Assembly: GCF_002571225.1 (NCBI RefSeq)
Contig: NZ_NVEC01000016.1
Coordinates: 21,622 to 71,553, forward strand
Source of the DNA: Bacillus sp. AFS059628
GTDB taxonomy: Bacteria; Bacillota; Bacilli; Bacillales; Bacillaceae_G
Length of the DNA stretch: 49,932 bases
Direction of reading: 5' to 3'
Shown here piece by piece: positions 1-49,932 of this stretch. The notes beneath the pieces are model-generated. The model was not told the DNA's origin. It ran no database searches and saw only the letters and a list, made by a program, of their open reading frames with translations. Made by a program: the position numbers and the translations under genes. Every line of letters starts with the position of its first letter. Position 1 is the stretch's first letter.

Positions 1-65
1 TTGTTTTATGTTGTTTTTATCATAAAACTCTTCGGAATTAATTTTCCTCACTAACTTGTTGTTTT

Positions 66-97
66 GAGCGTGAGGATTCGGGGAGACATTCACGCTC
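66..97. other. Inverted repeat upstream of citZ
   Basis: GAGCGTGA at 66-73 and TCACGCTC at 90-97 form a perfect 8-bp inverted repeat with a 16-nt loop. No T-run follows, so it does not look like a terminator of the upstream gene. A second AT-rich inverted repeat (TTTTATG at 4-10, CATAAAA at 21-27) lies at the very edge. Either could be an operator or a remnant of the upstream gene's 3' region; function is unknown. Confidence 0.4.
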
Positions 98-168
98 ATG
101 CTTTCCATGTAAACAATGGACAATAAGAGGGGAACATCGCAACAAATTTGCATGATCGTGCATTTTGC

Positions 169-198
169 TTGCCTAAAGAGTGAACGGGCGTTCATAAT
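169..198 (+). promoter_or_regulatory. Probable citZ promoter with a palindromic operator
   Basis: TTGCCT (169-174) and CATAAT (193-198) with an 18-bp spacer are the best sigma-A-like pair upstream of citZ. The spacer and the first bases of the -10 element contain TGAACGGGCGTTCA (181-194), two perfect 6-bp arms around GG. It fits the core of the Bacillus LexA/DinR box (GAAC-N4-GTTC) at every core position, but the outer C and G are T and A. The position inside the promoter is typical of a repressor site. The promoter itself is only moderately convincing. Confidence 0.45.
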
Positions 199-265
199 TC
201 AAAAGGGAAGCAAATAGATATAAGGAGCAAGGTTGGGAGAATTTTCAGGAAAAGGAGAGAATGTC

Positions 266-1381
266 ATGACTGTTATTCGAGGTTTAGAAGGGGTAGTAGC
301 AACAACATCATCTGTGAGCTCTATTATTGATGATACATTAACTTATGTTGGGTATAATATTGATGATTTAGCGGAGAATGCTACATTTGAAGAAGTAGTA
401 TACTTATTATGGCATCGCAAGCTTCCTAACGAACAAGAACTAGAGAAATTTAAAGGGACTATATCGGAATACTATAAAGTGCCAGATGAGATTTTAACAT
501 ATTTGAAACAAGTAGATTTAAAAATCGCACATCCGATGTCGGTTTTACGAACTGCAATTTCCATGCTATCATTATACGATGAGAGCGCTGAAATTATGGA
601 TGAAAAGTCCAATTATTTGAAAGCGGTTAAATTACAGGCTCAAGTGGGGACTTTAGTTGCTGCTTATGCAAGAATTCGTAAAGGGCTAGATGTTGTTGAG
701 CCTAGAAACGATTTATCATTAGCTGCAAACTTCTTGTACATGTTAAATGATCGCGAACCAAATGAAGTTGAAATTGAAGCTTTTGATAAGGCACTTGTAC
801 TTCACGCAGATCATGAGTTAAACGCTTCTACATTTACTGCACGCGTTTGTGTAGCTACACTTTCAGATGTATATTCTGGTATTACAGCAGCAATCGGTGC
901 GTTAAAAGGTCCTCTTCACGGCGGGGCAAATGAAAATGTAATGAAGATGTTAACTGAAATTGGCGAAGAAGAAAATGTAGAATCATATATTCATAATGCT
1001 CTTCAAAATAAAGTGAAAATCATGGGCTTTGGCCATCGTGTATATGAGCAAGGTGATCCACGTGCAAAACATTTACGTGAAATGTCCAAGAGATTATGCG
1101 TGCTTTTAGGAGAAGACAAATGGTATAATATGTCTATCAAAATTGAAGACATTGTAACAAAAGAAAAAGGTCTTCCACCAAATGTTGATTTCTATTCAGC
1201 TTCTGTATACCATTGTTTAGGAATTGACCATGACTTATTTACACCTATCTTTGCAATTAGCCGTATGTCAGGCTGGTTAGCTCATATTCTAGAACAATAT
1301 GAAAACAACCGTTTAATCCGTCCGCGTGCTGACTATAATGGACCAACACATCAAGTGTACGTTCCAATTGCACAACGATAA
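266..1381 (+). CDS. citZ: Citrate synthase CitZ
   Basis: Condenses acetyl-CoA and oxaloacetate to citrate, the entry step of the TCA cycle, in the cytosol. At 371 residues it has the usual length of a Gram-positive type I citrate synthase. The catalytic triad is visible: His218 in GPLHGGANE, His257 in GFGHRVY and Asp308 in VDFYSA. ATG at 266 is chosen because AAAGGAGAG lies 6-15 bases upstream; an in-frame TTG at 233 has a poorer context. It is the first gene of citZ-icd-mdh, the order known from Bacillus subtilis. A 160-bp gap to icd without an obvious terminator suggests read-through plus a possible internal promoter. Confidence 0.97.
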   Translation: MTVIRGLEGVVATTSSVSSIIDDTLTYVGYNIDDLAENATFEEVVYLLWHRKLPNEQELEKFKGTISEYYKVPDEILTYLKQVDLKIAHPMSVLRTAISMLSLYDESAEIMDEKSNYLKAVKLQAQVGTLVAAYARIRKGLDVVEPRNDLSLAANFLYMLNDREPNEVEIEAFDKALVLHADHELNASTFTARVCVATLSDVYSGITAAIGALKGPLHGGANENVMKMLTEIGEEENVESYIHNALQNKVKIMGFGHRVYEQGDPRAKHLREMSKRLCVLLGEDKWYNMSIKIEDIVTKEKGLPPNVDFYSASVYHCLGIDHDLFTPIFAISRMSGWLAHILEQYENNRLIRPRADYNGPTHQVYVPIAQR

Positions 1382-1541
1382 GCGAAAAACACTATTTCGA
1401 TAGTGAAAATACGCTTTCAAAAGTCTGATTTTTTCGGAAAGATGTAATGATTAGAATATTTTAATTTGACTAACGGTTTGAACTGAGGGGTTATTCCCTC
1501 AGTTTCATACATATGAAATTTCAAACATGGGGGTTATCACA

Positions 1542-2834
1542 TTGACGACAGGTGAAAAAATTACTGTAACTAATGGTGTTATGAATGTACCAAACAATCC
1601 GATTATTCCATTTATCGAAGGAGATGGAATTGGTCCTGACATTTGGGCAGCTGCATCTCGCGTACTAGAAGCAGCAGTTGAAAAAGCTTATGATGGTGAG
1701 AAGAAAATCGTTTGGAAAGAAGTGCTTGCAGGGGAAAAAGCATTCAACCAAACAGGCGAGTGGTTACCAGAAGAAACTTTAAATTTAATCCGTGAGTATT
1801 TAATCGCGATTAAAGGTCCACTTACAACTCCAGTTGGCGGTGGTATTCGTTCTCTAAACGTAGCACTTCGTCAAGAATTAGATTTATATGTATGTCTACG
1901 TCCAGTTCGTTACTTTGAAGGTGTTCCTTCACCTGTAAAACGTCCGGAAGATACTGATATGGTTATTTTCCGTGAAAATACAGAAGACATTTATGCTGGA
2001 ATTGAATATGCACAAGGATCTCCAGAAGCAGAAAAAGTTCTTGCTTTCTTAAAAGAAGCAATGGGTGTTAATAAAATCCGCTTCCCAGAAACATCTGGTA
2101 TTGGTATTAAGCCGATCTCAGAAGAAGGGACAAAGCGTCTTGTTCGTGCTGCAATTCAATATGCAATCAACGAAAAACGCTCTTCTGTTACATTAGTTCA
2201 TAAAGGAAACATTATGAAATTTACAGAAGGTGCTTTCAAAAACTGGGGTTACGAAGTAGCGGAACAAGAGTTCGGCGACAAAGTATTTACTTGGGCTGAA
2301 TATGATCGTATCGTTGAGAAAGATGGTAAAGATGCAGCGAATAAAGCGATGGCAGACGCTGAAGCGGCTGGAAAAATTATCGTAAAAGATTCTATTGCAG
2401 ACATCTTCTTACAACAAATTTTAACTCGTCCACGTGAGTTCGATGTTGTTGCAACAATGAACTTAAACGGAGACTACATCTCTGATGCACTTGCTGCACA
2501 AGTAGGTGGAATTGGTATTGCACCTGGTGCAAACATTAACTATGTAACTGGACATGCTATCTTTGAAGCTACACATGGTACAGCTCCCAAATATGCAGGT
2601 TTAGATAAAGTAAACCCATCTTCAGTTCTTCTTTCTGGTGTATTATTATTAGAACACTTAGGATGGAACGAAGCTGCGAAATTAGTAACTGCTTCTGTTG
2701 AGAAAACAATTGCTTCAAAAGTAGTAACTTATGATTTCGCACGCTTAATGGAAGGTGCAACAGAAGTGAAATGTTCTGAGTTCGCTAATGAACTTATTAA
2801 AAACATGGATGTAGCGATAATCAAAAACGCATAA
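1542..2834 (+). CDS. icd: Isocitrate dehydrogenase (NADP-dependent)
   Basis: Oxidatively decarboxylates isocitrate to 2-oxoglutarate with NADP. The 430-residue protein carries the IDH/IMDH fold with the substrate-loop stretch [16 protein letters not shown] (the Ser equivalent to E. coli Ser113 is present), followed by LRPVRY, and the [11 protein letters not shown] segment. A TTG start at 1542 is preferred to the ATG at 1527: GGGGG at 1528-1532 sits 9 bases before the TTG, whereas the ATG overlaps this ribosome binding site. Downstream mdh begins 20 bp after the stop, so icd and mdh are cotranscribed. Confidence 0.96.
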
Positions 2835-2854
2835 TTAAAGCGGGGGGGTAAATT

Positions 2855-3793
2855 ATGACAATCAAACGCAAGAAAGTTTCAGTCATCGGTGCAGGATTTA
2901 CAGGAGCAACAACAGCATTCTTATTAGCACAAAAAGAACTTGCAGATGTTGTATTAGTGGACATTCCACAACTGGAAAATCCAACAAAAGGGAAAGCGTT
3001 AGATATGTTAGAAGCGAGCCCAGTACAAGGTTTTGATGCTAACATTATTGGAACATCTGATTACGCAGATACTGCTGATTCTGACGTTGTCGTAATTACA
3101 GCAGGTATTGCGCGTAAGCCTGGTATGAGCCGTGATGACTTAGTAGCAACAAACTCTAAAATTATGAAAAGTATTACGCGCGACATTGCAAAACATTCAC
3201 CAAATGCAATTATTGTTGTATTAACAAATCCAGTTGATGCAATGACATATTCTGTATTTAAAGAAGCGGGATTCCCGAAAGAGCGTGTTATCGGTCAATC
3301 GGGCGTATTAGATACAGCTCGTTTCCGTACATTCATCGCACAAGAATTGAATCTTTCTGTGAAAGACATTACAGGATTTGTTCTTGGTGGACACGGTGAC
3401 GATATGGTACCTCTTGTACGTTATTCTTATGCAGGTGGCATTCCGTTAGAAACGTTGATTCCGAAAGAGCGTTTAGAAGCAATCGTAGAACGTACCCGTA
3501 AAGGTGGCGGCGAGATTGTAGGCTTATTAGGAAACGGTAGTGCATATTACGCACCAGCTGCTTCTTTAGTTGAAATGACAGAAGCAATCTTAAAAGATCA
3601 ACGCCGTGTATTACCGGCTATTGCTTACCTTGAAGGTGAATATGGTTATAGTGACCTTTACTTAGGGGTACCAGTAATTCTAGGTGGTAACGGAATTGAA
3701 AAAATTATTGAATTAGAACTTCTTGCAGATGAAAAAGAAGCGCTAGATCGCTCTGTGGAATCTGTACGTAATGTTATGAAGGTTCTTGTTTAA
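2855..3793 (+). CDS. mdh: Malate dehydrogenase (LDH-like, NAD-dependent)
   Basis: Interconverts malate and oxaloacetate, closing the TCA cycle. At 312 residues it belongs to the lactate-dehydrogenase-like MDH group: a Rossmann glycine motif [11 protein letters not shown] near residue 11, the substrate-binding arginines in the [11 protein letters not shown] loop, and the active-site His in [11 protein letters not shown] very strong GCGGGGGGGTAA ribosome binding site precedes the ATG. It is the last gene of citZ-icd-mdh and is followed by a strong terminator. Confidence 0.97.
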
Positions 3794-3805
3794 TAATTAA
3801 ATATA

Positions 3806-3843
3806 AGTAGAAAAAGATTCGGGGCTCCGAATCTTTTTCTACT
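3806..3843 (+). terminator. Terminator of citZ-icd-mdh
   Basis: A long stem is formed by AGTAGAAAAAGATTCGG and its complement ending in CTTTTTCTACT. The stem includes its own T-run and ends the TCA operon just after mdh. Confidence 0.85.
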
Positions 3844-3871
3844 ATATATGCAAATGTTTTTTTGAAATAAT

Positions 3872-3904
3872 ATGAAAACGCTATCATTTGGTGTATCCTA
3901 TAAT
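3872..3904 (+). promoter_or_regulatory. cre (CcpA) box and -10 element before the MaoC gene
   Basis: ATGAAAACGCTATCA (3872-3886) matches the degenerate CcpA cre consensus WTGNAANCGNWNNCW at every position. TATAAT at 3899-3904 follows 12 bp later, so the box covers the -35 region. That placement is typical of carbon catabolite repression. No good -35 hexamer is seen. Confidence 0.6.
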
Positions 3905-4009
3905 GAAACTATAGATTTATACTATACATTGCCCTCATCATAGTAATTTTCGGATCAAGTATCGCTTTTAGTAGGATAATAAGGTGAAAAAATCGGAGGG
4001 GGTTGTAAC

Positions 4010-4483
4010 ATGTTAAAGAAAAAAGTTCAAATTGGTCGTAAAATGGATGAAATTACAGTAGGAGAGAAATTATCTATCACTGAAAAAATTGAGGATAAAG
4101 ATTTGTTATTGTACTTAGGTTTAACGAATGATGCCAATCCATTATATATTCAGCATGATTACGCATCCCAAACTCCGTATGAAAAGCCGATTGTACCAAG
4201 CATTATGCTAACTGGAATGATTACAACGGCAGTTACGAAATATTTACCAGGTCCAGGTAGTCATATTACGAGAAAGGACCTTACGTTCGTGAAGCATGTT
4301 CACCATTATGAAACGTTACAAATCCACTTTGAAGTTGTGGCTGTTTCTGAGGAGGAGCATACAATTGATATGCTTGTATCTGCTCATGATGAAAAAGGAG
4401 AAACGGTTGTAAAAGGTTCATTAACAGTAACGCCGCCTTTCAAATCAGTTTCTATTATGGAAAAAGCATTAGATAATTTTTAA
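4010..4483 (+). CDS. MaoC/R-hydratase hot-dog fold protein, catalytic His replaced
   Basis: A 157-residue single hot-dog domain of the MaoC/PhaJ enoyl-CoA hydratase type. The segment around residues 36-62 aligns by eye with PhaJ: Asp41, Asn43 and Pro44 of the D-x-N-P-x-H hydratase motif are kept. The motif His (position +5 from Asp) is Tyr46, and the usual HGM after 'IV' is PSIM. The (R)-specific hydratase reaction is therefore doubtful; acyl-thioester binding or a changed chemistry is possible. GGAGGGGG precedes the ATG. It stands alone between two terminators behind a cre-like box, so expression should fall on preferred sugars. Confidence 0.8.
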   Translation: MLKKKVQIGRKMDEITVGEKLSITEKIEDKDLLLYLGLTNDANPLYIQHDYASQTPYEKPIVPSIMLTGMITTAVTKYLPGPGSHITRKDLTFVKHVHHYETLQIHFEVVAVSEEEHTIDMLVSAHDEKGETVVKGSLTVTPPFKSVSIMEKALDNF

Positions 4484-4497
4484 AAAATGAAAATATG

Positions 4498-4541
4498 AAT
4501 AGCGCTAGCATACCTTACTATAAGGGGCTAGCGCTATTTTT
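4498..4541 (+). terminator. Terminator of the MaoC gene (bidirectional)
   Basis: AATAGCGCTAGC (4498-4509) pairs perfectly with GCTAGCGCTATT (4527-4538), followed by TTTT. The A-rich left flank means it can also end the small reverse gene that stops at 4540. Confidence 0.85.
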
Positions 4542-4671
4542 AGTTGAAGAATCCTTGTGTGAATCCTTCAGCGAAATCTGAACAGCCTGTTTTAATCGTA
4601 TCCCAGCTTGGGGCGTTGAATGTAAGAATACACGTCACTATTAAAGATAGAATAGGTAGAACTAGTCGCAT
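4540..4671 (-). CDS. Small secreted or membrane peptide, unknown
   Basis: A 43-codon frame on the reverse strand. A canonical GGAGGTC ribosome binding site lies 5 bases before the ATG (4671), which is the main reason for calling it. Residues 2-20 are a hydrophobic segment (VLPILSLIVTCILTFNA) after a single Arg, like a signal peptide or membrane anchor. A polar C-terminal part with WDTIK, one Cys and FTQGFFN follows. It ends in the shared terminator at 4498-4541. I do not recognise the family. Confidence 0.6.
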   Translation of the reverse strand: MRLVLPILSLIVTCILTFNAPSWDTIKTGCSDFAEGFTQGFFN

Positions 4672-4759
4672 AAAAGACCTCCATATAATAAATATTTATA
4701 TATTTAAATTAATAATATAAGTGTTGGTAATGTAAGTCAATGAAGGGGGGTTTTTTAGG

Positions 4760-4996
4760 ATGAGATGGAAAAAAGAAGACGTTATCTTTGAAACGATGAG
4801 AGAAGCTGAAGTGTGGGCGGACGGGGTCGCGAATGAAATGTATGGAAGACTATTTGATGGATATGAAACGCCGGACTATAAAATAGCATATGCTCTTTCG
4901 TTTTTACTAGCGCAAAATCGAGAATTCAATATTCATACGGAAGTAGAATGGAATGAAAAGATAGATGTGTATAAAGTATGGATAACAACACGTTAA
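4760..4996 (+). CDS. Hypothetical protein, 78 aa
   Basis: A small acidic, soluble-looking protein rich in Trp and Tyr (VWADGV, MYGRLFDGYETPDY, WNEKIDVYKVWITTR), with no membrane segment and no motif I recognise. AAGGGGGG about 11 bases before the ATG supports translation. It lies 148 bp upstream of phoP in the same direction but is separated from it by a phoP promoter, so it is probably not part of the phoPR operon. Confidence 0.65.
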   Translation: MRWKKEDVIFETMREAEVWADGVANEMYGRLFDGYETPDYKIAYALSFLLAQNREFNIHTEVEWNEKIDVYKVWITTR

Positions 4997-5053
4997 TGGA
5001 AGTGAATGAGTAATAACGATAGAACAATCTGAATCCATGAATAGACAATTATA

Positions 5054-5105
5054 TTGAGAGGGACCTTGTTTTCTAGTATGATGAGAATAACGGGGAAAAT
5101 ACTAG
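5054..5105 (+). promoter_or_regulatory. phoPR promoter with an inverted repeat
   Basis: TTGAGA (5054-5059), a 17-bp spacer and TATGAT (5077-5082) form a good sigma-A promoter. Start of transcription is expected near 5089. An inverted repeat CTAGTAT (5073-5079) / ATACTAG (5099-5105) with a 19-bp spacer straddles the -10 element and the start point, resembling an operator. No PhoP-type TTAACA repeats are seen here. Confidence 0.55.
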
Positions 5106-5144
5106 GATGAAGAAGGTTTCAAGTCTATAACTTGGAGGAAAAGA

Positions 5145-5864
5145 ATGAACAATCGTATTTTAGTAGTTGATGATGAGGAGTTTATCTTAACTTTAATTGA
5201 ATTTAATTTACAACAAGCTGGGTTTGAGGTTATAACAGCGATGGATGGAGAAATGGCGCTTCAAAAAGCGACAACAGAACGCCCAGATTTAATTATATTA
5301 GATTTAATGCTTCCAAAAATGGATGGTATGGAAGTTTGTAAAGAATTACGATTGCAGCGCGTTATGACGCCGATTTTAATGTTAACAGCAAAAGATGATG
5401 AATTTGATAAGGTGTTAGGTCTTGAACTAGGGGCGGATGATTATATGACGAAGCCGTTTAGTCCAAGGGAAGTTGTGGCACGTGTGAAGGCGATTTTACG
5501 CCGTACGAAATTGCAACAAGAAGAGCAAGTTACAGAATCATCAGATGAAGAGAGTATCACAATTGCTGACCTTAAAATTTTGCCAGAGTTTTATGAGGCT
5601 TATTTCCAAGGAAGAAAGCTTGAACTAACACCAAAAGAATTTGAACTACTTGTTTATCTTGCGAAAAATAAGAGCCGTGTGTTGACGCGTGATCAATTAT
5701 TAAGTGCTGTATGGAACTATGATTTTGCTGGTGATACACGAATTGTTGACGTTCATATTAGCCATTTGCGTGATAAAATTGAACAAAATACGAAAAAACC
5801 GACGTACATTAAAACGATACGTGGTTTAGGATATAAATTAGAGGAGCCAAAAGGGGATGAATAA
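5145..5864 (+). CDS. phoP: Phosphate response regulator PhoP
   Basis: An OmpR-family response regulator of 239 residues that activates and represses the phosphate-starvation regulon. The receiver domain occupies residues 1-120: acidic pair DDEE near 10, phospho-acceptor Asp in LDLMLPKMDG near 53, and Lys in TKPFSPREV near 103. A winged-helix DNA-binding domain follows from about 140, with LTPKEFELLVYLAKN and the recognition helix in RIVDVHISHLRDKI. A GGAGG site precedes the ATG. Its 3' end overlaps phoR by 8 bp, indicating translational coupling. Confidence 0.95.
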   Translation: MNNRILVVDDEEFILTLIEFNLQQAGFEVITAMDGEMALQKATTERPDLIILDLMLPKMDGMEVCKELRLQRVMTPILMLTAKDDEFDKVLGLELGADDYMTKPFSPREVVARVKAILRRTKLQQEEQVTESSDEESITIADLKILPEFYEAYFQGRKLELTPKEFELLVYLAKNKSRVLTRDQLLSAVWNYDFAGDTRIVDVHISHLRDKIEQNTKKPTYIKTIRGLGYKLEEPKGDE

Positions 5865-7620
5865 ATTTCGTTCCAGGCTTCTTTTTACATTTGTTTCTCT
5901 TATTGTTTTCATTTTAGTCGGACTAGGTTTACTGCTGGAAACTGTGTTTGAAAACTACTATATAGATCATGCAAAAGAGAGAATGGTAAAAGAGACAGAA
6001 TACGTTGCGGTATTAGCAGAAGAACAAGGTTTTGATGATGTTTTAAAAAATCCGTATGTATTTGAAAAGTTAGAAGAAAAAATTCAGGCGTCTATTGCAT
6101 TTGTAGATGAAAAAAAGAAAGTTCAATATAGCGGAGGAGAACATTCTGCGTTTAGCCAAGGGATGATTAAAGAACTTTCTTCTGAAACGACAAAACAAAG
6201 AAATAAAGTCATTACGAAAGAAACCGATCAAAATAATGAATTTTACCATGCGGTATTCGTTCAAGATGTAGCAGGGAAACAAGGTTACATTTTGGTGAAA
6301 AGTACAATTGAGCCTTTGAAAGCTGTTCATCAAAAAACGTGGGGATTATTAATTATCGGATTTGTTATCGCGTGTCTCGTCGTCGTATTTCTAGGTATGA
6401 GAATTACAGGGCAATACATTAGGCCGATTGAATCCGTTACGAAAGTTGCTATCGAATTAGCGAAGGGCAATTATAAAGCACGCGCTTATGAAAATCATTC
6501 AGATGAAACGGGAATGTTGAGTAAGGCGATTAATATTTTAGCTCGTAATTTACAAGAGATGACACTTGAACAAGAAATGCAACAAGATCGTCTGCATACG
6601 TTAATTGAAAATATGGGAAGTGGAATGATTTTAATTGATAGTCGCGGTTATATAAACCTTGTAAACCGTTCATATAAAGAAACTTTCCACGTAACAGATG
6701 AAGAATATTTAGATCGTTTATATTATGAATCGTTTCATCATCCAGAAATTATAGAGCTTGTGGAAGAAATCTTTATGACAGAAGTGAAAGTGCGTAAACA
6801 AATGTTATTGCCGCTTGGAATTGAGCGAAAGCATTTTGAAGTATATGGAGCACCAATTATCGGGACGAATCATGAATGGAAAGGAATTGTCCTTGTATTC
6901 CATGACATTACTGAGCTGAAGAAATTAGAACAAATGAGAAAAGACTTCTTAGCGAATGTTTCTCATGAACTAAAGACGCCGATTACTTCTATTAAAGGTT
7001 TTTCGGAAACGCTATTGGACGGTGCTATGGATAATAAAAAATTCTGCGAACATTTCTTACACATTATTTTAAAAGAAAGTGAACGCATGCAAGGGTTAAT
7101 TGAAGATTTATTAGATCTATCAAAGATTGAACAACAAGGATTTAAATTGAGTATGGGGACCGTTGATATGAAGGGACTTCTTGAAGACATTCATATGGTG
7201 CTTGATAATAAAGCGGGAGAAAAAGAAATCTCTTTACAAGTAAATACGCTAAAACGAGTCTCTGTCATTGGAGATCCAAGTCGTTTGAAGCAAATCTTTA
7301 TTAATTTAATTAACAATGCAATCGTATATACGCCGGCTGGAGGCGTTGTTTCTGTAGAATTAGCAGAAGATAAATATAATGCTTATATAAAAGTTTCGGA
7401 TACTGGAATTGGTATTAGTAAAGATGAAATTCCACGTATTTTTGAACGCTTTTACCGAGTAGATAAGGCGAGAAGTCGAAATACTGGTGGGACAGGTCTC
7501 GGATTATCGATTGTAAAACATTTAGTTGAGGCGCATCACGGTACGATTACAGTGGATAGTGAAGTTGGGGAAGGGACAACATTTACAGTTGTTTTACCAA
7601 AATCAGCAACTGAAAAATAG
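5857..7620 (+). CDS. phoR: Phosphate sensor histidine kinase PhoR
   Basis: A membrane sensor kinase of 587 residues and partner of PhoP. Domain order: TM1 (about 8-30), an extracytoplasmic sensor region to about 160, TM2 (about 163-182), HAMP, a PAS domain (about 240-345), then HisKA with the phospho-acceptor His in FLANVSHELKTPITSIKG. The HATPase domain has N-box INLINNAIVYTP, DTGIGI, and GGTGLGLSIVKH. Length and order match Bacillus PhoR. It overlaps phoP by 8 bp. A Pho-box-like element starts 11 bp after its stop. Confidence 0.95.
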   Translation: MNKFRSRLLFTFVSLIVFILVGLGLLLETVFENYYIDHAKERMVKETEYVAVLAEEQGFDDVLKNPYVFEKLEEKIQASIAFVDEKKKVQYSGGEHSAFSQGMIKELSSETTKQRNKVITKETDQNNEFYHAVFVQDVAGKQGYILVKSTIEPLKAVHQKTWGLLIIGFVIACLVVVFLGMRITGQYIRPIESVTKVAIELAKGNYKARAYENHSDETGMLSKAINILARNLQEMTLEQEMQQDRLHTLIENMGSGMILIDSRGYINLVNRSYKETFHVTDEEYLDRLYYESFHHPEIIELVEEIFMTEVKVRKQMLLPLGIERKHFEVYGAPIIGTNHEWKGIVLVFHDITELKKLEQMRKDFLANVSHELKTPITSIKGFSETLLDGAMDNKKFCEHFLHIILKESERMQGLIEDLLDLSKIEQQGFKLSMGTVDMKGLLEDIHMVLDNKAGEKEISLQVNTLKRVSVIGDPSRLKQIFINLINNAIVYTPAGGVVSVELAEDKYNAYIKVSDTGIGISKDEIPRIFERFYRVDKARSRNTGGTGLGLSIVKHLVEAHHGTITVDSEVGEGTTFTVVLPKSATEK

Positions 7621-7631
7621 GGTGAAGGATG

Positions 7632-7688
7632 TTTACAATATATTAACAATGGCTTAATTAAATATTAATAAAGCTCTGTTAATATAAT
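7632..7688 (+). promoter_or_regulatory. Pho box and promoter in the phoR-polA gap
   Basis: Four hexamers are spaced by exactly 5 bp: TTTACA (7632-7637), TTAACA (7643-7648), TTAATT (7654-7659), TTAATA (7665-7670). The PhoP box of Bacillus is TT(A/T/C)A(C/T)A repeated at about 11-bp periodicity, so three hexamers fit fully and one fits 5 of 6 positions. TATAAT at 7683-7688 lies 12 bp after the last repeat, with no good -35, as expected for a PhoP-activated promoter. The transcript would start near 7695. Confidence 0.6.
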
Positions 7689-7719
7689 ACATGAAAACCC
7701 CTTCATCCAAGGAGTAATT

Positions 7720-7767
7720 TTGGACGAGAATAGTTATGCTGTTCTCGTCACTTCCCTTTTATATTAG
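7720..7767 (+). other. Possible 15-codon leader peptide overlapping a hairpin
   Basis: AAGGAG at 7709-7714 is 5 bases before a TTG that opens a 15-codon frame ending at TAG 7765-7767. Most of this frame is an 11-bp hairpin (7723-7733 with 7739-7749, 5-nt loop). The hairpin is followed by only a weak T-tract (ACTTCCCTTTT). It could be the phoPR terminator, a small peptide gene, or part of a regulatory leader; the sequence alone does not decide. Confidence 0.3.
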
Positions 7768-7796
7768 TAAACGTTTTTATATATGATAGAAAATAG

Positions 7797-7860
7797 CCGT
7801 TATTTTTCTTCTCTCTATTAGTCATGTTAATATAGAGAGAGGAAAGGAACGGTTTTTTTC
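7797..7860 (+). terminator. Strong terminator-like hairpin just before polA
   Basis: CCGTT (7797-7801) through ATTA pairs with the stretch 7830-7852 ending in AACGG. The stem is about 20 bp with one bulge and a few G-U pairs, followed by seven T (7853-7859). The polA start codon is only 44 bp downstream and no convincing promoter lies between, so this is either the phoPR terminator with read-through or an attenuator of polA. Confidence 0.7.
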
Positions 7861-7903
7861 TGTGAAAAAAATCATTTCAAATTTGTATGGGGAGGTTTCT
7901 GAT

Positions 7904-10537
7904 TTGGAAAAAAAGGTCGTATTAGTAGATGGTAATAATATCGCGTATCGTGCTTTCTTTGCACTACCGCTTTTAAATAACGACAAAGGTATACATACGA
8001 ACGCAATTTACGGTTTTACAATGATGTTGATGAGAATATTAGAGGAAGAAAAACCGACGCATATGTTAGTAGCATTTGATGCGGGGAAAACGACATTCCG
8101 TCATAAAACATATAGTGAGTATAAAGGAGGGCGTCAAAAGACTCCACCTGAATTATCAGAGCAATTTCCGTTTATTCGTGAGATGCTTGATGCATTCAAC
8201 GTACCGCGCTATGAATTAGAAAATTATGAAGCGGACGACATTATGGGAACGCTAGCGAAAGAAGCGAGTGAACAAGGAGCAAATGTAAAGGTTATTTCAG
8301 GAGATAAAGATTTACTTCAACTTGTTTCTGATAACACGCTTGTATGTATTCCTAGAAAAGGGATTACGGAAGTAGATGAATATACGAAAGAAGCTTTATT
8401 TGAGAAATACAGCTTATCACCAAAGCAAATTATCGATATGAAAGGTTTAATGGGAGACCAATCAGATAATATTCCAGGTGTACCAGGAGTTGGTGAAAAA
8501 ACTGCGATTAAATTGTTAACACAGTTTGGAACGGTTGAAGAAGTGTATGAAAATATAGATCAAGTAAGCGGGAAGAAATTAAAAGAAAAACTGGAAGCAA
8601 ATAAAGACCAAGCTCTTATGAGTAAAGATCTGGCAACTATTATTACAGATGCGCCGATTACAGTGCATGTGGATGATATGGAGTATAAAGGGTATGAAGC
8701 GAGTGATGTCATTCCGATGTTTGAGAATTTAGGGTTTACATCTCTTTTAAATAAATTAGGTGTTACGCCAGAAGAAACGGCTCCAGCGGAATTAGATGAT
8801 ATTACATTTGATATTGTGGAAGAAGTTACAGATGAGATGCTTCAGCAAGATAGTGCGCTTATTGTTGAAGTACAAGAAGATAACTATCATAAAGCAGATA
8901 TTCAAGGTTTCGGTATTCAAAATGAAAATGGTTGCTACTTTATTCAGACAGACATTGCACTTAAGTCAGACGCTTTTAAAGAGTGGCTTGCAGATGGGGA
9001 AATGAGAAAGCATACATTTGATGCGAAGCGTGCGATCGTTGCACTGAAATGGAACGGTATAGATATGCAAGGGATCGACTTTGATCTATTAATCGCCGCT
9101 TATTTACTTGATCCGGCTGATACGGATAAAGATTTCCGTACTGTAGCGAAAATGAAAGAAACGCATGCTGTGAAATCCGATGAAGAAGTTTACGGAAAAG
9201 GTGTGAAGCGTGCTGTGCCAGAGTTAGAAGTAGTAGCGGAGCATGTAGCTCGTAAAGTGCATGTATTATATGATGTAAAACAAACATTCGTTGAAGAATT
9301 AGAGAAGAATGAGCAATATGAACTGTTTACAGAGTTAGAATTACCGCTTGCACGTGTATTAGCTGATATGGAAGTAAAAGGTGTAAAAGTTGATACAGAG
9401 CGCCTTCGTAATATGGGAGAAGAACTTGCAGGTAGATTAAAGGAAATGGAACAGGAAATTTATAAGCTTGCGGGAACAGAATTTAATATTAATTCACCGA
9501 AGCAGTTAGGTGTTATTCTGTTTGAGAACTTAAACTTACCAGTTATTAAAAAGACGAAAACAGGTTATTCTACGTCAGCTGATGTACTAGATAAGCTGAT
9601 GGATCACCATGAAATTATTCCAAACATTTTACATTACCGTCAATTAGGGAAACTAAACTCAACGTATATTGAGGGTTTATTAAAAGTTGTACATGAAGAC
9701 ACATCTAAAATTCATACTCGTTTCAATCAAGTATTAACGCAAACGGGCCGATTAAGTTCAACGGATCCAAACTTGCAAAATATCCCGATTCGATTAGAAG
9801 AAGGAAGAAAGATTCGTCAGGCATTCGTTCCATCTGAAGAAGGATGGATTATGTACGCAGCGGATTATTCGCAAATTGAACTTCGTGTATTAGCTCATAT
9901 TGCAAATGATAAAGGGCTAGTTGACGCATTCCAACATGATATGGATATTCATACGAAAACAGCTATGGATGTATTTGGCGTTGAAAAAGATGAAGTAACT
10001 TCAAATATGAGAAGACAAGCGAAGGCTGTTAACTTCGGAATTGTGTATGGTATTAGTGATTATGGTCTTTCACAAAACTTAGGAATTACAAGAAAAGCGG
10101 CAGCGGAATTTATTGAAAAGTATTTAGAAAGTTTCCCTGGTGTACAAGAATACATGGATGACATCGTAAAAGATGCGAAGCAAAAAGGATATGTGGCTAC
10201 ACTATTAAATCGCCGTCGTTACATTCCAGAAATTACAAGTCGTAATTTCAATTTACGTAGCTTTGCTGAGCGTACAGCTATGAATACACCAATTCAAGGT
10301 ACTGCAGCAGATATTATTAAAAAAGCGATGATTATTATGGCAGATCGTTTAGAAGAAGAAGGATTACAAGCGCGTCTTCTTCTGCAAGTACACGATGAAT
10401 TAATATTTGAAGCACCAAAAGAAGAAATTGAAAAATTAGAGAAGCTTGTACCAGAAGTAATGGAGCATGCAATTGAACTCGCAGTTCCGCTAAAAGTTGA
10501 TTATTCTTACGGTCCAACTTGGTACGACGCAAAATAA
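7904..10537 (+). CDS. polA: DNA polymerase I
   Basis: Repair and Okazaki-fragment polymerase, 877 residues. The N-terminal 5' nuclease domain (about 1-290) has VDGNN, YEADDIMGTL, SGDKDLLQLV and a helix-hairpin-helix GVPGVGEKTA. The middle 3'-5' exonuclease-like domain lacks the catalytic DxE (ALIVEVQED instead), as in other Bacillus Pol I enzymes, so no proofreading is expected. The polymerase domain has motif A DYSQIELR, motif B RRQAKAVNFGIVYG and motif C QVHDELIFE. The TTG at 7904 is chosen because GGGGAGG is 8 bases upstream; a GTG at 7862 sits against the T-run of the preceding hairpin. mutM follows after 12 bp. Confidence 0.96.
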   Translation: MEKKVVLVDGNNIAYRAFFALPLLNNDKGIHTNAIYGFTMMLMRILEEEKPTHMLVAFDAGKTTFRHKTYSEYKGGRQKTPPELSEQFPFIREMLDAFNVPRYELENYEADDIMGTLAKEASEQGANVKVISGDKDLLQLVSDNTLVCIPRKGITEVDEYTKEALFEKYSLSPKQIIDMKGLMGDQSDNIPGVPGVGEKTAIKLLTQFGTVEEVYENIDQVSGKKLKEKLEANKDQALMSKDLATIITDAPITVHVDDMEYKGYEASDVIPMFENLGFTSLLNKLGVTPEETAPAELDDITFDIVEEVTDEMLQQDSALIVEVQEDNYHKADIQGFGIQNENGCYFIQTDIALKSDAFKEWLADGEMRKHTFDAKRAIVALKWNGIDMQGIDFDLLIAAYLLDPADTDKDFRTVAKMKETHAVKSDEEVYGKGVKRAVPELEVVAEHVARKVHVLYDVKQTFVEELEKNEQYELFTELELPLARVLADMEVKGVKVDTERLRNMGEELAGRLKEMEQEIYKLAGTEFNINSPKQLGVILFENLNLPVIKKTKTGYSTSADVLDKLMDHHEIIPNILHYRQLGKLNSTYIEGLLKVVHEDTSKIHTRFNQVLTQTGRLSSTDPNLQNIPIRLEEGRKIRQAFVPSEEGWIMYAADYSQIELRVLAHIANDKGLVDAFQHDMDIHTKTAMDVFGVEKDEVTSNMRRQAKAVNFGIVYGISDYGLSQNLGITRKAAAEFIEKYLESFPGVQEYMDDIVKDAKQKGYVATLLNRRRYIPEITSRNFNLRSFAERTAMNTPIQGTAADIIKKAMIIMADRLEEEGLQARLLLQVHDELIFEAPKEEIEKLEKLVPEVMEHAIELAVPLKVDYSYGPTWYDAK

Positions 10538-10549
10538 GGAAGTGATGAA

Positions 10550-11380
10550 ATGCCTGAATTACCAGAGGTTGAAAACGTCAGACGGACACTTGAAAATCTT
10601 GTAACAGGAAAAACAATTGAAGATGTCATTGTTACCTATCCCAAAATAGTAAAACGTCCAGATGATGCAGAAATCTTTAAAGAAATGCTAAAAGGCGAGA
10701 CGATTGAAAGTATAAAGCGAAGAGGAAAGTTTTTGCTTTTATATGTAACGAATTATGCCATTGTTTCACATTTGCGTATGGAAGGTAAGTATTTACTGCA
10801 TCAAGAGGATGAGCCAATTGATAAGCATACGCACGTCCGTTTCTTATTTACAGATGGAACTGAATTACATTATAAAGATGTGAGAAAGTTTGGTACGATG
10901 CACCTCTTTAAAAAAGGTGAAGAGTTGAATCAAATGCCTCTTGCTGATTTAGGTCCGGAGCCTTTTGATGCTGAATTGACACCACAATATTTACAAGAGA
11001 GATTGCAAAAGACGAATCGTAAAATAAAAGTTGTATTATTAGACCAGCGTCTATTAGTGGGACTTGGAAATATATATGTAGATGAAGTTTTATTCCGTTC
11101 TCAAATTCATCCAGAGCGAGAAGCGTCGTCTTTAACAACAGAAGAAATCGAACGAATTTACGAGGCGACTGTTACAACGTTAGGCGAAGCAGTGAAGCGT
11201 GGCGGAAGTACCATTCGAACGTATATTAACTCGCAAGGGCAAATTGGTTCGTTCCAGGAACTTCTAAATGTATACGGAAAAAAAGGAGAACCGTGTGTGA
11301 CTTGCGGTACGATATTAGAAAAAACAGTTGTTGGCGGAAGAGGAACGCATTACTGCCCGATTTGTCAGCCAAGAATATAG
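10550..11380 (+). CDS. mutM: Formamidopyrimidine-DNA glycosylase
   Basis: Removes oxidised purines such as 8-oxoguanine and nicks the abasic site (base excision repair). The 276-residue protein starts with PELPEVE: Pro1 (after Met removal) is the catalytic nucleophile and Glu2 the general acid. It also has the KRRGKFLL lysine motif, the helix-two-turn-helix region and a C-terminal zinc finger C-x2-C...C-x2-C (CVTCG...YCPIC). AAGGAAGTGATGAAATG provides the ribosome binding site. It lies 12 bp after polA, so both repair enzymes are made from one transcript. Confidence 0.96.
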   Translation: MPELPEVENVRRTLENLVTGKTIEDVIVTYPKIVKRPDDAEIFKEMLKGETIESIKRRGKFLLLYVTNYAIVSHLRMEGKYLLHQEDEPIDKHTHVRFLFTDGTELHYKDVRKFGTMHLFKKGEELNQMPLADLGPEPFDAELTPQYLQERLQKTNRKIKVVLLDQRLLVGLGNIYVDEVLFRSQIHPEREASSLTTEEIERIYEATVTTLGEAVKRGGSTIRTYINSQGQIGSFQELLNVYGKKGEPCVTCGTILEKTVVGGRGTHYCPICQPRI

Positions 11381-11452
11381 AAAAGAGATAACATCGGATA
11401 GGCATTTGTCATATACATACAGCAGAGCTATGTATAAGGGAGGAGCTTACCG

Positions 11453-12085
11453 ATGTACCTTTATTTATCTCTTATTTTATTAGCTTTTACATTAAGCTTA
11501 GATAGCTGTAGTGTAGGGCTAACATATGGGTTAAGAAGTGTAAGAATTCCACTAAGATCAATTATAATTATCGGAATGTGTTCAGCGGCTGTTATGCTTG
11601 TTTCAATGGGAATTGGACATATGATCGCAAAAATATTTTCACCTGTTACCGCAACGCGTATCGGTGGGCTTGTTCTTATTGGAATAGGAATTTGGGTATT
11701 ATACCAATTTTTTCGAAGTGAGAAAAAAGAAGAACTGAAGCAAGAGGAGAAGGTTTGGAAATTAGAAATTGCTTCACTCGGGCTAGTGATCCAAATTTTA
11801 CGGAAACCGACTGTCGCAGATTTCGATAAATCAGGCACCATTTCTGCAGGAGAAGCATTGCTTCTTGGTATCGCTCTTTCTGTAGATTCGTTCGGTGCTG
11901 GAATTGGTGCATCTTTATTAGGGTATGCACCTGCAATGATGGCAATATTAGTTGCGGTTATGAGTTCTTTGTTTTTATTTATCGGAATGAAACTTGGAAC
12001 GGTTTTATCAAATATGAAATGGTTACAAAAATTTACATTCCTGCCTGGGGTATTACTCATTATTATTGGAATTTGGAAAATGTAA
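11453..12085 (+). CDS. ytaF: Sporulation membrane protein YtaF (MntP-like fold)
   Basis: A 210-residue integral membrane protein with six hydrophobic segments, related by pattern to MntP-type cation exporters (LALSLDSCSVGLTYG near the N-terminus and IALSVDSFGAGIGASL later, two internal repeats each with an intramembrane Asp). The cytoplasmic or extracellular loop between the halves holds D-F-D-K-S-G-T-I-S-A-G-E (residues 123-134), a complete canonical EF-hand loop. Position between mutM and coaE matches B. subtilis ytaF. GGGAGGAG precedes the ATG. The substrate is not known; Ca2+ or Mn2+ are reasonable guesses. Confidence 0.88.
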   Translation: MYLYLSLILLAFTLSLDSCSVGLTYGLRSVRIPLRSIIIIGMCSAAVMLVSMGIGHMIAKIFSPVTATRIGGLVLIGIGIWVLYQFFRSEKKEELKQEEKVWKLEIASLGLVIQILRKPTVADFDKSGTISAGEALLLGIALSVDSFGAGIGASLLGYAPAMMAILVAVMSSLFLFIGMKLGTVLSNMKWLQKFTFLPGVLLIIIGIWKM

Positions 12086-12138
12086 GTATGGGCGTGGAAC
12101 ATTAGTTTCGCGCCTTTTATATTGTGAGGAGGATTATG

Positions 12139-12741
12139 ATGACAGTAGTAATTGGATTAACGGGAGGCATTGCAAGCGGGAAAAGTACGGTATCAGAAAT
12201 GTTTCGTGAGTTAAGTATACCGGTTATTGATGCGGATATTATTGCAAGAGAAGTTGTAGAGCGAGGAAAACCAGCATATAACAAAATAGTGGAAGTGTTT
12301 GGAGCGGAAATATTACAAGAAGATGGAGAACTGGATCGGCCGAAATTAGGAAGTGTCGTTTTCAATAATGAAGAAAAGCGATTGCAGTTAAATAAAATTG
12401 TTCATCCTGCAGTGCGTGAGGAAATGAATAGGCAAAAGGAAATGTACATAAAAGAAGGTGCGCAAGCGATTGTGTTAGATATTCCTCTCTTATTTGAAAG
12501 TAAATTAACAAGTCTCGTTGATCGTGTTTTAGTTGTAGCGGTTAAGCCGCAGACGCAATTAGAACGTTTAATGAAGCGCAATAATTTTTCAGAAGAAGAA
12601 GCAACAGCACGTATTCAATCTCAAATGCCGTTAGAGGAAAAAGTGAAACATGCAGATGAAGTGATAAATAATGATGGCACAATTATGGAAACGAAAACAC
12701 AATTGCAGGTAATTTTAAAGAATTGGAACATTATTGACTAA
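12139..12741 (+). CDS. coaE: Dephospho-CoA kinase
   Basis: Phosphorylates the 3'-OH of the ribose of dephospho-CoA, the last step of coenzyme A synthesis. The 200-residue P-loop kinase shows Walker [13 protein letters not shown] at the N-terminus, [11 protein letters not shown], and DIPLLFE in the CoA-binding and lid region. GAGGAGG (12126-12132) is 6 bases from the ATG at 12139 and only 3 from the ATG at 12136, so the second is chosen. It follows ytaF by 53 bp and is probably in the polA-mutM-ytaF transcript. Confidence 0.93.
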
Positions 12742-12769
12742 AAAATTGTGAAATTAATGAAAATGCTTA

Positions 12770-12830
12770 GTGACATATCCCCTTTTTGTGTTATACTATT
12801 ATTGGGATTGGAGATAAATAGTATAACGCA
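12770..12830 (+). promoter_or_regulatory. gapB promoter with paired CcpN-type operators
   Basis: GTGACA (12770-12775), 16 bp, TATACT (12792-12797) is the promoter. TGTGTTATACT (12787-12797) agrees with the CcpN consensus TRTGHYATAYW, as I remember it, at all positions and overlaps the -10. A second copy on the other strand (12820-12830) has one mismatch. The two form an inverted repeat with 11-bp perfect arms, GTTATACTATT (12790-12800) and AATAGTATAAC (12817-12827). In B. subtilis CcpN represses gapB during growth on sugars. Confidence 0.75.
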
Positions 12831-12850
12831 TTCAAGGGGGATAACATATT

Positions 12851-13879
12851 ATGACTCGTGTGGCAATTAATGGATTTGGACGTATTGGGAGAATGGTATT
12901 TCGTCAGGCAATAAAAGAAAGCGCATTCGAAATTGTAGCAATCAATGCAAGCTATCCATCTGAAACGTTAGCACATTTAATTAAATATGATACAGTTCAC
13001 GGCAAGTTTGACGGAACAGTAGAAGCATTTGAAGATCACTTATTAGTTGATGGGAAAATGATTCGCCTTTTAAACAACCGCGATCCAAAGGAATTGCCTT
13101 GGACAGATCTAGGTGTTGAAGTTGTAATTGAAGCAACTGGTAAGTTTAATTCAAAAGAAAAAGCAATTCTTCACGTTGAAGCTGGAGCGAAAAAAGTTAT
13201 TTTAACAGCGCCTGGTAAAAATGAAGATGTAACAATTGTAGTTGGTGTGAACGAAGACCAATTAGATATTACAAAACATACTGTCATTTCAAATGCATCT
13301 TGTACAACAAACTGTTTAGCGCCTGTTGTTAAGGTGTTAGATGAGCAGTTTGGAATTGAAAACGGTTTAATGACGACAGTTCATGCTTATACAAATGACC
13401 AAAAAAATATTGATAACCCACATAAAGATTTAAGAAGAGCACGTGCTTGCGGACAATCGATTATTCCGACAACGACAGGTGCTGCGAAAGCGCTAGCAAA
13501 AGTTCTTCCACATTTAAATGGAAAACTTCATGGTATGGCACTTCGTGTACCAACACCAAACGTGTCTCTTGTTGACCTAGTAGTAGATGTAAAACGTGAT
13601 GTGACAGTTGAAGCTATTAACGAGGCATTCAAAACTGTTGCAAATGGTGCGCTTAAAGGCATTGTAGAATTCAGTGAAGAGCCTTTAGTATCTATTGACT
13701 TTAATACAAATACACACTCAGCTATCATTGATGGTTTATCTACAATGGTAATGGGTGATCGTAAAGTGAAAGTACTTGCTTGGTATGATAACGAGTGGGG
13801 TTACTCTCGTCGTGTTGTAGATCTTGTAACGTTAGTTGTTGAAGAATTAGCGAAACAAGAAAATGTGCAACATATTTAA
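12851..13879 (+). CDS. gapB: Glyceraldehyde-3-phosphate dehydrogenase GapB (gluconeogenic)
   Basis: A phosphorylating GAPDH that works in the gluconeogenic direction with preference for NADP(H) in B. subtilis. The 342-residue protein has the N-terminal GFGRIGRMVFRQA and the active-site Cys151 in SNASCTTNCLAP. The coenzyme-specificity position after the second beta strand reads INASYPSET rather than the Asp found in NAD-dependent GapA, which fits NADP use. A GGGGG site precedes the ATG. It is monocistronic, between a CcpN-type promoter and a strong terminator, with speD and nrdR downstream as in B. subtilis. Confidence 0.94.
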   Translation: MTRVAINGFGRIGRMVFRQAIKESAFEIVAINASYPSETLAHLIKYDTVHGKFDGTVEAFEDHLLVDGKMIRLLNNRDPKELPWTDLGVEVVIEATGKFNSKEKAILHVEAGAKKVILTAPGKNEDVTIVVGVNEDQLDITKHTVISNASCTTNCLAPVVKVLDEQFGIENGLMTTVHAYTNDQKNIDNPHKDLRRARACGQSIIPTTTGAAKALAKVLPHLNGKLHGMALRVPTPNVSLVDLVVDVKRDVTVEAINEAFKTVANGALKGIVEFSEEPLVSIDFNTNTHSAIIDGLSTMVMGDRKVKVLAWYDNEWGYSRRVVDLVTLVVEELAKQENVQHI

Positions 13880-13891
13880 GTGAATAAGGGA

Positions 13892-13921
13892 GAGGGCAAG
13901 TGAATATTTGCCCTCTTTTTT
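13892..13921 (+). terminator. gapB terminator
   Basis: GAGGGCAA (13892-13899) pairs with TTGCCCTC (13908-13915) and is followed by a run of T. Confidence 0.9.
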
Positions 13922-14072
13922 TAATTTTTTCTGAAAAGGAAAAAAATTACAGGAGTATATTTTCGGAAGTGGACATACCACGAAACGTTGGGATTACTGT
14001 ATTTGTGAATCATTTATTTTTTTTAGGGAAAAGTAAAGAGGAAAATATGACAGAAAATCGAAAAAACTGTTG

Positions 14073-14101
14073 TTGCAAAATGAAAATAAACAAAGTATAC
14101 T
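14073..14101 (+). promoter_or_regulatory. speD promoter
   Basis: TTGCAA (14073-14078), 17 bp, TATACT (14096-14101). Transcription should start near 14108, leaving a 5' leader of about 150 nt before speD. Confidence 0.65.
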
Positions 14102-14107
14102 AACACT

Positions 14108-14257
14108 CGTAAACTTAAGAGCTGAGGTACGTAGTCACTACTTAAAGGGTTAGGACCTCTCTGGACTAACTTTCCCCCGTGGTAGTGGAGCAAGCCAAAT
14201 TGCAAATTAGTTTTCAATTCGAACAGTTAGAATAAATTTACAAGGGGGAACTGTAGA
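14108..14257 (+). promoter_or_regulatory. Structured speD leader RNA, candidate riboregulator
   Basis: A compact set of complementary segments lies in the untranslated leader: GAGGT (14124-14128) with ACCTC (14155-14159), CACTAC (14136-14141) with GTAGTG (14182-14187), and GTTAG (14149-14153) with CTAAC (14166-14170). The first pairing cannot coexist simply with the other two, so two folds are possible. TTCCCCC (14172-14178) is complementary to GGGGGAA (14244-14250), the speD ribosome binding site. I do not recognise a known riboswitch class. The pairings suggest control of speD translation, perhaps by a polyamine or S-adenosylmethionine. Confidence 0.5.
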
Positions 14258-14650
14258 ATGGATACTATGGATACGATGGGTCGTCACGTGATCGCTGAAC
14301 TTTGGGATTGCGATTTCGACAAGCTTAATGACATGCCGTATATTGAACAATTATTTGTGGATGCAGCACTAAGAGCTGGTGCTGAAGTGCGTGAGGTAGC
14401 TTTCCATAAATTTGCACCACAAGGTGTAAGTGGAGTAGTAATTATCTCGGAATCACATTTAACAATTCATAGCTTTCCGGAGCACGGTTACGCAAGTATT
14501 GATGTTTATACTTGTGGGGATCGTATTGATCCAAATGTTGCTGCAGAATATATTGCAGAAGGTTTAAACGCGAAAACGCGTGAGAGCATCGAGCTTCCTC
14601 GAGGCACTGGTAGCTTCGAAATTAAGCAGAGAGAAACAAAAGCTCTTTAA
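14258..14650 (+). CDS. speD: S-adenosylmethionine decarboxylase proenzyme
   Basis: Makes decarboxylated SAM, the aminopropyl donor for spermidine. A 130-residue class 1B (short, Bacillus-type) proenzyme. It is processed by serinolysis at the Glu65-Ser66 bond in [14 protein letters not shown], giving the pyruvoyl cofactor on Ser66. CGD and the [14 protein letters not shown] core are typical. GGGGGAA precedes ATG 14258; the next in-frame ATG pairs (DTMDTMGRH) allow slightly shorter starts. Single-gene unit with its own promoter, long structured leader and terminator. Confidence 0.95.
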
Positions 14651-14676
14651 AAAAGAACATAATTGATTTAAAATGT

Positions 14677-14705
14677 AAAGAGGTGTATAATGCACCTCTT
14701 TTTTA
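14677..14705 (+). terminator. speD terminator
   Basis: AAAGAGGTG and CACCTCTTT around a TATAATG loop, followed by T-rich sequence. Confidence 0.9.
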
Positions 14706-14711
14706 GTTTAT

Positions 14712-14855
14712 AAAAAAGGGGAAATATAACGTACTCGTTAGGTAAATAAATGGAGCTCTTACGAATAAGTTAGCATTCCATCTACCATCTTATTTTCGAA
14801 ACCAAGATGATGACATAACGTGCTTTAACTTAAAGTGGTAAGAGAGTTAGAATGA
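14712..14855. repeat. Structured intergenic element, possibly a B. cereus (bcr-like) repeat
   Basis: About 145 bp without an ORF but with nested complementary segments: TAACG/CGTTA (14727-14731, 14736-14740), CTCTTAC/GTAAGAG (14756-14762, 14838-14844) and an inner CATCTT/AAGATG (14786-14791, 14804-14809). It is flanked by TTTAT (14707-14711) and an imperfect GTTAT (14856-14860). B. cereus-group genomes contain mobile, structured bcr repeats with TTTAT-like flanks, and this resembles that description. I cannot confirm membership from one copy. Confidence 0.35.
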
Positions 14856-14935
14856 GTTATATAATAATGTATATATATTGTCAGATGAAGTAAGTAGAGA
14901 AAAAATAAAGAGTATAGTGTAAAGGAGTGAATATA

Positions 14936-15397
14936 TTGCGTTGTCCATCCTGTTCTCATAATGGTACAAGAGTGTTAGATTCGCGTCCGGTAGACGAGGG
15001 GCGCTCTATTCGAAGAAGGAGAGAGTGTGAAAGTTGTTTAAGCCGCTTTACAACATTTGAAAGAGTAGAAGAGTCACCTCTTATCGTTGTAAAGAAAGAA
15101 GGCACACGAGAAGAGTTTAATAAAGAAAAGATTTTACGTGGCTTAATTAAAGCGTGCGAAAAAAGACCAGTATCTTTAAGACAATTAGAAGAAGTAACTC
15201 AAAGTGTGGAACGTGAACTTCGTAATTTAGGTATATCAGAAGTGAAAAGTGATATGATTGGTGAAATTGTTATGGAAGAACTGCGTGATATCGATGATGT
15301 TGCTTACGTGCGTTTTGCTTCTGTATATCGCCAATTTAAAGATTTAAATGTATTTATTGAAGAATTAAAAGATATACTGCAAAAAGAAAGAGAGTAG
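14936..15397 (+). CDS. nrdR: Transcriptional repressor NrdR
   Basis: Represses ribonucleotide reductase genes in response to ATP/dATP. The 153-residue protein has an N-terminal zinc ribbon C-x2-C...C-x2-C (CPSC, CESC) with RRRREC, then an ATP-cone domain from about residue 49 ([16 protein letters not shown] onward). A TTG start at 14936 is chosen because AAAGGAG (14921-14927) lies 8 bases upstream; the GTG at 14927 overlaps that site. In B. subtilis nrdR (ytcG) precedes dnaB in the same way, linking dNTP supply and replication initiation. Confidence 0.95.
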
Positions 15398-15442
15398 AAT
15401 TTGTATTGTATTCTCTTTACATACTGTAAGGAATGAGATAAG

Positions 15443-15474
15443 AGAGCTAGAAGCGAAAGCTAATAGCTCTTTTT
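15443..15474 (+). terminator. Terminator between nrdR and dnaB
   Basis: AGAGCTA (15443-15449) and TAGCTCT (15464-15470) enclose an inner AGC-GAAA-GCT tetraloop hairpin, followed by TTTT. dnaB would then need its own promoter, or read-through. Confidence 0.7.
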
Positions 15475-15549
15475 CGCTAAGAAATTATATAGTAAAGATA
15501 GAACGAATGCAGTAGAGGATAGATTGGATGAGAGAAAGGAAAAGCAAGA

Positions 15550-16956
15550 ATGGAAAAACAGTCATGGATGGAGCTATTGCCGATTGATCGTTATAAAGTA
15601 AGTGCGAAAGGGTTACTGCATAATTACGACCGAAAAGTGTTGACGATGTTGTACCAACCGTTAATAGGTAGTAGAGCTTTTAGCTTGTACATGACGCTAT
15701 GGGGAGAGTTAGAGCAAGATCGTGTGTTTGGAAAAGAGAATACGCATCATTCCCTTATGGTGACTATGCAAATGCAACTTCCTGAAATATATGGGGAACG
15801 AGTAAAGTTAGAGGCAATTGGACTTTTGAAAGTATATATTAAGAAAGAAAAAGATATTCGAATGTTTATATATGAGCTGCAACCACCTTTATCTCCGAAG
15901 CAGTTTTTTGATGATATTGTTTTAAGTATCTTTTTATACAATCGATTGAGTCGGACAAAATATAATCAAGTAAAGCAATATTTCTTAGAAGAAGAATTTG
16001 ATTTTGTATCTTATGAAAATGTTACGCGTTCTTTCAATGATGTATTTGGTTCGTTTAATCCAGGACAGCTTGAGCATGCGCAAGAGGATCTTCGTATTCC
16101 GAAAACGACAGCTATGCCAAGTCGCGAAAAGGGAGACGCTCCAAAAGTTTGGAATGATTTCTTTGATTTCTCCTTATTTGTAGATGGATTGTCCGCTCTT
16201 GTCCCTAAAAAGGCAATTACAGATCAAGTGCGAGAATGTGTCATTACACTTGCTTACGTGTATGATGTAGATGTGTTATCGATGCAAAATATCGTTCTTG
16301 GTGCGGTGACAGAGATGCAGACAATTGATATTGAAAGGCTTAGAAAAGGAGCACGTGATTGGTATCAGTTTGAAAACGGTCAAGCGTTACCTGTATTGAG
16401 TGAAAGAGTACAGCCTCATGCTGCGCGTATGATGAAAGAGAAAGAGCCCTCTACGCAAGAAGAGATGTTAATCAAACAGTTAGAGGAAATCTCACCAAAG
16501 CAGTTATTGAAAGAAATCTCTGGTGGTGCAGAGGCGACGAAGGCGGACTTGCAAATCGTTGAAGATGTAATGATCAATCAAAAGTTAACGCCAGGTGTTG
16601 TGAATGTACTTATTTATTACGTTATGCTACGCTCAGATATGAAACTTGCGAAAACGTACGTGGAAAAGATTGCTGGGCATTGGGCGCGTAAAAAGGTCGG
16701 TACAGTAGCTGAAGCAATGGCGTTAGCGAAAGAAGAAAACCGTCAATATCAGGAATGGGCTGAGACGAAGAAAAAAGGTCGTACGTCGAAGAAAACAGTG
16801 CGAAAAGAAATGGTACCAGATTGGCTGAAAGAAGAGCCGAAAGAACAAGCAAAAGAAACTGTGAAAAAAGATGTAAGTGTTGAAAAAGGTGCAACTACGT
16901 TAGAGGATGAACGAAAACGATTAGAAGAAGTGTTGAAAAAATATAAGCGTGATTAA
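15550..16956 (+). CDS. dnaB: Replication initiation and membrane attachment protein DnaB
   Basis: Helicase co-loader of low-GC Gram-positives: with DnaD and DnaI it loads the DnaC helicase at oriC and at stalled forks, and helps attach the origin to the membrane. The 468-residue protein has an N-terminal DnaB/DnaD winged-helix-like domain (about 1-120, RYKVSAKGLLHNYDRKVL), a central oligomerisation part, and a DnaB_2/DDBH2 domain near 320-400 containing YYVMLRSDMKLAKTYVEKIAGHW. A Lys/Glu-rich tail follows. dnaI follows after 33 bp. Confidence 0.94.
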   Translation: MEKQSWMELLPIDRYKVSAKGLLHNYDRKVLTMLYQPLIGSRAFSLYMTLWGELEQDRVFGKENTHHSLMVTMQMQLPEIYGERVKLEAIGLLKVYIKKEKDIRMFIYELQPPLSPKQFFDDIVLSIFLYNRLSRTKYNQVKQYFLEEEFDFVSYENVTRSFNDVFGSFNPGQLEHAQEDLRIPKTTAMPSREKGDAPKVWNDFFDFSLFVDGLSALVPKKAITDQVRECVITLAYVYDVDVLSMQNIVLGAVTEMQTIDIERLRKGARDWYQFENGQALPVLSERVQPHAARMMKEKEPSTQEEMLIKQLEEISPKQLLKEISGGAEATKADLQIVEDVMINQKLTPGVVNVLIYYVMLRSDMKLAKTYVEKIAGHWARKKVGTVAEAMALAKEENRQYQEWAETKKKGRTSKKTVRKEMVPDWLKEEPKEQAKETVKKDVSVEKGATTLEDERKRLEEVLKKYKRD

Positions 16957-16989
16957 TAGAAGAGAATGAACGCTCTTTGAGGTGAGGAA

Positions 16990-17928
16990 ATGGAGCATAT
17001 TCAAAATTCATTTGCAAAGTTAATGGAAAATGAAAATTTTAAAAATAGATATGAAGTATTAAAGGCGGAAGTAATGGCACATCCTCGTGTGAAAGAATTT
17101 ATAGACGCACATCAAGGTGAAGTGACAACTTCTATGATTGAGCGTAGCCTTGTGAAGTTATACGAATATATTGGACAAAGTGTAGGTTGCGCGGATTGTC
17201 CAGATTTAGGCTCTTGTAAAAACATGTTGCAAGGATATGAGCCAAAGCTCGTTATCCAAGGGAAGATGATCGATATTCAATACGATCGTTGCGTTAGAAA
17301 AGTAGCATATGACGAGAGAAAGAAATATGAAAAACTCGTTCAAAGTGTATATATGCCATCTGATATTTTACAGGCAACGATGGAAAACTTGGATCCATCA
17401 GATTTAGATGCACGTATTGATGCAATTGGTGCAGCTAATGAATTTTTAAGTACATATGAACCTGGTAAAAAAGTACAAGGTTTATATTTGTACGGTAAAT
17501 TTGGTGTAGGGAAAACGTATTTGCTAGGGGCAATTGCGAATGAGCTTGCTCGAAAGAAAATAAGTTCGATGCTCGTATATTTTCCTGAATTTTTACGTGA
17601 AATTAAAAGCTCGATTCAAGATAATTCGATTGGGGAAAAGATTGATGCGGTGAAACGCGTACAAGTTTTAATGTTAGATGATATTGGAGCAGAAGCGATG
17701 TCAAGCTTTGTGCGTGATGATGTGCTTGGTGCAATTTTACAATTCCGTATGTTAGAAAACTTACCGACGTTCTTTACGTCTAACTTTGATTTCAAGGAGC
17801 TAGAACATCATTTAACGTATACACAGCGCGGTGAAGCGGAAGAAATGAAAGCAGCTCGTATTATGGAACGAATTAAATATTTAGCGAAACCAATTACAAT
17901 TGGCGGGAAAAACCGTCGTCATAAGTAA
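16990..17928 (+). CDS. dnaI: Primosomal helicase loader DnaI
   Basis: An AAA+ ATPase that loads the replicative helicase DnaC onto single-stranded DNA. The 312-residue protein has an N-terminal helicase-binding domain with a zinc site (CADC...C near residues 74-82 and a later Cys). The C-terminal ATPase (from about 130) shows Walker A GKFGVGKTY, Walker B VLMLDDIGAE and the sensor TSNFDFKELE. A GAGGTGAGG site precedes the ATG. It is coupled to dnaB upstream; a terminator follows. Confidence 0.95.
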   Translation: MEHIQNSFAKLMENENFKNRYEVLKAEVMAHPRVKEFIDAHQGEVTTSMIERSLVKLYEYIGQSVGCADCPDLGSCKNMLQGYEPKLVIQGKMIDIQYDRCVRKVAYDERKKYEKLVQSVYMPSDILQATMENLDPSDLDARIDAIGAANEFLSTYEPGKKVQGLYLYGKFGVGKTYLLGAIANELARKKISSMLVYFPEFLREIKSSIQDNSIGEKIDAVKRVQVLMLDDIGAEAMSSFVRDDVLGAILQFRMLENLPTFFTSNFDFKELEHHLTYTQRGEAEEMKAARIMERIKYLAKPITIGGKNRRHK

Positions 17929-17956
17929 AGAGTAAGCTTAGAAGCTTGCTCTTTTT
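17927..17956 (+). terminator. dnaB-dnaI terminator
   Basis: AAAGAGTAAGCTT pairs with AAGCTTGCTCTTT around a 2-nt turn, followed by TTT. The next 250 bp before ytxC hold no ORF. One AAGAGT/ACTCTT inverted repeat (near 18116-18147) is visible there. Confidence 0.8.
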
Positions 17957-18205
17957 TCGTATGAAGTACTTTTTAAAGTAGTTGAATTGTAAAATGAAAA
18001 GTTCTTATTGAAAATTCGTAGTAGCTTGTATCATTTTTTTCTCCCTCCCTTAATATATATAAAATTAGCAAGCCATATTGAATGGATTTTCTAACGATAG
18101 GAAATGTAATTCTACTAAGAGTGAACTTCACGTGGGACGGACTCTTATAGGATTTGTAACGTATAGATACAGTCCTTTAGAGCAGGGATAAAAGGGGGGA
18201 CAAAA

Positions 18206-19087
18206 GTGATTGAAATTTGCTTCGAAGAAAAAAATGATGCTATGCACGTATATAGACAACTACTGAAAAGAGCGGAACTGTTATATGATGAAACGAGTGT
18301 GTATTTACAGGAACAAAAAGTGGTGATTCACATACCGGTAGGTGAATCGAATTATATTGAAAAGATTTTATTGCCAGTAATGGTATATTTTATTGTGAAT
18401 GTGAAACAAAATGAGTGGATATATACAATCTTAAAAGAGAAGTTTTTTTATGAAGAAGAGGAAGAGTGTCATCAAATATTGCATATGGCACATGAGATTT
18501 TAAAGGGAAGAAGAAAAGGGATTACCCGTGAATTAACGCGTCACACATTTGAATCATATATTAAATCTTCTTTAGATAACTGGCTTTGTGATCCACTTTC
18601 ATTCTCGTTTTCATCATATGTTCGTTTTCGTCTTCGTACATATAGGGAAATGGTAGCTAAGCTTGCCGAAGTGGCGATTGATGAGTATAAGTTGGAACAA
18701 GAATATCAAATGTTTATTGAGTCGCTAAGGCAACAAGTGCGTAGCCGGAAATCACGTTTGTCCTGTGTGCATCTTATTTTTGATGAGAGTTTTATTTTCT
18801 ACGATGATAAAGGTAGACGTTTAAAACAGGAGAAATTGGTTCAATATATAGATGAGGAATTATTGAAGCAAAAGGATGTATATATTGATACGAAAGTAAT
18901 TGCGCCACTTCTTTCTATTTCGCCGAAAAAAATTTATTTATATACGAAAGAACAAGACCATAATATGATTATTACTTTGCGAAATGTATTTCAAGAACGG
19001 GTACAATTACATGGATTACATGAGTTTGAGCGTAATGTGAAAAATTTAAAAAATAAAGGTAACGCCCTTGATTTTCTAAGTTTTTGA
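18206..19087 (+). CDS. ytxC: Putative sporulation protein YtxC
   Basis: A 293-residue protein in the place that B. subtilis ytxC has between dnaI and thrS. It is mainly alpha-helical, with many charged residues and YMxTY-like aromatic patterns (YIKSSLDNWLCDPLSFSFSSYVRFRLRTY cut here by region 120-150). No membrane segment is seen. The family is conserved in endospore formers but its biochemical role is unknown. AAGGGGGG precedes the start codon (GTG at 18206). There is no terminator before the thrS T-box leader. Confidence 0.8.
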   Translation: MIEICFEEKNDAMHVYRQLLKRAELLYDETSVYLQEQKVVIHIPVGESNYIEKILLPVMVYFIVNVKQNEWIYTILKEKFFYEEEEECHQILHMAHEILKGRRKGITRELTRHTFESYIKSSLDNWLCDPLSFSFSSYVRFRLRTYREMVAKLAEVAIDEYKLEQEYQMFIESLRQQVRSRKSRLSCVHLIFDESFIFYDDKGRRLKQEKLVQYIDEELLKQKDVYIDTKVIAPLLSISPKKIYLYTKEQDHNMIITLRNVFQERVQLHGLHEFERNVKNLKNKGNALDFLSF

Positions 19088-19124
19088 GCATATAATTACC
19101 TACATAAATGAAATATATTGAAAT

Positions 19125-19370
19125 GTCATGATGAGGACATGAGTAGTTTTCTACGATTTTCAGAGAGGGAAGCCTTAGGGTGTGAGCTTCCTAGTACGGG
19201 ATTATTACTTACCACCTCTAAACTTTAGCAGTGAACGATTCTTCTAGTAATTGCTAACGGACAACACCGTTATGTTGAACTTGAGCAATTAACAATAAGG
19301 TTAATTGGAACAAGGGTGGAACCACGAATTCAACACTCGTCCCTTTTTACGGGATGAGTGTTTTTTATTT
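19125..19370 (+). promoter_or_regulatory. T-box riboswitch of thrS (threonine)
   Basis: A T-box leader that reads uncharged tRNA. Stem I begins at GATGAGGACATGAG; its 3' side TTACCACCTC carries the specifier ACC (19211-19213, Thr) followed by A, and CCTC closes on GAGG. The T-box sequence AGGGTGGAACCACG lies at 19313-19326 (it pairs with the tRNA 3' end). The terminator AACACTC...GAGTGTTTTTT lies at 19332-19366. Low charged tRNA-Thr favours the antiterminator and expression of thrS. Confidence 0.95.
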
Positions 19371-19394
19371 TGAGAAAAAGAGGAGTGACCAGTG

Positions 19395-21332
19395 ATGGCA
19401 GATGTAGTTAAAATTACTTTCCCTGATGGAGCTGTGAAGGAGTTTCCAAAAGGCGTAACAACTGAAGAAATCGCAGCTTCTATTAGCCCAGGCTTAAAGA
19501 AAAAAGCTGTGGCTGGAAAATTAAACGATGAGATGATCGATCTTGTTACACCAATCGAAGAAGATGGTGCAGTTTCTATCATTACATTAGATTCTGAGGA
19601 TGGCTTATATATTTTACGCCACTCAACAGCTCACCTTTTAGCACAAGCATTAAAACGTTTATATAAAGATGTTAAGGTTGAGCTTGGCATTGGTCCGGTA
19701 ATTGAAAATGGCTTCTACTACGATATTGATATGGAAGAAGCAATTACAGTTGAAGACTTCAAGAAAATCGAAAAAGAAATGCAAAAAATTGTGAACGAGA
19801 ACTTAGAAATCGTTCGTCATGAAGTACCACGTGCAGAAGCAATTCGTCGTTTTGAAGAAATCGGCGATGAGTTAAAATTAGATTTAATTAACGATCTTCC
19901 AGAAGATGCTATTATTTCAATCTATGAGCAAGGCGAATTCTTCGACCTTTGCCGTGGCGTTCACCTTCCATCTACAGGGAAAATTAAAGTATTTAAATTA
20001 TTAAGCGTTGCAGGTGCTTACTGGCGCGGCGATAGCAATAATAAAATGCTACAACGTATTTACGGTACTGCATTCGTTAAGAAAGCAGAATTAGATGAGC
20101 ACTTACGTATGCTTGAAGAAGCGAAAGAGCGCGATCACCGTAAATTAGGTAAAGAATTAAAACTATTTACTAATAGCCAAAAAGTAGGACAAGGTTTACC
20201 ACTTTGGTTACCAAAGGGTGCAACAATCCGCCGCATTATCGAGCGTTACATCGTTGATAAAGAAGCGAGCTTAGGCTATGATCACGTATACACTCCAGTA
20301 CTAGGAAGCAGAGAGCTTTATGAAACTTCTGGACACTGGAACCACTACCGTGATGGTATGTTCCCATCAATGGAAATGGATAATGAAGAGTTAGTTCTTC
20401 GTCCAATGAACTGCCCTCACCACATGATGGTTTATAAAAACGATATTCACAGCTATCGTGAATTACCAATCCGTATTGCGGAACTTGGAACAATGCATCG
20501 TTATGAAATGTCAGGTGCGTTATCTGGCTTACAACGTGTACGCGGAATGACTTTAAACGATGCACACATTTTCGTTCGCCCAGATCAAATTAAAGAAGAG
20601 TTAAAACGTGTTGTAAACTTAACTCTAGAAGTGTACAAAGATTTCGGTTTAGAGAACTATTCATTCCGTCTATCTTATCGTGACCCAGCAGATACTAAAA
20701 AGTATTATGCTGATGATGAGATGTGGGAAAAAGCACAAGGTATGTTAAAAGAAGCTATGGATGAAATGGGTCTTGATTACTATGAAGCTGAAGGTGAAGC
20801 GGCATTCTACGGTCCAAAACTTGACGTTCAAGTTCGTACTGCTCTTGGAAAAGACGAAACACTTTCAACTGTACAATTAGACTTCTTACTTCCAGAACGC
20901 TTTGAATTATCTTACGTTGGTGAAGACGGTAAACAACATCGTCCAGTTGTAATTCACCGTGGTGTTGTATCTACAATGGAACGTTTCGTAGCCTTCTTAA
21001 TTGAAGAATACAAAGGTGCATTCCCAACTTGGTTAGCTCCAGTTCAAGTACAAGTAATTCCAGTTTCTCCGCAAGTACATTTAGACTATGCGAAGAAAGT
21101 ACAAGACGAATTACGCCGTGCTGGTATCCGTGTTGAATTAGATACTCGTGAAGAGAAAATTGGTTACAAAATCCGTGAAGCACAAATGCAAAAAATTCCG
21201 TACATGCTTGTAGTAGGTGACAATGAAGTAACTGAAAACGGCGTAAACGTACGTAAATACGGTGAACAAAAATCAGAAACAATCGCATTAGATGCTTTTG
21301 TTGACATGATTAAAGTAGAAGGAAAACGATAA
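19395..21332 (+). CDS. thrS: Threonyl-tRNA synthetase
   Basis: Charges tRNA-Thr. The 645-residue class II enzyme has a TGS domain (1-62, [12 protein letters not shown]), an editing domain with [11 protein letters not shown] (the H-x3-H motif), a catalytic core with [14 protein letters not shown] and the zinc-binding Cys and His. Motif 2 is [20 protein letters not shown], and a C-terminal anticodon-binding domain starts near 545. ATG at 19395 has GAGGAG 8-13 bases upstream; the preceding in-frame GTG is closer to that site. Controlled by the T-box leader directly upstream. Confidence 0.97.
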
Positions 21333-21334
21333 GA

Positions 21335-21362
21335 AAAAGCCGCGGTATACCGCGGCTTTTCT
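21335..21362 (+). terminator. thrS terminator
   Basis: AAAAGCCGCGG and CCGCGGCTTTT around TATA. The A-run on the left makes it potentially bidirectional. Confidence 0.9.
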
Positions 21363-21486
21363 ATGTAATATAAGTAAGAGAAATTAGAAAAAAAAACCAT
21401 GTAATACTTATCGTAAAAAAGTATTGCAAGTATGTTAGTTGTTTGTTACAATATTTCTTGTTGTTAGTAAAACACATCGCGTCTTC

Positions 21487-21515
21487 TTGACAGACGTCAT
21501 GTCCTATGATAAACT
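21487..21515 (+). promoter_or_regulatory. infC operon promoter
   Basis: TTGACA (21487-21492), 17 bp, TAAACT (21510-21515). Transcription should start near 21522, giving a leader of about 190 nt. The 120 bp before it hold nothing recognisable. Confidence 0.7.
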
Positions 21516-21521
21516 CATCAA

Positions 21522-21713
21522 GGATAATAGAATATTGTTTTGTGGAACAAGTAGAAGCACCCGCTTCTCACCTGATGGACGCATTCGCAGTTTACAGGTA
21601 AATGTATTTCTTACTTAAGATTTTACAAGTGTGGGTGTCGTATGCCCGCACTTTTTTTGTCGGGTTCTATGACTACAAACTATGTTCTGAGAAAACCTTG
21701 GAGGTGGCTTACT
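21522..21713 (+). promoter_or_regulatory. L20-type leader of infC-rpmI-rplT
   Basis: A long leader that ends in a terminator: GTGTGGG (21629-21635) pairs with CCCGCAC (21645-21651), followed by seven T. In B. subtilis, ribosomal protein L20 binds the equivalent leader and promotes termination. Here the complementary segments CACCTGATGG and ACAGGTAAATG upstream of the terminator may form the alternative, L20-binding fold. Assignment rests on position, terminator and operon content. Confidence 0.75.
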
Positions 21714-22229
21714 ATTAGCAAGGATATGATGATTAACGAGCAAATTCGTGCACGTGAAGTACGTTTAGTTGGTGCAAATGGCGATCAACTTGGAATCAAG
21801 TCTCGTAATGACGCTTTAGACTTAGCTGCAAATCTTAATCTTGATTTAGTATTAGTTGCTCCAAATGCGAAACCGCCAGTATGCCGCATTATGGACTACG
21901 GTAAATTCCGCTTTGAGCAACAGAAGAAAGAAAAAGAACAGCGCAAAAATCAAAAAGTAATTAGCATGAAAGAAGTTCGTTTAAGTCCAACAATTGATGA
22001 ACACGACTTTAACACAAAACTTCGTAATGCTATCAAGTTTTTAGAGAAAGGCGACAAGGTTAAAGCGTCAATTCGCTTTAAAGGACGTGCCATTACTCAT
22101 AAAGAAATCGGTCAACGTGTTTTAGATCGCTTCTCAGAAGCTTGTGCTGAAGTTAGTACAATCGAATCTAAGCCTAAAATGGAAGGACGCAGTATGTTCT
22201 TAGTTTTAGCACCGAAAAACGATAAGTAA
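21714..22229 (+). CDS. infC: Translation initiation factor IF-3 (AUU start)
   Basis: Binds the 30S subunit and checks start-codon/anticodon pairing. The 171-residue protein has an N-terminal domain ([13 protein letters not shown]), a basic linker ([16 protein letters not shown]) and a C-terminal domain ([19 protein letters not shown]). The start is placed at ATT 21714 because GGAGGTGG (21700-21707) ends 6 bases before it and the protein then begins ISKD as in Bacillus relatives. The first ATG in frame (21726) is 18 bases from that site. An AUU start is a known self-repression device for IF-3. Confidence 0.92.
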
Positions 22230-22250
22230 TAGATAGAGGAGGAAATACCT

Positions 22251-22451
22251 ATGCCTAAACAAAAAACTCATCGCGGCGCTGCAAAGCGTTTCAAAAAGAC
22301 TGGATCAGGTAAACTGAAACGTTCTCACGCTTACACAAGCCATTTATTCGCTAACAAATCTACAAAAGCTAAACGTAAACTACGTAAAGCTGGTGTAGTA
22401 AGCGCTGGTGACTTCAAACGCATTCGTCAAATGCTTGACAACTTAAAATAA
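22251..22451 (+). CDS. rpmI: Ribosomal protein L35
   Basis: A 66-residue, very basic 50S protein ([36 protein letters not shown]). GAGGAGG precedes the ATG. It lies 21 bp after infC and 37 bp before rplT in the conserved IF3-L35-L20 operon. Confidence 0.98.
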
Positions 22452-22488
22452 GTTCGGCTGATATATAGAACAATTAGGAGGTAATATT

Positions 22489-22845
22489 ATGCCAAGAGTA
22501 AAAGGTGGTACAGTTACTCGTCAACGTCGTAAAAAAGTAATTAAATTAGCAAAAGGTTACTACGGTTCAAAAAATACATTATTCAAGGTTGCTAACCAAC
22601 AGGTTATGAAATCTCTAATGTATGCATTCCGTGACCGCCGTCAAAAGAAACGTGACTTCCGTAAATTATGGATTACACGTATCAACGCAGCAGCTCGTAT
22701 GAATGGTCTTTCTTACAGCCGCTTAATGCACGGTCTTAAAAATGCTGGCATCGAAGTTAACCGCAAGATGCTTGCTGACTTAGCTGTTCATGACGAAAAA
22801 GCTTTCGCTGAATTAGCAACAGTTGCAAAAAACAACATTAACTAA
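22489..22845 (+). CDS. rplT: Ribosomal protein L20
   Basis: A 118-residue basic 50S assembly protein ([50 protein letters not shown]). In Bacillus it also represses its own operon by acting on the infC leader. AGGAGG precedes the ATG; a strong terminator follows. Confidence 0.98.
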
Positions 22846-22856
22846 TTAATTAGTTG

Positions 22857-22890
22857 AAACCTTAGAAGATTTTTCTTCTAAGGTTTTTTT
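22857..22890 (+). terminator. Terminator of infC-rpmI-rplT
   Basis: AAACCTTAGAAG and CTTCTAAGGTTT around TATTTTT-like loop bases, followed by a T-run. Confidence 0.92.
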
Positions 22891-22891
22891 G

Positions 22892-23003
22892 TTTGTATAC
22901 AAAGAGAGATATGTCGTTATCGATATGACAAAACCAATATAAAAGCTATAGTAATATAGAAGAATATATATATGAAGCCAGGAGAATCCTCCTGGCTTCT
23001 TTT
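22892..23003 (+). other. Orphan terminator and palindrome, possible short transcript
   Basis: Between the rplT terminator and the next gene lie a perfect 12-bp palindrome TTTGTATACAAA (22892-22903) and, 70 bp later, a second perfect terminator hairpin, GAAGCCAGGAG/CTCCTGGCTTC (22974-23000) followed by TTTT. No ORF lies between them. It may end a small RNA or serve as a back-up terminator. The remaining 300 bp up to the dUTPase gene hold no gene I can see. Confidence 0.35.
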
Positions 23004-23315
23004 AATTATCACTCTCTGGAAAGAAGAGTATCTTTCCTACCTGAAACGACACTGCTATAATGGAAAGATGATATGGAACTTTCATCAGATAAAATAATAT
23101 TTTTATTAGTGGGCAATTCCTGGATAATTATTAACTATCACCAATCGGAATGAACAATCTAATCGTGATGATTGAAACGTATTTGTAAATTAAGGACAAG
23201 CTATTTTGTAAAGAGGTAGATAGCTGACTTATTAATAAGAAACGAAAAATAATAATGAACTTTGAGATGAAACAACATTGTTGCGTAACATGCGATGTTG
23301 GAGGAGGACAATAGA

Positions 23316-23807
23316 ATGGACTTACTACAACTATTTAAATTACAAAAAGAATTAGATGACCGTATTGCGAAGGAGCATGACTTACAACCGAAAAAGTTGT
23401 TAAAAGAAAAAATGTTAGCTCTTCTTGTAGAAATTGGAGAACTTGCAAATGAAACACGTTGTTTTAAATATTGGAGCAACAAACCAGCATCAGAACGTGA
23501 AGTGATACTAGAAGAATACGTAGATGGTTTACATTTTATTTTATCAATCGGAATTGATTTAGGTATTGATAAAAACTTCCTATTCTATAAGTGTGCACAG
23601 ACGAATAAAACACAAGTAGAGATTTTCTTAGACACATATGCGAAGGTAATTCGTTTTACAGATCAACCATCTATTACGAACTATATTGAATTATTTACAA
23701 GCTACCTTCGACTTGGACAAGCGCTTGAGTTTGAACAAGAAGAGATCGAAAAGGCATACTTAGATAAAAACGAAGTAAATCATCAGCGTCAAACACAAGG
23801 ATATTAA
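23316..23807 (+). CDS. Dimeric dUTPase-like all-alpha NTP pyrophosphatase
   Basis: A 163-residue helical protein with the type-2 dUTPase (MazG-related) signature. ALLVEIGELANETRCFKYW holds the E-x2-E metal ligands, and a second acidic helix ILEEYVDGLHFILSIGIDLG holds E-x2-D. The opening LFKLQKELDDRI is also typical. The expected reaction is hydrolysis of dUTP to dUMP and pyrophosphate, keeping uracil out of DNA. ATG at 23316 has GGAGGAGG (23300-23307) 8 bases upstream; the frame's earlier TTG overlaps that site. It appears to be a single-gene unit. Confidence 0.85.
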   Translation: MDLLQLFKLQKELDDRIAKEHDLQPKKLLKEKMLALLVEIGELANETRCFKYWSNKPASEREVILEEYVDGLHFILSIGIDLGIDKNFLFYKCAQTNKTQVEIFLDTYAKVIRFTDQPSITNYIELFTSYLRLGQALEFEQEEIEKAYLDKNEVNHQRQTQGY

Positions 23808-23815
23808 GTTAATTT

Positions 23816-23844
23816 TTGAATATTTCAATTTCCTTTTGTATAAT
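23816..23844 (+). promoter_or_regulatory. Promoter of the M42 peptidase gene
   Basis: TTGAAT (23816-23821), 17 bp, TATAAT (23839-23844), immediately upstream of the AAGGAGGG ribosome binding site. Confidence 0.75.
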
Positions 23845-23876
23845 GAAGTGACTGAAGAAAAAGGAGGGTGTTGGCA

Positions 23877-24962
23877 ATGACAAAATTAGATGAGACATTG
23901 ACAATGCTAAAAGAATTAACAGATGCACGTGGTATTGCGGGTAACGAGCGTGAACCACGCGAAGTAATGAAGAAATATATTGAGCCGTTCGCGGACGAAC
24001 TTTCTACTGATAATTTAGGAAGTTTAGTTGCGAAAAAAGTAGGGGAAGAAAACGGCCCGAAAATTATGGTTGCAGGTCACTTAGATGAAGTTGGCTTTAT
24101 GATCACGCAAATTGATGACAAAGGTTTCCTTCGTTTCCAAACAGTTGGTGGCTGGTGGTCACAAGTTATGCTTGCGCAGCGCGTGACAATTGTAACGCGT
24201 AAAGGAGATGTAACAGGTGTAATTGGTTCAAAACCACCGCACATCTTACCTCCAGAAGCGCGTAAAAAGCCAGTTGAAATTAAAGACATGTTCATTGATA
24301 TTGGTGCTTCTAGCCAAGAAGAAGCAATGGAGTGGGGCGTACGACCAGGAGATCAAGTTGTACCTTACTTTGAATTCCAAGTGATGAAGAATGAAAAAAT
24401 GTTACTTGCAAAAGCATGGGATAACCGAATCGGTTGTGCAATTGCAATTGACGTATTAAAACAATTAAAAGATGAAAAGCATCCAAACGTTGTATACGGC
24501 GTAGGGACTGTACAAGAAGAAGTCGGTCTTCGTGGTGCGAAAACATCTGCAAACTATATTAAACCAGATATCGCGTTCGCAGTAGATGTTGGTATCGCTG
24601 GTGACACACCTGGTATAACGTCAAAAGAAGCGCAAAGTAAAATGGGTGATGGACCACAGATTATTTTATATGATGCTTCTGTTATTGGTCATACAGGTTT
24701 ACGTGACTTTGTAGTTGATGTTGCTGATGAATTGGAAATCCCATACCAATATGATTCAGTAGCAGGCGGCGGAACGGATGCAGGTGCAATCCATATTGCT
24801 GTAAATGGTATTCCGTCTATGGCCATTACGATTGCAACGCGCTACATCCATTCTCATGCAGCAATGTTACATCGTGATGACTATGAAAATGCAGTGAAGT
24901 TAATTGTAGAAGTTATTAAACGTCTTGATAAAGAGGCTGTACATAACATTACATTTAATTAA
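23877..24962 (+). CDS. ysdC: M42-family metallo-aminopeptidase (YsdC-like)
   Basis: A cytosolic aminopeptidase/deblocking peptidase of the M42 (glutamyl aminopeptidase, formerly 'endoglucanase M') family, 361 residues. Dinuclear metal ligands are visible: His in AGHLDEVGF, Asp in KAWDNRIG, the Glu pair in [10 protein letters not shown], Asp in [12 protein letters not shown] and His in [10 protein letters not shown]. Oligomers form tetrahedral 12-mers in known relatives. AAGGAGGG lies 8 bases before ATG 23877. The position after rplT matches B. subtilis ysdC. Confidence 0.9.
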
Positions 24963-24965
24963 TAG

Positions 24966-25000
24966 AAAAAGCGAAGGAGGTGCTCCTTCGCTTTTTTTTA
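24966..25000. terminator. Bidirectional terminator between the M42 and TetR genes
   Basis: AAAAGCGAAGGA and TCCTTCGCTTTT with A-run on one side and T-run on the other, between converging genes. Confidence 0.9.
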
Positions 25001-25004
25001 TGTT

Positions 25005-25622
25005 TTAAAAAGGTCTCTCTAATCCTGCCGCAGTATGAGCTCCTAAAATAATTAAACGAGTTAATTGCATAGCCATAAAATGCGGGGTATATATCATCCC
25101 TCTTTTTAACCATGACATAATCATCCCGATATGAGCTCCTGTCACATAACTAATTAAAATATCACGAGGAACCATAAGATCTTTATCATCGGGCTGTGAA
25201 ATAGATAAGCTTAATGTTAAATGTGTTTGTATCGTCTTCATCATTTTATAAGAGTAGTTTCCAGCAGCCTTATCGCCAAGCATAACGTTATAGAAGTTCG
25301 CATTTTCTGCGATATGCTCGAACAAAGCTAAAAATGTCGGATGTGGTGAATCAAATGTAAGTTGAAACTCTTCTTTATTTCTATTTTTTGGTTTAATAAC
25401 TTCGGTTAATTTTTCTAACATTTCTTCGATGCTTTTGTCTAGTAAGTCATATTTATCGTGGTAATGACTATAAAACGTAGCACGATTTACAGGAGCACGT
25501 TCGGCAATATGTTGAACAGTTACATCGTCAAACCCTTTTTCGCCTACTAAAGCGACAAAAGCATCCTGTATGAGTTGTCTCGTTCGCTTTACACGTGGAT
25601 CATTTGTATTTTTAATAGACAT
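25005..25622 (-). CDS. TetR/AcrR-family regulator of the adjacent efflux pair
   Basis: A 205-residue protein. The N-terminal TetR helix-turn-helix is at residues 12-58 (RTRQLIQDAFVALVGEKGFD, VQHIAERAPVNRATFYSHYHDKYDLL). A helical ligand-binding domain follows, with the C-terminal pattern SYVTGAHIGMIMSWLKRG seen in DhaS-like TetR proteins. It is divergent from the HlyD/DHA2 efflux genes across about 300 bp containing several palindromes with TTAAAC/GTTTAA cores. Repression of the pump, relieved by a drug-like ligand, is the natural guess; the ligand is unknown. Confidence 0.88.
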   Translation of the reverse strand: MSIKNTNDPRVKRTRQLIQDAFVALVGEKGFDDVTVQHIAERAPVNRATFYSHYHDKYDLLDKSIEEMLEKLTEVIKPKNRNKEEFQLTFDSPHPTFLALFEHIAENANFYNVMLGDKAAGNYSYKMMKTIQTHLTLSLSISQPDDKDLMVPRDILISYVTGAHIGMIMSWLKRGMIYTPHFMAMQLTRLIILGAHTAAGLERPF

Positions 25623-25651
25623 TTTTACTTCCCCTCGTTTAATTTTTTATA

Positions 25652-25687
25652 CTTAAACAACATATTGGTATTATATTGTTGTTTAAG
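25652..25687. promoter_or_regulatory. Palindrome in the TetR gene promoter region
   Basis: CTTAAACAACA (25652-25662) and TGTTGTTTAAG (25677-25687) are perfect 11-bp inverted arms with a 14-bp spacer, 30-65 bp from the TetR start. Directly next to it, CGACATTT/AAATGTCG (25688-25695, 25704-25711) form a second perfect inverted repeat. One or both are probably repressor sites. Confidence 0.55.
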
Positions 25688-25798
25688 CGACATTTCATAC
25701 GTAAAATGTCGGTTGTAGATTCGAAATAATTATTTATAATTATAAACGATAGTCCTTCAGAAATCAGCACCGCTCGCAGGTAGATAAATTTCGATTTA

Positions 25799-25822
25799 CA
25801 CCTCAGATGGTGTGATTTTTTT
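25799..25822 (+). terminator. Terminator-like hairpin in the efflux operon leader
   Basis: ACACC/GGTGT with a TCAGAT loop is followed by GATTTTTTTG, about 95 bp upstream of the HlyD gene. It may end a short transcript or act as an attenuator of the pump genes. Confidence 0.45.
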
Positions 25823-25885
25823 GTTTAAAAGTTAATATAATTAACAATTAAACAGTCTAAACAATAAGGACATAAATAGTTTAGA
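25823..25885. promoter_or_regulatory. Palindromes before the efflux operon
   Basis: GTTTAA-aa-GTTAAT-ata-ATTAAC-aa-TTAAAC (25823-25853) is symmetrical apart from the AA/AA positions. TCTAAAC/GTTTAGA (25856-25862, 25879-25885) follows. Both share the GTTTA core with the palindrome at the TetR gene, so they are likely sites for the same repressor. Confidence 0.45.
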
Positions 25886-25919
25886 AAAAAATTATATGCG
25901 ATATAAGGAGAGGAATGCA

Positions 25920-26573
25920 ATGAATCAGTTTCGAAGAATGGTGATTATTAACATTATCACATTAATTGTACTAGTTGGCGGCGGTATTGGCGGTTATTAC
26001 TATTACAATCAAGCGGAAAATTACTTAAAAACAGATAATGCAAAAATTGATGGAAAGGTAATTCCGATTGCATCACCAGTAGCAGGTAAATTAACTGACT
26101 GGAAAGCTGAAGTAGGTAAGAACTACAATGAGAACGATAAATTAGGTGCTGTTACTGTAGCGGCAGCAAATGGAGAACAAACAGTAGATGTAACAATTCC
26201 ACAAAATGCAACGGTTGTACAATCAAACGCGACGACAAATGCTTTCGTTGGAGCAGGTAGCCCAATTGCTTATGCATTTGATATGAACAATTTATGGGTA
26301 ACGGCAAACATTGAAGAAACAGATGTTGACGATGTACAAAAAGGTCAAGACGTAGATGTGTATGTAGACGCATACCCAGATACAACGTTATCAGGAAAAG
26401 TAGAGCAAGTTGGATTAACAACAGCAAACACATTCTCTATGTTACCATCAAGCAACGCAACAGCGAACTATACGAAAGTAACACAAGTAGTACCAGTTAA
26501 AATTTCTTTAGATCATAGTAAATCAGTAAATATTGTTCCTGGAATGAATGTGTCAGTTCGTATTCATAAGTAA
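25920..26573 (+). CDS. HlyD/EmrA-family membrane fusion protein
   Basis: A periplasmic-adaptor-type protein of 217 residues for the DHA2 pump next door. One N-terminal membrane anchor is seen (residues 10-28), then a biotinyl-lipoyl/HlyD domain (LKTDNAKIDGKVIPIASPVAGKL near 36-58), then the beta-barrel part with LWVTANIEETDVDDVQKGQDVDVYVDAYPDTTLSGKVEQ (stretch near 120-160). It lacks the long coiled-coil hairpin of EmrA and is short for the family, as in other Gram-positive versions. AAGGAGAGG precedes ATG 25920; the pump gene starts 12 bp after the stop. Confidence 0.88.
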   Translation: MNQFRRMVIINIITLIVLVGGGIGGYYYYNQAENYLKTDNAKIDGKVIPIASPVAGKLTDWKAEVGKNYNENDKLGAVTVAAANGEQTVDVTIPQNATVVQSNATTNAFVGAGSPIAYAFDMNNLWVTANIEETDVDDVQKGQDVDVYVDAYPDTTLSGKVEQVGLTTANTFSMLPSSNATANYTKVTQVVPVKISLDHSKSVNIVPGMNVSVRIHK

Positions 26574-26585
26574 GGGGGAGATGAG

Positions 26586-28376
26586 ATGTCCTCAATTGCA
26601 ATTGCAGGATATGCACTATTTTGTATAATCGTCTTCTTCCTTGTAAATCGTCTTTTACGAAAGAAAAAAACGAACGTGGGAGAAGAACAAGTCCCAGCCG
26701 TAAATAAAATAGAAGTAAGTAAGGTAGAAACAGAAGAGAAAGAAATTGAACGAAAGCAAGAATCGGAAATTTCTAATGTAGTTGAGTTAGAAACAGGAAA
26801 GCAAGAAGAAGTAAAAGAAGTGCCGAAAAAACAAATGTCTACGCCTGTAGAGAATGTGAACGTAAAAGCAGTTGTAGCTGTATTGATTCTCGGCATGTTC
26901 GTTTCTATTTTAAACCAAACAATCATTAATGTTGCATTGCCTCCGTTAATGAATGAATTTAACGTATCAACTTCAACAGCACAATGGTTAATTACAGGTT
27001 TCATGCTTGTAAATGGTATTTTAGTACCGATTAGTGCCTTTTTAGTTTCACGATTTACGTACCGTAAATTATTTGTAGCAGCAATGTTATTCTTCACGGT
27101 AGGATCTATCATTTGTGCTACTTCTGGAAACTTTACGATGATGATGACGGGCCGTGTTATTCAAGCGGTTGGTGCAGGTATTTTAATGCCGGTTGGTATG
27201 AATATCTTCATGACATTATTCCCGCCTCATAAGCGCGGAGCAGCGATGGGATTACTAGGTGTAGCGATGATTTTAGCTCCAGCTATCGGACCGACTGTAA
27301 CAGGTTGGGTAATTGAAAATTACAGCTGGAACTTAATGTTCTACGCGATGTTTATTATCGGTTTAATTATTACGTTCCTATCTTTAAAATTCTTTACACT
27401 AGCTCAGCCAGTGTCTAATACGAAATTAGATGTATTTGGTGTTGTTAGTTCAAGTATTGGACTAGGAAGCTTACTGTATGGATTCAGTGAAGCTGGAAAT
27501 AATAGTTGGACTAGTGCCGAAGTTGTTATTTCACTTGTTATCGGTGTAATTGGTTTAGCGTTATTTATCTGGAGAGAGTTAACAACAGATAATAAAATGC
27601 TTGATTTACAAGTGTTTAAATACCCAGTATTTACTTTTACTTTAGTAATTAACGCAATCGTTACGATGGCATTATTCGGAGGTATGTTATTACTTCCAGT
27701 ATATCTGCAAAACATTCGCGGTTTCACACCGATTGAATCAGGTTTATTATTACTTCCAGGATCATTAATTATGGGGATCATGGGACCTATTGCAGGTAAA
27801 CTATTTGATAAGTATGGTATTCGTCCGTTAGCGATTGTTGGGTTAGCCATTACAACATTTGCGACATATGAATTCACAACGTTATCGATGGATACACCGT
27901 ATAGTGTTATTATGACGGATTACATTATACGTTCGATTGGTATGTCATTCATTATGATGCCAATTATGACAGCTGGTATGAACGCACTGCCGATGAAATT
28001 AATTTCTCACGGTACAGCAACGCAAAATACGTCAAGACAAGTAGCTGGTTCAATTGGAACCGCGATATTAATTACACTTATGACGCAACAAACGACTGCT
28101 CACGTAGCAGATTACGGCAACATGTTAACAACTTCAAATCCAATTTTAGTTGATAAAGTACATGGCATGGGGCAAAGCTTAGCGGCCTTAGCTGGATCAG
28201 CACAAGCAGGAGACGCGATGAGTACACAACTATTATATGGACAAATTTCAAAGCTATCTGCAATTAACGGTATTAACGATGCCTTCTTAATTGCAACGAT
28301 ACTGGCAGGGATTGCTTGGGTGTTATCGTTCTTCTTACCATCAGGCAATAAACCAAATAGAAAAGCAGGGAATTAA
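26586..28376 (+). CDS. MFS DHA2 (EmrB/QacA) drug-efflux transporter with N-terminal extension
   Basis: A proton-driven multidrug exporter of 596 residues. The DHA2 core starts near residue 97 with LNQTIINVALPPL (motif D1) and has 14 predicted membrane helices, motif A-like FLVSRFTYRKLF and motif C-like GVAMILAPAIGPTVTGWV. In front of it lie an extra membrane helix (residues 4-21), a Lys-rich stretch and about 65 charged Glu/Lys residues, not part of the usual family. AAGGGGGAG precedes ATG 26586. It is co-transcribed with the HlyD gene and ends at a strong terminator. Confidence 0.9.
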   Translation: MSSIAIAGYALFCIIVFFLVNRLLRKKKTNVGEEQVPAVNKIEVSKVETEEKEIERKQESEISNVVELETGKQEEVKEVPKKQMSTPVENVNVKAVVAVLILGMFVSILNQTIINVALPPLMNEFNVSTSTAQWLITGFMLVNGILVPISAFLVSRFTYRKLFVAAMLFFTVGSIICATSGNFTMMMTGRVIQAVGAGILMPVGMNIFMTLFPPHKRGAAMGLLGVAMILAPAIGPTVTGWVIENYSWNLMFYAMFIIGLIITFLSLKFFTLAQPVSNTKLDVFGVVSSSIGLGSLLYGFSEAGNNSWTSAEVVISLVIGVIGLALFIWRELTTDNKMLDLQVFKYPVFTFTLVINAIVTMALFGGMLLLPVYLQNIRGFTPIESGLLLLPGSLIMGIMGPIAGKLFDKYGIRPLAIVGLAITTFATYEFTTLSMDTPYSVIMTDYIIRSIGMSFIMMPIMTAGMNALPMKLISHGTATQNTSRQVAGSIGTAILITLMTQQTTAHVADYGNMLTTSNPILVDKVHGMGQSLAALAGSAQAGDAMSTQLLYGQISKLSAINGINDAFLIATILAGIAWVLSFFLPSGNKPNRKAGN

Positions 28377-28392
28377 TTTCCCTGCTTTTTTT
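28361..28392. terminator. Efflux operon terminator (bidirectional)
   Basis: AAAAGCAGGGAA and TTCCCTGCTTTT around TTAAT, with a T-run after it and an A-run before it. It also serves the converging small membrane-protein gene. Confidence 0.9.
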
Positions 28393-28399
28393 GTGTTCT

Positions 28400-28756
28400 T
28401 TATGCAGTTAAATATAAAAGCTGATAACCAGCTACGGAGCAAAGCCCTGTTATAAACAAAATTGTTCCCATAGCACGAATACTTGATATTTGTCTGCCGC
28501 TTATAATAGCCAATAGTCCAGCTAAAGAGAAGAAGCACCAATATAAAGTTCCCGAAATTGGAACCATCCCCTCTAAATCTATTCCAGAACCTATACAAAC
28601 GATAGGAACAACGATAAGCGATATGCTAATGAAACCAGCTATAATGGTAAGTGATTTACGACATTTAATACCAGCCATAATTAAAAAAATGCCAATGATG
28701 AAGTCGCATAAAATCAAAGTAAGAGCTAAAATCATCCAAGTTAATATTCCGAACAC
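28400..28756 (-). CDS. Small four-helix membrane protein, paralogue of the next gene
   Basis: A 118-residue protein with four hydrophobic segments (about 6-26, 34-56, 66-86, 95-115) joined by short basic loops (GIKCRKS, GRQISSIRAMG). The GTG start at 28756 is supported by GGAGGT 9 bases upstream. It is clearly related by eye to the protein encoded just upstream: shared IFLI-x-GIK-x-RK, the SFxTLPxV/SLIVVPIV region, ISGTLYW/IPTALYW, FSLxGLLA, SIRxMGxIxF. Function unknown; no charged residue pattern of a transporter or enzyme is seen. Confidence 0.75.
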   Translation of the reverse strand: MFGILTWMILALTLILCDFIIGIFLIMAGIKCRKSLTIIAGFISISLIVVPIVCIGSGIDLEGMVPISGTLYWCFFSLAGLLAIISGRQISSIRAMGTILFITGLCSVAGYQLLYLTA

Positions 28757-28793
28757 TTCTGTGTTACCTCCGATTTGTGGATTTCAAAAAATG

Positions 28794-29165
28794 TTATATA
28801 TAGAATGAATCACCTACAGACATGAGTACCCAGAAAATAACCCCTAAGATTCCAGTGGTAAAAATAATGAAGCCCATATTACGTATACTTTTAATTTTTG
28901 TTTGTACTCCACTTACCCCTGCTAATAATCCAGTTAAAGAAAATAGCGTCCAGTATAGAGCAGTTGGAATCGGGAAAATTGTATCGATATGAATCCCTAC
29001 ACTTAAAAGAACAAAAGGTAGTGTGACAAAGGATAGACTCAGTAGCCCCATTAAACCAACGAGTAATTTCCGATATTTAATCCCTGTTACTATTAAAAAA
29101 ATACCACCAGCAATCCCGCATAGTAAAAGAAGTGGCGTAAAAAGCATCCAAATAATCATGAACAT
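28794..29165 (-). CDS. Small four-helix membrane protein, paralogue of the downstream gene
   Basis: A 123-residue protein with four membrane segments. It is first of a tandem pair; the second starts 37 bp downstream in the same direction. AAAGGAGTT lies 7 bases before ATG 29165. The pair probably arose by local duplication. Not recognised as a named family. Confidence 0.75.
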   Translation of the reverse strand: MFMIIWMLFTPLLLLCGIAGGIFLIVTGIKYRKLLVGLMGLLSLSFVTLPFVLLSVGIHIDTIFPIPTALYWTLFSLTGLLAGVSGVQTKIKSIRNMGFIIFTTGILGVIFWVLMSVGDSFYI

Positions 29166-29278
29166 ATGTAAACTCCTTTATGTGAAGTAAGTTATATTTT
29201 ACTACATGAGGTTTATTTTGGATATTATTAATAAATATGTATAAATTGATAGAAATGAGAAGTGATCATACGAATTGA

Positions 29279-29309
29279 TAAAAGAGGTATCGTGATGATA
29301 CCTCTTTTT
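29279..29309 (-). terminator. Terminator of the CPBP gene
   Basis: AAAGAGGTATC and GATACCTCTTT around GTGAT. On the reverse strand it directly follows the CPBP stop and has a T-run. Confidence 0.85.
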
Positions 29310-30021
29310 AGCTCAAGAATGCCAACAGATTATTCATAATATGAAATAACATAGCTGGAATAATAGATTTTGTTTTTTTACATAAAATAGCCATTAATAA
29401 TCCCATGAAAAAAGTAATGACCATTACGCCAAGTGAGTATGTATGAGCGATACCGAAGAAGAAGCTTGTTATAATCGCTGCAATCCAAAATGGAAAGCGT
29501 TCTGAGAAAAAGCGAAGTATAAAGCCACGGAAAATAAGCTCTTCAAAAATTGGGGTGAGTATTGCAAAGCCGAGAAGTAATAATATTTGATACTGCTTAA
29601 AGACATCTAAGTTTAGTGCGGAAGATTGCTGCTTTGGTGCGTCTTGGAACACATAATTTAACAAGATGTAATTGAGTAAAATGTTTATAGCGAAGAAAAG
29701 AAGTAAGTATACGTATGTACGCCATTCTTTAAGTGCTTTAAAGTTAAATGATTGTAGTAGTAATTTTTTTGCGGGTTCGAATTTAAAAATGAAGAATAAC
29801 AACACGGCTAGTTGTAATACGATACTTGCAGTATTTACGATAGATTCATACAGGGCAATTTGTTTTTTATCTGTAAGACCAGCTGTATAAATTGTTAAGG
29901 GCATTGCGAGGAACACAGTAATGAGTCCGGTTCCGAAAAAAGCAAATAAAACGGAGCTAATAAATTGTCCCCATGACATAGAGTATTTCTGTTCATTAGA
30001 AAGTTGTGTAGCGGGTTGCAT
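29308..30021 (-). CDS. CPBP-family intramembrane metalloprotease
   Basis: A 237-residue membrane protein with about seven or eight hydrophobic segments and the CPBP (CAAX protease/bacteriocin-processing, Abi) motifs: EELIFRG near residue 160, F-F-F-G-I-A-H near 190 and H-I-M-N-N near the C-terminus. Members process peptides or give self-immunity; the substrate here is unknown. The start at ATG 30021 is chosen because AGAGGTG lies 9 bases upstream; the GTG at 30033 is inside that site. Single-gene unit ending in a terminator. Confidence 0.85.
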   Translation of the reverse strand: MQPATQLSNEQKYSMSWGQFISSVLFAFFGTGLITVFLAMPLTIYTAGLTDKKQIALYESIVNTASIVLQLAVLLFFIFKFEPAKKLLLQSFNFKALKEWRTYVYLLLFFAINILLNYILLNYVFQDAPKQQSSALNLDVFKQYQILLLLGFAILTPIFEELIFRGFILRFFSERFPFWIAAIITSFFFGIAHTYSLGVMVITFFMGLLMAILCKKTKSIIPAMLFHIMNNLLAFLS

Positions 30022-30126
30022 TTGTAAAATCACCTCTTTATATTTGTATATTTAATTATAAAGTATTTTATTTTGGATGTAACATTTAAATATTACATAT
30101 ACAGGTGTATTTTCCATAAAATAATA

Positions 30127-30158
30127 AAAGAGGTATCACCCTATAGTGATGCCTCTTT
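30127..30158 (-). terminator. Terminator of the HD-domain gene
   Basis: AAAGAGGTATCA and GTGATGCCTCTTT with one wobble pair. It is nearly the same hairpin as at 29279-29309. Confidence 0.8.
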
Positions 30159-30159
30159 C

Positions 30160-30717
30160 TCATTGATAACTATGTTCGGCCTTGTTATTCAATTTTGATT
30201 GCTCTATTTGCAATTCGCGCTCTACCAATCGATCTAACTGTTGAATAGCTTTTAATGCTTTTTCATAAGAAATCGTTCTATAATGATGCGCTCCGCCCGG
30301 TTCTTCATCTGCTTCGTCTGCCCATTTAATAATATTTTGAAGAGACGTTCTTTCAATTTCTTGTTGTACTAAGAAAGAATCTGTATGAAGAAGAATTGCG
30401 ATAGAAATTTCTTTTGCTAGTTTAGGGTGCTCTCCTAATCTAATAAGCAATTTATGAGCTCTTTCTGCTCCTTTAATTGCGTGTATATCATTCTTTTTGT
30501 ATAAATCATAGTCCCATTCGCCACCTGTGTACCATGTATGATGTCCGATATCATGAAGGAAACCAGCTTTTGTAGCAGCATCGACTGAGGCGTGATGCTT
30601 TTTAGCTAAGTGAAACGCATGGTAAGCGACAGCAATCGCGTGGACCATCCCAGAACGATTTACGTATTTTTGTGTAATATGGTGTTTAAAAATTTGTTCA
30701 AGCGTAATACGGTGCAT
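30160..30717 (-). CDS. HD-domain metal-dependent phosphohydrolase
   Basis: A 185-residue HD-superfamily protein: His in VHAIAVAYHAFHLA, the HD pair in GFLHDIGHHTWYTGG, then ILLHTDSF and DEADEEPGG as further ligands. It resembles uncharacterised HD hydrolases that act on nucleotides. AAAGGAGTG lies 8 bases before the ATG. It is alone between the CPBP gene and sspI. Confidence 0.78.
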   Translation of the reverse strand: MHRITLEQIFKHHITQKYVNRSGMVHAIAVAYHAFHLAKKHHASVDAATKAGFLHDIGHHTWYTGGEWDYDLYKKNDIHAIKGAERAHKLLIRLGEHPKLAKEISIAILLHTDSFLVQQEIERTSLQNIIKWADEADEEPGGAHHYRTISYEKALKAIQQLDRLVERELQIEQSKLNNKAEHSYQ

Positions 30718-30849
30718 AAAACATTCACTCCTTTTATCTTATGGTGTCTATAAAGAAAATCGATCGGTTTAAATATATTTTGAACATTGTACTCCATCAT
30801 AGTTCGTTAGTAAAGTAGAAATGTTTAGGAGAAGAAAAAATTTTTCCGC

Positions 30850-30888
30850 AAAAAAATCACCTTGGCCTATCTATGCAAAGGTGATTTT
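30850..30888 (-). terminator. sspI terminator
   Basis: AAAATCACCTT/AAAGGTGATTTT, with a T-run on the reverse strand just after the sspI stop. Confidence 0.85.
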
Positions 30889-30896
30889 CAAATTGC

Positions 30897-31106
30897 TTAT
30901 TTTTTTAATCCTTGCTCTAGTGTTTCTAACATTTCGTGCTTTTCATTTTCATCAGCGTTTTTCCAAATGACTTCAAATAAAACACCAAGACCTGGAAGCA
31001 TTTTTTCTTCACCGCTTTGAATTGCATCGACAATTGTTTCTTGTAATTGATCTTGTGTATTACCAGATACATTTGCTAATACAGCACCGCGTAAATTAAA
31101 ACTCAT
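30897..31106 (-). CDS. sspI: Small acid-soluble spore protein I
   Basis: A 69-residue spore-core protein ([14 protein letters not shown], then [24 protein letters not shown] in the middle), matching the B. subtilis SspI pattern and its location next to ysgA and pheS. Start at ATG 31106 with AAGAGGTG 7 bases upstream; a GTG three codons earlier overlaps that site. Expression is expected in the forespore; a clear sigma-G promoter could not be picked out. Confidence 0.93.
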
Positions 31107-31221
31107 TGTTTTCACCTCTTCTTCAGAATTAAAACTGACGTTAGTTTTTGTTCTTTTTTATGTAAATATGTATGGAAAATAGGCTATAATGATAAGACAA
31201 GAAGAGAGGGAAATACATATT

Positions 31222-31986
31222 ATGAAAAACATTGATTCAGTACAAAATCCGCGTGTGAAGCAGTGGAAAAAGCTGCAAACGAAAAAAGAGCGCGATAAAA
31301 AAGGTTTATTTTTTGTAGAAGGATTCCACTTAGTGGAGGAAGCTTTAAAGGCAGGGATTGTAACGGAACTTATCGTGTCAGATCAGACAGATCTTCCGAA
31401 AGATTGGACAGTTAATGATGTAGAAATGTATATCGTACCTGAAGCTATCGTAAAAGTACTTCGTGAAACAGAAACGACGCAAGGTGTATTTGCTGTTTGT
31501 GAAAAGCATGAGAAGGAAGTAGCTCTTGCTGATGGGAAATTTCTTTTATTAGATGGCCTGCAAGATCCAGGTAACTTAGGGACAATTATTCGTACAGCTG
31601 ATGCAGCCGGTATTCATGCCGTTGTGCTTGGAGAAGGATGCGTTGATGCATATAATAGTAAAGTGCTTCGCTCTACACAAGGTTCTATTTTCCACTTACC
31701 AGTTGTAAAAGGTAACTTAGAAGAATGGGTAGACAAGCTAAAAGAAAATAACGTTCCTGTATATGGAACAGCTCTTGAAAATGGAGTTCCTTATGGTGAA
31801 GTAACACCAGCTGGTAGTTTTGCATTAATTGTAGGAAATGAAGGAAATGGCGTACGCCAAGAAATTCTTGCGAAAACGGATCAAAACTTGTATATTCCGA
31901 TTTACGGCGGGGCAGAATCATTAAATGTTGCAGTTGCAGCAGGGATTTTAACGTATTATTTGCAAAGCCCGGTTGCGAACAAATAA
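31222..31986 (+). CDS. ysgA: TrmH/SpoU-family rRNA 2'-O-methyltransferase YsgA
   Basis: An RNA ribose methyltransferase of 254 residues: an N-terminal substrate-binding domain (NPRVKQWKKLQTKKERD, FFVEGFHLVEEAL) and a C-terminal SPOUT knot with LDGLQDPGNLGTIIRTADAAG, IVGNEGNGV and IPIYGGAESLNVAVAAG (motifs 1-3). The exact RNA target is unproven, probably 23S rRNA. TATAAT at 31185-31190 is a likely -10. ATG 31222 is preceded by GAGAGGG. Adjacent to pheST as in B. subtilis. Confidence 0.9.
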   Translation: MKNIDSVQNPRVKQWKKLQTKKERDKKGLFFVEGFHLVEEALKAGIVTELIVSDQTDLPKDWTVNDVEMYIVPEAIVKVLRETETTQGVFAVCEKHEKEVALADGKFLLLDGLQDPGNLGTIIRTADAAGIHAVVLGEGCVDAYNSKVLRSTQGSIFHLPVVKGNLEEWVDKLKENNVPVYGTALENGVPYGEVTPAGSFALIVGNEGNGVRQEILAKTDQNLYIPIYGGAESLNVAVAAGILTYYLQSPVANK

Positions 31987-32039
31987 AAAACTTCTTATAA
32001 TAAGTTGAAGTACATTATATTAAAAGTTAAATAACGAAA

Positions 32040-32283
32040 AACGTTGATAGAGAAGAGTAGCTTACAAAATCGCCATATAGGGAGAGAATGCCGTAGACTG
32101 AAAGCATTCTTATGGTAGACGGAAGTGAATTCACCTCTGGAGTTGACGCCAGGACCATGTACATGTAAAGGCGTTCCGGTCAGAATTGATCGTTATAACT
32201 AATGAGTGGGCAGACATGTTCTGTCAATTTAGGGTGGTACCGCGAATTTACCTCGTCCCTTTTTGGGAGCGAGGTTTTTTTAT
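32040..32283 (+). promoter_or_regulatory. T-box riboswitch of pheST (phenylalanine)
   Basis: The specifier is TTC (32130-32132, Phe) followed by ACCTC in the stem I 3' side. The T-box AGGGTGGTACCGCG lies at 32231-32244. The terminator ACCTCGTCCC/GGGAGCGAGGT with T-run lies at 32250-32282. It senses uncharged tRNA-Phe. Confidence 0.95.
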
Positions 32284-32306
32284 TTTTAAAATTAGGAGGG
32301 TTCCAA

Positions 32307-33341
32307 ATGGAAGAACGTTTAAAAGAGCTAAAGCAAAAAGCGTTAGAGCTTATTGAAGAAGCGAAAGAGCTAAAAGGCTTAAACGATGTACGCGTAGCGT
32401 ATTTAGGAAAAAAAGGCCCAATTACAGAAGTATTACGCGGCATGGGAAAATTATCAGCAGAAGAGCGTCCACGTATGGGAGCATTAGTAAATGAAGTACG
32501 TGAAGCGATTCAAACTCGTTTAGACGACAAAATTAGTAATTTAGAAAAAGCAGTAATCGAAGCAAAATTAGCTAATGAAACAATTGATGTTACCTTGCCA
32601 GGTCGTCCTGTTGAAACAGGTTGTCACCATCCGTTAACAGCTGTTGTTGAACAAATTGAAGATGTATTCATCGGTATGGGTTATGAAGTAGCTGAAGGAA
32701 CAGAAGTAGAAAAAGACTACTATAACTTCGAAGCATTAAACTTACCGAAAGATCACCCAGCGCGTGATATGCAAGATACATTCTACATTACAGAAGAAAC
32801 GTTATTACGTACACATACATCTTCTGTACAAGCACGTACGATGGAAAATAATAAAGAAAAAGGTCCAATCAAAATTATTTGTCCTGGTAAAGTGTATCGC
32901 CGCGATGACGATGATGCGACTCATTCACACCAGTTCATGCAAATTGAAGGTCTTGTAATCGATAAAAACATTCGCATGAGTGACTTAAAAGGTACACTGC
33001 AAGTATTCGTGAAAAAGATGTTCGGTGAAGATCGTGAAATCCGTCTTCGTCCAAGTTTTTTCCCATTCACAGAGCCATCTGTAGAGATGGATATTTCTTG
33101 TATGATGTGTCACGGTAAAGGTTGCGGCACTTGTAAAGGAACTGGCTGGATCGAAATTTTAGGCGCAGGTATGGTTCACCCGAACGTACTTGAAATGGCT
33201 GGTTATGATTCAAAAGAATATCAAGGTTTCGCATTCGGTATGGGCGCAGAGCGTATCGCAATGTTGAAATACGGCGTAGATGACATTCGTCATTTCTATA
33301 CAAATGATGTACGTTTCTTACAACAATTCAAACGAGCGTAA
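32307..33341 (+). CDS. pheS: Phenylalanyl-tRNA synthetase alpha subunit
   Basis: The catalytic subunit of the alpha2-beta2 PheRS, 344 residues. An N-terminal coiled coil (1-90) is followed by the class II core with motif 2 region [38 protein letters not shown], and motif 3 [11 protein letters not shown] four-cysteine insertion ([16 protein letters not shown], near 250-266) is common in Gram-positive PheS. ATG 32307 has TAGGAGGG 7 bases upstream. pheT follows after 18 bp; both are under the Phe T-box. Confidence 0.97.
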
Positions 33342-33359
33342 GGGAAGGAGAGGATAAGT

Positions 33360-35780
33360 ATGTTCGTATCATATCGTTGGTTACAAGAGTATGTAGATAT
33401 TAAAGATGTAACAGCACAAGAACTAGCAGATAAAATCACGAAAAGTGGTATTGAAGTAGAAGGTGTTGAAGTATTAAATAAAGGTGTAAAAGGTGTTGTA
33501 GTTGGTCACGTATTAGAATGTGAAAAACACCCAGAAGCTGATAAGTTAAGCAAATGCTTAATCGATATCGGTGAAGAAGAGCCAGTTCAAATTATTTGTG
33601 GAGCTGCTAACATTGCAAAAGGTTTAAAAGTACCAGTTGCAAAAGTTGGAGCTGTACTTCCTGGCAACTTTAAAATTAAAAAAGCAAAACTACGTGGTGA
33701 AGCTTCTCACGGTATGGTTTGTGCGCTTCAAGAGCTTGGTATTGATGGAAAGTTAGTTGCGAAAGAATACGCAGACGGTATCTTCATCTTCCCAAGTGAC
33801 GCTGAAGTTGGTGCAGATGCACTTGAAATTTTAAACTTACATGATGAAGTACTTGAGCTTGGTTTAACGCCAAACCGTGCAGATTGCTTAAACATGTTAG
33901 GTGTTGCATATGAAGTCGCTGCTATTTACGGTCGTGAAGTAAAACTTCCAGCTATCGACTTACAAGAAACAGCAGAAAAAACTGCTGATTACATTTCTGT
34001 AAGTGTAGAAGCGAAAGAAGAAAACCCATTATATATTGCGAAAATGGTGAAAAACGTAAAGGTTGGTCCATCTCCAATGTGGATGCAAACACGTCTTATG
34101 GCAGCTGGCATTCGTCCAATTAGCAACGTAGTTGATATTACAAACTACATTTTAATGGAATACGGTCAACCGTTACATGCATTCGATTACGATAAATTAG
34201 GTTCAAAAGAAATCGTTGTTCGTCTTGCAAAAGAAGGCGAAAAAATTGAAACGTTAGATGATCAAGAGCGTACGTTACAAAATCACCATCTTGTAATTAC
34301 AAACGGCACAAAAGCTTTAGCTGTTGCTGGTGTAATGGGTGGAGCTGATTCTGAAGTTACAAATGAGACAGTAAACGTTTTAATCGAATCTGCATACTTT
34401 GCAGGTCAAACAGTGCGCCGTACATCAAAAGACTTAGGTCTTCGCAGTGAATCAAGTGCACGTTTCGAAAAAGGAATCGACCCAACGCGTACGTTTGAAG
34501 CAATTCAACACGCAGCTGCTTTAATGGCGAAATACGCTGGCGGAGAAGCGCTTGAAGGTGTAGTAGAAGCTGACAATTTACAGGTACAAGAGCGTACAGT
34601 ATCTGTTACGGCAGAAAAAGTAAACCGTGTATTAGGTACAAATATTTCTGCAAGTGAAATGGGTACAATGTTCACAAACTTAAAATTCCCATTCACAGAA
34701 GTAGAAGGAACATTCCATGTGAATGTACCAGCACGTCGTCCTGACATTACAATTTCAGAAGACTTAGTAGAAGAAGTGGGTCGCCTATACGGTTATGACC
34801 ACATTCCAGTTACATTACCTTCTGGAACAATGACTCGTGGTAAATTAACATCAGCACAAACGAAACGTCGTAAAGTACGTCGCTTCTTAGAAGGTGCTGG
34901 TTTATATGAAGCGATCACATATTCATTAACAAGCGCTGACAAAGCGAAACAATATATGGTTGAGCCAAACGAAAAGGCGCCTGTAGGTCTTGCGCTTCCA
35001 ATGAGTGAAGAGCGCAGCCAACTTCGTTTAAGCCTAGTGCCACAATTGTTAGAAGCAGTTTCATACAATGTTGCTCGTAAAAACGACAGCGTTGCTTTAT
35101 ATGAAGTAGGTTCTATCTTCTTACCAACAGAAGATGGAGAACTTCCGAAAGAAGAACAACATCTTGCAGGTGTTATGACTGGTCTTGCTCTTCACCATGC
35201 ATGGCAAGGTGAGAAGAAAGTAGTAGACTTCTTCGTTGTGAAAGGTGTACTAGAAGGATTATTCGACGTACTTGGCGTTTCAAACCAGATCACTTATGCA
35301 CCAGCAAAACGTGAAGGTATGCACCCAGGTCGTACAGCTGACATCGTATTAGATGGCGAAGTAATTGGTTTCATCGGTCAATTGCACCCAGAAGCAGAAA
35401 AACAATTAGATGTGAAAAATACATTCGTATTCGAATTATCTCTTGTAAAAGTATTCGGTGCAGATGCAGAAGAAACTTACTACTCAGCGATCCCACGTTT
35501 CCCATCTATGACACGTGATATGGCTGTTGTCGTAACGAAAGAAACAAAAGCTGGCGAAATGAAGCAAGTTATTGCTGAAGCTGGTGGAGAACTCCTGAAA
35601 GACGTAACACTATTTGACTTATACGAAGGAGAAAAAATGGAAGAAGGCAAGAAATCACTTGCATTCTCTATGAACTACTTCGATGCAGAGCGTACGTTAA
35701 CAGACGAAGAAGTAACAGAAGCACATAACCGTGTATTAACAGCGGTAGAAGAGAAATTTGGTGCGGAGTTACGTAAATAA
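33360..35780 (+). CDS. pheT: Phenylalanyl-tRNA synthetase beta subunit
   Basis: 806 residues in the usual order: N-terminal tRNA-binding OB domain (about 40-150, [16 protein letters not shown]), B1/B3-B4 editing region (about 210-390), B5 domain (about 400-475), the non-catalytic class II-like fold and a C-terminal ferredoxin-like anticodon-binding domain (about 710-806, [17 protein letters not shown]). GGAAGGAGAGG precedes the ATG. Confidence 0.97.
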
Positions 35781-35784
35781 TAAG

Positions 35785-35815
35785 AAATTGCCGGATTTAT
35801 TCCGGCAATTTTTTT
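35785..35815 (+). terminator. pheST terminator
   Basis: AATTGCCGGA/TCCGGCAATT around TTTAT-like bases, then a T-run. Confidence 0.92.
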
Positions 35816-35939
35816 ATGGAACGATTGTAAAAATCGTCGATATATTTTTAGGCGTCTTGCATCTTTCTCTCGAATGTAGTACATTAATTTTAGTTTAACA
35901 AAATGAAAGACGATGATAAGGAAAAGTAGTATATACTAT

Positions 35940-36174
35940 AATCCAAAGCGAGTCAGGGACGGTGAGAGCCTGATGAGGAGGTATATGTGAAGAACACCTT
36001 GGAGTTGCTAACCGAAATTGAATCTTGTATTCAAGAGTAGACTTAGACGGGAATCCGGCCTGTTACAAACCGGGAAGTATGTATTACATACGAGTTAAAG
36101 TTGGTCTTTATGACAAATTGGGTGGTACCGCGAAGTTTAACCTTTCGTCCCTTTATGGATGAAAGGTTTTTTTG
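35940..36174 (+). promoter_or_regulatory. T-box riboswitch of asnS (asparagine)
   Basis: The specifier is AAC (35993-35995, Asn) followed by ACC. The T-box TGGGTGGTACCGCG lies at 36119-36132. The terminator AACCTTTC/GAAAGGTT with T-run lies at 36139-36173. It senses uncharged tRNA-Asn. Confidence 0.93.
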
Positions 36175-36207
36175 TATTCAAATATATCAGCAAAGGAGAA
36201 TTTCACT

Positions 36208-37599
36208 ATGGAAAACACATTAGTAAAAAGTCTGTATAGAGATACAGATAAATACGCAGGTCAAACAGTACAAGTATCAGGGTGGATTCGTAACTTACGT
36301 GATTCAAAAGCATTTGGTTTCATCGAATTAAACGACGGTAGCTTCTTCAAAAGCGTTCAAATCGTTTTCGATACGGAATTAGATAACTTCAAAGAAATTG
36401 CAAAACTTCCACTTAGCTCTTCAGTTAAAGTAGAAGGTAAAGTAATTGCAACGCCTGGAGCGAAGCAACCATTTGAAATTAAAGCAGACAAAATTGATAT
36501 CGAGGGCTTATCAGATTCTGATTACCCACTTCAAAAGAAACGTCACACATTTGAATACTTACGTACAATTGCTCACTTACGTCCAAGAACAAACGCATTC
36601 TCTGCAACGTTCCGCGTACGTTCTATTGCAGCATTTGCAATTCATCAATTCTTCCAAGAGCGTGGATTCGTACATGTCCATACACCAATCATCACTGGTA
36701 GTGATACAGAAGGTGCTGGCGAAATGTTCCGCGTAACAACGCAAGATTTAAACAACGTACCAAAAGGTGAAGATGGACAAGTTGATGAATCAAAAGACTT
36801 CTTCGGCAAAGAAACAAACTTAACAGTAAGTGGACAGCTGAACGCTGAAGCTTATGCGTTAGCATTCCGTGATGTATACACATTCGGACCTACATTCCGT
36901 GCAGAAAACTCAAACACAACTCGCCACGCTGCTGAGTTCTGGATGGTTGAGCCTGAGATTGCATTCGCTGAACTAGGTGATGTAATGAACCTTACAGAAG
37001 ATATGCTGAAATATGCAATGAAATACGTATTAGAGCATGCACCAGAAGAAATGGAATTCTTCAACAGCTTCGTTGATAAAACAGTTTTAGAGCGCATGAA
37101 CAACGTAATTAACTCTGACTTCGGTCGTATCACATATACAGAAGCAATTAAAGTGCTTCAAGAGTCAGGTGCTGACTTCAAATACCCAGTAGAATGGGGC
37201 ATTGACTTACAAACAGAGCATGAAAGATACTTATCAGAAGAAATCTTCAAACGCCCTGTATTCGTAACTGACTATCCGAAAGACATTAAAGCATTCTACA
37301 TGCGCTTAAATGACGATGGTAAAACAGTAGCTGCTACTGACCTTCTAGTTCCTGGCATCGGCGAATTAATCGGCGGAAGCCAACGTGAAGAAAGAATGGA
37401 CGTTTTAGTAGACAGAATTAAAGAATTAGGTATGAACGAAGAGGATTACTGGTGGTACTTAGAACTTAGAAAATACGGCGGTACAAAACACGCTGGATTC
37501 GGTCTAGGTTTCGAGCGCTTCCTAATGTACATCACTGGCATGGCTAACATCCGTGACGTAATTCCATTCCCAAGAACTCCAGGTTCTTCTGAATTCTAA
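36208..37599 (+). CDS. asnS: Asparaginyl-tRNA synthetase
   Basis: Charges tRNA-Asn. 463 residues: N-terminal OB anticodon-binding domain (about 15-105, [25 protein letters not shown] in part) and a class II catalytic domain with motif 2 [25 protein letters not shown] and motif 3 [16 protein letters not shown]. The Asn identity rather than Asp is supported by the shape of the protein and by the Asn specifier in its leader. AAAGGAG lies 9 bases before the ATG. Confidence 0.96.
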
Positions 37600-37604
37600 A
37601 ATAT

Positions 37605-37640
37605 GAAAAAAGCGAGAGGATTTCCTCTCGCTTTTTATTT
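37605..37640 (+). terminator. asnS terminator
   Basis: AAAAAGCGAGAGGA/TCCTCTCGCTTTTT with a 2-4 nt turn, followed by T-rich sequence. Confidence 0.9.
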
Positions 37641-37698
37641 TGTATATTGTATAGTTTATTCTCCCGTAGCAAAAAGTAATGCGAAGGGGTGAATTTAA

Positions 37699-37833
37699 AT
37701 GAGTAAAAAAGTGAAAAAAGATCATTCAAGATCAGACCTAGGTTCTCCAGAAGTAGAAGGACAAGGAACGACGACACATGAAACAGGTTCTCATAAAGTA
37801 CCTTCATCTAATAAGAAGCAGAAACGAAGTTAA
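37699..37833 (+). CDS. Small basic protein, YuzL-like
   Basis: A 44-residue Lys/Ser-rich protein (SKKVKKDHSRSDLGSPEVEGQGTT, positions 2-25 quoted in part, ending SSNKKQKRS). GAAGGGG lies 9 bases before the ATG, and a terminator follows 3 bp after the stop, so it is a complete small transcription unit. The central G-S-x-E-V-E-G-Q-G-T pattern recalls the small YuzL family of Bacillus, of unknown function. That family assignment is from memory and uncertain. Confidence 0.7.
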   Translation: MSKKVKKDHSRSDLGSPEVEGQGTTTHETGSHKVPSSNKKQKRS

Positions 37834-37835
37834 CA

Positions 37836-37868
37836 TAAAAAGGAGAGTCTTGGCGGCTCTCCTTTTTT
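37836..37868. terminator. Terminator shared by converging small genes
   Basis: AAAAAGGAGAG/CTCTCCTTTTTT around TCTTGGCGG, A-run and T-run on opposite sides. Confidence 0.85.
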
Positions 37869-37873
37869 ATGTA

Positions 37874-38125
37874 TTACATCTTTTTATCATGAATCTCTTT
37901 TGTAATGTTATCTATATCTTTGTCTATTCGATCTAAATAGAAAAACCAAAGTAAGCTCATGAACACATAATAGATGGCCATCACACCAAGATTATCAGAT
38001 ATATTTTCGAATGTGGATTTAGAAGTGAAAAAAGCTCCCCAAATGATAGAAATAGTGAGGAAAGAAAGTGGGCCCACGAGGTGTAAGAGAATATATAATA
38101 ACTTTTTAACTTTTACAGCATTCAT
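37874..38125 (-). CDS. Small membrane protein, 83 aa, unknown
   Basis: Two membrane segments (about 8-33 and 46-64) and a charged C-terminal tail (LDRIDKDIDNITKEIHDKKM). AAGGAGG lies 7 bases before the ATG. The start overlaps the stop of the upstream gene by 4 bp (ATGA), indicating coupled translation, so the two small proteins probably work together. No known family recognised. Confidence 0.7.
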   Translation of the reverse strand: MNAVKVKKLLYILLHLVGPLSFLTISIIWGAFFTSKSTFENISDNLGVMAIYYVFMSLLWFFYLDRIDKDIDNITKEIHDKKM

Positions 38126-38391
38126 ATGAAAAACCTCCTTTTTCTAATCATACATTCAAGTTCCTCACAGAAGTGCTGTAGTTTTGCTGGATTATGTATT
38201 AACAAGCGGGCATCGTGTTTTCCGATAAATCTTCGAATTCGAAAGTTTAATAAGAAAGAACGGCCATAACGCTCTATTAAATCGTTGAACTCTCGTTGCT
38301 CACTGAGTAGCTGAATATTTTCTCTAATTTCAAACTGTCTTTCGTGTGGATCGCCTAGTAAAATATTTAGAATCATTTGTAGAAGTAGCAA
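38122..38391 (-). CDS. Hypothetical protein, 89 aa
   Basis: A basic soluble-looking protein with a short hydrophobic N-terminus (LLLQMILNILLG), many Arg/Glu residues (HERQFEIRENIQLLSEQREFNDLIERYGRSF in part) and a C-terminal CEELECMIRKRR. The start is TTG 38391, chosen because AGGAGGGG is 7 bases upstream. The stop overlaps the next gene by 4 bp. Not recognised. Confidence 0.65.
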   Translation of the reverse strand: MLLLQMILNILLGDPHERQFEIRENIQLLSEQREFNDLIERYGRSFLLNFRIRRFIGKHDARLLIHNPAKLQHFCEELECMIRKRRFFI

Positions 38392-38469
38392 TGGGAATCC
38401 CCTCCTATGTTAGAATAATCTGTATATTACAATTATAACAAAACTATAAGGACAATAGTAGGGTGAAAC

Positions 38470-38500
38470 AAAAAACAGGAGTTTGTAGGCTCCTGTTTTT
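38470..38500 (-). terminator. rnhC terminator
   Basis: AAAAACAGGAG/CTCCTGTTTTT around TTTGTAGG, T-run on the reverse strand just after the rnhC stop. Confidence 0.88.
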
Positions 38501-38507
38501 GTCGATA

Positions 38508-39443
38508 CTATTTTAGTAAGCGAAGCGCCTTCTCCGTATTAGCAAAATGCAGTTTCACAAACTCAGGTAATCGTTCTTTACCAAGCTTTTGAATTAATTT
38601 AGCGGCTGCAATATCAACTTGTTTACCAGCACCTTTCGGAAGTGGCATACCAGCTTTTTTGCTTAGTTCGTCAAATTGTTTTACGAATGAGTAACGAGCT
38701 AAAATAGAGGCAGCAGCTACTGCTAAATGGACGCTTTCGCCTTTCGTCGCGAAATAAACATTTTCACGCTGTACCTGTTTTTGTTTAGCTAAATATTTGT
38801 AGTATGTATCAGGTTGTGTAAATTGATCGATTAAGACGCCTTCAGGTTTTGTAGGTGCGATTTTTGCTAATAAGTTTGTAATAGCTTTATTATGTAGTAG
38901 GGCTTTTAACTTACCTTGGTTGTTTCCTTTATCAAATAGCTCGTTATATTTTTCATTATGAAGAACGAGAGAGCTGTAAGGAACAACGTGTAGAAGTTGT
39001 TTCGCAATGGCAGTAATTTGATTGTCATTTAAGTTTTTAGAGTCTTTTACACCAAGCTCTTTTAGCAGTGGAATTTGCTTCGCATCCACATATACAGCAA
39101 CGACTGTCATCGGTCCGAAGAAATCACCAGTACCAACTTCATCTGACCCTACAATCGACATGGTACCGATGGAAGCAGGCGGTGCATAACGGTGTGAATC
39201 GACAGATTTTTTTACAGCTGTTTTCGGTGTTTGAGAGACAGTTTGCCAACGAGAAGCTTCTGCTTCAGCACGTCCGCCCTGGAACATTACTTTTCCAGAT
39301 TTATACGCTGTAATCGTGCACGATGGCACCTTTGCCATGAAGATCCCGCCTTGCGGAGTTTTCGGGCTAAGAGAATGTTTATATTGTTGTTTCATGTCTT
39401 CAATTACTGTAGAATTTGTTTGAATTACGATAGAATTTGACAT
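38508..39443 (-). CDS. rnhC: Ribonuclease HIII
   Basis: Cleaves the RNA strand of RNA-DNA hybrids. The 311-residue protein has an N-terminal TBP-like substrate-binding domain (about 1-85, with VMFQGGRAEAEASRW). The catalytic domain has D-E in GSDEVGTGDFFGP near 100, LGVKDSKNLND and the later Asp in LIDQF; the GSDEVGTGD form (Glu instead of the RNase HII pattern) defines HIII. ATG 39443 has AAGGGGCG 7 bases upstream; upstream in-frame codons lack a site. Divergent from zapA, as in B. subtilis. Confidence 0.94.
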   Translation of the reverse strand: MSNSIVIQTNSTVIEDMKQQYKHSLSPKTPQGGIFMAKVPSCTITAYKSGKVMFQGGRAEAEASRWQTVSQTPKTAVKKSVDSHRYAPPASIGTMSIVGSDEVGTGDFFGPMTVVAVYVDAKQIPLLKELGVKDSKNLNDNQITAIAKQLLHVVPYSSLVLHNEKYNELFDKGNNQGKLKALLHNKAITNLLAKIAPTKPEGVLIDQFTQPDTYYKYLAKQKQVQRENVYFATKGESVHLAVAAASILARYSFVKQFDELSKKAGMPLPKGAGKQVDIAAAKLIQKLGKERLPEFVKLHFANTEKALRLLK

Positions 39444-39567
39444 AATGGTCGCCCCTTTTTTTATATTGTTATTTTTATCATATCGGATTGTTCTTTCTGT
39501 TTCCATATTATGAAGGTTCATGGTATGATAAACTTTAGGATTCTGTACGTGATTGGAGGCCGGTGAG

Positions 39568-39837
39568 TTGTCACAACAAAAAGGAAAGAAAAGTCGAATT
39601 AATGTAGAAATCTATGGTCAGCAATATTCAGTTGTTGGCGATGAAAGTACAAGTCATATCCGCATGGTAGCAGCGATTGTGGATGATAAAATGCGCGAAC
39701 TCAATGCCAAGAATCCTTCGCTTGACACGAGTAGACTAGCGGTATTGACGGCGGTAAACGTCATACACGATTACATAAAATTAAAAGAAGAACATGAGAA
39801 ATTGAAAGAAAGTATGACAAAAAAAGGAATGGAATAA
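39568..39837 (+). CDS. zapA: Cell division protein ZapA
   Basis: Promotes FtsZ bundling at the division site. The 89-residue protein has the ZapA fold ([18 protein letters not shown], then [21 protein letters not shown]) and a C-terminal coiled coil ([15 protein letters not shown]). A TTG start at 39568 is used because GGAGG (39556-39560) lies 7 bases upstream. The cvpA gene begins 1 bp after the stop, so translation is coupled. Confidence 0.93.
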
Positions 39838-39838
39838 C

Positions 39839-40378
39839 ATGATTGATATTATTATCATTTTACTGCTTGTTATGGGATTTTTCCTCGGCTTACGCAGAGG
39901 GTTTATTCTGCAACTTGTAAAGTTAACAAGCTTTATTATCGCATACCTTGTTGCATACTGGTACTGTAAAGATTTAGCGCCAGCACTTGCGAAATTTATT
40001 CCGTATCCATTTGATAAAAACGTATCTGTTCCAGAATGGATTGATGCAAATAATATTGAGGCAGTATTTTATCAAGCGCTTGCGTTTATTATATTGTTTA
40101 TTATTACAAAAATTGCACTTTCATTACTTGGTAATTTGTTAAATATGTTTGCAGAAATACCGGTTTTAAAGCAAGTCAATGCGTTCGCGGGGGCAATCCT
40201 CGGATTTTTAGAAGTATATATTATTTTGTTTGTGTTAATTATCGTTGGAAATATTCTTCCGATTGAACAATTACAAACACCATTACAAAAATCATCAATT
40301 AGCAAAATAATTGTAGACGATACACCGATTCTCTCTGAAAAGGTGAAGGAACTATGGCAGACAGGTAGCAGAGTATAA
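39839..40378 (+). CDS. CvpA/YshB-family membrane protein
   Basis: A 179-residue protein with four membrane segments in the CvpA pattern (IDIIIILLLVMGFFLGLRRG at the N-terminus, AFAGAILGFLEVYIILFVLI late). E. coli CvpA is needed for colicin V production; the Bacillus role is not established. Position between zapA and polX matches B. subtilis yshB. Confidence 0.85.
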   Translation: MIDIIIILLLVMGFFLGLRRGFILQLVKLTSFIIAYLVAYWYCKDLAPALAKFIPYPFDKNVSVPEWIDANNIEAVFYQALAFIILFIITKIALSLLGNLLNMFAEIPVLKQVNAFAGAILGFLEVYIILFVLIIVGNILPIEQLQTPLQKSSISKIIVDDTPILSEKVKELWQTGSRV

Positions 40379-40409
40379 CTTCTCTTTTTTCGGAAAGAGA
40401 AGTTTTTTT
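40377..40409 (+). terminator. Terminator-like hairpin at the cvpA stop
   Basis: AACTTCTCTTT/AAAGAGAAGTT around TTTCGG, followed by T-run. It overlaps the cvpA stop codon and lies 25 bp before polX, so polX needs read-through or a hidden promoter. Confidence 0.75.
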
Positions 40410-40433
40410 CTATGAAAGAAAGGCGGGGTAATG

Positions 40434-42152
40434 ATGAAAGTAAATAAAAAACAAGTGATTAAATTATTAGAGACAATCGGCCTGTTTATGGAACTAAAGG
40501 GCGCGAATCCATTTAAAATATCGGCATTTCGTAAAGCGGCAGCAGCATTAGAAAGTGATGATCGTAGTCTTTCTGAGATTGAAGATTTCACGAAGATTCC
40601 GGGCATTGGAAAAGGAACAGCAGCAGTTATTCAAGAATATATAGAGTCGGGAACATCTGAAGTATTACAAGAGCTTGAAAAAGAAGTGCCAAGTAGCTTA
40701 TTACCGTTATTAAAATTACCAGGCCTTGGTGGTAAAAAGGTAGCTAAGTTATATAAAGAACTCGGTGTTGTTGATATGGACTCGCTAAAAGCGGTTTGTA
40801 AGGAAAATAAAGTACAAGCTTTAGCAGGTTTCGGTAAGAAGACAGAAGAGAAAATATTAGAAGCAATCGATCAAGTAGGATCTCGTCCAGAGCGTTTACC
40901 AATCGCAATGGTATTGCCTATTGCCGGGGAAATAGAGGAGAAATTGTCGAATATTACTGAGGTAATTCGTTTCTCTCGCGCTGGTAGTTTGCGCCGCGTT
41001 CGTGAAACAGTGAAAGATTTAGACTTTATCATTGCAACGACAGAACCAGCTGCAGTACGTGAGCATTTACTACAATTCGATAATATGATTGAAGTAATCG
41101 CAAGTGGAGATACGAAAGTTTCTGTCCGTCTTCAATATGAATATGATATTTCAATCGATTTCCGCTTAGTAAAACCAGAAGAGTTTATTACAACTCTTCA
41201 TCATTTCACAGGATCAAAAGACCATAACGTAAAAATGCGCCAAATCGCAAAAGATAAAGGCGAGAAAATTAGTGAGTACGGTGTAGAAAACTTAGAAACA
41301 GGCGAAGTGAAAACATTCGAGACGGAAGAAGAATTCTTTGCTCATTTCGGTCTTCCATTTATCCCACCAGAAGTGCGTGAAGATGGAAAAGAAATTGAAT
41401 TAATTAAAGAGTATCCAAACTTAATTCAGTTCTCTGATATACAAGGTGATTTACATATGCATACAACATGGAGTGACGGTGCTTTTTCAATTGAGGAAAT
41501 GGTACAGGCGTGTCGTGCTCGTGGATATAAGTTTATGGCAATTACTGATCACTCACAATACTTGAAAGTGGCGAATGGTTTAACGAAAGAGCGCCTTCGT
41601 GAACAAGCGAAAGAAATTGAACGTATGAATGAAAAGTATCCGGACATTACAATTTTACGCGGAATTGAAATGGATATTTTACCAGACGCATCACTTGATT
41701 TTGATGATGAAGTATTAGCAGAATTAGATTACGTTATTGGAGCGATTCACTCTAGCTTCTCACAAGACCGTGAGACGATTATGAAACGTCTTCGTGCTGC
41801 GCTAGAGAATAAGCATGTCACAATGATTGCTCATCCGACAGGACGTCTTCTTGGACGACGCGCAGGCTACGATGTAGATACAGATTTATTAATCGAACTC
41901 GCAAAAGAAACAAATACAGTTTTAGAATTAAATGCGAATCCAAATCGTTTAGATTTAAGCGCGAAATTATTAAAACAAGCACAAGATGCTGGTGTGAAAG
42001 TAGCGATTAATACGGATGCTCATACACTTGAAATGTTAGAAGATATGGAAACAGGTGTAGCGGCAGCACGTAAAGGTTGGATTCAAAAAGATAACGTGAT
42101 TAACACGTGGGATATCGAACGTTTATTAGATTATATTAAACGTAATAAGTAA
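40434..42152 (+). CDS. polX: DNA polymerase X with PHP domain
   Basis: A family X repair polymerase with 3'-5' exonuclease and AP-endonuclease activity in B. subtilis. 572 residues: N-terminal 8-kDa/HhH region ([49 protein letters not shown]), polymerase palm with [15 protein letters not shown], and a C-terminal PHP domain from about 335 with [37 protein letters not shown] and NTDAHT as metal ligands. The second of two adjacent ATG codons is preferred by spacing from GGCGGGG. mutS2 follows after 19 bp. Confidence 0.93.
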
Positions 42153-42171
42153 CACAAGGGGGACCTGCAAC

Positions 42172-44532
42172 ATGTTAGAAAGAACGTTGCGTGTATTAGA
42201 ATACAATAAAGTAAAAGAACAATTACTTGAACATACAGCCTCTTCACTTGGTCGTGACAAAGTGAAGCATTTAGTGCCGAGCACTGATTTTGAAGAAATT
42301 GTAGAAATGCAAGATACAACGGATGAAGCAGCGAAAGTTATTCGTTTGAAAGGTAGTGCACCATTAGGTGGCATTACGGATATTCGCTCAAATGTGAAGC
42401 GTGCAAAGATTGGAAGTATGTTAAGCCCAAATGAACTACTTGATATTGCGAATACGATGTATGGTAGTCGCAATATGAAACGTTTCATTGAAGATATGGT
42501 TGATAATGGTGTCGAGCTTCCCATTTTAGAAACGCATGTCGCTCAAATTGTATCTTTATATGATTTAGAAAAGAAAATTACAAATTGTATCGGTGATGGT
42601 GGTGAAGTAGTCGATAGCGCAAGTGATAAACTACGTGGTATTCGTACTCAAATTCGTACTGCAGAAAGCCGTATTCGTGAAAAGTTAGAAAACATGACGC
42701 GTTCTTCAAACGCGCAAAAGATGCTGTCTGACTCGATTGTAACAATTCGTAACGAACGTTACGTAATCCCAGTAAAACAAGAATACCGCGGCGTATACGG
42801 CGGTATTGTTCACGATCAATCAGCATCTGGGCAAACGTTATTTATTGAACCGCAAGTCATTGTAGAATTAAATAACGCGCTTCAAGAAGCACGTGTGAAA
42901 GAAAAACAAGAAATCGAACGCATCTTATTGATGTTAACAGAAGAAGTAGCAGTAGAAGCGGATATCGTTTTATCTAACGTAGAAGTAGTGGCGAATCTTG
43001 ACTTCATCTTTGCGAAAGCTTTTTATGCGAAGCGTATTAAAGCAACGAAGCCAATTGTAAATAACGAGCGTTATATGGACTTAAAACAAGCGCGTCATCC
43101 GCTTATTGATCCAGAAATTATCGTGCCAAATAACATTATGTTAGGTAAAGACTTCACGACAATTGTTATTACAGGGCCGAATACAGGCGGTAAAACAGTT
43201 ACGCTGAAAACAGTTGGTATTTGTGTGTTAATGGCGCAATCTGGTCTTCACATTCCTGTAATGGACGAGTCAGAGATTTGTGTATTCAAAAATATCTTTG
43301 CTGATATTGGTGATGAGCAATCGATTGAACAAAGTTTAAGTACGTTCTCCTCACATATGGTGAACATTGTTGATATTTTAGAAAAAGCTGATTTCGAAAG
43401 TTTAGTTTTATTCGATGAATTAGGTGCTGGAACAGATCCACAAGAAGGGGCTGCACTAGCCATTTCAATTTTAGATGAAGTATGTAATCGTGGTGCTCGC
43501 ATTGTTGCTACAACGCATTACCCAGAATTAAAAGCATACGGATATAACCGTGAACAAGTCATTAATGCGAGCGTTGAGTTTGACGTGAACACGTTAAGCC
43601 CAACGTATAAATTATTAATTGGTGTACCAGGACGTAGTAATGCCTTCGAAATTTCGAAACGTCTTGGGTTATCTGATCGCGTGATTGAACAAGCGCGTAA
43701 CCACATTAGTACAGATACAAACAAAATTGAAAATATGATTGCGAAGTTAGAAGAAAGTCAAAAGAACGCAGAGCGTGACTGGAACGAAGCAGAAGCACTT
43801 CGCAAGCAATCTGAAAAGCTGCATCGCGAATTACAACGTCAAATCATTGAATTTAATGAAGATCGTGATGAACGATTATTAAAAGCGCAAAAAGAAGGGG
43901 AAGAAAAAGTCGAAGCTGCAAAGAAAGAAGCAGAAGGTATTATTCAAGAACTTCGTCAATTGCGTAAAGCACAGCTTGCAAATGTGAAAGATCACGAGCT
44001 AATTGAAGCGAAGAGCCGTCTAGAAGGCGCAGCGCCAGAGCTTGTGAAGAAACAAAAAGTAAACGTGAAAAACACTGCACCGAAACAACAGTTACGCGCA
44101 GGTGATGAAGTAAAAGTATTAACATTCGGTCAAAAAGGTCAACTACTTGAAAAAGTAAGTGATACAGAGTGGAGCGTACAAATCGGTATTCTGAAGATGA
44201 AAGTAAAAGAGTCTAACATGGAATACATTAACACGCCGAAGCAAACAGAGAAAAAAGCAGTTGCGACAGTAAAAGGTAGAGATTATCACGTTTCGCTAGA
44301 ACTTGATCTTCGTGGTGAACGATTTGAAAATGCAATGGCGCGCGTCGAGAAATATTTAGACGATGCCCAACTTGCAAGCTATCCTCGCGTATCAATCATT
44401 CACGGTAAAGGAACAGGAGCACTTCGCCAAGGTGTACAAGATTACTTGAAGAAGCACCGCGGTGTGAAAAACTTCCGTTACGGTGATATGGGCGAGGGAG
44501 GCCTAGGCGTAACAGTTGTCGAATTAAAATAG
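42172..44532 (+). CDS. mutS2: Endonuclease MutS2
   Basis: A MutS-family protein involved in recombination control and, in recent B. subtilis work, ribosome rescue. 786 residues: core/clamp domains, ATPase with Walker [16 protein letters not shown], Walker [17 protein letters not shown] and [13 protein letters not shown] long coiled coil spans about 515-640, then a KOW-like segment. The C-terminal Smr nuclease domain (about 712-786) has [12 protein letters not shown] and [13 protein letters not shown]. No mismatch-recognition domain I, as expected. Confidence 0.95.
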
Positions 44533-44562
44533 AAAACAACGAAACAAAGGGGAAACCATTAT

Positions 44563-44655
44563 ATGTTTATGGACAAACTTGCAAAAGTATTGTTAGCTTG
44601 TTGCGGAATATTTTTGGTGATTGGGGTTATTTATTTAGTTGTTTTTGCGAAGTAA
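44563..44655 (+). CDS. Tiny single-helix membrane peptide
   Basis: A 30-residue frame with AAAGGGGAAA about 8-14 bases before the ATG. It consists of MFMDKLAK followed by one hydrophobic helix (VLLACCGIFLVIGVIYLVVF) and AK. A strong terminator begins 2 bp after its stop, so it would be the last gene of the polX-mutS2 transcript. No family recognised. Confidence 0.6.
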   Translation: MFMDKLAKVLLACCGIFLVIGVIYLVVFAK

Positions 44656-44656
44656 A

Positions 44657-44705
44657 CGAGCGTCAATCGTGGCAAAATGATATTGCCATAGATTGACGCT
44701 TTTAA
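44657..44705 (+). terminator. Terminator after mutS2 and the small peptide gene
   Basis: AGCGTCAATC/GATTGACGCT with an inner TGGCAA/TTGCCA stem and AATGATA-like loop, followed by TTTT. Confidence 0.88.
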
Positions 44706-44727
44706 TATATATGTAAAGGAATAAAAC

Positions 44728-45417
44728 ATGAAAATCAACCAATACATAAGCGAAGCAAAATCTTGCTCAAGACGCGAAACAGACCGCCTTATTAAAGCAG
44801 GACGAGCTGCAATTAACGGTGAAATTTGTACGCACGGGGCAATTGTTAATGATGGTGATGTAGTAACGATTGATGGACAGGTTCTTGCAAAGGAAGAGAA
44901 AGAAAAGGTGTATATCGCTTTTCATAAACCAGTTGGTATTACTTGCACAGCAGCCGATCATATTGAAGATAATATTATTGACTATATTAATTACCCAGAG
45001 CGTATCTTTTCTGTTGGGCGATTAGATAAAGCGTCGGAAGGACTTATTTTATTAACGAATGATGGCGCCATTGCGAATCAAATTTTACACGGAGATCATG
45101 AGCACGAGAAAGAGTATGTTGTCACTGTCGATAAGCCATTTACAGATTGGTTTATTGATGAGATGTCTAGCGGTGTAAAGATTAGAGATGGAATGACGAA
45201 GCCGTGTAAGGTGACGAGAGTGGATCATTCTACATTTCGCATCGTTTTAACGCAAGGAATGAACAGACAAATTCGTAGAATGAGCCGCGCTTTCGGGTTT
45301 ACTGTAACAAAGCTAAAACGAGTTCGTATTATGAATATAGAGCTAGCTGATCTTGAAGTAGGAAAATGGAGAAGCGTTACATCTGAGGAATTAAACATAT
45401 TAATTGGGCAGTTATAG
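44728..45417 (+). CDS. RluF-like rRNA pseudouridine synthase
   Basis: A 229-residue RsuA/RluB/E/F-family enzyme. An N-terminal S4 RNA-binding domain (MKINQYISEAKSCSRRETDRLI, first 60 residues) is followed by the synthase core. The core has catalytic Asp in FSVGRLDKASEGLILLTNDG near residue 98, KEYVV, and the late motif QGMNRQIRRMSRAFGF. The pattern 'GRLDKASEGLI' plus the GITCTA segment is nearest to RluF (23S rRNA U2604 in E. coli). The exact target in Bacillus is inferred. It is single-gene, between two terminators. Confidence 0.85.
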   Translation: MKINQYISEAKSCSRRETDRLIKAGRAAINGEICTHGAIVNDGDVVTIDGQVLAKEEKEKVYIAFHKPVGITCTAADHIEDNIIDYINYPERIFSVGRLDKASEGLILLTNDGAIANQILHGDHEHEKEYVVTVDKPFTDWFIDEMSSGVKIRDGMTKPCKVTRVDHSTFRIVLTQGMNRQIRRMSRAFGFTVTKLKRVRIMNIELADLEVGKWRSVTSEELNILIGQL

Positions 45418-45447
45418 GGAGTGGAAATTTTCTCCCTATATTTTTTA
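45414..45447 (+). terminator. Terminator overlapping the rluF-like stop codon
   Basis: ATAGGGAG (45414-45421) and CTCCCTAT (45432-45439), followed by ATTTTTT. The TAG stop is part of the stem. Confidence 0.85.
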
Positions 45448-45529
45448 TCAGAAAAAATAAAACTATTGATTTTTTTAAAAATAGCCCATATAATAAAAAA
45501 CAACAAGTTTCGACAAGATATTTTATAAA

Positions 45530-45796
45530 AGTAATGATGAGGACATGAGTTGTTTTTTACGATTCTCAGAGAGGGAAGCCTAGGCTGTGAGCTTCCTAAT
45601 ACGGAAAGACAGACTTACCACCTCTAAACTTCAAGAGTGAACTGCATGATGCATTGTAATTCTTGGCGGATAAAACCGTTATCAATTTACACGAGCTATA
45701 AAATGAGCTTATTTTGTTATAAATTCATTTTATTAGAATAAGGGTGGAACCACGATTTCAACACTCGTCCCTTTGTTAGGGACGGGTGTTTTTTGC
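45530..45796 (+). promoter_or_regulatory. T-box riboswitch with threonine specifier before a BrnQ-family gene
   Basis: It is almost the same as the thrS leader at 19125-19370: both share GATGAGGACATGAGT, CAGAGAGGGAAGCC, TGTGAGCTTCCTA and CTTACCACCTCTAAAC. The specifier position reads ACC (45617-45619, Thr) followed by A, with CCTC closing on GAGG. The T-box AGGGTGGAACCACG lies at 45741-45754. The terminator AACACTCGTCCC/GGGACGGGTGTT with T-run lies at 45760-45794. The downstream gene should be induced when tRNA-Thr is uncharged. Confidence 0.92.
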
Positions 45797-45889
45797 GTTC
45801 TTTTACGGGGAAGTATGCTTGAAAGAGGATATGTGACGGATTTTAATTCAGAATATTTTGTTAATTAATTATTTAGGAGGTTAGTAGAA

Positions 45890-47215
45890 ATGAAATCATC
45901 TTTAAAGTTTTCTGAGATGTTTGCAATAAGTTTAATGTTATTTGCACTATTTTTCGGTGCAGGTAATATGATTTTTCCACCAGCGTTAGGGCAAGGTGCT
46001 GGAACAGATGTATGGATCGCCTTGTTCGGTTTTATCGTAACGGGTGTTGGATTACCTTTATTAGGAGTTATCGTTATCGCTTTAAAGGGAGATATAAATG
46101 AGTTAGCAGGACGTGTACACCCTATATTCGCACTAGTGTTTATTACTGCAATTTATTTATGTTTAGGCGTATTCGTAAGTGTGCCGCGTACAGGAACTGT
46201 TGCTTATGAGATGAGTGTTGCACCGTTTTTACCAAGTGAGATAGCTGATCAATCGTATCCACTTGTTATCTTTACATTCATTTTCTTTGCCGTAACTTTC
46301 TATTTAGCTTTAAATCCATCGAAATTAGTGGGTCGCATTGGCAAAGTATTAACTCCAATTTTATTAGCTGTTATTGCAATTATCGTAGGTAAAGCATTTA
46401 TTACACCAATTGGAGAATTTGGTGCACCGACAGAAGCGTATAGTGCTCCTCTTTTTAAAGGATTTATTGATGGATATTTAACTTTAGATGGACTTGCAGC
46501 GCTAGTATTCGGAAATGTTGTCATTCATGCTTTAAAAGAAAAAGGTATTACAAATAAAAATAGTATTGCAAAAGTAACAATCTTTGCAGGATTTATTGCA
46601 GCACTTGGTTTACTGCTGGTTTACTTAGCTCTTGCTTATCTTGGAGCTTCAAGTGTGTCTCTTGGAATGGGAGCAAACGGAGGAATTATTTTAACAAACG
46701 TTGTAAATCATTTATTCGGTAGTTACGGAACTTTATTATTAGGAATCGCAATTTCAGCAGCATGTTTAACAACTTCTGTAGGTATTGTTGCAGCTTGTGG
46801 GGAATATTTTTCTTCCTTATTACCAAAGCTTTCTTATCAAAAAGTCGTTTTCATTTTCTGTGTATTAGCATTTATGGTAGCGAATCTTGGCTTAACGCAG
46901 TTAAATGCACTAGCATTACCAATTTTAATTGCAATTTACCCAATTGGTATCGTGCTGATTGTATTATCGCTAGTTGAAAACTATATTCGTCTTCCTTTAG
47001 TAATGTATGTAGGTGGTATTGTAGGAGCATTCATGATCAGCTTCTTTGATGGATTGCACAATGCGAATCTTCAAATTGAGGCATTAGCACCTATTTTAAA
47101 TAAAATTCCGTTATATAGTGTAGGGATCGGTTGGTTAGTTCCTGCTCTAGTAGGTATTGTAATTGGATATGTCATTTCTATTTTTCAAAAGCAAGAAGTT
47201 GCTGTAGAAAAATAG
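45890..47215 (+). CDS. BrnQ-family (LIVCS) amino acid transporter, probably for threonine
   Basis: A Na+- or H+-coupled amino-acid symporter of the branched-chain BrnQ/BraB family. The 441-residue protein has 12 hydrophobic segments with LFALFFGAGNMIFPPALG near the N-terminus, VPRTGTVAYEMSV near 105 and ACLTTSVGIVAACGEYF near 290, all typical. By homology alone it would be called a Leu/Ile/Val transporter. The threonine T-box in its leader argues that threonine is a physiological substrate. AGGAGG lies 10 bases before the ATG. It is a single-gene unit. Confidence 0.88.
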   Translation: MKSSLKFSEMFAISLMLFALFFGAGNMIFPPALGQGAGTDVWIALFGFIVTGVGLPLLGVIVIALKGDINELAGRVHPIFALVFITAIYLCLGVFVSVPRTGTVAYEMSVAPFLPSEIADQSYPLVIFTFIFFAVTFYLALNPSKLVGRIGKVLTPILLAVIAIIVGKAFITPIGEFGAPTEAYSAPLFKGFIDGYLTLDGLAALVFGNVVIHALKEKGITNKNSIAKVTIFAGFIAALGLLLVYLALAYLGASSVSLGMGANGGIILTNVVNHLFGSYGTLLLGIAISAACLTTSVGIVAACGEYFSSLLPKLSYQKVVFIFCVLAFMVANLGLTQLNALALPILIAIYPIGIVLIVLSLVENYIRLPLVMYVGGIVGAFMISFFDGLHNANLQIEALAPILNKIPLYSVGIGWLVPALVGIVIGYVISIFQKQEVAVEK

Positions 47216-47219
47216 TGAA

Positions 47220-47254
47220 AAGAGGCTTTCTATGAAAGAAAGCCTCTTTTTTTG
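47220..47254 (+). terminator. Terminator of the BrnQ-family gene
   Basis: AAGAGGCTTTC/GAAAGCCTCTT around TATGAAA-like bases, followed by a T-run. Confidence 0.92.
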
Positions 47255-47310
47255 TAGAAAAAGCCGCATATAGAGAAATTTAGATATTTGAAATTTTATA
47301 CGTAATATAG

Positions 47311-47340
47311 TTGACAAAAAAATTATGAGTAGGCTAAGAT
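47311..47340 (+). promoter_or_regulatory. Promoter-like pair far upstream of isdC
   Basis: TTGACA (47311-47316), 18 bp, TAAGAT (47335-47340). No credible gene starts in the next 370 bp (only a 25-codon GTG frame at about 47378), so it may give a long isdC leader or a small RNA. The adjacent GGTATAAGGTATAAGGT is a short direct repeat. Confidence 0.4.
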
Positions 47341-47474
47341 TGACTTAGTTGTGGAAATATTGGAAGGAAAGTGAGGAGTGGAAGGTATAAGGTATAAGGT
47401 TTTCTATAACGATATCATTTTTGTAAATAGAGGTGATAGAGTAGGAGAAGGGTAGTTTTATTTTTTTGTGTTTC

Positions 47475-47493
47475 ATTGAGAATGATAATCAAT
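47475..47493. promoter_or_regulatory. Fur box 1
   Basis: ATTGAGAATGATAATCAAT (47475-47493) has the TGA-x-AAT-N-AT-x-ATCA core of the Bacillus Fur box with inverted arms ATTGA/TCAAT. Confidence 0.85.
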
Positions 47494-47564
47494 AGTTAGG
47501 GGCTTATGTTAAAATATGAATCGCTCTTTATAAGGAATAGGGAGGGATATTATTTTTAACACGA

Positions 47565-47595
47565 ATTGAGAATGATAATCAATAATATCTATATT
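47565..47595 (+). promoter_or_regulatory. Fur box 2 overlapping a probable isd promoter
   Basis: A copy identical to box 1 lies at 47565-47583. It overlaps a -35-like TTGAGA (47566-47571), with TATATT (47590-47595) 18 bp downstream. Iron-loaded Fur here would block RNA polymerase. Confidence 0.8.
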
Positions 47596-47650
47596 ACATA
47601 AATAAATTACAACTAAATAATGATAGAGGATTATTATTTTTTTCTTATAA

Positions 47651-47669
47651 ATTGAGAATAATTATCATT
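47651..47669. promoter_or_regulatory. Fur box 3
   Basis: ATTGAGAATAATTATCATT (47651-47669) is a near-perfect Fur palindrome about 50 bp before isdC, within the expected 5' leader. Confidence 0.8.
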
Positions 47670-47717
47670 TTCAAAAAAAGAAGTGGATGAAGGATAAACA
47701 AGGAGGAAGTAAGCCAA

Positions 47718-48425
47718 ATGAGAAAGATTTCTGTATTACCCGCTTTTATTATAACGTTCGTATGTATGCTAGCTTTTCTTGTCATGCCATATGGGAAAGT
47801 TTCAGCACAACTAGCTGACGGTACTTATGATATTAACTATGTCATCCAAAAAGCGGAAAATGATTCAGCTTCAATGGCAAATGATTATTTTGAAAAACCA
47901 GCTAAGTTAGTTGTAAAAAATGGTGAGATGAGAGTACAAATTCCGATGAATCATAGTGCTTGGATTACAGAATTTAAAGCACCTGAGAACGGGAATTTTT
48001 TTGATGCAAAAGTTGTTAGTAAAGATGAAGCAGCAGATAAAAGAACTGTAGAGTTTAAAATAGATGATTTATCTAAACCAGCAGCTGCAAAAATTCATGT
48101 TGTTGTACCAAACGTAAACTATGACCATCACTACACAATTCGCTTTGCGTTTGATGCAAATGTAAAAGCGGTAGGTGGAGAAAATAAAGCAACTACTGCA
48201 ACAAAGAATAATGATCAAACAAAAACAGAGACAAAAGTAAAAGAAGAAGTAAAGAAAGAAGAGAGTAAAGAAGCAAATAAAGAGGCGAACAAAGGAACAA
48301 ATGAAAGTGGTAAAGCTGAAAAAACAGATAACCCAAAAACAGGCGATGAATCGCGCATCGGATTATTTGCAGTGTTAATCCTTATCTCAGGTGTCTTCTT
48401 AATTCGTAAAGTACGTCAAAACTAA
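47718..48425 (+). CDS. isdC: IsdC: sortase-anchored NEAT haem-binding protein
   Basis: A cell-wall haem relay protein. 235 residues: signal peptide (1-31, ending GKVSAQ), one NEAT domain (about 32-150) with the lip segment SASMANDYF and the haem-iron motif Y-x3-Y in NYDHHYTIRFAF. A Lys/Glu/Asn-rich wall spacer follows, then NPKTG (the sortase B-type signal of B. anthracis IsdC), a membrane helix and a short basic tail RKVRQN. AAGGAGGAAG lies 11-20 bases before the ATG. It takes haem from the secreted NEAT proteins encoded downstream; controlled by three Fur boxes. Confidence 0.93.
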   Translation: MRKISVLPAFIITFVCMLAFLVMPYGKVSAQLADGTYDINYVIQKAENDSASMANDYFEKPAKLVVKNGEMRVQIPMNHSAWITEFKAPENGNFFDAKVVSKDEAADKRTVEFKIDDLSKPAAAKIHVVVPNVNYDHHYTIRFAFDANVKAVGGENKATTATKNNDQTKTETKVKEEVKKEESKEANKEANKGTNESGKAEKTDNPKTGDESRIGLFAVLILISGVFLIRKVRQN

Positions 48426-48444
48426 ATAAAGGAGCGTTATTCCA

Positions 48445-49932
48445 TTGAATAAATATCTTAAAATTGTTGTTGCGATGTGCTTAATGATATTTACATTCGT
48501 ATCAACATTACAACCACTTGCTGTTCAAGCAGCTACTAAACTAGCCGATGGTGAATATTCAATTGGTTTCAAAGTTCTTAAGGACACATCAGATGAAGAA
48601 TCTATGATGAATCAATACTCTGTAAGTCCAGGAACTTTAAAAGTGAAGGATGGGAAGAAGAAGGTATCCTTTACGTTAGAACATAGTTCATGGATTACAA
48701 AGTTTGAAACAGAAAAAAATGGCCAGTTTGTTGCGACAAATGTAAGTAGTGAAGATAAAGAAAAAGATACAAGAGTAGTAGAATTTGAAGTGGACGATGT
48801 AGAGAAAGTATTACATGCGAAAGTAAAAGTAGACATAGATTTTTTAAATTATCATCATGATTATGATGTACGTATTGCATTTGATCAAAACAGTATTACA
48901 CCGATTCATATAGAAAAACCAAATGAAAAAGAGGATCCAGCAAATAAGCCAGATCCAAATGAAAAACCAGATCCAAGTCAGAAGCCCGACCAAAAGCCTG
49001 ACCCAGATCAACAACCAAATTCTAACACAATTGCAGATGGAGAGTACAGTATTCCATTTAAAGTGTTAAAAGATCAAACAGATGAAGAATCTAAGATGAA
49101 TACTTACATGGTAAATCCAGGAGTATTAAAAGTAGAAAATGGTAAGAAAAAAGCAATTGTAAAACTAAAAAGTAGCTCGTTAATTAAAAATTTCCAAACG
49201 GAAAAAGATGGTGCGTTTGTTGATGCAAAAGTAGTAAGTGAAGATAAAGAAAAAGATACAAGAGTAGTAGAGTTTGAAGTAAACGATTTATCAAAAAAAC
49301 TAAATACAAAAGTATTTATTGAAATGACGTCAAGAAACTATAAGCAAACGCATGATGTGCAACTTTTATTTGAACAAGATAAGGTTGAACAAATTAAAAA
49401 CGAAGAGAAACAACCAGAAGTAGAGAAACCGGAAGTAGAAAAGCCAGGTGGAAACAAGAATCCAGATACTGACAGAATGAAAGACGGCGAATACAGCATC
49501 AGTTTCAAAGCTTTAAAAGATCAATCAGAAGAAATTTCAATGATGAACACGTACACGAAGAGTCCAGGCGTGTTAAAAGTGAAAGATGGTAAAAAATATG
49601 TATCATTCACATTAACAAATAGTGCATGGATTACAAAGTTTGAATTTGAGAAAAATGGCTCGTTTGTTGATGCGAGTGTATTAAGTGAAGATAAAAAAGC
49701 TGATACACGTATAGTGGAAGTTGAAGTAGACGATTTAACAAAAAAGCTAAATGCAAAAGTAAAAGTAGATATCGATTCAATGAATTATCACCATTTCTAT
49801 GACATTCAATTTGCATTTGATAAAGGTAGTATTAAACCGTTAGACAATCAAGGCGGAAACAACAATCAAGGCGGAAACAACAATCAAGGCGGAAACAACA
49901 ATCAAGGCGGAAACAACAACCAAGGCGGAAAC
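48445..49932 (+). CDS. Secreted multi-NEAT haemophore (IsdX2-like), partial
   Basis: Open to the window edge without a stop: 496 residues seen. The TTG start at 48445 has AAAGGAGCG 8 bases upstream and is 19 bp after isdC. Signal peptide 1-29 (ending AVQA), NEAT1 about 33-150, a Pro/Asp/Lys linker (PDPNEKPDPSQKP), NEAT2 about 196-315, NEAT3 about 345-463, then a repeated NQGGNN linker. NEAT1 and NEAT3 keep the haem Y-x3-Y (YHHDY, YHHFY); NEAT2 has YKQTH and lacks the W of the SSWITKF strand. This domain order recalls B. anthracis IsdX2, a five-NEAT haemophore whose NEAT2 does not bind haem. There is no wall-anchor signal in the visible part. Confidence 0.88.
   Translation, partial: MNKYLKIVVAMCLMIFTFVSTLQPLAVQAATKLADGEYSIGFKVLKDTSDEESMMNQYSVSPGTLKVKDGKKKVSFTLEHSSWITKFETEKNGQFVATNVSSEDKEKDTRVVEFEVDDVEKVLHAKVKVDIDFLNYHHDYDVRIAFDQNSITPIHIEKPNEKEDPANKPDPNEKPDPSQKPDQKPDPDQQPNSNTIADGEYSIPFKVLKDQTDEESKMNTYMVNPGVLKVENGKKKAIVKLKSSSLIKNFQTEKDGAFVDAKVVSEDKEKDTRVVEFEVNDLSKKLNTKVFIEMTSRNYKQTHDVQLLFEQDKVEQIKNEEKQPEVEKPEVEKPGGNKNPDTDRMKDGEYSISFKALKDQSEEISMMNTYTKSPGVLKVKDGKKYVSFTLTNSAWITKFEFEKNGSFVDASVLSEDKKADTRIVEVEVDDLTKKLNAKVKVDIDSMNYHHFYDIQFAFDKGSIKPLDNQGGNNNQGGNNNQGGNNNQGGNNNQGGN
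49846..49932 (+). repeat. 18-bp tandem repeat in the NEAT linker
   Basis: AATCAAGGCGGAAACAAC is repeated four times without a change (49846-49917), then a fifth copy with one T-to-C change starts and runs into the window edge. It encodes NQGGNN, a flexible hydrophilic linker. Exact identity at the DNA level suggests recent expansion and a length-variable locus. Confidence 0.95.

What the first reader, a model, noticed from the sequence alone, without database searches (positions are those of the whole stretch)
45530..47215. A BrnQ-family transporter is controlled by a threonine T-box, nearly a copy of the thrS leader
The leader at 45530-45796 shares several long stretches with the thrS T-box at 19125-19370, including the specifier segment CTTACCACCTCTAAAC and the T-box AGGGTGGAACCACG. 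Since the thrS leader must read tRNA-Thr, the same ACC specifier before a gene normally annotated as a branched-chain amino-acid carrier predicts that this paralogue imports threonine. The duplicated leader also suggests that a thrS T-box was copied and recruited to a transporter gene. Observed: sequence match. Known: T-box leaders read the cognate tRNA. Inferred: substrate.
Basis: partly seen in the sequence, partly recalled or inferred. Interest (0 to 1): 0.75.

Follow-up and report, generated by a model that had tools for sequence, protein, structure and literature searches.

The report
Threonine-sensing switch on BrnQ-type transporter
A gene annotated as a branched-chain amino-acid importer sits behind an RNA switch that reads threonine's tRNA, so it probably imports threonine; the switch was already reported in 2008, and a later paper names the wrong amino acid for it.

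Summary
45525-45775 is a T-box leader (RF00230, 104.9 bits) with specifier ACC and acceptor-pairing bulge UGGA, followed by a strong terminator. It is homologous to the thrS leader, but 'nearly a copy' overstates it: 77% identity, no closer than to thrS leaders of two other genomes. Three stem pairs changed on both sides and stayed paired. In Priestia taiwanensis, ACC plus UGGA fits tRNA-Thr(GGU) with U73; the tRNA-Ile and tRNA-Val seen, and three of four tRNA-Leu, end in A73. This is not new: Wels et al. 2008 reported a Thr T-box on a LIVCS gene in B. anthracis, highly similar to thrS's. Dutta et al. 2022 call it leucine-specific, against their own source; their BrnQ6 did not restore Ile or Val uptake, and its loss left Leu uptake unchanged. 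As E. coli BrnQ carries threonine, threonine import is the best reading, untested. Added here: two tandem Thr T-boxes on the P. taiwanensis orthologue; this T-box type on 2 of 87 LIVCS proteins examined; clade-specific protein changes of uncertain weight.

The parts
45466..45494 (+). sigma-A-type promoter-like site, TTGATT-17-TATAAT
   Evidence: 10 of 12 matches; at chance level: 3 such sites found in the stretch, 2.3 expected
45525..45775 (+). T-box leader of the brnQ-type gene
   Evidence: Rfam RF00230, 104.9 bits, full-length model match
45617..45619 (+). specifier codon ACC (threonine)
   Evidence: the same pattern gives UUC for pheS and AAC for asnS in this window (for this leader it also lists one further, misplaced triplet)
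45741..45754 (+). T-box sequence AGGGTGGAACCACG; UGGA at 45745-45748 would pair with the tRNA 3' end UCCA
   Evidence: tRNA-Thr(GGU) of P. taiwanensis has U73
45740..45775 (+). antiterminator region, mutually exclusive with the terminator
45760..45790 (+). intrinsic terminator, 13-pair stem then T run
   Evidence: (-22.0 kcal/mol for 45756-45798, z -5.96)
45875..45880 (+). ribosome-binding site AGGAGG
   Evidence: read
45890..47215 (+). LIVCS (BrnQ-type) transporter, 441 aa, proposed threonine importer
   Evidence: AlphaFold2 model, mean pLDDT 89.9
19119..19370 (+). thrS T-box leader and terminator (comparison copy); specifier ACC 19211-19213, UGGA 19317-19320
19392..21332 (+). thrS, threonine--tRNA ligase
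   Evidence: ORF; its protein matched in 16 of 16 genomes, best 87% identity, and its P. taiwanensis counterpart scores as TIGR00418 thrS. The window protein itself was not run against a family library.

Best explanation
The leader is a transcriptional T-box riboswitch that reads the charging state of tRNA-Thr(GGU). When that tRNA is uncharged, its anticodon pairs with the ACC specifier and its UCCA end with the UGGA bulge, which stabilises the antiterminator; the terminator at 45760-45790 does not form and the LIVCS transporter is made. The transporter most likely imports threonine (perhaps also serine or other neutral amino acids), so the cell restores threonine when threonyl-tRNA runs short. 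The leader descends from the thrS T-box family and was captured by this gene at or before the common ancestor with the Priestia taiwanensis lineage, or separately in each. Shown by sequence: T-box anatomy, specifier, bulge base, homology to thrS leaders. Inferred: response to threonine starvation, substrate, timing.
For: T-box and specifier. Structure kept under change: of 28 consensus pairs checked, 28 form in the brnQ leader and 27 in thrS; three pairs, in the helix before the conserved CGG...CCG hairpin, changed on both sides (pairs, whose alignment contains both leaders). Bulge base: in the P. taiwanensis tRNA genes read, tRNA-Thr(GGU) has U73 while Thr(UGU), Ile(GAU), Val(UAC) and Leu (UAA, UAG, GAG) have A73; among 30 T-boxes read there the bulge is UGGA only for cysS, thrZ, brnQ and thrS. 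Linkage conserved: the P. taiwanensis orthologue (72%) carries two tandem Thr T-boxes, both ACC and UGGA, although the flanking genes differ. Substrate: in B. anthracis brnQ6 in trans did not restore Ile or Val uptake, and single brnQ nulls other than brnQ1, brnQ3 and brnQ4 showed no significant change in Ile, Leu or Val uptake (PMC8787487, passages and section 8); E. coli BrnQ is a direct low-affinity threonine carrier (PMC10070963, passages). The window and P. taiwanensis proteins share changes at sites otherwise at least 90% conserved, among them P94V and I209N.
Against: No threonine uptake measurement of this protein and no induction data were found. Negative branched-chain results can reflect poor function in the assay: brnQ2 also failed to complement. 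E. coli BrnQ carries threonine only with low affinity and is described as a branched-chain carrier first. The count of clade-specific changes is the highest per branch length among the eight clades with stems of 0.25 or more (8 on 0.36, against 11 on 0.72, 6 on 0.51, 5 on 0.28, 3 on 0.30, 3 on 0.25, 1 on 0.47, 1 on 0.32), but not far outside them, and two clades with shorter stems show more (16 on 0.13, 13 on 0.15), one of them nested in the 0.72 clade and one enclosing it. The sites were not measured against a bound ligand. No B. cereus-group genome surfaced in the searches, so the tRNA evidence is from a relative.
Confidence: 0.72

Rival explanations
1. The protein is an ordinary branched-chain (or broad) carrier whose expression has merely been put under threonine control, for example because threonine is the precursor of isoleucine.
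For: Curated models call it a branched-chain carrier. Wels et al. 2008 expected LIVCS carriers to be multi-specific despite amino-acid-specific T-boxes (passage). E. coli BrnQ carries both branched-chain amino acids and threonine.
Against: In B. anthracis brnQ6 did not restore Ile or Val uptake and its loss caused no significant change for any of the three, while brnQ3, brnQ4 and brnQ5 partially restored Ile and Val uptake. Elsewhere, 15 of 17 UGGU T-boxes on LIVCS genes read ATC (Ile), so signal and family substrate usually agree.
Confidence: 0.2
2. The leader is leucine-specific, as stated for brnQ6 by Dutta et al. 2022.
For: The statement in PMC8787487, citing Wels et al. 2008.
Against: The specifier is ACC and the bulge UGGA. 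[quoted passage not shown]
Confidence: 0.01
3. The leader is a decayed relic with no regulatory role.
For: It is less similar to the window's thrS leader (77%) than that leader is to thrS leaders of two other genomes (82%), as a relaxed copy would be.
Against: All 28 pairs checked are kept, three by changes on both sides; terminator and conserved motifs are intact; the same T-box type stands on the orthologue in P. taiwanensis.
Confidence: 0.04
4. Serine or a general small neutral amino acid, not threonine, is the main substrate, and threonine is only the signal.
For: Threonine and serine share carriers in B. subtilis (BcaP, YbxG; PMC8226366, passages).
Against: Nothing in the sequence points to serine.
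Confidence: 0.08

Closest known systems
Thr T-box before a LIVCS gene in B. anthracis (BA4970 in Wels et al. 2008, PMC2494555)
   Same: Same arrangement and the same statement of high similarity to the T-box of the Thr-tRNA ligase of the same genome; acquisition independent of the gene duplication was proposed there.
   Different: In the passages read, Wels et al. did not assign threonine as substrate to the LIVCS protein. The tag BA4970 is probably a transposition of BA4790: in the window the two genes lie about 26 kb apart, which fits 30 locus numbers (BA4790 to BA4820), not 150. That reading is mine.
BrnQ6 of B. anthracis (GBAA_4790; Dutta et al. 2022, PMC8787487)
   Same: 441 aa like the window protein. 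An isdC gene lies next to the window gene, and isdC is BA4789 from memory, so this is very likely the same gene or its close orthologue.
   Different: That paper calls the T-box leucine-specific; the word threonine does not occur in its main text. Identity is inferred from length and neighbours, not from a sequence comparison.
Escherichia coli BrnQ (PMC10070963)
   Same: LIVCS-type carrier shown to take up threonine directly.
   Different: Low affinity for threonine and known mainly as a branched-chain carrier; T-box control is not expected in E. coli (recalled, not tested).
   Same: T-box leader on a LIVCS gene.
   Different: Specifier ATC where readable (15 of 17) and UGGU bulge, in other branches of the protein tree.
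Thr T-box before the SteT (ykbA) orthologue, an APC carrier, in the B. cereus group (Wels et al. 2008)
   Same: Thr T-box on an amino-acid transporter in the same group.
   Different: Different transporter family; not in this window.

Membership tests
T-box riboswitch (RF00230) | covariance-model match over the whole element above gathering score | tested here: met
   104.9 bits, model 1-219, gathering 93
T-box riboswitch (RF00230) | specifier codon in the stem I internal loop | tested here: met
   ACC at 45617-45619
T-box riboswitch (RF00230) | UGGN bulge sequence and competing terminator | tested here: met
   UGGA 45745-45748; terminator 45760-45790
T-box riboswitch (RF00230) | antitermination on uncharged cognate tRNA | not testable with these tools
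   needs a reporter or in vitro transcription
Threonine-specific T-box | specifier matches a tRNA-Thr anticodon | tested here: met
   ACC with tRNA-Thr(GGU); the tRNA gene was seen in P. taiwanensis, not in the window's own genome, which is not held
Threonine-specific T-box | bulge base pairs with the tRNA discriminator | tested here: met
   UGGA with U73 of tRNA-Thr(GGU) of P. taiwanensis
LIVCS transporter family (PF05525 / TIGR00796) | full-length family match above cut-off | tested here: met
   489.5 bits (cut-off 22.3) and 455.8 bits (cut-off 243.4)
LIVCS transporter family (PF05525 / TIGR00796) | branched-chain amino-acid transport | not testable with these tools
   published assays of the probable same gene in B. 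anthracis: no complementation of Ile or Val uptake, no significant effect of its loss
Threonine transporter | threonine uptake | not testable with these tools
   no assay of this protein found in the searches

The most novel reading that the evidence does not exclude
This clade of LIVCS carriers has switched from branched-chain amino acids to threonine: a thrS-type T-box was captured, and the protein changed at near-invariant sites on helices that would line the substrate site of a LeuT-fold carrier (P94V in TM3, within IGPFFGIPRT to LGVFVSVPRT; M199L and I209N in TM6; L299I in TM8). It would be a threonine-dedicated LIVCS carrier, and that would be the missing function of BrnQ6.
Probability: 0.45. 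Interest if true: 0.5.

Novelty: already known. Interest (0 to 1): 0.33.

Why it matters
It gives a testable substrate for a BrnQ paralogue that failed branched-chain uptake tests, corrects a published statement that its T-box is leucine-specific, and is a clear case of a regulatory RNA used to re-annotate a transporter. It also shows a T-box that was captured, and in P. taiwanensis doubled, at a transporter gene.

Tried and rejected
Recent same-genome copy of the thrS leader: not supported by identities and unresolved by tree tests (none of three constrained topologies rejected by AU, p 0.231, 0.155, 0.114; the last, both leaders with their own thrS, falls outside the bp-RELL set).

CodY control: Dutta et al. 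mention a putative CodY site at brnQ6; the 15-base consensus (recalled) with up to 3 mismatches found 5 sites in the window, none near the leader, against 11.3 expected by chance. A crude test.

Synteny as proof of orthology: the window genes tested (polX-like, mutS2, pseudouridine synthase, isdC, thrS) have no match in any of the 29 loci L001-L029, P. taiwanensis included; orthology rests on the protein tree (support 1.0).

Solved homologue for the substrate site: none by sequence or by profile, E up to 1; only fold-level matches, so no ligand contacts were assigned.

Strength of the substitution signature: pairs of proteins as controls looked striking (8 against a maximum of 3 in 308 pairs), but that control is biased, because sister proteins share changes; the clade control is fairer and much less striking.

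Specifier rule as a control: a pattern listed the cognate codon among its candidates, usually several per box, for 15 of 18 aminoacyl-tRNA synthetase boxes of P. taiwanensis; for the other three (second tyrS, second ileS, hisS) it is seen by eye in the print. This is not a strict blind test.

Full report
1. What is there. The stretch 45525-45775 matches the T-box family over its full length (104.9 bits, gathering score 93). Read, the specifier is ACC at 45617-45619 and the bulge is UGGA at 45745-45748. A promoter-like site lies at 45466-45494 (at chance level) and a 13-pair terminator at 45760-45790, with -22.0 kcal/mol for 45756-45798. The gene at 45890-47215 encodes a 441-aa LIVCS protein. 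The same window has the thrS T-box at 19119-19347 and two more, at 32035-32263 (pheS) and 35904-36155 (asnS). The pattern that gives ACC here gives UUC for pheS and AAC for asnS, a control inside the window; for the brnQ leader it also lists one misplaced triplet.

2. How alike the two leaders are. Local alignment scores 210, against a maximum of 28 in 1000 shuffles; of 33 T-boxes compared, only P. taiwanensis thrS (194) and brnQ box 1 (164) are close, the next being 57. Identity is 77.0% over 243 positions. It is 50-51% identical to the pheS and asnS leaders of the window and 57-64% to thrZ-type leaders. So it belongs to the thrS family of leaders, but it is not a fresh copy. Maximum-likelihood trees do not place it firmly: a clade of the window's two leaders (p-AU 0.231), a clade of the brnQ leaders of window and P. 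taiwanensis (0.155) and both leaders with their own thrS (0.114) are all allowed by AU.

3. Is the leader under selection? A consensus fold of 14 Thr leaders has 34 pairs, 10 of them with changes on both sides in some sequence. I checked 28 of these in the two window leaders: 28 form in the brnQ leader and 27 in the thrS leader; three were changed on both sides between the two. The six other predicted pairs, between the specifier side and the bulge, I took for pairing of invariant letters and left out. The structure was predicted from an alignment that contains both leaders, which favours it.

4. Which tRNA. No B. cereus-group genome surfaced: none is held for the window, and the best protein match in the searches was 72%. 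I used Priestia taiwanensis (L001, G001). In the tRNA genes of the 30 loci given (of 89 tRNA matches), tRNA-Thr(GGU) has U73 and no encoded CCA, and tRNA-Thr(UGU), Ile(GAU), Val(UAC) and Leu(UAA, UAG, GAG) have A73 (Leu(CAA) was offset by the program and not read). UGGA therefore fits the GGU isoacceptor, which also reads ACC. In 30 of the 34 T-box matches of that genome, the bulge base is A in 4 (cysS, the thrZ-type box nearest the gene, first brnQ box, thrS), C in 5 and T in 21; the other brnQ and thrZ-type boxes also have A. tRNA-Cys also has U73, which explains cysS. The 18 synthetase genes behind these boxes were identified by their best NCBIfam matches (several are cut by the locus ends, and the second ileS is nearest to the MupB-type model). 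TBDB uses the same two criteria, specifier and discriminator (PMC7778990, passages).

5. Relatives. The P. taiwanensis orthologue (72% identity) has two tandem Thr T-boxes, 4364-4596 and 4645-4881 of L001, sharing a 149-nt repeat at 93% identity, both with ACC and UGGA. The window's neighbouring genes are not beside it. Of 101 LIVCS loci scanned for a T-box core, 89 were taken further (L060-L070 repeat other loci and L104 is a fragment) and 86 gave a distinct protein of at least 350 aa; with the window that makes 87. Two have a UGGA T-box (window, P. taiwanensis), 17 a UGGU T-box, 68 none by the motif used. Of the 17, 15 read ATC (Ile); L023 and L078 could not be read by the pattern, L078 lying behind a run of N. 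The two Thr-type proteins form one clade (support 1.0) whose nearest neighbours, L071 and L077, have no T-box. Rfam itself was run on 22 of these loci. The order-level search covered 397 genomes, 225 with a match at E 1e-110 or better, but gave DNA for only 30 loci, so rarity is a statement about the loci read.

6. The protein. The window and P. taiwanensis proteins share changes at sites otherwise at least 90% conserved: A62V, I92L, P94V, M199L, I209N, L299I, S327A, S342A. P94 is P in 85 of 85 other proteins. IGPFFGIPRT has become LGVFVSVPRT, although F96 and G97 are less conserved. Among the eight clades with stems of 0.25 or more, 8 changes on 0.36 is the highest rate, the others being 11 on 0.72, 6 on 0.51, 5 on 0.28, 3 on 0.30, 3 on 0.25, 1 on 0.47 and 1 on 0.32; two clades with shorter stems, one inside and one around the 0.72 clade, show 16 and 13. 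So this is a hint, not a proof. An AlphaFold2 model (mean pLDDT 89.9, pTM 0.88) breaks helices at 23-25, 96 and 197-199, and Foldseek finds APC/LeuT-fold carriers such as ApcT, LAT1, Mhp1 and LeuT (best E 4.2e-7, TM about 0.6). That TM3, TM6 and TM8 line the substrate site is taken from knowledge of the LeuT fold, not measured; the helix numbers are mine.

7. What is in print. Wels et al. 2008 (PMC2494555; outline, passages and section 19 read) report for B. [quoted passage not shown] Dutta et al. 2022 (PMC8787487; outline, passages and section 8 read) say that a leucine-specific T-box precedes brnQ6, citing Wels; they found no complementation of Ile or Val uptake by brnQ6, no effect of its loss on Leu uptake, and no significant change in single nulls of brnQ genes other than brnQ1, brnQ3 and brnQ4. 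I equate brnQ6 (GBAA_4790, 441 aa) with the window gene from its length, the isdC neighbour (IsdC by NCBIfam; its tag BA4789 is recalled) and the distance to thrS; this is an inference. E. coli BrnQ takes up threonine (PMC10070963, passages with part of the abstract; PMC12003319, passages). BcaP is the main threonine carrier of B. subtilis (PMC8226366, passages). Tandem T-boxes are reported for thrS and other genes (PMC12452182, passages); the terms brnQ, LIVCS and COG1114 are not in its main text. Searches in which I saw no threonine test of this carrier: (listings); the library holds only open-licence papers.

8. Verdict. Thr T-box: settled by sequence. Origin from the thrS leader family: supported, published, date open. 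Threonine import: most likely (about 0.7, some breadth of substrate allowed), untested.

Noticed in passing
L001:4364-4881: Two tandem Thr T-boxes precede the brnQ orthologue of Priestia taiwanensis, 93% identical over a 149-nt repeat.
   Followed up: yes
L031 (with L032, L033), T-box region: Three tandem T-boxes with specifier TAC (Tyr) precede a Na+/H+ antiporter-family (PF03553) gene in P. taiwanensis.
   Followed up: partly
L050:1501-1759: A T-box whose specifier reads AAC (Asn) precedes another PF03553 gene in P. taiwanensis, suggesting asparagine-linked transport.
   Followed up: partly
L030 and L047: Two sodium:neurotransmitter-symporter family genes (PF00209) in P. taiwanensis have T-boxes that read TTC (Phe) and TGG (Trp), as Wels et al. 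describe for the B. cereus group.
   Followed up: partly
window 45890-47215: Dutta et al. place LIVCS proteins in the major facilitator superfamily; the model here matches APC/LeuT-fold structures.
   Followed up: partly
L121, L122, L123: A second, thrZ-type threonyl-tRNA synthetase gene has two tandem T-boxes with UGGA in three of the 16 genomes searched.
   Followed up: no
window 21543-21663: Ribosomal protein L20 leader (RF00558, 88.5 bits) follows thrS.
   Followed up: no
L112, upstream of thrS: The stretch before the thrS T-box core looks like a long repeated sequence and no stem I was seen there (by eye).
   Followed up: no
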